This document shows positions 1 to 42,526 of a stretch of 42,526 bases of DNA, in pieces; within the stretch, counting starts at the first letter, position 1; every line of letters starts with the position of its first letter. The stretch is taken from IMG/VR virus record IMGVR_UViG_3300027833_000093, positions 1-42,526 of that record; one strand, written 5' to 3'. The DNA comes from a virus. The notes under the pieces were generated by a model that worked only from the letters and a program-made list of their open reading frames with translations, was not told the origin of the DNA and made no database searches. The position numbers and the translations under genes are program-made.

Positions 1-1487
1 CCAGAGCCGTCGTTTCCTGCGTGCCATGCAGTATTGCTGTTAATTGTTAAACTTCCTGAACTAACTAGCTCTGTAGGCTGTGATGATTTTCCTAATACAA
101 ATTTACCGTAATCATTTCTAATAACGTATGCATTTGCTCCGTGGTCAGCAGTTCGCGTAGAACCATTTACAAAATGAACCGCCTTATTACCACCGTCATT
201 TCCTGCTCTTAGGAAGTAGTTATAAGAGGCTGCACCGGCATGGCCGGAAATATCAAGAGCAGGAGTAGTCGTTGTTCTACTAAATGTATAAGTACCAGAA
301 GCAGTATCTGCAGCATTACTTCGTATATACTGGGAATCAGTAGGCGGTGGGTTAGCAGAGCTGTAATAGTAACTACCATGTTGACCGTCAAGTAAATCAG
401 CATCTAATCCTGAACCTGAACCATCGTTGCCAGCGTGCCAGACAGTGTTACCCAATACCTTTACGCCATTACCACCACTAGCATCTACTGAAAAACGCTC
501 ATACCAATCAGCCTCTAACCACCCAGCCGAAAGGCTACTTCCTGAAGTTCCACCTCCATCATAAGTGCTAATTGTAAATTTATTTTGATGGTAGCCACCA
601 AAGTTAACTTTCCACTTACGACCTAAGTTAGTTCTATTTGCATACCATTTTTTATTGCCATCATCATAATAAACATCGTAGCCAATGTACGTCGTGTAAT
701 CTAAACCACCGCCAGTAGTTTCTCTATGTGCGCCAAATACACCTGAAGCACCACCACCAGTCGGACCTACTTGCATGAATCCGTCTGTCCCTGATGCCCA
801 AACTGCACGTCCACCGGCTGTAGATTTTATTGAGGTTGAGGTTGTTGCTCCACGAGCAGTAACAGTCGCTAAGGTATCTGTTTCGCTGTAGCTTGTTAAA
901 TACCCACCAGAAGCATGATTACCCCAACCGTAAGCCGTGTTCCAGTTACCTTGATTATTTGTAAGATTGCCTGCGTGCCATATTTCGTTTGCCTCTGAAG
1001 TAGTTCCAGGCCTCCAACGCAAGTGGCCGTCGGCCCTAGTAGCGTATAATATTCCTGCTTGACCTGCGTTGTTTGAAAACACAATAGAAGCCGCGTTTGT
1101 GCCATCATTTCTATGTATTTCTAAACCTTTAGCGAACGTATCGTGATCAATTATCAAGCCCGTATTCGTGCCGCTGGTTATAGTTCCACCAGCTAAAGGT
1201 AGCTTAGTTGCGAGTGCAGTAGTAAGAGTAGATGCGTAGGAAGCATCATCATTGATAGCCGCAGCCAGTTCGTTAAGAGTGTTTAGAGATCCGGGAGCTC
1301 CACCAATTAGACTAGTAATTTCTTGTTGTACGAAAGCTGTGGTAGCAATACGAGTGTTGTTTGTTCCGCCGTCTTGAGTAGCAGCTGTAGAAGTACTCGG
1401 AAGTAGCATTACGCCATTCGCAGTTATTACTTCTACACCACCCACCTCGAGGCCATTCTTTATTCTAAAGTTATGATTGTTTGCCAC
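1..1487 (-). CDS. tail fibre protein, C-terminal part outside the window
   Basis: Open from a GTG at 1487 to the left edge with no stop, so about 495 residues of a longer protein are visible. The start is set by GGGGAG 9 bases upstream; an ATG nearer the Shine-Dalgarno box is followed directly by TGA. The N-terminus (ANNHNFRIKNGLEVGG) has the look of attachment domains of marine phage fibres. The phrase W-H-A-G-N recurs three to four times (for example codons near 975, 445 and 30), as in phage tail-fibre repeat families. The composition is rich in Gly, Ser, Thr and Asn, as expected of trimeric beta-structured fibres. Probable role: distal host recognition. It has its own promoter (1549-1577), separate from the fibre gene upstream. 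The receptor-binding tip, if C-terminal as usual, is not in view. Confidence 0.85.
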   Translation of the reverse strand, partial: MANNHNFRIKNGLEVGGVEVITANGVMLLPSTSTAATQDGGTNNTRIATTAFVQQEITSLIGGAPGSLNTLNELAAAINDDASYASTLTTALATKLPLAGGTITSGTNTGLIIDHDTFAKGLEIHRNDGTNAASIVFSNNAGQAGILYATRADGHLRWRPGTTSEANEIWHAGNLTNNQGNWNTAYGWGNHASGGYLTSYSETDTLATVTARGATTSTSIKSTAGGRAVWASGTDGFMQVGPTGGGASGVFGAHRETTGGGLDYTTYIGYDVYYDDGNKKWYANRTNLGRKWKVNFGGYHQNKFTISTYDGGGTSGSSLSAGWLEADWYERFSVDASGGNGVKVLGNTVWHAGNDGSGSGLDADLLDGQHGSYYYSSANPPPTDSQYIRSNAADTASGTYTFSRTTTTPALDISGHAGAASYNYFLRAGNDGGNKAVHFVNGSTRTADHGANAYVIRNDYGKFVLGKSSQPTELVSSGSLTINSNTAWHAGNDGS

Positions 1488-1548
1488 GGTTCACATCTCC
1501 CCAATTGGCTTAACCCCTTTGCAGGGTTTTGAATTTTGATTTGGATAC

Positions 1549-1577
1549 AGTATAAGAAATTTCAACTGTTTTGTCAA
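1549..1577 (-). promoter_or_regulatory. sigma-70 promoter for the left-edge fibre gene
   Basis: Minus strand TTGACA (1577-1572), 17-bp spacer, TATACT (1554-1549), with an A-rich tract just upstream of the -35 box. Predicted start of transcription is near 1542. The leader contains a weak 5-bp hairpin (AACCC/GGGTT, about 1513-1529) without a T-run, so it is not a convincing terminator. It is one of seven promoters of the same design in the window. Confidence 0.85.
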
Positions 1578-1602
1578 GGTTTATTTTTGGATACCTTGAA
1601 GA

Positions 1603-4600
1603 TTACACTAATATACTGTGTCGAACGACTTTGAACTGCATCGCGTCGGAAGAAGCAGGAGTTGCGAGTAGGCGTACATTTCCTGAATTAATGTCTGCTG
1701 TAAAGACTGCTTCAGCCGCAGAGCCTGTAAAGATAGTACCAAACTCATTGATTGAAGGAGTAGTTCCATCATGAATAAGAAGCATCTCAGTAAGATGGTA
1801 AGTACTATCAGTAGTGTTTGTAATTTGAATAGTGTATCGGGCAGAGCGGAAAATCGAGGCAGACATAGAATCACATGTATACTGGTTTGTAGAAGCAACA
1901 CTTGATTGATTTACGTTAATACCAAGCTGTTTTACTTGAAGTTGAGCTGCTGGAGCAGTTGTTCCGATACCAACGTTGCCGTTATTGAGTATCTCAACAT
2001 TTGCACCACCAGTTGTAGTAAATCGATGCCCATTTCCAGATAACCCCTTAAAGTAGTTTCTGTTCCCGTCTGCATACATTTGCAATCGTCCAACCCCAGA
2101 AATATTTAAGTGAATACCTTGGGAAGCTCCATTCGCAGCTACATCAAGAGTTTTTGCCGGAGCAATTGTTCCAATACCAACGTTGCCGCCAACTATGGAC
2201 ACAGCCTCTACTTGGCCGGTACCCATCAATGACATACGAGGACCACCAACACTGTTTACTCGAAGCTTTATGCCTGCAAAATCCCAGCCCGCATGATTTG
2301 AAGCACCAATTTTTAATGCCCAATGATCCTGATTACCCGCATACGTAACAGGAGTAGTGTAAATTCCTCCGCCATGAATATGTAATTTTTCAGTTGGAGC
2401 ATTCGTTCCGATACCAAGCCTAGAACCGTTTGCTGCTGACGTAAGTCTCATTTTTTCCGTAATAATATCAGCAGTGTCCTGAGTATGGAATGACAAACCT
2501 GATTGGTTGCTCCCTTCATATACCCCGACTATTCTGGCTCTATCTCTTGTTTGGTTATCTCCAATGCCGCCAGCAAATACAATGGCTGGACCACTACCTA
2601 CTAAAGCTGAAGCAGCATTATTTGTCGAAGTAAATTTACTAACTAATCTGAGTACATCATCAACTGTGTTATATGCTGGAGCAGCATAGTGTACTGTAAG
2701 CAACTTGCTTGGAGCCGTTGTTCCAATACCAACGTTGCCTGCATTTGTAATCGAAAAACGAGTATTAGTTCCAAGCACAGAGTTATCAGCAATTTCAAAT
2801 GTGTTGCTGTTTACGCCTAACGCAAAACTATTTGATGTAGACGAAAATTTCATCTGCGGTCTAGCGCTTTCTCCGCTAATAGTTACTGATGTAGTCCCTC
2901 CAACATCTCTATTAAACTCAGCAATATTTACACCGCCAGAACCACCTGTAACTTTTAATCCTGTCGCCGCCGCGTCCTGGTCTATTCTTAGTTTTGCGTC
3001 TGGAGCAGTTGTTCCGATACCAACGTTGCCTGATCCGTCAATAACCATTCGAGTTACATCAAAGACTTCATTGTCTGCGCTTGTAGCATTAAAACTAAGC
3101 TTAGCTGTATCGGCTTTTATTTGAAAGTTCTTTCCATTTGTAGTTGTATACCCAGACCTATCTATTAAGTTTATATGAGGTCGGTAAGCTCTTACTCTAA
3201 TACCTGAGTAATCTGTAGCTACACCTTCTGCGTCCCAATCAATATCTAAAGCATCTTGGGGATTGCTTGTTCCGATACCAACCTTACCTGCTGCGGTAAT
3301 GCGCATCTTTTCTGTGTTATTGGTCCCGAGTTTTAAATCACCATTTGCAATATTTACAATGTTAGCCGTTGTTGCACTTAGCTGCAAACCTCCTAATCTA
3401 GCAAATCCATTAACATGCAAGGGGACTGCTGGAGTGGTTGTTCCGATACCAACATTTCCATCACCAAGTATTCTCATTTTTTCTGCAGAAGTTCCGGCAT
3501 TATCAGTAAAGAATGAAATATAACCAGTATTATTAGCACCAGTTGTTCCACTTTGAATCATAGCTACAGAACCAGCATTGTTTGCAAAGTTTACAGTAGA
3601 GACTACATCATTGGTATTATTATTTGCATGCTGTAATCTTATTTCTGCACCACCTGATGCTGAGCCATCACTGTTAATTTCTAATTGTGCATTTGGAGCA
3701 GTTGTTCCGATACCAACGTTGCCAGAAGCATTTATTCTTACTCTTTCTGTTCCATCAGTTTTAAATGCATGTTGACCTACTGAGTTTGTGGAAACAGCAT
3801 CATAGTTAATTATAGAGTCATTAGTAATTCCAGATACTGCTGTGCTTATAACTAAACCTCTGTCATTATTAGCACCAGTAAATCTTGCTATTGCTGTATT
3901 AACTGTTCCACTTGTTACATGTAATTTATTTGAAGGTGCCGTTGTTCCGATACCTAACTGGCCCGCAGCATTTAGCCGCATCTTTTCGCCAGTTGATAAA
4001 TTGTCTATATTCCATCTATGAGAACTACTTGAAACAGCATTTCCTGTATCGGCAATATATACCATGTGACCATTTTGTGTACGTATAGCGGCAGTAGAGG
4101 TAGCATCCTTAAGCTCTATACCGGCATTGTTATCACTAGATTCAAATCTAGCAACATAATCAGTCGTACCACCATTAACATGCAAAGGCTTTACTGGAGA
4201 AGCTGTTCCGATACCAACTTTGCCATTAGCATCAATAATCATGCGCTCAGAGCCAGCAGTATCAAATCTTATCTTATTTTCGTCGGCAGACTCTTCAACT
4301 TGTATTTTTGTATTGTTGTCTGCGTCTGCTATCGAAGTACCTGAGCCTGATGCAGCAGCCCAAGATACATTTCCTGAACCGTCAGTTTTGAGTACCTGGT
4401 TTGCGCTACCATCTGCGGTTGGGAGGGTGAATGCTGAGTTTACGGTAAGACCGCCAACATTGGCAGTCCCTGACAAGAAAAGGTCTTTGAATTTGTGAGT
4501 ACTTAATCCAAGGTCGATAGCAGCATTTGTTTGCGGGTAAAACCCATTATTGCTCCCAGAAAAAGTAAGCTGTTTAAGAGTCGACCCATGATAGCTACCA

Positions 4601-5688
4601 AGGTATAAGTGCTGATTGTTGCCGTCATTTGTACCTGCAACAAAGTATGCTTTATCACTTGCTGTATAAAACTTTGCTACTGTACCGGAAGATACCTCAT
4701 CGTGCGCATAGAGTTTGCCAATGTGGTGTTCGGAGGTTGGATCATTTGCGGTATCAAACAGTGTTGTACCGGTTGTTATTGTACCCGCAGTTAGACTTCC
4801 TGAGTCTGTTATGTTTGAGCTAGAAACTTGTCTCCACGTTGTTTCAACGAAGCAGTTAACATAATCTCCTACGTGTAGCCAAACATAGTAATTGTTTGAT
4901 GTGCCATCGTTTACGACTTTAACGGACACTACATCAGTACTAGTATCATCATCTGTGTTTTCATACCACCAGTGACCTCTTTGAAGTCCTGATCTTTGAG
5001 AAAATGTAAAGTGAATATTTACATTAGTTACTTGATCTCCGTAGTCATAAGCGGCCTTTACAATTCCTGTAACTCCTCCATCAGCACTATTAGAGCTTTT
5101 AATTTTTCCTAGTAAAAAGGATTGAGTACCTGAACCTGAACTAACTGCATACTGTCTTAAATGCTGGCTTCCTTCATCCGCTTGGAACAAGCCATCGGTA
5201 GTCTTTATACGCCCACTAGCGACAACATCGCCAGCAACGTTTATGCCTGTGGAGGTGGTGGCAAGTTTGGTTGAGTTGTCATGATAAAGAGTGACTGCGC
5301 CATCCTTTACAAAGTCTGCCATTTTCCCGTTAGCGTAAGAACCGTCACTAATTAATGATATTTTTGGTCCGTTAGTATCTATATATAAGCTACCCTCGCC
5401 CAAATCTCTTATATAGCTGCTATCATTATTATGATAAATCTGGAGGTCGTTACCAGTACCAAATCGCGCACGTACGTTATCGCCTAGTGATAGGTTGCCT
5501 GTAAGAGTACCACCAGTAAGAGGAAGTTTATCGCCACCGACCTCTACTATAGACGCAGTGCCGCTGTCCTTCTTGATGTACATCTTACCATCATAGGTAT
5601 TGATGGCGACTTCGCCGAGAGATAATTGAGATACGGTTGGAGTGCCGCCCTGCGTTGCAGAGCGTCTCAGTTTGATAGTTTGTGCCAT
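1603..5688 (-). CDS. long tail fibre with ten VGIGT-AP repeats
   Basis: A 1361-residue fibre-like protein. Residues 1-55 (starting MAQTIKLRRSATQGG, with LGEVAINTYDGKMYIKK) form a short attachment domain also seen in the neighbouring fibre at 5738-7264. Residues about 170-300 form a compact region with many aromatics (GHWWYEN, VWLHVGDYVNCFVE). From about residue 495 to 1250 the phrase N-V-G-I-G-T-T-A-P recurs about ten times at intervals of roughly 55-105 residues, separated by beta-type sequence with frequent T-E-K-M-R-I. The last 110 residues are a different domain ending VRHSILV. No C-terminal chaperone domain of the S74 type was recognised. The long repeated shaft and terminal domain suggest an elongated trimeric receptor-binding fibre. 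Confidence 0.85.
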   Translation of the reverse strand: MAQTIKLRRSATQGGTPTVSQLSLGEVAINTYDGKMYIKKDSGTASIVEVGGDKLPLTGGTLTGNLSLGDNVRARFGTGNDLQIYHNNDSSYIRDLGEGSLYIDTNGPKISLISDGSYANGKMADFVKDGAVTLYHDNSTKLATTSTGINVAGDVVASGRIKTTDGLFQADEGSQHLRQYAVSSGSGTQSFLLGKIKSSNSADGGVTGIVKAAYDYGDQVTNVNIHFTFSQRSGLQRGHWWYENTDDDTSTDVVSVKVVNDGTSNNYYVWLHVGDYVNCFVETTWRQVSSSNITDSGSLTAGTITTGTTLFDTANDPTSEHHIGKLYAHDEVSSGTVAKFYTASDKAYFVAGTNDGNNQHLYLGSYHGSTLKQLTFSGSNNGFYPQTNAAIDLGLSTHKFKDLFLSGTANVGGLTVNSAFTLPTADGSANQVLKTDGSGNVSWAAASGSGTSIADADNNTKIQVEESADENKIRFDTAGSERMIIDANGKVGIGTASPVKPLHVNGGTTDYVARFESSDNNAGIELKDATSTAAIRTQNGHMVYIADTGNAVSSSSHRWNIDNLSTGEKMRLNAAGQLGIGTTAPSNKLHVTSGTVNTAIARFTGANNDRGLVISTAVSGITNDSIINYDAVSTNSVGQHAFKTDGTERVRINASGNVGIGTTAPNAQLEINSDGSASGGAEIRLQHANNNTNDVVSTVNFANNAGSVAMIQSGTTGANNTGYISFFTDNAGTSAEKMRILGDGNVGIGTTTPAVPLHVNGFARLGGLQLSATTANIVNIANGDLKLGTNNTEKMRITAAGKVGIGTSNPQDALDIDWDAEGVATDYSGIRVRAYRPHINLIDRSGYTTTNGKNFQIKADTAKLSFNATSADNEVFDVTRMVIDGSGNVGIGTTAPDAKLRIDQDAAATGLKVTGGSGGVNIAEFNRDVGGTTSVTISGESARPQMKFSSTSNSFALGVNSNTFEIADNSVLGTNTRFSITNAGNVGIGTTAPSKLLTVHYAAPAYNTVDDVLRLVSKFTSTNNAASALVGSGPAIVFAGGIGDNQTRDRARIVGVYEGSNQSGLSFHTQDTADIITEKMRLTSAANGSRLGIGTNAPTEKLHIHGGGIYTTPVTYAGNQDHWALKIGASNHAGWDFAGIKLRVNSVGGPRMSLMGTGQVEAVSIVGGNVGIGTIAPAKTLDVAANGASQGIHLNISGVGRLQMYADGNRNYFKGLSGNGHRFTTTGGANVEILNNGNVGIGTTAPAAQLQVKQLGINVNQSSVASTNQYTCDSMSASIFRSARYTIQITNTTDSTYHLTEMLLIHDGTTPSINEFGTIFTGSAAEAVFTADINSGNVRLLATPASSDAMQFKVVRHSILV
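1940..4215 (-). repeat. interspersed repeat encoding VGIGT(T)AP in the fibre shaft
   Basis: A block of about 25-30 bases coding for GNVGIGTTAP and its flanks occurs about ten times, near 1950, 2160, 2400, 2709, 3003, 3262, 3430, 3690, 3935 and 4195. Several copies share long identical stretches around GGCAACGTTGGTATCGGAAC. Such copies can drive recombination that lengthens or shortens the shaft. Confidence 0.85.
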
Positions 5689-5706
5689 GTGGCTCCCCTA
5701 AAACTT

Positions 5707-5718
5707 GCGTATATACGC
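5707..5718. repeat. 12-bp perfect palindrome between two fibre genes
   Basis: GCGTATATACGC is perfectly self-complementary and lies in the 49-bp gap between the stop of the 508-residue fibre gene and the start of the 1361-residue one. No T-run follows, so it is not a standard terminator. It could be a protein-binding site or a processing hairpin; nothing else supports a role. Confidence 0.4.
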
Positions 5719-5737
5719 TAGGTTATATTGTTTGTTT

Positions 5738-7264
5738 TTAGAATGTGCCGCCGTCAAGGATACCTGTGAAGGATGCTGCAAAGTTTCCTGCAGTCATTAA
5801 CTTAGAAGTAGTACTTCCATCATTGACCTGCCAGTAGTCGGTTGCTTCGTTCCAAAGCAATGATACGTTAGTAGCAGTTCCTCGTTCAATTTCAAAACCA
5901 GCGTTCTCAGAAGGAGTACCTGTTTCGTCATTGTTGAGCAGCATAATAGAGTCGCCGATAGCAACAGTATTAGAATTTACAGTAGTAGTTGTACCGTTTA
6001 CAGTAAGATTACCTTGAACAACAACGTTGCCCGAAGCTGTCATTGTAGATGCAGTAATATCATCGGAGTTTAATGCTCCGTCTACAGTTACATTGTTAAA
6101 CGTTACGTTCGAAGTAGTTGCAACGGCCTGACCGATAGCAAAAGTAACTTTATTGTTGGAAGCTGTAGTTGTTACACCGGTGCCTCCTTCAAAGTCTAGA
6201 GTTTCTGTGAGAAGTGCTACTGCGTCAGAGCCAGAATCGCCTGTAACGTTTAGAACACTTGCAACACTTGCAGACCCTGCGGCAGTTAAACGACCTTGCC
6301 CATCTACTGTGAAAGTAGGAATAGCAGTAGTAGAACCATAGCTTCCTGCAGTTACAGCAGTATCATCAAGATCAATAGTAACTTCATTATCAGAAACAGT
6401 AGTAGTAATACCTGTATCACCGGTAAAGGTTAAGGTATCTGTGAGAAGTGCTACACCATCTGTACCACTATCGCCTGCAATATTAAGAGTAGTCGCTAGA
6501 GAAACTGTTGATGCTGCGGTTACAAGACCTTTTGCATTTACAGTAAGTACTGGAATTGTAGTAGTGGATCCGAATGTGCCAACATTACTGTTTACGGTTG
6601 CGAGAGTAGTAACTAAGTTTACAGCAGCGCCTCCATTGAAGGATACGTTTGGTGCGGTAAGGTCGCCAGAAGCAGAGAAGTTTCGTGCAGCTGCGAGAGT
6701 TGTAGCAGTAGTAGCATTACCTGATAAAGCACCTAAGAAAGAAGTAGAAAACACATGAGTTGCGCCAGATATGACACCCGCATCAACACTAATTGTACCG
6801 TCAAGAACGATAGGAGACCCCGCAGCAGGAGTAAGATTAAGTGCACCCGTAGAGGCGGAAATTGTATTAGCGTTGACATTTATATTATCAACTTGTAAAG
6901 CTGTGAGAGTACCAACAGAGGTAATTGCAGTTTGAGCTGCTTGCGTTACGCTAAGAGCTGTACCACTTGCGTTACCCGTTAAGTTACCAGTTACGTTACC
7001 AGTTAAATTAGCAGTGATTGTTCCTGCAGAAAAGTTTCCTGAGCCGTCTCGTAAAACTAGTTTGCTTGCGGTGTTTGATGCGGTCGCAGCAGTAATGATA
7101 TCAGTATAATACTTACCACCAATGGCATCAATATCACCTGAGCCGCCTCCTGGACGTCCTATAAATAATTTGTTGGAACTAGCTGAATATGCTAGTTCTC
7201 CGTTCGAGAGTGCGGTAGGTGTTGCAGTACTAGTACTTCTTTTGATTAGAATTGTTTGAGCCAT
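5738..7264 (-). CDS. tail fibre / baseplate-attached fibre protein
   Basis: A 508-residue protein that starts MAQTILIKRSTSTATPT and so shares its attachment domain with the next fibre. Residues about 75-220 are low-complexity beta-rich sequence (Asn, Thr, Ala, Gly). Two near-repeat units follow at about 250-290 and 310-350 (each ends SVASVLNVTGDSGS-like and A-L-L-T-E/D-T-L), giving tandem duplicated domains. The C-terminal 90 residues (NGTTTTVNSNTVAIGDSI, then WNEATDYWQVNDGSTT) are of a kind seen in marine phage fibres, and it ends LDGGTF. The neighbour at 7284-7679 ends in the similar LDAGAF, suggesting a shared docking tail. It lies in the unit started at the 8038-8066 promoter. Receptor binding or fibre connection is inferred. 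Confidence 0.78.
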   Translation of the reverse strand: MAQTILIKRSTSTATPTALSNGELAYSASSNKLFIGRPGGGSGDIDAIGGKYYTDIITAATASNTASKLVLRDGSGNFSAGTITANLTGNVTGNLTGNASGTALSVTQAAQTAITSVGTLTALQVDNINVNANTISASTGALNLTPAAGSPIVLDGTISVDAGVISGATHVFSTSFLGALSGNATTATTLAAARNFSASGDLTAPNVSFNGGAAVNLVTTLATVNSNVGTFGSTTTIPVLTVNAKGLVTAASTVSLATTLNIAGDSGTDGVALLTDTLTFTGDTGITTTVSDNEVTIDLDDTAVTAGSYGSTTAIPTFTVDGQGRLTAAGSASVASVLNVTGDSGSDAVALLTETLDFEGGTGVTTTASNNKVTFAIGQAVATTSNVTFNNVTVDGALNSDDITASTMTASGNVVVQGNLTVNGTTTTVNSNTVAIGDSIMLLNNDETGTPSENAGFEIERGTATNVSLLWNEATDYWQVNDGSTTSKLMTAGNFAASFTGILDGGTF

Positions 7265-7283
7265 TTAGGTTCTCCGGTCAGCC

Positions 7284-7679
7284 TTAAAAGGCCCCTGCGT
7301 CAAGCGTATCATCGTCCTCTGCAACAACTAGGTTAGTCCATGCAAAAACTCCTGCGCTTATTTCGCGGTATACTTTGATTTCATTGTCATCCTCGTCATA
7401 CCACGTATCACCCTCTGAAACATTTGTTCCTGTAGGCGTATCGGTAGACCGAAAGTCTTGATCTGCTAGTTGTTCTATGGCAGTCTGTAAGTTTGTTGCT
7501 GTTACTGTTCCATGAGGAACGTATGAGATACCGGCAGCTGTTGCTAAACCAATGGCAATACCTCTGGCCTCTACTAAAGTAGTATCTGTGCTAATATCTA
7601 ACGATACAGCCTCTGAAGAAGAGGCTGTAATAGTCGTGACATTTTCGGATACAGTAATATTAGTAGTAATATCAGACAC
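7284..7679 (-). CDS. short tail/baseplate protein ending LDAGAF
   Basis: A 131-residue acidic protein without cysteine, signal peptide or membrane segment. The N-terminal third is Ser/Thr-rich beta-type sequence. The C-terminal half has GDTWYDEDDNEIKVYRE, a phrase common in small phage tail proteins that describes a beta-hairpin with conserved aromatics, and then the acidic tail ending LDAGAF, which resembles the LDGGTF end of the following fibre. Its ATG overlaps the stop of the preceding gene by one base, so the two are translationally coupled. It probably belongs to the baseplate-to-fibre junction; the exact role is not known. Confidence 0.65.
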   Translation of the reverse strand: MSDITTNITVSENVTTITASSSEAVSLDISTDTTLVEARGIAIGLATAAGISYVPHGTVTATNLQTAIEQLADQDFRSTDTPTGTNVSEGDTWYDEDDNEIKVYREISAGVFAWTNLVVAEDDDTLDAGAF

Positions 7680-8017
7680 TATCTTGTAACTCCTTGGTTA
7701 AGGGTCACTGACCCGTGTAAAAGTTTTTGTACAATATTATCACTTGTTGTAAAGATCTCTAGATCATACTGATAAGTACCTGCAGCTATCGCATTCGTAA
7801 CGCTGTTCGATAGGCTCATCTGAATTTTACCATTTGTGGGTGTGGGAATATTGCACGTAAACGTAGCCGTTAAAGTAGTCGAAGACTTAGTCGGTCTTAG
7901 CTGGGCACGTGCAGAGTACCCGGTCAAGTTTTTAACTGTTCCGGACTCAGATACTGTAAACTCTAACGCAAAGTCGGAACCTTGGTCAATAACTAGGTCG
8001 TAGCGGGCTGCTGTCAT
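7679..8017 (-). CDS. small baseplate protein with BppU-like N-terminal fold
   Basis: A 112-residue protein: an opening beta strand (YDLVIDQGSDFALEFTV), then VKNLTGYSARAQLRP, then a closing region (GTYQYDLEIFTTSD). This order is typical of the small immunoglobulin-like domain in phage baseplate upper proteins and in short marine phage tail proteins. It is the first gene behind the 8038-8066 promoter and has GGAG seven bases before its ATG. Its stop overlaps the next start. The family assignment is from pattern memory. Confidence 0.65.
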   Translation of the reverse strand: MTAARYDLVIDQGSDFALEFTVSESGTVKNLTGYSARAQLRPTKSSTTLTATFTCNIPTPTNGKIQMSLSNSVTNAIAAGTYQYDLEIFTTSDNIVQKLLHGSVTLNQGVTR

Positions 8018-8037
8018 TTGATTTTCTCCATTACAGA

Positions 8038-8066
8038 ATTATAGCCAAATTGAGGTGCTATGTCAA
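8038..8066 (-). promoter_or_regulatory. perfect-consensus sigma-70 promoter for the left fibre unit
   Basis: TTGACA (8066-8061), 17-bp spacer, TATAAT (8043-8038), preceded by an A-rich tract on the minus strand. Predicted start near 8031 leaves a leader of about 14 bases before the ATG at 8017. The spacer begins TAGCACCTC, resembling the spacers of several other late promoters here. Confidence 0.92.
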
Positions 8067-8087
8067 GATTTATTTTTTTCATGGTAT

Positions 8088-8633
8088 CTACCTCCATCGA
8101 GGGCCTTCGAGCCAGTCCACCAAGGAGTATCTAACTCCATCTGTTATCTCTGTTACTCTATGTGGCAAATAACTAGGAAAAACTAAAATAGATCCCTGAG
8201 TTCTGAAATTAACAGGGGTTTCTACATCTTGAAACTGAAAGTCTCCGCCCTGATAAGTGGTAGGGTCACTAAGTTGTATAACTACTGATAACTTACGATC
8301 ATACATAGATCCACCCTGCCAATTAACATCATGATGCCAGTTGTAAAAAGAACCTTTAGAGTATTCTCCAAACTGAGCATCAGGTACATAGTCTACATCA
8401 AAGTTAAAAGTAGATCTGTTTGCTTCAAATCCGTAATACTGTATTAATTTTTTAATTTCAGAATTATCTGTAAATCCTAGTTTAGTTTTTCTAACTTCAG
8501 AATTAGGTTTATGGTCGTTATCAGAAAAAATTGTACCGTCTTTAAGAGTAAGCTCTTCTTTGCACTCTTGTATTAATTTTTCGCATATTCTAGGGTGTAT
8601 CTTACCTTCCCATAGCTGCCATGCTTGTCTCAT
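8088..8633 (-). CDS. 2OG-Fe(II) oxygenase, prolyl-4-hydroxylase / PKHD type
   Basis: A 181-residue protein with the full set of metal and cosubstrate residues of the 2-oxoglutarate/Fe(II) double-stranded beta-helix family. The iron triad is H100-x-D102 (in YNWHHDVNW) with distal H158 (PHRV), and R168 (GVRYSL) would bind 2-oxoglutarate. The phrase YQGGDFQF before the distal histidine is typical of the prolyl-4-hydroxylase/PKHD branch. The length is that of a single catalytic domain, with no signal peptide. Its start overlaps the stop of the next oxygenase by four bases (ATGA), and both sit directly downstream of the collagen-like hub gene. Hydroxylation of a virion protein is inferred; a host substrate or nucleobase is possible. 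It is the last gene before the next promoter. Confidence 0.85.
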   Translation of the reverse strand: MRQAWQLWEGKIHPRICEKLIQECKEELTLKDGTIFSDNDHKPNSEVRKTKLGFTDNSEIKKLIQYYGFEANRSTFNFDVDYVPDAQFGEYSKGSFYNWHHDVNWQGGSMYDRKLSVVIQLSDPTTYQGGDFQFQDVETPVNFRTQGSILVFPSYLPHRVTEITDGVRYSLVDWLEGPRWR

Positions 8634-9181
8634 TGTTCGTATCCTTGTGTGTTGAAGAAAAAAGTTTGAAAAAGCCTTCCATCGTGTTTATCTGTACCAA
8701 AGCCTGGAAGAACGCTACGATGGTATTGAGTTGCTTTATAGATTACTAAACGATTATAAACATTTCCTGCAAAGCTTAATAGTTCCCAGTTGTTCATGTC
8801 TTGATCCGTTTCCTCGCCTTGCGTACAGTCAGAGATACCACTTTCTTTATGTCTATAGATACCTGTGCCGGACTCTAAAGGAGCATCTGGTGTCAAGTAT
8901 AGCACTGCTGCATATTCTGTTTTATCATGATGAACCCAAGTAGACGCATCCTCTGTAGTATACTGGTAAGAAGTATTGTACTCCGAGGGCCAGTAGCTTA
9001 TCTTTTTATCTATAAGATTTTCAAAAAAAGTTTTTAAATACTCTGATTGTTTAGCAGGTTCAGGGCTAGTTCTTAGCCCTGGGTAGTTCCCGCTTATATC
9101 AAACTCCTGCTTTAAAGCTTCTTCTCTTACTTGATCTACATTATTGTAGAAATTATCAAAAATTAAAAAATTATTATTCAT
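8630..9181 (-). CDS. 2OG-Fe(II) oxygenase-like protein (DUF6445-like)
   Basis: A 183-residue protein with a second, different 2OG-Fe(II) oxygenase signature. H84-x-D86 (in WVHHDKTEYAAVLYL) supplies two iron ligands, H154 (TQYHRS) the third, and R169 (DGRLFQTFFFN) the probable 2-oxoglutarate contact. Overall sequence order matches the DUF6445 family of phage and marine bacterial proteins as I remember it. Its ATG shares one base with the hub gene's stop, so it is coupled to a 2268-residue collagen-like protein, and its end overlaps the prolyl-hydroxylase-like gene. The two oxygenases differ too much to be a simple recent duplication. The substrate is unknown. Confidence 0.75.
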   Translation of the reverse strand: MNNNFLIFDNFYNNVDQVREEALKQEFDISGNYPGLRTSPEPAKQSEYLKTFFENLIDKKISYWPSEYNTSYQYTTEDASTWVHHDKTEYAAVLYLTPDAPLESGTGIYRHKESGISDCTQGEETDQDMNNWELLSFAGNVYNRLVIYKATQYHRSVLPGFGTDKHDGRLFQTFFFNTQGYEQ

Positions 9182-12100
9182 TATAGCTGTCCTATTCTTA
9201 CTCTTAATGTTGTTCCAGAATAAATATCTATTCTGCCGTTTGTTCCGTCCATTTTTATTGACCCACTTGCTCCGGGCTTTGTAACTCTTTGATATTCTGT
9301 AAAAGTTGTGCCGCTTCCTGAGTATTCAAAAGCTCTATCAGTAGGTATATGCCAGTAAACATCTCCAGATACTGCAGGTGATTTTAATGCTTCAATAGTT
9401 GATTTCTTTACAGAGTCAGCTGCGGGGGAAGTGCCACTAGTGTGGAATGCGATGGTCGCACCTGCGTCACCTGTAGGACCTACAGCACCTTGAGCTCCCG
9501 TACCTCCTTGAGCACCTTGAGGACCTGTAGCTCCTTGAGCTCCTTGAGGACCTGGAGGACCTACACCGCCAGTATTACCCACCCCTCCTTGAGGACCTGC
9601 AACTCCTTGAGGGCCTTGAGCACCTTGAGCTCCTTGATCTCCTACTCCTCCTTGTGGCCCTGTAGCACCTTGAGCACCTTGAGCACCTTGAGGGCCATCA
9701 TCGCCTACATCACCTTGAGGACCTGTAGCTCCTTGAGCACCTTGCGCGCCTTGCGCGCCTTGATCACCTGTTGGACCTGCGGGACCTGTAGCACCTTGAG
9801 AACCTTGAGCACCTTGAGGGCCATCATCTCCTACAGCACCTTGAGGACCTGTAGCTCCTTGAGAGCCTTGAGCACCTTGAGCACCTTGTGGACCTGTTGG
9901 ACCTGTATCTCCATCAGTACCTGCAGCACCTACTGCTCCTGTAGGACCTGTAGCACCTTGTGGACCTGTTGGACCTGCAGCACCGGCGTCTCCTTGAAGA
10001 CCTGTAGGGCCTGAAGGACCTGTAGCACCTTGAGAACCTTGAGCACCTTGAGGTCCTGCCGCACCTGTAGGACCTGCATCACCTGTCGGACCTGCGGGAC
10101 CTTGAGCACCTTGAGGGCCCTGAGCACCTTGAGCACCTTGAGCACCTGTATCCCCTGTCGGGCCAGTTTGACCTTCAGTAATTAAAGGGGCTCCAAAGCT
10201 TCCTGAAACTAGAGCGGAAGCTGTTGTTGCGGTACCAATTATAGTATGTGTTACTCCAGTGACACCACCAGAGACTTGAGTAGCATTTGCGTACCATCTA
10301 TTAGCAGTAATATTCTGCACAGCATACCAGTAAGCACCAGAAGCATTATAGAAAGTAGGAGTTATTTTTGTCATATCTGAGATAGCTGAAGAGCCGTCTG
10401 CAAATACCTGAACCCATCTAGACGTGTCGGATTGTGGGTTAGTAGAAATACCAGAGTGTGCGGACTTAGCTGCCCAAACTTTGCTATTGTAGCTTACTAC
10501 AGAGCCTATTGCATAAGATGCTCCGCTGCTCCAGGCACTAATACTAGGGGCTGAGTTAAGTACTGTTTTAGATGCAGCTGAGTAGTATAAAAACGCACTA
10601 AAACCGTCCGGCCCTGCCGAACCTGCTGCTCCTGCCGCACCTGTAGGACCCTGCACTCCTCCACTACCTTGAGGCCCTTGAGCACCTTGAGCGCCTTGGT
10701 CTCCTTGAGGGCCTGCATCTCCTGTTGGACCTGAAGGACCTGTAGAACCTTGAGCACCTTGAGCACCTTGAGCACCTTGAGCACCTGTATCACCTTGCGG
10801 TCCTGTAGGGCCTGCTGCTCCTGTCGGTCCTGCTGGTCCATCCGGACCTGCTACACCTTGAGCGCCTTGGTCTCCTTGAGGGCCTACTCCACCTGTTGGG
10901 CCTGAAGGACCTGTAGCACCTTGAGCACCTTGAGCGCCTTGTGGACCCGTATCACCTGTTGGACCTGAAGGACCTGCTACACCTTGAGCACCTTGATCTC
11001 CTTGAGGACCTACCGAACCTGTTGGACCTGAAGGACCTTGAGCACCTTGATCTCCGTCTTCTCCAGCAGGTCCTACTCCACCTGTTGGGCCTGAAGGACC
11101 TTGAGCACCTTGAGCACCTTGAGCGCCTTGTGGACCCGTATCACCTGTTGGACCTGAAGGACCCGTTATACCTTGAGCACCTTGTGGACCTTGTGGACCT
11201 GTGTCTCCGTCGGGGCCTACAGGTCCTTGAGGACCTGCTGCTCCTTGAGCACCTTGTGGACCTTGTCCACCTACAGGACCTTGAGGACCTTGGGGACCTT
11301 GGGGACCTTCAGGAGACACACTTAAAGTTTGTACGCGTGTAAAAGTTAGGTCGTTTCCTAAGCTATCAGTAACAATTATATTTATAACTACATTACCCGA
11401 AGCTCCATTTATTGCAGTTATAGGTGCTAAAGTGTAAAAGTTTGAACCAGTTGTTATAGATCCTAAAGTAACATTGCTGGGGGTTACACTCGATACTCTA
11501 AAAGAGGGGAGAGTATAAGCAGATGTATCGTCATAAGCTATTTGAGTACCTCCAATACTAACTGTAAGTGTAGTACCTGTACTAGAAAAGTCAAGAGAAC
11601 CACTGGAAGTAGGGATGCTAACATTATCATTAGTTAGATTTATGTTTATAGCATCCAAGGCTCCATTAGAGGTTCCTTCTATTCCTCCTGTGGCGCTTGA
11701 AGGTTCATATGCTGAAAATACTTGTCTGCTTGCTGAGTTGCTTGGAGCAACATTTACAGCATACCGAATCCAGTAATAGTTTGTTGTGGTTCCCTCTCCG
11801 ATTACAGGATCGGTATAAGTATTACCTTGAGAAGTGCCTATAAGATTTAAGGAACTGTGCCCTCTATCGTTTACGGACGCTTTCCAGATTTCTGTAGTAT
11901 AGGTAGCTGGATTAAAGTTTGAAGCATTAACCCAGTTTAACTCAACACCTCCTCTGTTAGTAGTAGTTGCTGTAAGACTATTTGCATTTGGACCAGTAGG
12001 AGTTCCTACTGGTGCAGTTACAGGGGCAGGAGCTGAAACAATGCTGCCTTCTGATACTTCAACAGTATCAATTAAGTATGCATTCTCTTCGTGCTCTTCT

Positions 12101-15100
12101 GCCGTTACTTGAACCAAGCAATTTGCATTAATACTTAGGTTTGTAATACGATATATTTTATTCGTCCACCCAAATCGAGGATATGATATACGAATAAGGT
12201 CGCCCGCTAAAAGCAGTACGCCTCTCGGAGCTATAGTAAAGTTGACTTTTACAGAAGCTCTAGACTCGTCTAGATACTGTTTGGCATTCATTCGAGCATT
12301 AAAATAGTTGGTAACGTAAGGAGCTTTTACGCTTCCCTTCTTAGGAACCATTCTATCTTCTTTTAGATACTTAGAATTAAACATCATTATGCTACGACCT
12401 TCAAATCTATTTTGAGGATCGTTAATTCCTACATCTACTTGGTTATAAGTACCTTTTTGTCCTGCGTCCTGTACATCTATTTTTCCAATAATGTCAGTTT
12501 CATTTATGTCTTCTACGATATAGGTTTCGGAGCCAACAGTGATACTTGTAGTAGATTCTGCTCCTTTCTTCAAAGCCAAAGAGTACTTACCTGCAGAGTA
12601 CCTTAACATTCCGTTAAAGTGCCCAAGCATACTATTAATATTACTGAATATAGACTTAGAAGTGTCAAGAGTAACGTTTGTTTGGTGGCGTGTAGCATGT
12701 CTCTGATTTTGAGACTCCCACCCTAAGTATCTCCAATATTTAACATCGTCAGAATCATATAAACTATAACCACTAGAGTATCTTAGTGAGGAGTATGTTT
12801 TGACAACAGGATCTCCGTCAAAGGTATGTCTGTTTTTGTAAGTTGCATCAGAGTTTCTATTTATATCTACAGCTAAAGTAGAAGAGCCTGACCCCGATAC
12901 TTTAGTAATTGTTAAGGACGTTTTAAAGTCACTGCTACCTGAAGACGCTGGCTCAGAAACAGTACTTGCACTACCACTATGCTCATACAGTCTTCCATTA
13001 TGGTAGTATAAATCTTCATCAGCGAATACTTTCCAATCTGCCCATCTTGTTACTATCTTGCCTAAAACGTTTTCAAAAACAACGCTGCGTCTAGTATTGC
13101 CGTCTATAGTAACAGCATCTCCAACGCTTTTTACTGTACCTTGCCATGCTGTTCCGTAGGAAGAGCTAGAAGTTGCATACTTATACACATCTCCTACAAC
13201 AGGTTCATTTGAACCTACCAAAAGAGTTACATTAGATTGAGTATCACAAGCTCTTGCTGTTTGAAAAAAGCTTTCGGCATCAAGATCCTGATCTAAAGAT
13301 AGGTTTCTTCCATATCTATCGCTCTGCATATAGTCTAAGAGTTGCATAGCAGGGTTGTTAGTAACTCTTAAGTCGCCGCCCTGTGATCCTATAATTTTAT
13401 AGCTATCGCCTTGCTTCGGTAAAAACTCAAAAGGAGTATCTACTAAAACTGTCTTGCTGCTACCGTCATAATCAACAATATTTCTTCTTTGAGTTCTTAT
13501 CTCTCCGCTTCCAAGAGTAGTAGAAACTTCAATATCCATACCGTTATAGGCGTTAGCTGTGCCGGAAGCACTGCTATTTAGTTTTAAGCTTTTAGCCGCA
13601 ACTACAAAATCGCCTATTATTGTTGAAGCACTTGTTTGGGTTTCACCAACATTTGCAAGACTTCCACTGCTTACACTATCTGCAACAAACTGATTTAAAA
13701 GCGTAGGAGAAAACTCTTCTGTTAAGCTCTCGATAATACTAAAAGGTCTGTCAGTTGGAAAAGCAAGAAGAGCTGCATGTACGTCACTACTGCTACTAAT
13801 AGCAATATTAATACCGCCACCAGAATTATTACTTACTCCGGTAATTGCAGTCGCTAAAGTTGTGGGTAGCGTTCCTGACTGCTCAACAGCATCGTGAGAT
13901 ACTAAATGCAGTGTATTTGTACCGTCGGTTATGTAGAATTTCTTGAAAGCTACATCGGTTGGATTACTAGTAAACTGTATTCGAGCTTCTTTGACTAGCT
14001 TACCTATAGGGGAAATTTGATAAATATCTTTTACAGTCGCAGTACCGATGGTAACGTCACTTTGACCAGAAACCTCGCCTTTGACAGTTACGCTCTGGCC
14101 TATCTGAAAATTAGTAATACTTTCGCCCGTAACCGAAGAATCTAATTCAAAAGCGTGATCATAGTTATAGCAGGGCACGCCCTTTCCTCGAACAACAAAG
14201 TCGAGAGTAGGTATAGTAGTCTCCCCTTCGCCAATAGTGTACTCAACAACCATATAGGCTGTATCTAAAAGTCTGTGGTTTGCTCCCCAGTAAGGCTCTG
14301 AGCCTTGGTAATACTCGTTTCCTACTTTAAAGTTATCAACATTGGATAGAAGCATATCTGCTGCTTTCTGATCTGATTTACCAGAAAAGAACTGTGCTTT
14401 TGCATCTATAGGAGTTGAAAAAGTAATGCCTTTACCATGAGTAATACCAAAACCGTTTGTATCTTCTTGAAATACAGGAGTATTATTGTTAGTACTTTGA
14501 TAGGCTGAGTAACTATACTGAGCTTCCCAAGCTGCTCCAATTTCATTCCAGTCATTGCCTAAAGAGCCTTGAGCTTGTGTTGTGCCTGTTGCATACTGAA
14601 CAGTACCACCTACTATTGTGCCTCCCAATAGAGTATCACCTCTATCCATTCTACCAGCGCATAAAACATCAATAGTGTTTTCTGCAGTTTGAGTGGCTCT
14701 AGTATCATTATCATTTTTATCTATACAAATAGAAGTTGTATCATCGAAATACATATCGTAGATACCTGCTACTTCCCCTTCACATATTGCATAAGCGACA
14801 AAAACTTTACGAGAATCATTGGCCAGCGTATCTACAAAAACGGGAATACTATCAATCTTATTAACGCCATAGATAACAGGAAGATATTTTGCATCTAAGT
14901 TAAAGCGTAGATCTGCCTCTCTGTCCACTTCGACTTGATACTCAATCTGCTTGTACTTTTTCATACCAGCCCAGTTTCGCTTCATTTTTAACTTAGTTTT
15001 AGTTTCTTTAATTTGATAAATTGATACTAAGTTAATGGCTTGCTCACTGTGTAGAAAGCCCAGGTCTCCTGCATATGCGGGTCGGATTGCAGATAAAGGA

Positions 15101-15987
15101 CTTGCTTTGTTATTTTCGTCTAAAGCTCTATGAGAGCCGTCAGAAGTAATTCGTCCTTGTACTCGAGAAAAGTCTCCCCAGTGGCTAGTAAGTGTCCACG
15201 TTATCATAGAGGATTTTGAGGGGTCTTCACTGATTTTTCCTGAACCAATGATACCCTTAAAGATTAAGTAGGGCTCACCTATAATAGAGCCTACAGGATA
15301 TACTGTGCCGTCTATAGTTTCTTCTTCTACTCGAAGATGTGTCTTGTAAACAAAAACATCTCTATTTAGATATTTTGCATAAGTAGAGTTAGGGCTAGAG
15401 TCTCTTTCTGTAATTATACCTTCAATTTCTGGACTAGCGAAGGTCAGAGTTAAGGACTGTCCAGAGCCTTGTCCCATAGTAGTATTCTGAGGGGTTATAT
15501 TGGCTCTTGTATTATTAAGTTCAAAACTTTCGATTCTTATGCTTTTTCCGTCATTTAAACCTCCTGTAACTGTTATTACATCTCCCTCTCGAAAACCTTC
15601 GTCAACTAAGTCTTTAGTTCCTGTAAGGGTTCCTGAAGTTACGGTATATGTATCAGATACAGTAGTGCTTAAAGCAGCAGCAGAAAGTTGTAAAGACATA
15701 CTAGTAGTCTTGGCTTCAATGGTTTCTGTGATAGAACCCACGGAGCGAATTTTACTTGCTATGTAAGTTTGATCGCCATTGGCTACTCCTAAAGCTGTGG
15801 TAGATCCGTCATTAAAAACTATGTCGTAAGAGCCATCGCTCAAATATACATAGTCTTCAGGTCTACGACCACTTTTACCTGTAGGGGTTAGTAAAGGTTT
15901 TTCAAACTTTACTAGGTGTGCATAAGTAAAAGGCTTTTCTGCAAGCAAAGAAGCCTTTGTAGTATCATTTATATTTCTAACGCCCAT
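9181..15987 (-). CDS. tail hub / central tail protein with fibronectin III, collagen-like and CBM-like parts
   Basis: At 2268 residues this is the largest protein in the window. Residues 1 to about 1320 form the tail-tip hub, beginning [20 protein letters not shown], in the place where J-like or tail-associated proteins lie. About 1330-1430 is a fibronectin type III domain ([20 protein letters not shown]); 1435-1555 is immunoglobulin-like. Residues about 1560-1797 and 1939-2174 are Gly-X-Y collagen-like repeats ([15 protein letters not shown]). Between them, about 1800-1935 holds a stretch like carbohydrate-binding module 5/12 ([17 protein letters not shown]). The last 90 residues end [19 protein letters not shown]. 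Its start overlaps the distal tail gene's stop (TAATG). Probable role: tail tip and central fibre that contacts the cell. Pro is almost always in the X position of the repeats; I see one GPP. Confidence 0.85.
9460..11315 (-). repeat. two collagen-like Gly-X-Y repeat blocks
   Basis: Short tandem 9-bp-based repeats, mostly versions of GGTGCTCAAGGTGCTCAAGG, encode Gly-X-Y triplets in two blocks (about 10600-11315 and 9460-10170) separated by about 430 bases of non-repeat coding sequence. The regular codon pattern also creates open shadow frames on both strands. Triplet count is likely to vary by slippage or recombination. Confidence 0.92.
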
Positions 15988-16733
15988 TATTGTACTTCCT
16001 CCAGATTGAGACTGAACTTGAATAAGTTATCTGTGTTTAATGAATATTCTTGCACATCACCTTTAATAACTACTCTCATTAAAGGATTTAAGAAGACAAA
16101 ATCGTCCCCTGCAAATATCCTTTTAGAAAGTGGAGGAGTAAAATGTACGCGTACTTGCGCTGTAGACGGCTGAGTAAGAGCACTGTGATAATCAGCGTTT
16201 GTCTCTACTCGAGTAACCATATAAGCTTTGTTGTGGTTGGAGTTCGAACTAGCAATATGAAACATATCTCCTGGAAGAGGGGTACCGTTTGAGCTTGCTG
16301 TATATCCTGAGCTTTTTCCAATAAGTACAGAAGTAGTTCCGGGCTGTGTTGTTGCAGCAACATCTAAATGTCTAACTGTACCGCCTCCATTAAGAATCCA
16401 AGTATGGAAACTTGCACTTTTTGGCGTTCGATATTGAGGTAAAGAAACGAAAAAAGGATGTATCGGTCCGCCTCTCTGTAGTAGAAAAGTATACAAAGGG
16501 TCAAAGTCTTCACGAGTCATAGGGTTATAAGATATATTAGCATCCCAAGAGTGGTAGTTAATTCTACGGGCAATTAGTCTGCCTGAGTTTGTTCTATCTC
16601 TCATAGCCGGTTGTTTAGAAGTTAGCGACACAGAAGCAAAACCTGCTGAAGAGCTGCCTGCAACTTGTCCTGCATCCCCAATAGTATTATTGGGGTCGGG
16701 TAGTATGTTTTGAAAATTTGTAAAAGATGCCAT
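15987..16733 (-). CDS. distal tail / tail-tip adaptor protein
   Basis: A 248-residue protein between the tape measure and the hub, the usual place of a distal tail protein. Visible: [30 protein letters not shown], and [13 protein letters not shown], then a mid-part with an insertion and a C-terminal strand [13 protein letters not shown]. The phrase about treating a region as a single line scan (T-R-E-D-F-D-P-L) is typical of proteins named phage tail protein in marine siphoviruses. Both ends overlap neighbours by one base (TAATG), showing tight coupling with the tape measure and the hub. A ring-forming connector between tube and hub is inferred from order. Confidence 0.65.
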
Positions 16734-19700
16734 TAGTATCTACTCACTCCTTCTGTAGTTTTATTGTAAACGGTAGTATCTACTCCGTCCATAAAACTTT
16801 CTCCGTATGAATTTGCTGCGTCTCGAATCATACCTATTATGTTTCCTTTTTGTCCAATTAGTAGGTCCTCTACACCCGTAGCGTCTACTGTATTAATATT
16901 AAAACTTACGTTTGTACTTCCGCCTGCATTCTGGCCTGAAGGTATAATCTCTCCTGGAGTATCTGGCATAAACAGCTCTGGTCCTTGCTCTCCTACAACA
17001 TACCCACCTCCAGCTCTGTGCTTATATCCGCTAAATGCAGGTCTAAAGTTGTCTGCTCCGCCTATGCCATCGGCTCCTCTCATGTAAGCAAGTTCGCCCG
17101 AGGCACTGTTACTTTTTGCAAGATCTACAGTGTTGTTTCGCTGACCAATGCTTATCTTAGAAGGTGTTGCTCCTCCTCCTATAGATCCGCCGCCTTGGAA
17201 AGACGTTGCAGAAATCATGGCAAGTTGTTTAGCACCCATAGATACCACCATAGCCGCAGCTGCAGCACCAAGTGCTGGACCAACAATAGGTATAGCAGCT
17301 AACGAAGTATAAGCTGCGATAGCACCTTGAGCGGTAGAGATAATGGTTTGAGCCATTTTCATCTTCTTTTCTTGCTCAAAACCTTTTTTAGCTGCTGCTG
17401 TCTTTTTCTTTTCAAGAGCTTCTAGCTTAGCAACGCTGCCTGCTGATTTTCCGTCTCTTGCTTTTTCAGCCGCGATCTCTTGGTCTATTCCTCTAATTTT
17501 ATCTGCGGTAGCTGCTTTCTGCATTGCCGCCATGCCTGAGATTAAAGAAGAGGCGGCACCTAAGCCTGCCTGAACCTTGGCAGAAGTGCTGGCAGATGCA
17601 TCTCCCATCGTTTCCATTGCACTTCCAAAAGAAGTTGCAAAATTCTGTATTCCACCAATAGCCGCACTCATTGTTGCCCCTTCGGGCCCCATAGCTGCTA
17701 AGTCCTCTGTGACACCTTTTAAAGTACCACGTGCTTGTTCCATAGATGCTGAAGCAATTACCCCATCTGCGGCTACTACCGAAGCATCATTCTCGTTTCC
17801 ACCTGCATCTGCAAGGGCTCTTTCTCTTGCTGCTTTGGCATTTGTGACATCTGCCTGGCCTGCCAGACTTGCAGTTGCCGCTGCACCCATGCCCGATGCG
17901 GAAGCTTCTTGGGATCTTTTATTATAGTGAGCCGTAATTTTTGCATTCTCAGCTTCTATCTGTTTTAGTACAGCTAGCTCGTCTTTAACCGCATCTCTGC
18001 CTATTTGTTTTTGTGTTGTAAGAGCTAGCTCAAGAGCTATCAGCTTATTCTTCATCCGCTGCATAATAGCGGCATGAGCGCCTTCTTCGTCTCCCATAGC
18101 TACTCTTTTAGCTGCCAGAGACACGGCTTCTTGGTCTAGCAAAGCACTTAGTCTTTCATCATTAGCAATTGTTGCCATAGTGCCTTGAAGCGCTATAAGT
18201 TGAGCTCTCTTATTTTCAAAGAGTACCTTATCTGCTCCTATTGCCTTACCTGTAGAGTCCTTTACACGTGCAGCCTGCTCTTTAGTCATTGTAGCTTCTA
18301 TTTTATAGAGTTCAAATGCCTGATTATACTTTTCATTAAGGGCTCCAGCGCCAAAATCTAAGCCCTCTGTTAAGTCTATTATTGTTTGGATTCCGTCAAT
18401 GTCTGCTGCAAATCTTCCCTTAGTTTTAGAAATTTTTGTAGACTCTGTACTTATTACTGATATAGCGTCACTTGCACCATCCAAAGCTTGTTGAAGAGAG
18501 GCTCCTTGTACATTGGCTGCTTGAATAGCACCTTCTAAGGTTTGCATAACAGACACAGGTGCAGTACCATCGGCTAGTACTCCCTTCTCAAAAATGTTTA
18601 AGGCGGCTCTTAAATCCGCCGTATTTTTGTCTGCAAGACTTTTTAGCTCCGTATTGCCTTTTGCTGCAGCCAAGGATGCGATACGTTCTGATTGAATAAT
18701 TCCTTCTTGTACCAAAAGCTTAGATGCTTGGACTGCTGTTCCCGAGGAGGTGTCAAAAAGTTTTTGAGCATTAGCAGTGGCTTTTTTGGCGTCCTCAAGT
18801 TGTTTTTCTAGTGCTTTTATTGCGGCTTTTCTATCTGCCATATAACCACCACCGGCACCTCCGTCTTTTGCAGTTAAGTTTAATTCTAAAGCGCCTTGAG
18901 GAGCATTAAGTGCCCCTTGTTTTTTAGCTAGTGCTCCTGTAAGATTTTTCTCCGCAAGTTGTGCTTTTGCTAAAGCTGTTAAGGCATCTGCCTCTTCTGC
19001 AGTTCGTATATCTGTTACGCCCTGCTTTATCTGTGCGAGCTGGCCGACCGTCACACGTAGGCCTGCTATAAACTGGTCATTTGCTCGTGTAACAAGATCG
19101 AAAGTACTTACAAGCTGATTAAATACAGCAGGAAACTCTTCCATTCTTTCTTTATTATCTTCTAATGCTTTATCTAGGAAGCTCGGAGGCTGTCCGAAAA
19201 ATTTGTCATACGCTGCTTTCAGTATCCCAAAGCCTGCTATAAGCTGACCAATAACAGGGATCATGCGAAGTGATGCAGCTCCAAAAAGGCGCATTCTTTT
19301 AGTGCCCAGTGCTATAGAGTCTCCAAGTTTTCTTTTTGCGCGATCTAGCCCTTTTACTTGTTGACGGTTTTCTTGCATCGCAATACTTTCGTCATTAATA
19401 CCTGCGAGGCCTAGTTTTAAGCCTTTTCGCATTTCTCCGCCCTGTATTAAAGATAAAGCTTCTACTTGAGTACCTGACTTACGTGCGGCTTCTTCAGTCG
19501 CTAAAGCTGCTGCGTATCTCTTTGTTTCTGCGGCTCCGTCTGCTTTACGTTGATTGTATTGTGCTTGATCAATTTTTTTATTTTTAAGAAGTGTACCATT
19601 TCTTTTAAGTTGGGTTTCTTCAGCTTTAAGAGCAGCAACATATTGATCGGTAGTTTGGTCCCCTGTTTTAATTGCTTGAATTAAAGCTTTCGCTGCTTTT

Positions 19701-20707
19701 GTTCTTCCTTTTGTTTTTGCCAAACCCGATACTTCTTGCTTGGCAAGAATACTCTGAGCTTCTGCAGCTTCCGAGGCGGCCTGTGCCTGGTTTGTAAGTG
19801 CGGGTATCATCTGCTTTGCAACACCTGTACCGAACAGCACCATGGCACCAATCATTACCGGCATATTATCTGCAAAAAAGCCTGCTAAAGGCCCAAATAC
19901 CGTATTGAGAATATTGATGCCTCCTTTCGATATATTATCAAAAGTAGCGGCTAATCTGTCGAAAGGGTTTGACTTCATGTGTTCAGAAAGTGCTAGGAAT
20001 TTATTACTACCTTGCTCAATAATGGCGTTTGTAAATGCCATACGTCTTTCAAACATAGTTAGTTGACCAGGTACCTTACCTAGAGTGTCCGCAAAATCTT
20101 TAGTTGCTTTATCGAGACGAACCATAATTCCTAATTCATCTAGAATTTCAGGCTCAAGCTTGGCGGCACCACGAATAAGTCTATCCATTGCATCCGTCAT
20201 GTCTCTGCCTAAAGCTAAAGAAGCTCCTTTTGCTACGGACGCTAGGCCTTCTAATTGCTCCTGGTTGAAGCCTGCCGAAGTACCAATAGCAACTGCAGAC
20301 ATTGCATCTGCAGCAGAGATTGCTGTTCCTGTTATCTCTCGCAGGCCATCAGAAATCATTTTTAAGTTTGCGCCAGCTGCTCTACCTGTAAAAAGTAGGC
20401 CTTCTTCTAACTGAGAAGCTGCTGAAGCCCTTTTCAAGGCTCCAAAAGCTGCGGTAATTGCGAAAACGTTAGCGGCGAGAGTTGCATAAGCAGGTACAAG
20501 TGTGCCTTCTATACCAGTGGACATTTTAGAGAAAGCTTTAGTGCCATTAGAAGTAGCGCCAGCTACGCCTTTTTGCTTTTTCTTGTACTTATCATTAGAC
20601 TTAGTAAGCTTTTCGGTTGACGCAGCAGTTTTATCAGCCTGCTTGCCTATCTTTTTTAGGCTGCCGTCCTCCATGACTTTGTACGTTACTGTTATGGTAT
20701 CTGCCAC
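16733..20707 (-). CDS. tape measure protein
   Basis: At 1324 residues, lying directly after the frameshifted chaperone pair, this is the tape measure by position and content. It has a Lys/Thr-rich start, long predicted helices rich in Ala, Lys and Glu (for example A-L-E-K-Q-L-E-D-A-K-K), and hydrophobic segments near residues 65-90, 265-295, 485-505 and 1180-1220 (GPALGAAAAAMVVSMGAK). It starts with GTG at 20707, sharing the G of the TAG that ends the preceding frame. Using the common rule of about 0.15 nm per residue, tail length would be near 200 nm. No peptidase or lytic transglycosylase motif was recognised inside it. It guides tube length and is ejected ahead of DNA. Confidence 0.9.
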   Translation of the reverse strand: MADTITVTYKVMEDGSLKKIGKQADKTAASTEKLTKSNDKYKKKQKGVAGATSNGTKAFSKMSTGIEGTLVPAYATLAANVFAITAAFGALKRASAASQLEEGLLFTGRAAGANLKMISDGLREITGTAISAADAMSAVAIGTSAGFNQEQLEGLASVAKGASLALGRDMTDAMDRLIRGAAKLEPEILDELGIMVRLDKATKDFADTLGKVPGQLTMFERRMAFTNAIIEQGSNKFLALSEHMKSNPFDRLAATFDNISKGGINILNTVFGPLAGFFADNMPVMIGAMVLFGTGVAKQMIPALTNQAQAASEAAEAQSILAKQEVSGLAKTKGRTKAAKALIQAIKTGDQTTDQYVAALKAEETQLKRNGTLLKNKKIDQAQYNQRKADGAAETKRYAAALATEEAARKSGTQVEALSLIQGGEMRKGLKLGLAGINDESIAMQENRQQVKGLDRAKRKLGDSIALGTKRMRLFGAASLRMIPVIGQLIAGFGILKAAYDKFFGQPPSFLDKALEDNKERMEEFPAVFNQLVSTFDLVTRANDQFIAGLRVTVGQLAQIKQGVTDIRTAEEADALTALAKAQLAEKNLTGALAKKQGALNAPQGALELNLTAKDGGAGGGYMADRKAAIKALEKQLEDAKKATANAQKLFDTSSGTAVQASKLLVQEGIIQSERIASLAAAKGNTELKSLADKNTADLRAALNIFEKGVLADGTAPVSVMQTLEGAIQAANVQGASLQQALDGASDAISVISTESTKISKTKGRFAADIDGIQTIIDLTEGLDFGAGALNEKYNQAFELYKIEATMTKEQAARVKDSTGKAIGADKVLFENKRAQLIALQGTMATIANDERLSALLDQEAVSLAAKRVAMGDEEGAHAAIMQRMKNKLIALELALTTQKQIGRDAVKDELAVLKQIEAENAKITAHYNKRSQEASASGMGAAATASLAGQADVTNAKAARERALADAGGNENDASVVAADGVIASASMEQARGTLKGVTEDLAAMGPEGATMSAAIGGIQNFATSFGSAMETMGDASASTSAKVQAGLGAASSLISGMAAMQKAATADKIRGIDQEIAAEKARDGKSAGSVAKLEALEKKKTAAAKKGFEQEKKMKMAQTIISTAQGAIAAYTSLAAIPIVGPALGAAAAAMVVSMGAKQLAMISATSFQGGGSIGGGATPSKISIGQRNNTVDLAKSNSASGELAYMRGADGIGGADNFRPAFSGYKHRAGGGYVVGEQGPELFMPDTPGEIIPSGQNAGGSTNVSFNINTVDATGVEDLLIGQKGNIIGMIRDAANSYGESFMDGVDTTVYNKTTEGVSRY

Positions 20708-21111
20708 TAGTGTTTTCTCTTTAGCTTCTCCCTCTCTCGTTTAAGTGCTTCATGAGATTGTTTGATAGCCCTTGATTCTAAAAAAGTTAGAATCTCTAAA
20801 AATAGTTCCTTGTCTTCTACTTGGTGGATCTGTATGTAGTGGTCTAAATTAGTAAAGTCCTTACCTACGTACCCTATGTCAGCATAAATACGATCTCCTA
20901 AACCTTGAAAAGTATTCATTGCATCTATTACAATATTAGGGAAGTCTTCCCAGTCGGGAGGTACTTCATCTTCAACAGGCTCTTGCCCCATTTGTTCACA
21001 CATTTTAAAGTAACGCTCTCGCGTCATTTTTGCTTCACTATTCTTGAAGTACTTCTCTAGCCGGTTTAGGGCTTCGGTTTTTTGTTCCTGTGCGAAAGTT
21101 ATCCAAATCAA
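20707..21111 (-). CDS. tail assembly chaperone, frameshift extension (T part of GT)
   Basis: This frame overlaps the end of the chaperone G gene by about 74 bases and has no good start of its own: the first possible start is TTG, with no Shine-Dalgarno box. That is the layout of lambda G/T-type tail chaperones, where the second part is made only as a fusion through ribosomal frameshifting. The frame lies one base downstream of G's, so the shift needed is +1 (or -2). The extension is rich in charge (EREKLKRKH at the end), with P-P-D-W-E-D-F-P-N in the middle. Shifting at the A-run would give a fusion of about 259 residues (136 + 123). It should bind the tape measure and recruit tube subunits. 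Confidence 0.8.
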   Translation of the reverse strand: MIWITFAQEQKTEALNRLEKYFKNSEAKMTRERYFKMCEQMGQEPVEDEVPPDWEDFPNIVIDAMNTFQGLGDRIYADIGYVGKDFTNLDHYIQIHQVEDKELFLEILTFLESRAIKQSHEALKREREKLKRKH

Positions 21112-21487
21112 AGACTACCTCGTTAAGCCAAGTGTCAAATTCAGTAGAAGAACTAACAAGAGTTTCAGCGTTATCTTCGCTATACTCTAGCTCTTTTGTG
21201 GCGTCTTGACCATCTATATCGACTAGTAATAGTGTCTCAAGATGGGCTAAGGTCAGTCCCTTCCAGTTTTTAACAACTGCGTTTGTAAACTCAGTTATAA
21301 ACTTGTCTTCATCTAAAGTTTCTACTGCTTGTCGTGTCTTGCGATCAAACTTAGTGCTGGTACACTTCTTGCGTAGTCCTGTTAGCTCTTTTCGTGCTAA
21401 GTTAGCTACTTCTACTTCGAATCCCGGTAAGCCAGGAAAGTCAACCCAAACTGCTTTGGTATCAACCATTAATTTTTTTAAATCCAT
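21038..21487 (-). CDS. tail assembly chaperone G
   Basis: A 149-residue protein between the second tube-like gene and the tape measure, with the next frame overlapping its end; this order is diagnostic of tail assembly chaperones. The N-terminus MDLKKLMVDTKAVWVDFPGLPGFEVEV looks like a small beta part, and FITEFTNAVVKNWKGL resembles the helix found in short siphoviral chaperones. It ends PAREVLQE. The start at 21487 has a weak upstream AAGGAATAAT. It should assist folding and polymerisation of the tail tube on the tape measure and be absent from the virion. Confidence 0.75.
   Translation of the reverse strand: MDLKKLMVDTKAVWVDFPGLPGFEVEVANLARKELTGLRKKCTSTKFDRKTRQAVETLDEDKFITEFTNAVVKNWKGLTLAHLETLLLVDIDGQDATKELEYSEDNAETLVSSSTEFDTWLNEVVFDLDNFRTGTKNRSPKPAREVLQE
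21076..21097 (-). other. candidate +1 programmed frameshift site
   Basis: Two places let a P-site tRNA re-pair after moving one base forward. The first is TTT CGC at 21097-21092, where TTT becomes TTC, still read by tRNA-Phe. The second is AAA AAC at 21082-21077 in a run of six A (21083-21078), where AAA becomes AAA. Both lie in the overlap of the two chaperone frames. A -1 slip would enter the third frame, not the open one. Which site is used cannot be told by eye. Confidence 0.5.
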
Positions 21488-21502
21488 TATTATTCCTTAT
21501 TT

Positions 21503-22417
21503 CTAGTTAAGTGTGATTTTAGTGCCGAGGTCGGCAACGTTGTCGTTCATTTTCCAATCATACGCTTGAGTATAAACATCTGATACAGTGTTTCTATTTG
21601 TAAAAGTGCAGTGTTCAAGATTAAACTTAAAGCCTCTAAAGTTTGTACTCGACGCTCCATTACCTGCTGTTATGACAACGGTTACATCTTCCTTCCAGCC
21701 CTGAACATCAGAGTTCGAATTGTTTGTAACATACTGCCCTACAGAACCTGAGAGTATTCTTTTTTGGAGCGTAAACTGAGAAGGGTACATAGAGGTAGCT
21801 GCATTAGTTACGCTCAACGCATCATTGACAGTCTCATAAGGTATCCATTTCACTGCGTTTTGAAGCTCAACAGAACACTTATAAAGACCAGAAGAAAGAT
21901 TTTCGCCGTCTATAGCAACCGCTAACTCTTTTGTTATCTGGTAGTCTCTCGTGCCTCGTGAAGGCAAGGAGATTCCATTTAAGAGATCGGTTCCTCTAGT
22001 CAGCTTTGATGCTTCGCCTGCTAGTGTCAACTTGAGATTCTGTAATTTCTCAATTATGAATGTCCCATTAGTTATAACACAAGTTTCAAGCTTATAAACA
22101 TCATTTGGTAGCTTTATGTATAAAGTAAAGGTATTTAAAGTATAAGTACCGGTTTTGTAATCCACCAAAAGATTAAACACAACATCTAAAGCACTTTGTG
22201 TTATCATTGGTATTGTCATCTCAAAGTTCGCAGGGTTAGCTTTTTTAATATTAGACGCGTCATGCATCTTGTGCTGCTCGTGCAAAGTTTTTTGAGGGTA
22301 TGTCTTATCCGTAAAAGTTTGACTAAAACTTAGCTCAGGGCCTACGTCTAGTCTATGGTAAGATGAACCGTCATAAAGGTAGACCTCCGCTTCTTTATTG
22401 AAATTGAAATTAGCCAT
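21503..22417 (-). CDS. second tail-tube-like protein
   Basis: A 304-residue beta-rich protein between the main tube gene and the chaperones. Its start, MANFNFNKEAEVYLYDGSSY then LSFSQTF, parallels the start of the 371-residue tube protein (SKVFVAPL, then FSFSQAT), so the two look like distant paralogues. The mid-part includes FEMTIPMITQSALDVVFNLL and the end NDNVADLGTKITLN. It is the first gene after the promoter at 22478-22506, but an intrinsic terminator lies in its leader. It has GGAG before the ATG. It may be a tube subunit used at the distal end or a decoration; a role as tail tube initiator is a guess. Confidence 0.65.
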   Translation of the reverse strand: MANFNFNKEAEVYLYDGSSYHRLDVGPELSFSQTFTDKTYPQKTLHEQHKMHDASNIKKANPANFEMTIPMITQSALDVVFNLLVDYKTGTYTLNTFTLYIKLPNDVYKLETCVITNGTFIIEKLQNLKLTLAGEASKLTRGTDLLNGISLPSRGTRDYQITKELAVAIDGENLSSGLYKCSVELQNAVKWIPYETVNDALSVTNAATSMYPSQFTLQKRILSGSVGQYVTNNSNSDVQGWKEDVTVVITAGNGASSTNFRGFKFNLEHCTFTNRNTVSDVYTQAYDWKMNDNVADLGTKITLN

Positions 22418-22429
22418 AATTCTCCGGAT

Positions 22430-22458
22430 AAAAAAAGGGGCTCGAAAAAGAGCCCCTT
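22430..22458 (-). terminator. strong intrinsic terminator after the tail tube gene
   Basis: On the minus strand AAGGGGCTC, a six-base loop, then GAGCCCCTT followed by a run of T (9-bp perfect stem, 7-9 T counting the stem end). It lies downstream of the 22478-22506 promoter and upstream of the 22417 start, so a transcript from that promoter would be only about 40 bases unless it reads through. Confidence 0.93.
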
Positions 22459-22477
22459 CTAACTTTTTCTACTTCAT

Positions 22478-22506
22478 AGTATAGTCCAAAAGACCTCCTA
22501 TGTCAA
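22478..22506 (-). promoter_or_regulatory. sigma-70 promoter immediately before a terminator
   Basis: TTGACA (22506-22501), 17-bp spacer, TATACT (22483-22478), behind an A/T-rich tract that begins at the stop codon of the tube gene. Start predicted near 22471. The spacer contains GGAGGT, the complement of the ACCTC seen in other late spacers. Confidence 0.88.
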
Positions 22507-22515
22507 GAAATATTT

Positions 22516-23631
22516 TTACGCACCTTTATACTTAATGAGAAGTTCGTCAGTAGAATCAATATCACTGCCCAAAGCATGGAAATTAACTTCTAAAGAGATA
22601 ACATCCTCAATAGAGTGTGTTGGCACTTCTAAGTGGCATGCTGCCATCTTCATTTCGATACGAGGAACCGCCGTTGCACCTCCGATCTTAAAGTCAAGAT
22701 CAAAATCATTAGTAACAGTACTGGTTCCTTCGATAAGGTTCTCAAACAAGTCCATACTTGAACTGCTAGTATTGTTTAAGTAGCAGGTAAAGCTGCCTGA
22801 AATACTACGAGTTCCTGTAACATGGTCTAACGGAGTATTTACCACACCTAAAGTTTCTGGGGTTAAGAACGTCATGTTGTTCGAAATAGTGATACTTCCA
22901 CCAGTTAGTGTAAGCACATAAGGATCTACACTTGTTGGGCTTGCTGAAGAGGCTACAAGCTCAGTTAAACGGTTACGAATAAAGTTACTGGTGCTTCCGA
23001 TTCCTTCATACTTTGTGCGAGTTGGAGCAGCTTCTTGCTCTGTAATTATAGTTCCCATACCAGACCAGTTAATAGTCGTGATACCGTCAATATCAAAGTC
23101 AAGACCAGCTTCGTTTACACAACAGTTTGCGATCTTATAAGTAATTGTAGATTCACCTGTAGTACCACCAAGTGTAAAGTAAATATTTGCTTTACCAAGA
23201 CTTGTTTTATTTGAGTTTGCAAAACTGATGTCTAGGTCATCTGTGCCAAGAGTAAATCCTTCGAAAGCAGCGCCGGTCTGAATAGCACTACCGACAGTCA
23301 TTGCCCATAAAACTTCCTCTACTGCGTGATGATTTGCTGCAGCATCGACAGTACCCGCGTCTGAGTTACCTGCGGCGACAAAGGGGCGTGCATAAGTAGA
23401 AAAGCTCCACTCTGCTGGTGCAAGAGAGTCATTGAACATCTTGCGACCGCGTCGGCTGACATTGCTGCCTGCTGACATTTCGTTTAAGGTTACTTCTGAG
23501 CTGTTAGTTGCCTGTGAGAAAGAAAATCCGTCAAGTACGGGAATCTCCCATACACCTGCTTCTGTCCCGTTTGCAGCTAGGGGTGCGACAAAAACCTTAC
23601 TGTCGCGGCTAAAAAACATGTTATCTGCCAT
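22516..23631 (-). CDS. major tail tube protein
   Basis: A 371-residue protein with the order and texture of siphoviral tube proteins. Visible: MADNMFFSRDSKVFVAPL, FSFSQATNSSEVTLNE, then N-V-S-R-R-G-R-K-M-F-N-D-S-L-A-P-A-E-W-S-F, with the repeated theme of strands that start Thr/Ser and end Glu/Leu. A second half from about residue 215 (TSNFIRNRLTELVASS onward) repeats the beta layout (GSITISNNMTFLTPE, then GTRSISGSFTCYLNN), suggesting two tandem tube-type domains. The final strand is followed by LLIKYKGA. The gene is bounded downstream by the terminator at 22430-22458, as fits a highly made protein. It polymerises around the tape measure. Confidence 0.78.
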   Translation of the reverse strand: MADNMFFSRDSKVFVAPLAANGTEAGVWEIPVLDGFSFSQATNSSEVTLNEMSAGSNVSRRGRKMFNDSLAPAEWSFSTYARPFVAAGNSDAGTVDAAANHHAVEEVLWAMTVGSAIQTGAAFEGFTLGTDDLDISFANSNKTSLGKANIYFTLGGTTGESTITYKIANCCVNEAGLDFDIDGITTINWSGMGTIITEQEAAPTRTKYEGIGSTSNFIRNRLTELVASSASPTSVDPYVLTLTGGSITISNNMTFLTPETLGVVNTPLDHVTGTRSISGSFTCYLNNTSSSSMDLFENLIEGTSTVTNDFDLDFKIGGATAVPRIEMKMAACHLEVPTHSIEDVISLEVNFHALGSDIDSTDELLIKYKGA

Positions 23632-23694
23632 AGTTATTCTCCTATGTTATCTTGAAAAGGCTAGGACGTGAACTTTTGCTCGTGCCTGCATTTT

Positions 23695-24144
23695 CTAATA
23701 TCGAACCTCTATAAGCATCTCTCCGACGCCCATGGGTTCAAGCACACCTTCATCAGTTTCAATACTGACTATTGTGATTTGTTGTGTAAATTGACCCGTA
23801 TTAGTACGATCAAAATACTCTAATCGAGAGTTTTCTTCTAAAACAGTCTCTACGTCTTCCATCAATTCGTCTAGTGCTTCTACCGCGTCTTCTGCTTGCA
23901 CGTAGCATCTTAATGTAATAGAAAGAAACCTATCTTTATACCCGCCAGCCTGATACTCTCTTGTCTCAGATCCAGCATTTAAGTGAACTGTAGGAAATTC
24001 CTCCACTTCATCCCAAAACTTTAGTCTTGGAGATACATTTTCATTTAAGTCTGTTAAGTATGCTCCCGACCCGTTTATATCCTTGAGCTTACTAACGATG
24101 GCTTGTACAATGCCTAGACGTCTTGTAGTGTATGCTCTGCTCAT
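23695..24144 (-). CDS. tail terminator / minor tail protein
   Basis: A 149-residue protein two genes after the head connector and just before the tube, where tail terminators (gpU-like) sit. N-terminal helix (TTRRLGIVQAIVSKLKDI), then FPTVHLNAGSETREY and DRFLSITLRCYVQAEDAVEALDELMEDVETVLEE, and a last strand GVGEMLIEVRY. The alternation of an opening helix, a beta sheet, a long acidic helix and a closing strand fits the known fold of the terminator ring. Its start shares one base with the stop of the preceding gene. It would cap the finished tube and join it to the head. Confidence 0.7.
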   Translation of the reverse strand: MSRAYTTRRLGIVQAIVSKLKDINGSGAYLTDLNENVSPRLKFWDEVEEFPTVHLNAGSETREYQAGGYKDRFLSITLRCYVQAEDAVEALDELMEDVETVLEENSRLEYFDRTNTGQFTQQITIVSIETDEGVLEPMGVGEMLIEVRY

Positions 24145-25595
24145 TATAGTCTCCTGGTATATAGTCTACCGATTGCGGCAGAAGCTGCAATTTCTCTTAT
24201 AGACTTATCAATTAATCTTCTAGGGTCTCTTTCTACACTACCTTGTGCGTACCCTGGCTCAAAAGTCTGGTACGGATTTTTCTGATAAGTGTATCCCACA
24301 CTAGTAAAGCCTTTATTTGTTGTTGTGATATCTACTGCTTTTACACTTCGGGCAAATCTTCCTGTACGCCGGTTAAGAGCTGGGTCTTCCATATTCTGCT
24401 CTACAACTGTAGGGAGTTGACTGTTTAACATTGTCAACATCTTTAAAGGGCTAGATGCAGGACTTTCAGAAGCTTTTTGTCTTTGACGACTCATTCTAGC
24501 CGCCCTTACTCCTGCTCCTAGTTTAGTTGCACTTAGGCCCTTACCACCTGAACTTGCCTTATTAAGTTTATTTGAGGCAGTTTTACTGTTTATTTTAGTA
24601 TCTTTTGCAGTTACTTTAACATTTTTAGTTTTTAACTTCTTAAAAGGGTCTACAATATTCTTACGTATTTTCTTTCTTTTCTTAGCATCTATGCTGTCAG
24701 ATCCTTTTAGCTTTACTAATCCTTTACCCGTGTCTATTGACTTTTCTAGCTTTTTAATTGCTGCTTTTAACTGTTTTTGTAGAGCTTTCTTTGCAGCCTT
24801 AACTTCAGCACCTCCGCCCTTACCCTGCTTGTTTAGGTAGTCGGACTCTAGAGAGATAGTATGTGAATCTTGCTTATCATTTCTTAAAACGGTTATTAAA
24901 GTATCTACCCCTAATACATCTTGCAAGTCTGAAGAAGTTGCCTTGCTGTCAAGTTTTTCACTATTTGCAATACCATCAAAACTATCTCTTAAAAAACTTT
25001 CAAAAATACCTGCCCCTTTTGCGTGCCCTGCATTATAATAACGGCCCGCAGCTTCTGCAGTTTTACCGCTGGCAGTACGTAAACTTCTGTTTCTTAGCCT
25101 TCCTGTTTCAGGATTTACTTCTGTAGTACTTTTTAAATGAGCCTGTAACTTTTTAAAGAACTTTTTAAGGGCAGGCTGATAAGCTAATTTTACTTTTGAA
25201 AATACATCACTAGGGTATATTTTTCTTTTAGATCTACCAAGTGTAATAACACGTTGAGATCCTACGCTTGAATCGAACTTAAAAGATATAGTATTTGCTG
25301 TTGACTTATACTTATACTCAGCCTTTGTTGCCATTTTTGAAAGTTTTTTATCAAGATCTTCTTTCATTTCTTTTGACAGTCTGTTTATAACCTTTCTATC
25401 TTCTTGTGTAAGTACTAGTTTATTCTTTGTAGACTCTAATTCTATCTTTGTTTGTTTGGCCATTTCTAAAGAACTAAACTTAAAAATATGTACTCTTTTA
25501 TCTCCAACAAGATCTCTATAGAGATTAGTCCCGCCCTGACTCTGTAACGTACTATTTAACTTATTACAAAATGCTAATACGGATTGCTTACTCAT
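24144..25595 (-). CDS. basic virion protein, probable neck or minor tail role
   Basis: An unusual 483-residue, very Lys-rich protein that I cannot name. Residues 1-170 are helical and charged; 230-340 is a stretch of Lys/Ala/Asp runs (AAKKALQKQLKAAIKKLEK), likely coiled or disordered. The last 110 residues (NRRTGRFARSVKAV, TYQKNPYQTFEPG, RDPRRLIDKSIREIA) resemble the HK97 gp10-like neck family in outline, with a conserved tyrosine-proline-phenylalanine patch. The position, between the gp6-like connector and the tail terminator, also suits a head-closure or neck protein. It shares one base with both neighbours. The enlarged basic N-terminal part may contact DNA in the neck. Confidence 0.55.
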   Translation of the reverse strand: MSKQSVLAFCNKLNSTLQSQGGTNLYRDLVGDKRVHIFKFSSLEMAKQTKIELESTKNKLVLTQEDRKVINRLSKEMKEDLDKKLSKMATKAEYKYKSTANTISFKFDSSVGSQRVITLGRSKRKIYPSDVFSKVKLAYQPALKKFFKKLQAHLKSTTEVNPETGRLRNRSLRTASGKTAEAAGRYYNAGHAKGAGIFESFLRDSFDGIANSEKLDSKATSSDLQDVLGVDTLITVLRNDKQDSHTISLESDYLNKQGKGGGAEVKAAKKALQKQLKAAIKKLEKSIDTGKGLVKLKGSDSIDAKKRKKIRKNIVDPFKKLKTKNVKVTAKDTKINSKTASNKLNKASSGGKGLSATKLGAGVRAARMSRQRQKASESPASSPLKMLTMLNSQLPTVVEQNMEDPALNRRTGRFARSVKAVDITTTNKGFTSVGYTYQKNPYQTFEPGYAQGSVERDPRRLIDKSIREIAASAAIGRLYTRRL

Positions 25596-26179
25596 TAAAA
25601 GTTTTTATATAGATCCAAGACTCTTTTAATGTGGTCTGGGAACGCTACGTTATTACGCTGGCTAGAAGAGGCACTATTTTGAATGCTTGCACCTTGTATA
25701 GTTTGACGTGCTTTGTGCTCGTCTTTCATATAGTATGTAATTAAATCAATAACTGCAAGCTGTAAGTCTGCAGGGCACTCTGCATATCCTGCTTTATATG
25801 TAATCTTTACGGCAGCAGGGCCTGTAGGCCAAGACTTACCAACACCGCTTGTATTAACGCGATAGATACTATCAGTAGAGCTATCTGCATAGTACTCTGT
25901 AGAAGGCACAGTAGTGTAACTAGCACTAAAAGTTTCTCTTTCCTGTACTGATACTATAGTCACTATAGGAGTCTCTGTCAGTTGTACTAGGCTAGTAGCC
26001 CAGCTAACTGTGAAGTCTTCTACTTTATTTTCAGTGTAGTGGTCTACTAAGGTAGTTCCACAATAAGTTTTTACTAATGCACTCACGGCCGAAATTAAAG
26101 AATTGATCCGAGAATCTTCTTTTGTACTTTGGATATTCTCCGAAGTTTTGTATTCTTCAAGTGTAATCAAGTTTGCCAT
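25595..26179 (-). CDS. head-tail connector, gp6-like
   Basis: A 194-residue protein directly after the capsid. The start (LITLEEYKTSENIQSTKEDSRI) and NSLISAVSALVKTYCGTTLV are typical of the Gp6/gp15-type adaptor, with the conserved pattern of a helix, Y-C-G, then TETPIVTIVSV in a strand and Y-K-A-G-Y-A-E-C-P-A-D-L-Q-L-A-V later. The end, RVLDLYKNF, is also usual. It should form the dodecameric ring below the portal. The gene follows the intrinsic terminator after the capsid gene, so it is probably made at a lower level, and is translationally coupled to the next gene. Confidence 0.85.
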   Translation of the reverse strand: MANLITLEEYKTSENIQSTKEDSRINSLISAVSALVKTYCGTTLVDHYTENKVEDFTVSWATSLVQLTETPIVTIVSVQERETFSASYTTVPSTEYYADSSTDSIYRVNTSGVGKSWPTGPAAVKITYKAGYAECPADLQLAVIDLITYYMKDEHKARQTIQGASIQNSASSSQRNNVAFPDHIKRVLDLYKNF

Positions 26180-26194
26180 TTATAAGTCCATTAG

Positions 26195-26223
26195 TAAAAA
26201 CTTAGGGGAGATAAACTCCCCTT
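26195..26223 (-). terminator. intrinsic terminator after the capsid gene
   Basis: Minus strand AAGGGGAG, loop TTTAT, CTCCCCTAAG, then TTTTT. The 6-bp GC-rich stem starts 21 bases after the capsid stop. Termination is likely partial, since the connector and tail genes that follow have no promoter until 22506. Confidence 0.82.
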
Positions 26224-26243
26224 CGTTTCTAATCTTTTGTAGA

Positions 26244-28253
26244 TTAAGAGTCAGTACGAATCAACTTAACAACCGATACATCGGTAGTGCCGTTGTTAGC
26301 ACGCAACTGGTTGAAGCCGAGTGACTGGCTAGCAACAATTACGTTACGCTGGTTCATTACTTCGTAATCCTGCTCTACAGATACACCGCGGAGACGTGGG
26401 ATGACGTGGTTACGAACGTTAACACAGTAGCCTACAGAAGCAGTGTTGGCTTCAGTTTCGAGCTGGTCAGATACAATAACTGGAGTGCCATAGATAGCGC
26501 CGACCATGCCGGTGATCTTAGTAGCAATATCAGAACCTACGTCAGTAATGTCAGCAAAAGCTGGATCAGCAAGCAGATCATAATAACGAGCCTGAGATAC
26601 GACATAAACGAGGTCAGAAGGCATCATGCCATACTTACCCATCAACTTACGACCAGCAAGGAACTCAGCAGCAGTAACTGCAACATCAGCACTACCAGTA
26701 GAGTTAAGAACAGCAACGCTGTTAGAACCTGCAAGAGCTTCCAAGCCGTTAAAGCCTTCGTCGCCACCAGAGGTACCGTTGATAATTGCGTTGTCTACGG
26801 CACGAGCGTGGGCGCGAGCAACAGAGTCAACCAACATAGGCATCAAGTTAACGAGCACTTCTTCATCAACATTGTTGTCCATGAAAGTAGTAGAAACCAG
26901 ACGGTTAGCTTTCAGAATTACCTGAGCAGCGTTATACTGGTTACCAGTTACCTGAGGACGGTTAGTCAAGTTACCGGCGGCAGCAGTGTTAGCGCCCCAA
27001 GTAGCTGGAAGTGCGTCGGTCTGAATTGGCAGTACTTGAGTCTGTGAGTTAATAGTAATCTCACGGAAAGCCTGGGCCAACTTCAGTTCTTGCATGATTT
27101 CTTTCTCGATTTGAGTAGAAACGCCTTGAGCGATGTCACCAGCATTAGCTGCATAGTTTACGCCTGCTTTTTCAAACAAGTCCTGAGAGTAAGAAGTATC
27201 CCAGCCTTTGCCAGTCATTACGCCTAGCATGTGGCCAGTCATAAACTCTTTAGCAAACTTAGAAATGTCGCCTTTACCTTCTGAACGGTCGCCGAAGCTT
27301 TTCTTGCTGTTTTGCATAGCAGTAATTTCAGCTGATTTCTCTTCGAGGTCCTTGCCGTACTTAGCAATAACTTCGTCGAACTTAGCATCTTTTTCGTTAA
27401 GCTGCTTCTGTACGTCAGCCATAAGAGCTTCTACGCCAGTTTGTACGCCCGCTTTAACACGGATTGATTCGGCTTCTAGAGCCTGAGCTTTTTCAACTTC
27501 TGCTTCGGCGGATGCCTTGGCTACTGCGTCGTCAGCTGCTTTTTGCTCGGCTTGCTTCATTGCGATTTTAGCAGCTGTATCTTCAGCTACTTTCTTTGCA
27601 AAAGCTTCCAAGTCGATGTTTTGATTGTCCATTTTGATCTCCTGATCTGCGGAAATAAGTTCCGCGCTTTTAGGTGTGTTGTCACTAGCTATATTTGAAG
27701 AAGTATCTTCGTCCTTAGCCAGAGACTGACCTGCTAGATCTACACGATTAGTGAAAGTTTTTTTGAACTCTTCGTACTCTTTATCAGAGTCAAAAGACTT
27801 CGCGAGCGAAAAAGTAGCTGACTGATTACAAGGTACGGAAACAACCGATACCTCAAATAGCTCAGCGTCCTTAATCATAAGTCCGTCGGTTTCCTTAATG
27901 TAATCAGCATCCTTGACTCGGAAACCTACGGAAAAGGCCCCAAGAACACCGTCTTTTACTAGCTCTGCAACATTAGCAGGTGCTGACTTGCTAATCTTAC
28001 ATTCTAATTCCAAACCATCAGGGCCAGCTTTTAGACCTGTAGCTCGACCAATTGGCTTGTCATAGTCATGATTAAACAAGATAATTGGATTCTTTTCAAA
28101 GTTCTTTAGTCCACCTTTTTGCCAAGCTTCTACTGAGATGGAATCACCCGCGCGATCAAAATCAGCTGTACTTGCAAACCCTCGAATCATTACAGAACCA
28201 TCGTCCTGTGCCTGAGTCTTGAAGGTAGACGTAAGATTAAAGATTTTATTCAT
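26244..28253 (-). CDS. prohead protease - major capsid protein fusion
   Basis: One 669-residue frame joins two proteins usually separate. Residues 1-155 form a serine protease of family S78 (HK97 prohead protease): H62 in LFNHDYDKPIGR, S108 in LGAFSVGFRV, and E134 in AELFEVSVVSVPC are the likely catalytic residues. Residues about 155-205 link. From M208 the sequence is an HK97-type capsid: a Lys/Glu/Ala coiled delta domain (about 215-310), then the coat domain (SQTQVLPIQTD, AAQVILKANRLVSTTFMD, AHARAVDNAIING, VYVVSQARYYDLLADPAF). M208 has a Shine-Dalgarno box of its own, so a 462-residue capsid precursor may be made as well. The protease should cut the delta domain after shell assembly. Confidence 0.93.
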   Translation of the reverse strand: MNKIFNLTSTFKTQAQDDGSVMIRGFASTADFDRAGDSISVEAWQKGGLKNFEKNPIILFNHDYDKPIGRATGLKAGPDGLELECKISKSAPANVAELVKDGVLGAFSVGFRVKDADYIKETDGLMIKDAELFEVSVVSVPCNQSATFSLAKSFDSDKEYEEFKKTFTNRVDLAGQSLAKDEDTSSNIASDNTPKSAELISADQEIKMDNQNIDLEAFAKKVAEDTAAKIAMKQAEQKAADDAVAKASAEAEVEKAQALEAESIRVKAGVQTGVEALMADVQKQLNEKDAKFDEVIAKYGKDLEEKSAEITAMQNSKKSFGDRSEGKGDISKFAKEFMTGHMLGVMTGKGWDTSYSQDLFEKAGVNYAANAGDIAQGVSTQIEKEIMQELKLAQAFREITINSQTQVLPIQTDALPATWGANTAAAGNLTNRPQVTGNQYNAAQVILKANRLVSTTFMDNNVDEEVLVNLMPMLVDSVARAHARAVDNAIINGTSGGDEGFNGLEALAGSNSVAVLNSTGSADVAVTAAEFLAGRKLMGKYGMMPSDLVYVVSQARYYDLLADPAFADITDVGSDIATKITGMVGAIYGTPVIVSDQLETEANTASVGYCVNVRNHVIPRLRGVSVEQDYEVMNQRNVIVASQSLGFNQLRANNGTTDVSVVKLIRTDS
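27630..27644 (-). promoter_or_regulatory. internal ribosome binding site and start for the capsid part
   Basis: Minus strand CAGGAGATCAAAATG: GGAG six bases before an in-frame ATG (27632-27630, residue 208 of the fusion). Starting here gives 462 residues, the usual size of an HK97-type capsid precursor with its delta domain. Confidence 0.65.
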
Positions 28254-28256
28254 ATC

Positions 28257-28571
28257 TTAATCCTTTTTTACTGCTGGTTTAATAGCAGGCTTGACCGCTG
28301 CCTTAGGTGCAGGCTTTGGTGCTTTGGGTGTAACAGGTTTTGGCTCCGGCTTAGGCGGTGCCTTGGGCGCTGAGAGCTCAGGATATTGAATCCTAAGTGC
28401 ATGAGTAAGGTACTTCCATGCTTTAAAACTTCTTTTAACAGTTATAACACAGCAGGCGTCTAAGCCTACAATTGCCATATATTCTTTTTGCTGAATACTT
28501 AAAGGCAACTCAAACTCTTTAAAATGTTTGAAAGCTGTTTCTAGTACTGCTTGTCTTTGACGAACTGCCAT
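28257..28571 (-). CDS. small protein with Pro/Lys/Ala-rich tail
   Basis: A 104-residue protein of unknown role, packed between portal and protease. Residues 1-70 look helical (VLETAFKHFKEFELPLSIQQ, then IQYPELS) with paired cysteines in GLDACCVITV. Residues 71-104 are only Pro, Lys, Ala and Val with a few others, an extended tail such as those of some scaffold-like or portal-associated proteins. It follows the portal stop without a gap and ends three bases before the protease start, so it is part of the head-building block. Confidence 0.7.
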   Translation of the reverse strand: MAVRQRQAVLETAFKHFKEFELPLSIQQKEYMAIVGLDACCVITVKRSFKAWKYLTHALRIQYPELSAPKAPPKPEPKPVTPKAPKPAPKAAVKPAIKPAVKKD

Positions 28572-29771
28572 TTATTCTTCTCCTTCTTGTGAAGGTCTTC
28601 CGCCTTCATCTGGGTTAGCTGCGGAACCTGCAATATTTGCTGGAATCCTGATTTCCTCTGTACCATCTATAGGCTCGAAACCTAAACGCTCTCGCGCCTC
28701 TGCTGCGGTAATAATGCCTCCATTTACTAGTGAAGTATAGTAGGCGGACGAGTCACGTAACTCAGGCTGCAGAGCAGGGATGTTTGTAATATCTTCGCTT
28801 AACTCGAAACCGAAATATCTTTCCAGTCCATAATTAATTTTTCGAACAATAGGAAGTATAGTCTCAAGATAATATAATCGCATATTTGGGCGAATGTTAG
28901 CATTGTTTCCAGAGTCCATCAAGATTGGAGGGATTCCGAGCGCCTTTAAAATAATCTTTTCGTTCTCTAAGATTGCACTTTGAAAATCCAATTCTTTAAA
29001 ATTAACGTTAGAAATAGAGTCTACTTCGATGCCACCATCTAAGATAAGAGGTCGGCGGCCACCAGCATCTGGGCGGTAGCGTGCTTGCCAAGAAACCATC
29101 ATTCGTTCTTTGATCTTCTCGGAAAGTGTATTTGGTGATTTTAGTACTAAACCTGGAACTGCTCCGTTCTTAAAGAAGTTATCCTGAAATGATCGCATAT
29201 GCTTCATAAGAACCATAGTACGAAGTGCAGGTTTTAAACGCGGTACGCCTCTATAGATAGAGTGAAAGGAGTTTTCTTTAATGTGAATAATTTCATCAGG
29301 ACTAAAGGTAATATCAAACATTGTAAACTTCTCAATGTAGGTTTCTTTATCTGAGTGAATTTGCACATCAGTGGCAGGTAGATGATAAAGGTGAGCTCCA
29401 TCAAAGTACAAAAAGATATTACCATCAATAAGTAAATCAATAATGAGGTTACGTTTAAAGGTGTTAATATCTTGATAAGGGTTAGGAGACTTGTTGAGAA
29501 GAGTCTCTACCTTAGAACGCTTAATACCGGGAACAACGCCTCGAAAAGCATTGTTTTTAGATACTAGAGTATGAATCTCAGCTACGTCATCGACAATCAT
29601 ATTTACGCCGCGATTAACGATCTCTAAGTCTTCATAGGCTCTTTCGTAGCTAAATGTAGGCTCTCTTGAAGACTCGACGCCGTGACCACCATTACCAATA
29701 TGTATTTGGGCAGGGTTCAGCTTTTCTTCAACGTCTACGGTTTTCTTTTCAAAAGGGTTATACCAAGCCAT
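28572..29771 (-). CDS. portal protein (HK97 type)
   Basis: A 399-residue portal. Typical points in order: an N-terminal clip-like part (MAWYNPFEKKT), YERAYEDLEIVNRGVNMIVDDVAEI, D-L-L-I-D-G-N-I-F-L-Y, P-D-E-I-I-H-I-K, F-F-K-N-G-A-V-P-G-L-V-L, N-E-K-I-I-L-K-A-L-G-I-P-P-I-L-M, then LYYLETILPIVRKINYGLER and GIITAAEARERLGFEPIDG. The length is normal for the family. It overlaps the HNH gene by 14 bases. The dodecamer forms the DNA entry channel and binds the terminase. Confidence 0.92.
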   Translation of the reverse strand: MAWYNPFEKKTVDVEEKLNPAQIHIGNGGHGVESSREPTFSYERAYEDLEIVNRGVNMIVDDVAEIHTLVSKNNAFRGVVPGIKRSKVETLLNKSPNPYQDINTFKRNLIIDLLIDGNIFLYFDGAHLYHLPATDVQIHSDKETYIEKFTMFDITFSPDEIIHIKENSFHSIYRGVPRLKPALRTMVLMKHMRSFQDNFFKNGAVPGLVLKSPNTLSEKIKERMMVSWQARYRPDAGGRRPLILDGGIEVDSISNVNFKELDFQSAILENEKIILKALGIPPILMDSGNNANIRPNMRLYYLETILPIVRKINYGLERYFGFELSEDITNIPALQPELRDSSAYYTSLVNGGIITAAEARERLGFEPIDGTEEIRIPANIAGSAANPDEGGRPSQEGEE

Positions 29772-30123
29772 GTTTTTCTCTTTGAATCTCTACCCAGCGC
29801 ATTTGTTTCTTTGCAGTTCCTAGCGCAGGATCTTTGCCGTAAATTGAGTGGAGCTTTAAATGATGAGTATGACATAAAGTAACTGTGTGGTCATATAGCT
29901 CAGCATGATGCTCTTCTATAAAGTCATCCCGAAGTGCTTGAATATAATCAGGATTATGTTTGTTCTTTAGTAACCATTGATTTAACAATGGTGTCAAACT
30001 GTAAAAGTGGTGAAAATCGAGCTGCTCTGTTTCATCGCAAATCTCGCAAGCCGAACCTTTATTATACTTAGACTTTGCCTTATCTCGTACATATTTTACT
30101 ACATCGCGTTTTAACTGAGGCAT
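29758..30123 (-). CDS. HNH endonuclease next to terminase
   Basis: A 121-residue basic protein with zinc ligands C26-x2-C29 and C84-x2-H87 and the catalytic HNH elements DFHHFYSL (H38, H39) and LCHTHHLKLHSIYG. N-terminal Lys/Arg-rich helix (KYVRDKAKSKYNKG). In HK97 an HNH protein beside the terminase is needed for efficient DNA packaging cleavage, and the same place and size are seen here, so a packaging role is more likely than a selfish homing nuclease. It is the first gene after the 30157-30185 promoter and its end overlaps the portal start. Confidence 0.88.
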   Translation of the reverse strand: MPQLKRDVVKYVRDKAKSKYNKGSACEICDETEQLDFHHFYSLTPLLNQWLLKNKHNPDYIQALRDDFIEEHHAELYDHTVTLCHTHHLKLHSIYGKDPALGTAKKQMRWVEIQREKHGLV

Positions 30124-30156
30124 TTTAGTTCTGGTTCCTGATTTTTCATTGATAGA

Positions 30157-30185
30157 ATTATATCGGCTTTAGGGTGACTTGTCAA
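30157..30185 (-). promoter_or_regulatory. perfect-consensus sigma-70 promoter before HNH/portal/capsid
   Basis: TTGACA (30185-30180), 17-bp spacer, TATAAT (30162-30157), preceded by CCAAAAATAG. Start near 30150, 27 bases before the HNH start. The spacer starts AGTCACCCT. Confidence 0.92.
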
Positions 30186-30208
30186 TAACTATTTTTGGCT
30201 AGGTATCG

Positions 30209-31513
30209 CTAGAAGGATACCTGTGCTGTTTGAAACGAGTAAAGTGCGTAGCGCAAACCATCTGCCATGTGAGAAGCCATGTTGTGCTTCGGCTTTTCCT
30301 TTATTAGGTTTGGGTTTGGGTCCCATTGATACGCATCCAGGCAAGCTAAAGATTGTTTACACTCCTGATCTACAAACAGTAAATTATTATCTGCAATTCC
30401 TGCAACATGACTGATACCATCAAGTACAGACTTCTTTGCATTAATAGTACTAATATCATAGTTCTGTGCAAAGTCAAAGCGAGTCTGCTGTGCAGCGGAA
30501 TCAATATAGATGTAGTCAATATCCCATCTTTCTATAAGTTTTTGTATCTCAGCTGCATGCTGTTCTGTAGTACGCTCTGCGTTAAAGTATTCGTCAACTA
30601 GATAGTACTTGTCCTCCTCCCAATCATAGGCAATTACACACATTGCCGTAGGATCTTTAAAGCCAACATCCAACCCCGCAAAGACATCCATATTGCTAGT
30701 ATCAAGTTGAGATAAGTCTTTAACTTGGTTTTCAAAGTCAAACTTCCAGATCTGTCCTTCATAAGTATTAAAGTCAGCTTCATACTCTTGTCTAAACTCC
30801 GCTTCTGACATGGACTTTCTTGCTTCGTCAATATCAGACTGAGCCATACGAGGGTTATCTTTATAGGTTGCTCGAATACTACACCATTCGGGAAATTCGT
30901 CGGAGTAGCCTCTATAGAAGAATTCAGAGAACCAGTTGTTGCGACCCCGTGGCGTGGAGATAAAGATTGCTTTTGAACCTTCCTTATCTAGTGTAGGACG
31001 TAGTGCAACGTTGAAGGCATCCCTGCCATCAGCGAGTGCTGCCTCATCAAAAATGATAAGGTCATAAGATCTACCTACGCAAGAATCAACTTGGTTAACC
31101 GAGCCCATTCTTACAGTAGATCCATTAGAGATTTCGATAACTTTATCCTTGGCGTTATCTTTTGTAACCTCTAAATCAAAGTGTTTTATTAAGTTCCGCT
31201 GTAAATCAAAAGAGATCTGAGACAAGGCATAGTTGGGGGACATAATAAGGATGTTAGAGCCAGGTACCAGAGACACGAGCTGTCCAATGATGTTGGCTAT
31301 GTATGTCTTGCCCTGCCGCCGAGAAACGGCAGCAGACACAAAACGATACTTTGGGTTATTAATCGCATTGATAATTGCTATCTGCGAAGGTAACGGAGTG
31401 ACATTCAATAGATCCATATAAGGAGCTATTGGAAGTTTAAGAAATCTTGCCTCAGATCGTAATTCAACTATTTCATCAGAGATAATATCTCTTCTGCTTA
31501 TTTCTACTGCCAT
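30209..31513 (-). CDS. terL: terminase large subunit
   Basis: A 434-residue packaging motor and nuclease. Walker A-like S64-R-R-Q-G-K-T70; Walker B with catalytic glutamate in DLIIFDEAAL (151-160); motif III S186-T-P-R-G; nuclease acidic residues D282 (FAGLDVGFKDPT), D338 (YIDSAAQ) and D418 (MADGLRYAL). The length fits phage large terminases. It follows a short membrane protein gene with three bases between, and ends where the next promoter begins. The closest family is not resolved by eye, so the packaging strategy (cohesive, headful or direct-repeat ends) stays open. Confidence 0.95.
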   Translation of the reverse strand: MAVEISRRDIISDEIVELRSEARFLKLPIAPYMDLLNVTPLPSQIAIINAINNPKYRFVSAAVSRRQGKTYIANIIGQLVSLVPGSNILIMSPNYALSQISFDLQRNLIKHFDLEVTKDNAKDKVIEISNGSTVRMGSVNQVDSCVGRSYDLIIFDEAALADGRDAFNVALRPTLDKEGSKAIFISTPRGRNNWFSEFFYRGYSDEFPEWCSIRATYKDNPRMAQSDIDEARKSMSEAEFRQEYEADFNTYEGQIWKFDFENQVKDLSQLDTSNMDVFAGLDVGFKDPTAMCVIAYDWEEDKYYLVDEYFNAERTTEQHAAEIQKLIERWDIDYIYIDSAAQQTRFDFAQNYDISTINAKKSVLDGISHVAGIADNNLLFVDQECKQSLACLDAYQWDPNPNLIKEKPKHNMASHMADGLRYALYSFQTAQVSF

Positions 31514-31516
31514 GTT

Positions 31517-31678
31517 TTAATCTTCTTTTTTAAGGAGTGTCCAGATACCGTAGCCTAAACCGACCCACGCCATCATTTTTGCTAAACCGCCAAACAGTAT
31601 TACTGATCCACAGATTGCTATTAACATTGCACCGTCCCAAGACGTGCGTTCTTTTACCAAACCTTTAATGAATTTCAC
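31517..31678 (-). CDS. 53-residue membrane protein
   Basis: A small gene, GTG start at 31678 with AGAGG eight bases upstream, overlapping the end of the DUF1353-like gene by 14 bases and ending three bases before terL. The sequence starts MKFIKGLVKERTSWDG and has a hydrophobic stretch of about 26 residues (AMLIAICGSVILFGGLAKMM and on) with K-K-E-D at the end. A single- or double-pass inner membrane protein of similar size is common near terminase in marine phages. It may be a holin-type or accessory lysis protein; evidence for this is position and hydrophobicity only. Confidence 0.75.
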   Translation of the reverse strand: MKFIKGLVKERTSWDGAMLIAICGSVILFGGLAKMMAWVGLGYGIWTLLKKED

Positions 31679-32249
31679 AATGAGTACCTCTTCCTTTATG
31701 GCCGTTCCAAGCTACAAAACCTGCTAAACGCAGTGTCCAGTATGCTAGGTAGTTTAAAACACGGAATCCGTTTACTTCGATACAGATATCTCGAAAGAGT
31801 CCGTCCATATGCTTTTGATCATGATATCCGATAGTAGTTCCATCTGCTCTCATAAGAGTAGCATACTTGTATCCATAATCATGAACTAAGCCGCCCATGA
31901 GAAGTACGCCAACGGGAGACAGAAAAGTTGCTAAGAATTTAGGCACGGATGCTCCATCAAACTCAAAACCTTTAGGAACCTTGTACTGCTCTTCTCCGAT
32001 AGTATAGTAGAAATCTTCACAGATTACCCACTTACGACTACCCATCAACCACATCAAAATACCCTTCCAAAAACCTTTATCTTTTGTTGCAATGGGTACG
32101 GGCTGCATCTTTGGCATCTCTGGATACTTAAAATTAATAAGTACTTCTTCTTCTTTGTCAAACTTATTTACTAGCCAGCCTGCGACTACGAGTACGCCAA
32201 GTACTGTCCATTGCCAAAAGGTCATTGCTAAATCTAAAATTATTTCCAT
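31665..32249 (-). CDS. DUF1353 domain protein with N-terminal membrane anchor
   Basis: A 194-residue protein with a membrane segment at about residues 8-27. Residues 75-150 carry the DUF1353 pattern: an opening strand pair, P-K-G-F-E-F-D-G-A-S-V-P (92-103), then L-V-H-D-Y-G-Y (121-127) and a third helix with HMDGLFRDIC. The family is common in phages and its biochemical role is not settled; the His-Asp pair has been taken to suggest a hydrolase-like site. Membrane anchoring and the company of holin-like genes suggest a role at the cell envelope. It shares one base with the preceding gene and overlaps the next. Confidence 0.82.
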   Translation of the reverse strand: MEIILDLAMTFWQWTVLGVLVVAGWLVNKFDKEEEVLINFKYPEMPKMQPVPIATKDKGFWKGILMWLMGSRKWVICEDFYYTIGEEQYKVPKGFEFDGASVPKFLATFLSPVGVLLMGGLVHDYGYKYATLMRADGTTIGYHDQKHMDGLFRDICIEVNGFRVLNYLAYWTLRLAGFVAWNGHKGRGTHCEIH

Positions 32250-32566
32250 TACTTTTTACTCCCTACTGCTTCCTTGGCATAAAATGCCGCTACAATAGCT
32301 GCAACGGAAACGAAGTAGGTAGGGGCCATGCTCCCTAAAGTACTTGAAGCGTTAGACAGCCCTAATAATTCTGCGGCTACTACGGCGAAGGGATAAAGTA
32401 ACATTCCACCAAGTGCAAACCAGGCCATGTTTCTTTGCGCATCTCGCATAGCATCTGCGTCTTCTAACTCTTTGCGCTTTGCTTCAAGGTACATTGTTTG
32501 TTCGGCTTCGGATACTTTTCCGTCACCATTAGTGTCTGCGGGGTGAAAATTCTTGTCGTCTACCAT
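32249..32566 (-). CDS. EF-hand membrane protein, possible holin
   Basis: A 105-residue protein with a complete EF-hand calcium loop at residues 11-22 (D11, N13, D15, G16, V18, E22), then a charged helix (residues 26-45), then two hydrophobic segments (about 48-68 and 80-97) and a short basic end. Proteins of this make-up recur in marine phages. Two close membrane segments and charged ends fit a class II holin, while the EF-hand would add calcium sensing or a membrane-side clamp. It overlaps its upstream neighbour by seven bases. Confidence 0.8.
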   Translation of the reverse strand: MVDDKNFHPADTNGDGKVSEAEQTMYLEAKRKELEDADAMRDAQRNMAWFALGGMLLYPFAVVAAELLGLSNASSTLGSMAPTYFVSVAAIVAAFYAKEAVGSKK

Positions 32567-32865
32567 TTTACTTTATCCGCCCAATATGCTGCGGACATTT
32601 TGCCTTTAGCGATATTCTTGGCGTGTCGTGCTTTAAAAGACGCTCTCTTCTTTTTCATTGCTTCTGATTCTCCAGCCTTGGGCTTCCCTGCCGTCTTAGC
32701 TCCCTGCTGGCCGAAACGAATCGTTTTAATCTTACTGCCAACTTTAGCTACAACGATATGAGACTTTTTGGCATGTCCTGGAGTACGTTTAGGTTTGTTG
32801 AAACCTGTAACGCCTGCCCGTTTTATCCTTGAGTCTTTCTTTTTCGCTTTTCGCTTTGCTGGCAT
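32560..32865 (-). CDS. small very basic protein with GFNKPKRTP motif
   Basis: A 101-residue protein with about one third Lys/Arg. The phrases GVTGFNKPKRTPGHAKKSH, IKTIRFGQQG, and FKARHAKNIAKGKMSAAYWA are strongly conserved, in my memory, in small proteins of T4-like and T7-like marine phages (DUF6321-type). Its charge suggests nucleic acid or membrane phospholipid binding, but the function is not known. ATG at 32865 is close behind the lipoprotein stop (four bases). Confidence 0.75.
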   Translation of the reverse strand: MPAKRKAKKKDSRIKRAGVTGFNKPKRTPGHAKKSHIVVAKVGSKIKTIRFGQQGAKTAGKPKAGESEAMKKKRASFKARHAKNIAKGKMSAAYWADKVKW

Positions 32866-32869
32866 AAAA

Positions 32870-33055
32870 TTACTCCTTGCTTTTGCTTACTGCGCCTGAG
32901 ACATCTGCCCCAGCTGCGGTGGCTATGTCTGCTACTGCTGTTCCTACTCCTCCGAGAGTTCCGTTAATGATACCTTGAGTGCCGTCAATGGCAGCGTTCA
33001 TGGTTCCACAAGCTGAGAGTAAGAGCAGAGCAGATACTAAAATCAAATATTTCAT
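32870..33055 (-). CDS. small lipoprotein
   Basis: A 61-residue protein starting at the ATG at 33055, chosen because AGGAG lies seven bases upstream and a standard lipoprotein signal follows; the frame stays open further upstream but that part lacks a signal. Residues 1-17 are the signal peptide and L-L-S-A-C is the lipobox, so the mature protein begins at Cys17 with G-T-M-N. The remaining about 45 residues are Gly/Ala-rich and amphipathic (GIINGTLGGVGTAVADIA). It resembles entericidin-like lipoproteins. In a lysis-gene setting it might be the outer membrane part of a spanin, although no embedded partner is seen. Confidence 0.8.
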   Translation of the reverse strand: MKYLILVSALLLLSACGTMNAAIDGTQGIINGTLGGVGTAVADIATAAGADVSGAVSKSKE

Positions 33056-33184
33056 TAGCGTCTCCTTTTGCTTTGTATTTCCGAATGTGGCTTCCCTTCC
33101 ACTACTGCAGTACGTACCTCTTGATACGCAGAACATCATCCTTCTAACCTCGTCTCCTCCGAGCTTTACGCTGAAGGGTAGACC
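33056..33184. other. 129-bp gap without a recognisable gene
   Basis: The frame of the downstream lipoprotein is open through part of this gap but has no signal or good ribosome binding site there. I see no consensus promoter or intrinsic terminator in it. Confidence 0.5.
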
Positions 33185-33415
33185 TTAAATTTTCTTTTTA
33201 CTTGACTCTTTACTGCCGAGTACAGGCGCCTGTTTGTCGGTACTGGCTTCTTCTTTGCTACTTTCCTCTTTTTTCGTGCTACCATCTAAAGTCTCCTCTA
33301 CCGGAGGTGTCCAGCCTGTATATTCTTTTGCTTCCTTTTCCGTAGCAAATTTAGCGACTAGCCTGCCTTCATAGTGAACGTTCCATAAAGATCTTTTTTC
33401 AAAAATATAGTACAT
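33185..33415 (-). CDS. small hypothetical protein, aromatic N-terminus
   Basis: A 76-residue protein. Residues 1-36 (MYYIFEKRSLWNVHYEGR, then LVAKFATEKEAKEYTGW) could form a small beta-alpha unit with many aromatics, while residues 37-76 are Lys/Glu/Ser-rich and probably disordered. AGAGG lies 13-9 bases upstream. The function is unknown; small proteins of this type are usual between the terminase subunits in this genome arrangement. Confidence 0.65.
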   Translation of the reverse strand: MYYIFEKRSLWNVHYEGRLVAKFATEKEAKEYTGWTPPVEETLDGSTKKEESSKEEASTDKQAPVLGSKESSKKKI

Positions 33416-33416
33416 A

Positions 33417-33506
33417 TTATTTTTTTCCTCTTCGACGTTTATTACCTGCGGCTCTCTGGCCTCTCGTAGGCAATTTTCTTTTAGGTTTCTTTTTACCGTA
33501 GTGCAT
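33417..33506 (-). CDS. 29-residue highly basic peptide
   Basis: Start ATG at 33506 with AAGGAG seven bases upstream, inside a longer open frame whose upstream part lacks a signal and overlaps the XhlA-like gene in another frame. The peptide has 17 Lys or Arg in 29 residues (KKKPKRKLPTRGQRAAGNK). Stop is two bases before the next start. It may bind nucleic acid; with so short a frame the coding claim rests on the ribosome binding site and the tight packing. Confidence 0.6.
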   Translation of the reverse strand: MHYGKKKPKRKLPTRGQRAAGNKRRRGKK

Positions 33507-33517
33507 ATTACGTCTCC

Positions 33518-33754
33518 TTATGCTTGTGTTATGAGTGTTACTAACACGCCTGCTAAGAACATAATTACAGTTCCGCCCATTACAGTCATACGAGACTCTA
33601 TACGCATAAGTCCCGCTTCTAAATCTTCTAGACGCTGAAAACATGTTTTCCATCGCTCCTCACATTGTACTTCGTGAGTAGCTACCTCTAGTTCTATTCT
33701 GTCCACTTTAGTTGCAGTTTCTAGAAACCTATCTAGGCTTTGATTCTTCTCCAT
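33518..33754 (-). CDS. XhlA-like coiled-coil membrane protein
   Basis: A 78-residue protein: residues 10-55 form a heptad helix (DRIELEVATHEVQCEER, FQRLEDLEAGLMRIESRM), and residues about 57-76 a C-terminal membrane segment (GGTVIMFLAGVLVTLITQ). This is the layout of XhlA-type haemolysin/holin-associated proteins. It overlaps the small terminase gene by 26 bases. It is probably part of the lysis equipment, cooperating with one of the holin candidates at 31517-31678 and 32249-32566. Confidence 0.75.
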   Translation of the reverse strand: MEKNQSLDRFLETATKVDRIELEVATHEVQCEERWKTCFQRLEDLEAGLMRIESRMTVMGGTVIMFLAGVLVTLITQA

Positions 33755-34202
33755 TGAGTAGTTTATCCATCAGCTTACCATAGTTACCTTGACCGAAGGG
33801 AACAGCTTCATTAATCTGTACATTAGTCTGGTTTTTGATATTGCCGCTTTCTGCTTTTGCGAGATCGGCTTGTGCCTTAATCTCATCAATACGCATTTTA
33901 TGTGCCATTTGTAATAGATCTGCTAAATCTTTACTAGAGTATACGCCAGATTCCTGAGCCTCTTCCAGTTTAGATGCGATCATCTCGTCTAACAAGGCTC
34001 CGATATTGTTCTTATTACGGTAACCCAGGTCTAAGTACACTGTGTCAATGTACTTCTTTACTTCGCGTTTATTAAGTACATCTACTACTTGCTGTTCTGA
34101 TACTTGCAAGTACTCACACACCGCCCGTATATTGCCGTATTGTAGATAACTATTCGCTATCTCAAGCCCCTCAGGGGATATTGTGGTTAGTTCTTTTGCC
34201 AT
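33729..34202 (-). CDS. terS: terminase small subunit
   Basis: A 157-residue protein with an N-terminal helix-turn-helix (about residues 22-46: GNIRAVCEYLQVSEQQVVDV), a helical centre (IGALLDEMIASKLEEAQES, DLADLLQMAHKMRIDEIKAQ) for oligomerisation, and a C-terminal tail with FGQGNYGKLMDKLL that would contact the large subunit. The gene precedes the large subunit by about 2 kb. The ATG lies only seven bases after the -10 box, so its mRNA is predicted to have almost no leader. No later in-frame ATG before residue 74 offers another start. Confidence 0.82.
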   Translation of the reverse strand: MAKELTTISPEGLEIANSYLQYGNIRAVCEYLQVSEQQVVDVLNKREVKKYIDTVYLDLGYRNKNNIGALLDEMIASKLEEAQESGVYSSKDLADLLQMAHKMRIDEIKAQADLAKAESGNIKNQTNVQINEAVPFGQGNYGKLMDKLLNGEESKPR

Positions 34203-34209
34203 GTTTCAA

Positions 34210-34238
34210 ATTATACTCAAATAGTGGTGGGTTGTCAA
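34210..34238 (-). promoter_or_regulatory. perfect-consensus sigma-70 promoter for the terminase unit
   Basis: TTGACA (34238-34233), 17-bp spacer, TATAAT (34215-34210), preceded by GAAAAAAACTTC. The base expected as +1 is 34203 or 34202, the A of the small terminase ATG. Confidence 0.93.
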
Positions 34239-34256
34239 GAAGTTTTTTTCTCAGGT

Positions 34257-34715
34257 CTAGTCAGCTAACGGGTTGTCCAAAGCTCTTTGAAGTTTATCTG
34301 TTAGTCGTTTTTCTAGTTCTTTCATATCTCTATCCGTATCTGACTTTAAAGCATCTCGTTTTGTTTCAAAACGATCATTTGCATTATCAATCATTAGTCT
34401 TACTTTTTCTTCTGATTCGCGAACTTTATCTTCAACTCGATCAGCTTGTTTTTCAATAGATATAATATCGTCTCTTAGCCCAGACTTAATGTCTCGGGTG
34501 TAGGATATAGCATCGTCTAGTTTTTGTTCTATAATCTTATTACGGGACTCAATTTCACCTGTGTCAATATTCTGTACGACTTCTTTCATATCCATGTAAT
34601 CGCTGTAGAATTCAAAGCCCGCCCATGCTGCACCTCCTAGTGTAGAGAGTGCTGTGAGCATAACGAACATCTTGCCACCTTTAAACGTCATTCCTCCGAT
34701 TTCAAACTCTGCCAT
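34257..34715 (-). CDS. membrane-anchored coiled-coil protein
   Basis: A 152-residue protein: MAEFEIGGMTFKGGKM on the cytoplasmic side, one membrane segment at about 16-37 (MFVMLTALSTLGGAAWAGF), and then a long charged helix to the end (residues 55-145, IESRNKIIEQKLDD and E-K-R-L-T-D-K-L). It has no cysteine. Such a layout fits an inner-membrane spanin subunit, or a scaffold for the exported proteins coded just upstream. It is the last gene of the six-gene unit and its ATG shares one base with the preceding stop (TAATG). Confidence 0.7.
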   Translation of the reverse strand: MAEFEIGGMTFKGGKMFVMLTALSTLGGAAWAGFEFYSDYMDMKEVVQNIDTGEIESRNKIIEQKLDDAISYTRDIKSGLRDDIISIEKQADRVEDKVRESEEKVRLMIDNANDRFETKRDALKSDTDRDMKELEKRLTDKLQRALDNPLAD

Positions 34716-35137
34716 TAATCTTCCTTTGCGAATTGCAATTGCCTGAGATTGTTAATCTCCGCCTTGAGCTTCATTACCTCCATTCGTTTCTTTTCAAGTT
34801 CCAACTGGTAAAGAGTATTACAGTTAATGCGTTCTTTTGGTCCACCAATTGGTATATTAATCTTTGCGTATACGCCTACATCTCCGACACGAGTCTGACT
34901 CATTGTCATATCTGTGTCGTAAGGATTAACAGTTTCATTCCCGCTATTTATAAAGCCTACAACACCAAACTCTAAGTTGGTAGAAGAGCCAATTGCATTT
35001 TGGCAATCTAGTGTTCCTGCTCTAATTCTATCAGAAGCATAGCTCTGTTGAGAACTAGGTAAGTTTAAGTTTAGTGAGCTGGAGTCTCCGTAGGATTGGT
35101 GACTAGCCAGCAGCAGTATAAGGAGTAAGCGTTTCAT
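34715..35137 (-). CDS. exported protein with C-terminal coiled coil (secreted cluster 5)
   Basis: A 140-residue protein with a cleavable signal (MKRLLLILLLASHQSYG). The mature part has S-D-R-I-R-A-G-T-L-D-C-Q-N-A-I-G, then a beta strand set (NLEFGVVGFI, VGVYAKINIPIGGP) and E-R-I-N-C-N-T-L-Y-Q-L-E-L-E-K-K-R-M-E-V as the start of a helix. Two cysteines remain after cleavage and could form one disulfide. The R-I-N-C-N-T-L-Y-Q-L-E-L phrase is well kept in marine phage proteins as I recall them; the function is unknown. It overlaps the preceding gene by 35 bases. Confidence 0.75.
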   Translation of the reverse strand: MKRLLLILLLASHQSYGDSSSLNLNLPSSQQSYASDRIRAGTLDCQNAIGSSTNLEFGVVGFINSGNETVNPYDTDMTMSQTRVGDVGVYAKINIPIGGPKERINCNTLYQLELEKKRMEVMKLKAEINNLRQLQFAKED

Positions 35138-35519
35138 CAGTATCTCTTTTTATTTTTGAACATATCCTCGACATTATAATAGCAGGATCTTTAACACTTG
35201 CTAGGATTTTTGACTTGGAGCATACGTAGGTTATGATATCCTTATCTTTGTCTTGGATGAAAATCTCTATACTTTTTCTTTCCAAGTGTTTTAAATTAAT
35301 TAGCTTAGAAGAACTAGCGAAAGCTATGCTATTCCAGTCTTTATCGTACACATTGATAGAGTACCAGGAAATCTCTTTTCGACTATTAAATATATTCATG
35401 TTTATTACTTTTACGCCTTCCACATAAGTAGTTAATAGTTCGGGGTAGGTAGGAGTAAACTGGTGAGCACTTGCGTACCCACCGAGCATACCTAGTATTA
35501 GTATTACTGTGCGATACAT
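35103..35519 (-). CDS. exported PapD-like chaperone domain protein (secreted cluster 4)
   Basis: A 138-residue protein with a signal peptide (MYRTVILILGMLGGYASA). The mature part looks like one immunoglobulin-like domain of the pilus-chaperone type: a first strand with P-T-Y-P-E-L, then VKVINMNIFNSRKEISWYSI and VYDKDWNSIAFAS, where chaperones have T-N-x-G-x-x-P-x-x-Y. The second chaperone domain is absent. Two cysteines (YVC, RIC) may pair. Next to it lies a pilin-like exported protein. I rate the PapD likeness as a lead, not as proof. Its start overlaps the preceding gene by 16 bases. Confidence 0.62.
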   Translation of the reverse strand: MYRTVILILGMLGGYASAHQFTPTYPELLTTYVEGVKVINMNIFNSRKEISWYSINVYDKDWNSIAFASSSKLINLKHLERKSIEIFIQDKDKDIITYVCSKSKILASVKDPAIIMSRICSKIKRDTDETLTPYTAAG

Positions 35520-35992
35520 TCTGCCACTACCATAGCAGTATAGTCACCTGCAGGAAAAGACTTATCGTATCCGTAGTCCGCAGTAGAGTCTACATTAAAC
35601 CATACGCTACCTGCTACTGTTAGATCGAACTCAACAGTGTTGTTATAGGTAATTTTATTGGTTTCAAAACCTGACATCAAAGCATCAGAGGTTTGACCTA
35701 CTGTGACATCTCCTGTCCAGTTGGTAACATCTGTAAGCTCTGGGCTAGAAGCAAAAGTATCGGGGTAGGAAATTACAGCTTTATAATGATCTGCTGCAAG
35801 AATGTCATATCGAACAATCGGCACTACACCGCCATCGCTGGCAGAAGTACTTAGTTCACTTGGGCTGGGGTTACCATAGACTCCGGTAGTGTCTGTTTGT
35901 ATAACACATTTAGACTCAACGGTTCCTTGGATGGGGGTATTTGCTGCAACCGCTAAAGGAGCGAAGCAAGCGAGTAAGAGTAACTTTTTCAT
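35504..35992 (-). CDS. exported beta-sandwich protein, pilin-like layout (secreted cluster 3)
   Basis: A 162-residue protein starting at ATG 35992 (MKKLLLLACFAPLAVAA is the signal); an ATG four codons upstream is possible. After cleavage there are two cysteines, one close to each end (ESKC and VVAEC), which would tie first and last strands together. Strands alternate throughout (YKAVISYPDTF, NTVEFDLTVAG, GDYTAMVVAE). The general look recalls spore-coat-U/fimbrial subunits, and the PapD-like neighbour strengthens this, but the donor-strand motif was not identified. Function unknown; conserved in marine phages as I recall. Confidence 0.7.
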   Translation of the reverse strand: MKKLLLLACFAPLAVAANTPIQGTVESKCVIQTDTTGVYGNPSPSELSTSASDGGVVPIVRYDILAADHYKAVISYPDTFASSPELTDVTNWTGDVTVGQTSDALMSGFETNKITYNNTVEFDLTVAGSVWFNVDSTADYGYDKSFPAGDYTAMVVAECIAQ

Positions 35993-36037
35993 ATGTGGTT
36001 CCATAATAAGGCATTACGCCCCTTTGGTAGTTTATTT

Positions 36038-36901
36038 TTAGTATTGGGCCTCTACCATCTTTTCATGCAGCAATTGTTGAGCCAGCCCCACTCTCTTTGC
36101 TTTCTTATTATCCGGAAGATTAGAATCTACCAGAACTAGTGTATCATTGTAGCTTCCGCCTTTTAAGGAGTTATCATAACTCCGTGGCAGGTAATTCATT
36201 GCAAACAGTGCTTGCTCCGTAAGAGAAGCCTGAGCAGACATAGCTTTCATGTTAAGACCTCCTAGTAAGTTTTCTAGGTCTACTACTACTTTCTTTGTTC
36301 TCTGCTTGCGTTCGTATTCCTCTTCTTTATCTGCCTCCGCTTGTCTCGCAAGCTCTGCTAGTACAAGTTCATCCTGTAAAGGGTCATTAAACTCTACTGT
36401 TGGTATAAGCGAGGGATCATAGGGTATTTTATACCCAGGACAGCTAGGGTCTGCTTGTGGGTCGAAACAAGGATCATATTGATAGCTATAAACGACAGAA
36501 GGGTCGAGTACCGTACCAAAGCCTTCAACTTGTATTGAGCCATCGCCCCATGCTTCAATTGGTATATCACCTACACCAATTACTTTATAAATCTTGTTGC
36601 CAGGAAGTCCTGACCAGTCATCTCGCTCTCGAAAGATATAACCATCTCCAGTAGCGTTCTCATTTGAAACGTACACAACCATATCATCTTCGGTGTTTTT
36701 TACTGTCTCATATCGGTATACTACAGTACCGACAGTAAGGCCTGCCTGCTGAGGAAGTATATTCTGCATCACCCAGTCATAGGCAGTTGTTCTGGCTTGC
36801 CCTGTAATTATCTCAGAGTACGAGAAGAGTGGCAAGCAAGCTAAGGATACCGCCAACACCATAGAGTGTCTTCTTGGTAGTTTCGTCCATTGCATTCTCA
36901 T
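36038..36901 (-). CDS. exported protein with Cys loop and QARTTAYDW motif (secreted cluster 2)
   Basis: A 287-residue protein. The start at 36901 has GAGGAG four bases upstream; ATG 36895 is also possible. A long N-region with two Arg precedes a hydrophobic signal (MVLAVSLACLPLFSYS). The mature part starts EIITGQARTTAYDWVMQNIL, goes through a beta-type middle, and has D-P-C-F-D-P-Q-A-D-P-S-C-P-G-Y, a Cys-Cys loop. Residues about 185-215 are a charged helix (ARQAEADKEEEYERKQRTKK), and the end A-Q-Q-L-L-H-E-K-M-V-E-A-Q-Y is a likely docking helix. I recall close relatives in marine myoviruses and siphoviruses, all unnamed. It overlaps the first gene by 89 bases. Confidence 0.75.
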   Translation of the reverse strand: MRMQWTKLPRRHSMVLAVSLACLPLFSYSEIITGQARTTAYDWVMQNILPQQAGLTVGTVVYRYETVKNTEDDMVVYVSNENATGDGYIFRERDDWSGLPGNKIYKVIGVGDIPIEAWGDGSIQVEGFGTVLDPSVVYSYQYDPCFDPQADPSCPGYKIPYDPSLIPTVEFNDPLQDELVLAELARQAEADKEEEYERKQRTKKVVVDLENLLGGLNMKAMSAQASLTEQALFAMNYLPRSYDNSLKGGSYNDTLVLVDSNLPDNKKAKRVGLAQQLLHEKMVEAQY

Positions 36902-37373
36902 CTTTCTCCTCTAAAGGTTCTTCTTCTTTATGAGTTTCCCAACCGGCTTTTGCTTCTGGTCCGATCATACCATCATAAGGGCAAGGTGTGCCTGCCATCA
37001 TCATTGCATCAAAGACACGTTTGTCCTGACACATTACCGATACTGCTGCTACCTTCATACCCATATCATACAAAGTCTTTGCGTTCTTTAACTTTTCGCA
37101 ATTCATGTCTCTTGTCGTAGTACCCATAGAAATACCAAGTATCTGGGTCTGTACTGCTCCTGCCACACCAACCGTACAAAGGTCAGAGTTTGATATGTTC
37201 ATTGTCGGTGTTATAGCCGACGGGGGTGGAGACTTCAACGTAGTAGTAGTTTTACTATTAATATCACTAGTAGTAGTTGAGTCAGTAACAATAGTGTCCG
37301 TGTTTGTTGTATCATCCTGAGCGTATAAAGCACCGGATAATACAAGCGGTAAAATAAGTAATAGTTGTTTCAT
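36813..37373 (-). CDS. exported protein with C-terminal membrane anchor (secreted cluster 1)
   Basis: A 186-residue protein, first of the six-gene unit. ATG 37373 was chosen because the promoter lies just upstream and a clear signal peptide follows (MKQLLLILPLVLSGALYAQ); the open frame upstream runs through the promoter and is not coding. Residues 20-50 are a Thr/Asp/Ser linker. The core has P-P-P-S-A-I-T-P and C-T-V-G-V-A-G-A-V-Q-T-Q-I-L, then DMNCEKLKNAKTLYDMGMKVAA, VMCQDKRVFDAMMMAG and TPCPYDG: four cysteines, enough for two disulfides. The last 16 residues (GVGGILSLLATLLVL) form a tail anchor. Function unknown. Confidence 0.78.
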   Translation of the reverse strand: MKQLLLILPLVLSGALYAQDDTTNTDTIVTDSTTTSDINSKTTTTLKSPPPSAITPTMNISNSDLCTVGVAGAVQTQILGISMGTTTRDMNCEKLKNAKTLYDMGMKVAAVSVMCQDKRVFDAMMMAGTPCPYDGMIGPEAKAGWETHKEEEPLEEKDENAMDETTKKTLYGVGGILSLLATLLVL

Positions 37374-37418
37374 ATAAAGCCTATTGAGTTCAGTTAGTTC
37401 TTTTTCAATTATTTTTAC

Positions 37419-37447
37419 ATTATACCCGAGGTGGGAAAAATTGTCAA
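37419..37447 (-). promoter_or_regulatory. perfect-consensus sigma-70 promoter for the secreted cluster
   Basis: TTGACA (37447-37442), 17-bp spacer, TATAAT (37424-37419), preceded by AAAAAAAGTTC. Start near 37412 gives a leader of about 39 bases. The spacer has CCCACCTC. Confidence 0.93.
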
Positions 37448-37540
37448 GAACTTTTTTTAAGTTGCTATTAGACCCATACATCCACTAAGGTACCGAGACG
37501 TGTTTGTCGATACCCGTATTTGCGTATTAAATATCGTGCC

Positions 37541-38029
37541 CTATTCATTCGTAGGTTCAGTAGGCCAGGATATGTTATGGTACTCTGTTATATTGGAGTT
37601 ATTTATCGGAAAGTCTCTTAAGGCTTGTCGATAAGTAGACCACTCAGCCTTTTTCTCTGAAGTTAAGGGACTATCAGGCATTTGTGTCCAATCAGAAAAA
37701 GTTAGCTTTAGGTCTCTGTCTATACGTACTCGTACATACAATGCGGCGCTATCAAAGTCCCACTCTTTTGTATCAATATTCCAAGTGTTAAAATCACCTG
37801 GCCAAGCAGGTTTGTTAATCCATTCGCTAGTAGCATTTTTCCAATACCACTCATGAGCCTTCATTCCTGACTGCATAGGATTTGCACCTGGAAAGGGGTC
37901 TCCCCATCGAACAATGTAATTGCCGTGTTGTTCTCCTTCTACATATTCATCGGGATTTGGCGGGTGTGCAAAATGAACGACTTCTCCCGTATCTGGGTCT
38001 ACTAGTGCGCAAGTGTGCCTTTGTGTCAT
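37541..38029 (-). CDS. tail assembly chaperone-type protein for the fibre module
   Basis: A 162-residue protein starting at ATG 38029, which overlaps the fibre stop in an ATGA; the frame is open further upstream but that part lies within the fibre gene. Residues 60-100 are Trp-rich (HEWYWKNATSEWINKPAW, WNIDTKEWDF). The C-terminal part has DLKLTFSDWTQMPDSPL and W-S-T-Y-R-Q-A-L-R-D-F-P, the hallmark of the phage tail assembly chaperone family PF16778, found beside many fibres. It should assist folding or attachment of the two fibre proteins encoded before it. Confidence 0.83.
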   Translation of the reverse strand: MTQRHTCALVDPDTGEVVHFAHPPNPDEYVEGEQHGNYIVRWGDPFPGANPMQSGMKAHEWYWKNATSEWINKPAWPGDFNTWNIDTKEWDFDSAALYVRVRIDRDLKLTFSDWTQMPDSPLTSEKKAEWSTYRQALRDFPINNSNITEYHNISWPTEPTNE

Positions 38030-39273
38030 ATGAATTTCCCTACTATTAGTGATCTGGTGGCATCGACTGCCCAAGAATCTGTTATTGAGTTGCCCGGAGA
38101 AGGTCCGTTAACTCCGGTTTCAAACTTACCTACCAATACCGGTACCATTGCTATTCCCAAGGGGGTACTACTACTTTTTTGAGTGCTGCTTACACCGCTG
38201 GCGCGGTCAGGATTGTTTGTAGTGGAGGCATTGTCATAAAATGAATATCCAGGCTGCGAAAAGATATATCCAGCCCCCCATGCGTAAGACTTACCATTGG
38301 GGTCTCCCGATTCGGGTCTAACTAGTAAAGTACAGAACCCAAAAGCTGTTACTAAAACAAAGTAGTCGGAAAAGTTATTGATGTTACCTACTTCTTGTGT
38401 AATAATAGGCAATCCTGTAGATAAATCACCTGAACCCGAACCGGCTCCTGATAAAAGAGTGAGGTCTGGGCTGCCTACTACTATTTCTTCAATCTGAAAG
38501 TTTACTCTATTTGTAGAAAAGGCTACGCCTAAGCCACTGCTGTCATAAACTTCCCACCCCCAGTCTGCGGTTTCATCTCTTTCGCGAGTTACTTGTCCAA
38601 TCTTATAGTTAAAGAAGAAGCCCGGATCTATTTTTTCTGAGTAAAGCCTAGAGAAGATTGCAACATCTTTTGCATCAACCCAAGCTGTGTTATTTGGAAT
38701 AGCTGCATTAAAAGTAGTACTAAAAGTTATTTTTACATCGTAGCTTCCACCATCCTCTATCTTAATAACTGAGGGAGGTGTGTACCCTGAAACGTAAGCA
38801 GCCCATGCGGTAAGTCTTGTGCCAATACCTACGTCCTTAATACTATTATCTTGTAGTCCTGAAGTAGTACCCATTCCACTTATTCCGCCACTGATGGCCG
38901 AAACACTGCCATAACTTAGGTTAGCGTAAATATAGTCTTGTCCTACTCCGCCACCGGACTTCTTTGTAATGGTTAGATTGCAGGTTCCTTTAAAAACGGA
39001 AAGAGTTAGAGGAAAAGTTGATCCACTAGTATTACTGCCACCTGCGCCTACAAAGAGTAAACACTCTTCGAAAGGTCTTGGCATTACGACACACGGGGCA
39101 GGAGCTCCTTCAACCCAAGGGTTGTTGCCGTTATAGGTTCCTCCTGCATCTGTACCTGTTCCTGAATATGAGCCAGGGATAACAGTTCCACTTTTTACAC
39201 TCTGAACTTGTTTGGAAGTTCCGTCAATAAGAGAAACTCCTGATAAATTACTTACTTCTATTCCGTATGCCAT
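38026..39273 (-). CDS. fibre-like receptor-binding protein 2 of the right module
   Basis: A 415-residue protein, Gly/Ser/Thr-rich, without signal or membrane segment. The start, AYGIEVSNLSGVSLIDG, resembles the beginning of the C-terminal domain of the preceding fibre (DYGIEAFNSSGDTRM), and the two also end alike (DATRSLIVGKFI and NEDYHILVFRY). So one domain type is present in both, here with a large insertion. It starts two bases after the preceding stop. It is the middle gene of the unit behind the 40766-40794 promoter, followed by a chaperone, which supports a tail or fibre role. Confidence 0.7.
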   Translation of the reverse strand: MAYGIEVSNLSGVSLIDGTSKQVQSVKSGTVIPGSYSGTGTDAGGTYNGNNPWVEGAPAPCVVMPRPFEECLLFVGAGGSNTSGSTFPLTLSVFKGTCNLTITKKSGGGVGQDYIYANLSYGSVSAISGGISGMGTTSGLQDNSIKDVGIGTRLTAWAAYVSGYTPPSVIKIEDGGSYDVKITFSTTFNAAIPNNTAWVDAKDVAIFSRLYSEKIDPGFFFNYKIGQVTRERDETADWGWEVYDSSGLGVAFSTNRVNFQIEEIVVGSPDLTLLSGAGSGSGDLSTGLPIITQEVGNINNFSDYFVLVTAFGFCTLLVRPESGDPNGKSYAWGAGYIFSQPGYSFYDNASTTNNPDRASGVSSTQKSSSTPLGIAMVPVLVGKFETGVNGPSPGNSITDSWAVDATRSLIVGKFI

Positions 39274-39275
39274 AA

Positions 39276-40736
39276 TTAGTACCTAAATACAAGAATGTGA
39301 TAATCCTCGTTTCCCGTTAAAACTTGATAGCTGTTATTAGCTGTTCTTATATCTGCTCTTCTTAGTGTTATTGAGCCTGCGGAACCTCCATCTACGTAGT
39401 AGTTCGAGCTATCTGTAGTATTTACAGCATGCCACTGGCTAGAACCTCCTGCATAGTATCCAGGATAGCTGGCGGAGATGGTGGTATTACCATTTCCTGT
39501 GCCTGTTACCGAACCGTGGTAGCGAGGTTGTCTCTTTTCCATTGACATTCGCGTATCACCGGAAGAGTTGAAAGCTTCAATACCGTAGTCTGAAGGGTCA
39601 ATAACTCCAGTGACTGTAAACGTTTTTGTTTTGTTACCAGCAGACGGAGTACCGTGAGTAAAAGTAGCTGTTGCACTGTATGTTGCACCTGAGGCACCTG
39701 AAATAGTAAGAATGCAACCATTTACTCCAGTCTGAAAAGTATGTTGCATACCTACACCTGTGGTAGTAGGATAAGTAACACTGCAGTTTACCATATTCGA
39801 AAAGGTTGCTGTTTGGTTATTCAAATATGTTTGATAAAGATCGTTATTGGAGTCACCTGCTGCACCATTCATTATCCAACTCATTGTAGACCCTGAAGCT
39901 GCTACATTTTGTGTAGTTGTTGCACTCGCATTCGTAGAGAATCCATAATAGTAGATTCCTTGAGCTACATGATAATCCGGAGCAGAGCCTGAGCCAGCTG
40001 CATCCGAGTCTACGTACCATGACTCTACAACACCGCCTGCATTGAACTTAGTAAAGGTACTTTTAAGTTTAGTACTTGATGCAGCTTGCTGCACATGAAT
40101 GTACTCTCCGGGGTTTAATGTCTTATTGGATCCTGTAAAAGAGCTAGGAGGTGTAGTACTTGTTGAGATACCAAAGTTTGCAGTTCCTGTCACTCGAGAA
40201 ACTGTTACGGCTTGGTTGTAGCCTACAGGTTTTGAGTATGAGGTAGCATTCGTACCTGAAGCTACCATAAAGGCGTTGTTCAGTCTCCAAGTATCCGGAG
40301 TACCATCAGCTGTATAATCCCATTCTACTTTGTCAGGAATGCCATCAACTACAAAAGGATTGCCACTTACTGTAATAACTGAAGCAGGCCAGTACCATCT
40401 AGAAACAGGCGTCGTACCGTTTGCTTGGAATTGACTGAAAGTTGCAGAGGTTCTAGTAAGAGTTCTTGTTGCTGTACCACTTCTTGTTAGGTTCGAGGTA
40501 ATGATCATGTTATCCCATAAACCATTTGTAACATTCGCACTACCGTCTGTGACCGTAAAGGTTATATTACCAGAAGTATCCCAAAATAATTCACGAACTG
40601 ATGAACCTGAGTAAATGCTAAAAGCTGTCGAAGAGGATCCGCCACTCGTGTCAGCAATAGTTCCTGACGTTTGGTAGAAACCGTAGTAAGTATAAAACTG
40701 TCCTGCGGTAACGAATTTAGTTTCTGCAATAGCCAT
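39276..40736 (-). CDS. fibre-like receptor-binding protein 1 of the right module
   Basis: A 486-residue protein: an N-terminal part (MAIAETKFVTAGQFYTYYGF), a beta-rich middle with many Ser/Thr/Asn, a small immunoglobulin-like stretch (about residues 310-375, including CSVTYPTT and GCILTISGASGATYSATATF with two cysteines), and a final domain of about 105 residues (DYGIEAFNSSGDTR to ILVFRY) shared with the next protein. GGAGG lies ten bases before the ATG. It is the first gene of the unit and is probably joined to the tail through its N-terminus. The location, far from the other fibres and beyond the terminases, is unusual. Confidence 0.7.
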   Translation of the reverse strand: MAIAETKFVTAGQFYTYYGFYQTSGTIADTSGGSSSTAFSIYSGSSVRELFWDTSGNITFTVTDGSANVTNGLWDNMIITSNLTRSGTATRTLTRTSATFSQFQANGTTPVSRWYWPASVITVSGNPFVVDGIPDKVEWDYTADGTPDTWRLNNAFMVASGTNATSYSKPVGYNQAVTVSRVTGTANFGISTSTTPPSSFTGSNKTLNPGEYIHVQQAASSTKLKSTFTKFNAGGVVESWYVDSDAAGSGSAPDYHVAQGIYYYGFSTNASATTTQNVAASGSTMSWIMNGAAGDSNNDLYQTYLNNQTATFSNMVNCSVTYPTTTGVGMQHTFQTGVNGCILTISGASGATYSATATFTHGTPSAGNKTKTFTVTGVIDPSDYGIEAFNSSGDTRMSMEKRQPRYHGSVTGTGNGNTTISASYPGYYAGGSSQWHAVNTTDSSNYYVDGGSAGSITLRRADIRTANNSYQVLTGNEDYHILVFRY

Positions 40737-40765
40737 ATAAAAAGAATCCTCCTAAGATGTTACGA

Positions 40766-40794
40766 ATTATAACACCAGAGGAGGGCAATGTCAA
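40766..40794 (-). promoter_or_regulatory. perfect-consensus sigma-70 promoter for the right fibre module
   Basis: TTGACA (40794-40789), 17-bp spacer, TATAAT (40771-40766). The A-tract in front of it includes the stop codon of the upstream gene. Start near 40759. The spacer reads TTGCCCTCCTC. Confidence 0.92.
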
Positions 40795-40797
40795 GCA

Positions 40798-41091
40798 TTA
40801 TTTTTGAAAGGTATATCGTATCTCAGTCTCCAGCCCGTTTTTGCTAAAGTCTTTCGTACTCTCCAGTTTCCCTTTTAGGGTGAAGCCGCCTTTTTTGAAC
40901 TTATAGCCTGCTTCGGCACTGCCATCTCCAATTTCCATATAATAATTTTTTGAGAACTTGTATCCAACTCGTGTAAATGAAGAGGTCTTTACAGTAGGGT
41001 CTTCCAGTAGGGACTTGTACTTGTATTCCAGGTATGGGGCAGCTTGGAGTGTGGGGGTGATAAGTAGGGCAATCGCGATCAATTTTTTCAT
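40798..41091 (-). CDS. small outer-membrane-barrel-like protein
   Basis: A 97-residue protein starting at ATG 41091, fixed by a perfect AAAGGAGG eight bases upstream. MKKLIAIALLITPTLQA is a signal peptide. The rest alternates polar and aromatic residues in strands (PYLEYKYKSLL, FTRVGYKFSKNYYMEIG, SAEAGYKFKKGGFTLKGKL, LETEIRYTF), the texture of outer membrane barrels, although four to six strands are too few for a full pore. It may insert as an oligomer or bind a host porin. It is the first late gene at the late/early divide. A role in superinfection exclusion is a guess from analogy with small phage envelope proteins. Confidence 0.72.
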   Translation of the reverse strand: MKKLIAIALLITPTLQAAPYLEYKYKSLLEDPTVKTSSFTRVGYKFSKNYYMEIGDGSAEAGYKFKKGGFTLKGKLESTKDFSKNGLETEIRYTFQK

Positions 41092-41132
41092 GTTGTATTC
41101 CTCCTTTGGAATTCTTGTATAAATTAAATACA

Positions 41133-41141
41133 ATTATATCA
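41133..41141 (-). promoter_or_regulatory. extended -10 promoter for the barrel-like gene
   Basis: Minus strand TGATATAAT: an extended -10 (TGn before a perfect TATAAT). The -35 position holds only ATAAAA, and an 11-bp direct repeat covers that region, so activity may depend on a regulator. Confidence 0.65.
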
Positions 41142-41144
41142 TAC

Positions 41145-41166
41145 TTTTATGACAGTTTTATGACAG
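41145..41166. repeat. 11-bp direct repeat in the divergent control region
   Basis: TTTTATGACAG occurs twice in exact tandem (41145-41155 and 41156-41166) and is followed by a T-run. Spacing of 11 bp puts both copies on the same face of the helix. It covers the -35 region of the leftward promoter, about 150-170 bp from the rightward one. Probable binding site for a phage regulator. Confidence 0.7.
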
Positions 41167-41317
41167 TTTTTTTGTAACACCCTTTTGACTTTCGTGTTTT
41201 TTACAAAGTCGTACGTGAGGGGGAGCGCAGAGCGCCTGCTTATAACCAAGTCGTCTAACCGCCCCACCCCTTATGCTTTTTTGTTCTAAAAAACATGCAG
41301 AAAAATTTTATTAATGC

Positions 41318-41345
41318 TTGACTCATTCGCTGATCGTGCTATAAT
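41318..41345 (+). promoter_or_regulatory. rightward early promoter
   Basis: TTGACT (41318-41323), 16-bp spacer, TATAAT (41340-41345). Start near 41352, about 26 bases before the first small gene. This is the only strong plus-strand promoter in the window and marks the early operon. The gap to the leftward promoter also has a short GC-rich stretch (41217-41275) with no gene that I can see. Confidence 0.82.
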
Positions 41346-41377
41346 ATCACCTCATTAGACAGATAGGGAAACAAAAA

Positions 41378-41476
41378 ATGCGCTACTTATTCGATGCCTT
41401 GCTTCAAGCTACTTTCACAATTGTTATGGGTGGATGCGTTTTATTTGTTGCACTCTATGCCATTCTAATGTTATAA
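41378..41476 (+). CDS. 32-residue membrane peptide, first early gene
   Basis: ATG 41378 directly follows the early promoter's leader, with GATAGGGA about eight bases upstream. The peptide (MRYLFDALLQATF, then IVMGGCVLFVALYAILML) is one membrane helix with a short amphipathic start. It ends with TAA at 41474-41476. Tiny first-expressed membrane proteins in phages often act on host envelope or ion balance, but no function is seen here. Confidence 0.6.
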   Translation: MRYLFDALLQATFTIVMGGCVLFVALYAILML

Positions 41477-41510
41477 TAAATTTCAATTACTTACTACGGA
41501 TATAAAAAAT

Positions 41511-41819
41511 ATGACTACTTCAACTGTAAACTACACTCCCGAAATGATCGCTGTATTAACTGCGGCGGCTCCTATCAACCACGAAAAAGCTCAGGCTTTG
41601 GCTGTCCAACTCGATAGAGGCGTTCGATCCATCATTGCAAAATGCAAGCGCGAAGGCATCGAATACATTAGCAAGCCAGCACCAGCCAAGAAAAAAGCGG
41701 CTCCAACTAAAGGCGATATGGTCGCGGCTATCATGGCGGCAACTGGTGCAGACAATCTGGATGGCTTAGAAAAAGCCACTGGTGCGGCTCTAAATAATCT
41801 TTTATCATCGCTTGCATAA
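41511..41819 (+). CDS. small putative DNA-binding protein
   Basis: A 102-residue basic protein. Residues 25-52 (EKAQALAVQLDRGVRSIIAKCKREGIEY) read like a helix-turn-helix of the kind in short phage regulators, with R39-S-I-I-A-K in the recognition helix. Residues 55-68 are a Lys/Ala/Pro linker, and residues 69-102 a helical C-terminal part (MVAAIMAATGADNLDGLEKA) that recalls SAP/Rho-N-like small modules. It would be an early regulator, perhaps of the promoters in this window. The ATG has GGATAT upstream. Confidence 0.72.
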   Translation: MTTSTVNYTPEMIAVLTAAAPINHEKAQALAVQLDRGVRSIIAKCKREGIEYISKPAPAKKKAAPTKGDMVAAIMAATGADNLDGLEKATGAALNNLLSSLA

Positions 41820-41826
41820 CTAGGAA

Positions 41827-41848
41827 AAGCCCTGTATAATCAGGGCTT
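41827..41848 (+). promoter_or_regulatory. 8-bp hairpin with a TATAAT loop
   Basis: AAGCCCTG, loop TATAAT, CAGGGCTT: a perfect stem between two early genes, without a T-run. The loop is also a perfect -10 box with TTGCAT 17 bp upstream (41812-41817). It may be a weak internal promoter, a processing hairpin or both. Confidence 0.5.
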
Positions 41849-41867
41849 AACCACTGGAGATTTAATT

Positions 41868-42068
41868 ATGAATAATACAACTGCTACTGCTATCGGATAC
41901 GTTGGCGCAATCGTTATGGCTCTGTTTTCTTTTACCATGCTTCCGGCTATCGCTATTCTCGGCCTTGCATTGCTGACCGTTCAAATGACCTATGCCAGAA
42001 TCTGGAATCTGGTTATCCTCAACTTGGTATCAATTGGCGGCTTTGCTGTTCAATTGATGGGAGCATAG
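41868..42068 (+). CDS. 66-residue two-helix membrane protein
   Basis: ATG 41868 has GGAG nine bases upstream. Two hydrophobic segments (about 8-38 and 43-63) with few charges (one Arg in the loop, TYARIWN). No known family was recognised. It is coupled to the phosphatase gene, which starts three bases after its stop. Confidence 0.72.
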   Translation: MNNTTATAIGYVGAIVMALFSFTMLPAIAILGLALLTVQMTYARIWNLVILNLVSIGGFAVQLMGA

Positions 42069-42071
42069 ACC

Positions 42072-42526
42072 ATGCAATATAAAATCTGGGACTTAGACGG
42101 CACTGTCATTGACTCAAGCCACCGATATTCTACCCTGCCAAATGGTGATATTGATCTGCCTAAATGGATCGCTGACAATACACGCGAGAACATCGAACGC
42201 GATTCATTGTTACCACTGGCGCGGCTGATGCGCTCCAACTATCAGCAAGGCGATATTGTTATTATTTGCACTGCTAGGGTGTTGGGTGTTTGGGATCATG
42301 TATTCCTAGCAGATCACGGCATTAAAGCGCATTTTATTCTGTCTCGCGCTCTTGGTGATAACCGTGGCGATGCTGAGATGAAACGCTCCAAATTGCTCGC
42401 GCTATTCTCTGATCTCAAAATACCGTTTGCGCGTTGGACTCGTAACGCTACATTTTACGATGACAATATGGGCGTTCTCGAAATGGCAGAAAAAATGGGC
42501 ATTCGCACGAAAAATGCTGTACAATT
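42072..42526 (+). CDS. HAD-family phosphatase, cut by the right edge
   Basis: At least 151 residues, still open. HAD motif I is D7-L-D-G-T11 (nucleophile D7, acid D9), motif II is T67 in IVIICTAR, the lysine of motif III is K104 or K107, and motif IV is Y129-D-D-N132. There is a cap insertion after motif I (residues 20-45). The same arrangement is found in the 3' phosphatase part of phage polynucleotide kinases and in small phage nucleotidases; no kinase part is in view. Its place in an early operon suggests nucleotide or RNA/DNA end metabolism. Base composition here is richer in GC than in the late region. Confidence 0.85.
   Translation, partial: MQYKIWDLDGTVIDSSHRYSTLPNGDIDLPKWIADNTRENIERDSLLPLARLMRSNYQQGDIVIICTARVLGVWDHVFLADHGIKAHFILSRALGDNRGDAEMKRSKLLALFSDLKIPFARWTRNATFYDDNMGVLEMAEKMGIRTKNAVQ

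Follow-up and report, generated by a model that had tools for sequence, protein, structure and literature searches.

A phage tail hub with collagen-like blocks, its two overlapping putative hydroxylase genes, and the association of such enzymes with collagen-like repeats across phages

The DNA analyzed here, called the window, is the entire 42,526-nt stretch at positions 1 to 42,526 of the viral record IMGVR_UViG_3300027833_000093, and all gene coordinates are window positions. A gene on the minus strand (9181–15987) encodes a tail hub of 2268 amino acids. The N-terminal ~1300 residues are like T5 pb3 or 'central tail fiber J', and these are followed by a linker, two collagen-like blocks and a short C-terminal tip. 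The hub matches phrog_31 and phrog_819, and its phage matches carry the annotation 'central tail fiber J' or 'putative baseplate hub protein'. Directly upstream, on the same strand (15987–16733), is a gene for a distal tail protein like pb9 of T5 (phrog_1302, 2e-12; the match to PF21425 is weak and under the cut-off). Homology to pb3/J and a pb9-like protein upstream place the hub in the T5 pb3/J type. Hub matches among genome contigs came from eight short or medium contigs in marine bins, none of which names a host.

The first-pass annotation of this DNA described a 2268-residue hub with two long Gly-X-Y blocks, and the open reading frame bears this out. Block 1 (10597–11307, minus strand, residues 1561–1797) consists of 79 uninterrupted triplets, and block 2 (9454–10173, minus strand, residues 1939–2178) of 80. 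The non-collagen segment between them (10174–10596, minus strand, residues 1798–1938) has a weak CBM_5_12-like match under the cut-off at residues 1818–1845. The Pfam Collagen model matches the hub in 6 stretches, block 1 included (E = 1.7e-57), and the length of the unbroken, X-Pro-rich runs, the mark of a collagen-like protein, far exceeds chance. The X position is occupied by proline in 62 of the 159 triplets (39%) and by alanine in 33%; the Y position has 73 glutamines (about 45–46%), 38 threonines (24%), 19 alanines and one proline. As had been noted at first, the prolines are nearly all at X, with a single GPP, and there is no lysine in the triplets. Repeat composition was considered as proof of hydroxylation in its own right and dropped. 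The window's composition alone proves nothing, because X-Pro with Gln or Thr at Y is the common pattern in collagens of phages and bacteria that are considered hydroxylase-free, and X-Pro the common state of phage collagens regarded as unmodified (PMC3368898); the argument has to come from comparison.

The hub gene is followed by two genes on the same strand, each overlapping its predecessor as the first-pass annotation had stated. The hub stop and the start of the first gene share one nucleotide (TAATG), and the stop of the first and the start of the second share four (ATGA). The first gene (8630–9181, minus strand) encodes a 183-residue DUF6445 protein, with matches to PF20043 and phrog_1644 at E = 5.9e-36 and 2.1e-13. 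That PHROG carries the annotation 'minor coat protein' and the window protein belongs to it, yet fold and motif point to an enzyme: the protein is assigned as a 2OG-Fe(II) oxygenase because its structure model (pLDDT 94.3) matches OGFOD1, PHD2 and prolyl-4-hydroxylases (P4H) with probability 1.0, and because the motif H84-x-D86...H154...R169 is invariant in 16 sequences.

The second gene (8088–8633, minus strand) encodes a 181-residue P4H-like 2OG-Fe(II) oxygenase (PF13640, E = 7.9e-14; phrog_61), whose motif H100-x-D102...H158...R168 is invariant in 8 sequences. The complete H-x-D...H...R sites initially reported for both proteins were thus found to be conserved, and both have the double-stranded beta-helix with H-x-D...H...R/K that defines the 2OG-Fe(II) superfamily. 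The P4H-like enzyme has a profile match to the collagen P4H of the virus PBCV-1 (5c5t, E = 5.8e-8), and its model aligns to that structure with a TM of 0.70 at ~17% identity in the fold alignment. By sequence, PKHD-type hydroxylases (PiuC, 3dkq) score higher than 5c5t; by fold, the top match is the Pseudomonas putida P4H in complex with EF-Tu, and PHD2 is also matched. Models of GT25, GT_PLOD and OGFOD2-like proteins matched neither of the two oxygenases nor the scanned neighbours.

The P. putida enzyme modifies EF-Tu, a translation factor, and this best structural match favours a reading in which the window's enzymes have a different target, for example host glycans, a host translation factor or some further protein or surface, and co-expression is their only tie to the tail. 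We regard this as very improbable, since it leaves unexplained both the dependence on Gly-X-Y and the correspondence between enzyme and repeat that are described below.

Because the genes overlap, the hub and both oxygenases are probably carried on a single transcript. Beyond the P4H gene is an LtfC-like gene of 112 codons (7679–8017, minus strand), with a weak match to PF23926 and matches to phrog_1084 and to phrog_3304 (L-shaped tail fibre assembly). This gene is the conserved right border of the cassette, and in hub relatives free of Gly-X-Y it usually comes directly after the hub. Between the P4H and LtfC-like genes, at 8038–8066 (reading 8066–8038 on the minus strand), is a sigma-70-like promoter match, TTGACA-17-TATAAT, which is a perfect consensus match only. 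Its position is consistent with a cassette that belongs to the hub's unit and an LtfC-like gene that has a separate promoter.

Single-sequence queries with the P4H, the hub N-terminus or a GT25-LH fusion found in other phages (see below; LH, lysyl hydroxylase) gave one to three loci each, so searches based on alignments were used. An alignment of the hub N-terminus, with the collagen part excluded, retrieved 80 loci, and the region after the hub could be read in 43. The counts were coded by hand for 14 + 28 hubs; one further enzyme-free row is in the tree and outside the count. A 2OG oxygenase or glycosyltransferase adjoins 12 of the 14 hubs that have at least 15 triplets and 3 of the 28 that have fewer (Fisher p = 3e-6). 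Hubs with no Gly-X-Y are usually followed by the LtfC-like gene. The cassettes after Gly-X-Y hubs are varied – DUF6445 (with or without DUF7936) and P4H; DUF6445 and GT2; P4H alone; a PF13661 oxygenase with or without a Capsule_synth-like protein; GT4; or GT25 with PLOD-GT. The exceptions are L105 and L112, whose hubs have 16–19 triplets and no enzyme, and L094, L102 and L126, which have 7 triplets and an enzyme.

Related loci are not independent, so independent pairs on the hub tree were also compared. With a tract defined as at least 6 triplets there are 10 pairs, of which 8 are concordant for the enzyme and none discordant (p = 0.008). With at least 15 triplets, 5 are concordant, none is discordant and 3 show no difference (p about 0.06). 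Both results are reported because the 6-triplet cut-off was chosen after it was noticed that L094, L102 and L126 combine 7 triplets with an oxygenase. Co-occurrence of collagen-like tail genes with such oxygenases had been proposed at the outset as a check on the coupling of hub and hydroxylases, and both the counts (12/14 vs 3/28) and the tree pairs (8 vs 0) came out in its favour.

In one close relative, L092, the first 1300 hub residues are 86% identical to those of the window, and the locus has its own collagen domain. The slot that DUF6445 and P4H fill in the window is taken there by a PF13661 oxygenase that is not homologous to them, together with a Capsule_synth-like protein. Glutamine makes up 6% of Y positions in L092 vs 45% in the window.

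Auxiliary or moron oxygenase genes are common in marine phages, and the two genes could be ordinary members of this class whose place behind the hub reflects chance or a recombination hot spot in the tail genes, with a substrate unrelated to the hub. Relatives of the P4H-like enzyme occur in 352 phage records, mostly of cyanophages, which are rich in 2OG oxygenases. Six oxygenase-bearing phage records were examined whole: three (HTVC008M, HTVC033P and AG-345-P14, which have a P4H-type oxygenase) gave no collagen match, one gave a sub-threshold match, and two (S-CAM9 and S-PRM1) gave clear ones. In a large T4-like group DUF6445 adjoins the DNA polymerase gene, with no collagen gene nearby. S-SSM7 was considered as a supporting case and set aside; its DUF6445 gene is in a glycosylation island with no collagen gene within 12 kb, and the sole genome-wide match is sub-threshold. 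Across 48 records with DUF6445 or P4H, whole-record searches found collagen in 28, including all five longer than 100 kb.

The first-pass annotation held that the coupling would be refuted if oxygenases of this type occurred mostly in collagen-free phages. For the broad superfamilies this is partly the case, as HTVC008M, HTVC033P, AG-345-P14 and the T4-like DUF6445 genes illustrate. Chance placement nevertheless appears improbable for the window, because within one hub family the enzymes track the presence of Gly-X-Y, unrelated enzymes of the same kind occupy the same slot, and the enzyme set predicts the repeat residue.

Relatives of the DUF6445 protein led to phages with another type of cassette: a Gly-X-Lys collagen gene, then DUF6445, a fusion of ~750 amino acids that combines GT4, GT25 and PLOD-like domains, and a P4H homologous to that of the window. 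The last domain of the fusion matches mimivirus L230 (2.4e-27) and human LH3 (4.5e-25), and for the GT25 part the match is human COLGALT1 (3e-16). In 29 of 30 non-redundant LH-domain loci with at least 4 kb of upstream sequence visible, there is a Gly-X-Y gene in the same orientation, a count that takes in the Gly-Ser-Ser/Gly-Thr-Ser repeats of L225, L237 and L239, which are not collagen. Lysine in these Gly-X-Y genes is largely found at Y and is almost absent from X; animal lysyl hydroxylases likewise act at the Y position. The best relatives of the window's P4H in the phage collection are in the isolated Synechococcus phages S-CAM9 and S-PRM1, each of which encodes a tail fibre with 59 collagen-like Gly-X-Y triplets, a pair of oxygenases and a GT25-PLOD-GT-LH protein of 613 to 614 amino acids.

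The frequency of each residue at X and Y was compared with the presence of each enzyme in 51 non-redundant collagen-like genes. The top correlates were Y-Lys for the LH domain (p = 2e-8), Y-Gln for DUF6445 (p = 7e-5) and X-Pro for P4H (p = 0.002). The first of these serves as a positive control, because the specificity of LH is already known. When two non-collagen repeats were removed, Y-Gln still ranked first for DUF6445, an association that persisted both in the genes with LH and in those lacking it; for P4H, X-Ile depletion came just above X-Pro. All statistics after this first round omit the Gly-Ser-Ser/Gly-Thr-Ser repeats (L225, L227, L237 and L239).

The same pairs were examined with one-sided tests in newly fetched loci with 45 unseen collagen genes, 44 of them usable. 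These loci were picked by oxygenase queries and are no random sample, and because of this the genes without DUF6445 in this set are mostly P4H loci. The associations recurred: DUF6445 with Y-Gln (p = 2e-6), P4H with X-Pro (p = 7e-5) and with Y-Thr (p = 1e-5), and LH with Y-Lys (p = 1e-7). Over 93 genes, the median Y-Gln is 53% where DUF6445 is the only enzyme, the median Y-Lys is 55% where LH is the only enzyme, and P4H alone goes with medians of 64% X-Pro and 60% Y-Thr. Genes with both DUF6445 and P4H, the class of the window, have medians of 30% Y-Gln, 28% Y-Thr and 49% X-Pro, and those with all three enzymes have a mixed composition. The window's own repeat is as expected for a carrier of DUF6445 and P4H. 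Early doubt about the position of the proline, raised on the grounds that animal P4H acts at Y, was justified – the partners of the window's enzyme class are X-Pro together with Y-Gln or Y-Thr, and not Y-Pro.

The match between enzyme and repeat could also be an inherited signal of lineage, in base composition or repeat habits, with no relation to substrate. The 93 genes form 21 clusters and two of these contain 70 of the genes; collagen repeats expand and homogenize fast, and their composition may drift with lineage. Counted per cluster, the p values are 0.002 for DUF6445 and Y-Gln, 0.005 for LH and Y-Lys, 0.02 for P4H and Y-Thr, and 0.07 for P4H and X-Pro. Contrasts within both large clusters agree in direction. 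With DUF6445 present vs absent, Y-Gln is 0.19 vs 0.04 in one and 0.48 vs 0.18 in the other; with P4H, X-Pro is 0.44 vs 0.02 and 0.53 vs 0.27; and with LH, Y-Lys is 0.36 vs 0.03 inside one of them. One small cluster (4 genes vs 1) is reversed for P4H. The within-cluster agreement, the difference in Y-Gln between the window and L092 despite their 86%-identical hubs, and the fit of LH to the known animal specificity make a purely inherited signal quite improbable.

A further reading keeps the repeats as substrate and changes the residue: the P4H-like enzyme may target Y-Thr instead of X-Pro, or DUF6445 another residue of the repeat. P4H correlates about equally with Y-Thr and X-Pro, and the repeats linked to DUF6445 vary in further residues too. 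On the other side, the nearest characterized folds of the P4H-like enzyme are prolyl hydroxylases, and the loci L056–L066 have two copies of DUF6445 beside repeats with 45–59% Gln at Y and almost no Pro or Lys. We consider such a change of target rather unlikely.

We favour, with a probability of roughly 0.7, the reading that the cassette is a module for modifying tail collagen and that its enzymes hydroxylate the phage's collagen-like tail. The coupling of hub and hydroxylases, first suggested by this locus alone, is strengthened by four comparative lines: presence and absence within the hub family, replacement by non-homologous enzymes in the slot, LH/GT25 genes beside Gly-X-Lys collagens, and the match of enzyme to repeat, which recurred in part in the loci fetched later. 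The comparisons suggest that such phages, as animals do for their own collagen, encode enzymes suited to the particular collagen-like repeat that they make.

In the proposed mechanism, the C-terminal stalk of the hub would form two collagen-like triple helices, as its sequence predicts. Both oxygenases, translated from overlapping genes right after the hub, would hydroxylate the hub chains before the trimer folds, drawing on Fe(II), O2 and 2-oxoglutarate of the host, as their fold and the animal and viral collagen hydroxylases suggest. From the comparison across phages, the target of the P4H-like enzyme would most likely be X-Pro in Gly-Pro-Thr/Gln triplets. An X-position target is feasible because in collagen-like peptides the Bacillus anthracis P4H hydroxylates prolines at X as well as at Y (PMC8968730), which partly settles the doubt about proline position, and action of the window's P4H on X-Pro is plausible. 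DUF6445 would most likely have these repeats as its substrate too, with Y-Gln as the best-supported target. That it possibly hydroxylates this residue is a specific and unusual prediction; we know of no peptidyl glutamine hydroxylation in collagen. The modification could stabilize a triple helix poor in Y-Pro or provide hydroxyls for host contact, and in relatives with adjacent glycosyltransferases the hydroxyls may be used for O-glycosylation. Activity, target residue, timing and benefit are all inferred.

A wider proposal is more tentative, and we put it at somewhat less than even. Aquatic phages may use a combinatorial code, in which modules of LH/galactosyltransferase fusions, P4H-like enzymes and DUF6445 are mixed with tail repeats of the Gly-X-Lys, Gly-Pro-Thr and Gly-X-Gln types, and DUF6445 would be a new class of Y-Gln collagen hydroxylase. 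The link of DUF6445 to Gly-X-Gln collagens is newly proposed here. Plain word searches, weak evidence given that few subscription journals and preprints were covered, returned no published account of phage collagen hydroxylation and no description of DUF6445.

If the favoured reading is true, phages own a modular, prokaryotic system of collagen modification with a readable relation of enzyme to repeat. Many of the 2OG oxygenases reported from marine phages with no substrate assigned would be explained. The enzymes would be compact and suited to expression in bacteria, and could be of use in producing modified collagens, and the finding would bear on the origin of PLOD and COLGALT in animals.

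Hydroxylation of collagen belongs to textbook animal biology, and to our knowledge viral collagen hydroxylation is limited to giant and algal viruses. Mimivirus L230, LH3/PLOD and COLGALT1 carry out lysyl hydroxylation and galactosylation of collagen, and L230 is a case of virus-encoded modification of a virus's own collagen-like protein. The phages with Gly-X-Lys repeats encode homologues of LH, GT25 and PLOD-GT. The window differs from this type, with DUF6445 and P4H in place of LH/GT25 and repeats free of lysine. Its P4H is, like PBCV-1 vCPH (5c5t) and the B. anthracis P4H, a small single-domain 2OG oxygenase of the P4H fold; unlike them it is part of an overlapping phage tail cassette, is paired with a second oxygenase and is known here from sequence and model. 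A 2012 study stated that bacteria and viruses lack prolyl hydroxylases for collagen, and described the EPcl proteins of E. coli prophages, which have Gly-X-Y domains with Pro preferred at X, as hydroxylase-free (PMC3368898). Both these proteins and the window's hub are phage Gly-X-Y proteins rich in X-Pro, but only in the window are hydroxylases linked to the tail gene. Virus-encoded collagen modification is thus a kind already known, and the window's cassette would be a variant of it.

PHROGs and RefSeq label the DUF6445 proteins (window 8630–9181; phrog_1644) 'minor coat protein', but their fold and motif are those of 2OG-Fe(II) oxygenases. Some further phage 2OG oxygenases are labelled 'ferrochelatase', and some fall within PHROGs named 'DNA endonuclease V'. 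Among the related phage loci compared with the window (L-numbers), seven (L056, L057, L059 and L063–L066) have two DUF6445 genes, in tandem or nearly so, before a collagen-like gene of Gly-Leu-Gln / Gly-Asp-Ile repeats in which proline and lysine are nearly absent. Two groups of phages whose tails are collagen-like have a DUF7936 gene (PF25590; 10470–10880 in L014, 9544–9888 in L062, and also in relatives) beside DUF6445.

A perfect match to the consensus TTGACA-17-TATAAT (window 8038–8066, minus strand) precedes the LtfC-like gene. A 2OG oxygenase gene lies antisense, directly 3' of the tail hub, in L094 (15760–16464, minus strand) and L102 (15745–16374, minus strand), and each of these hubs has only 7 Gly-X-Y triplets. 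Hint/intein-like segments are found at the hub C-terminus in L126 and directly after the hub in L150 (15619–16620); GNAT-like genes occupy the same post-hub slot in L126 and L158.

Two isolates infecting Synechococcus, S-CAM9 (L242, 2540–11396) and S-PRM1 (L243, 2558–11399), each encode two 2OG oxygenases alongside a collagen-like tail fibre, as well as a protein annotated as 'hypothetical protein' that combines GT25, PLOD-GT and lysyl hydroxylase (LH) domains. Long Gly-Ser-Ser / Gly-Thr-Ser repeats – perhaps another glycosylated repeat – occur in L225, L227, L237 and L239, whose phages encode either GT25-LH proteins or a GT4 protein related to these. Phage-encoded GT4-GT25-LH fusions (L060, L062, L067, L071, L072, L076, L079 and L173–L241), in most cases with a Gly-X-Lys collagen gene upstream, share homology with mimivirus L230, human LH3 and COLGALT1.
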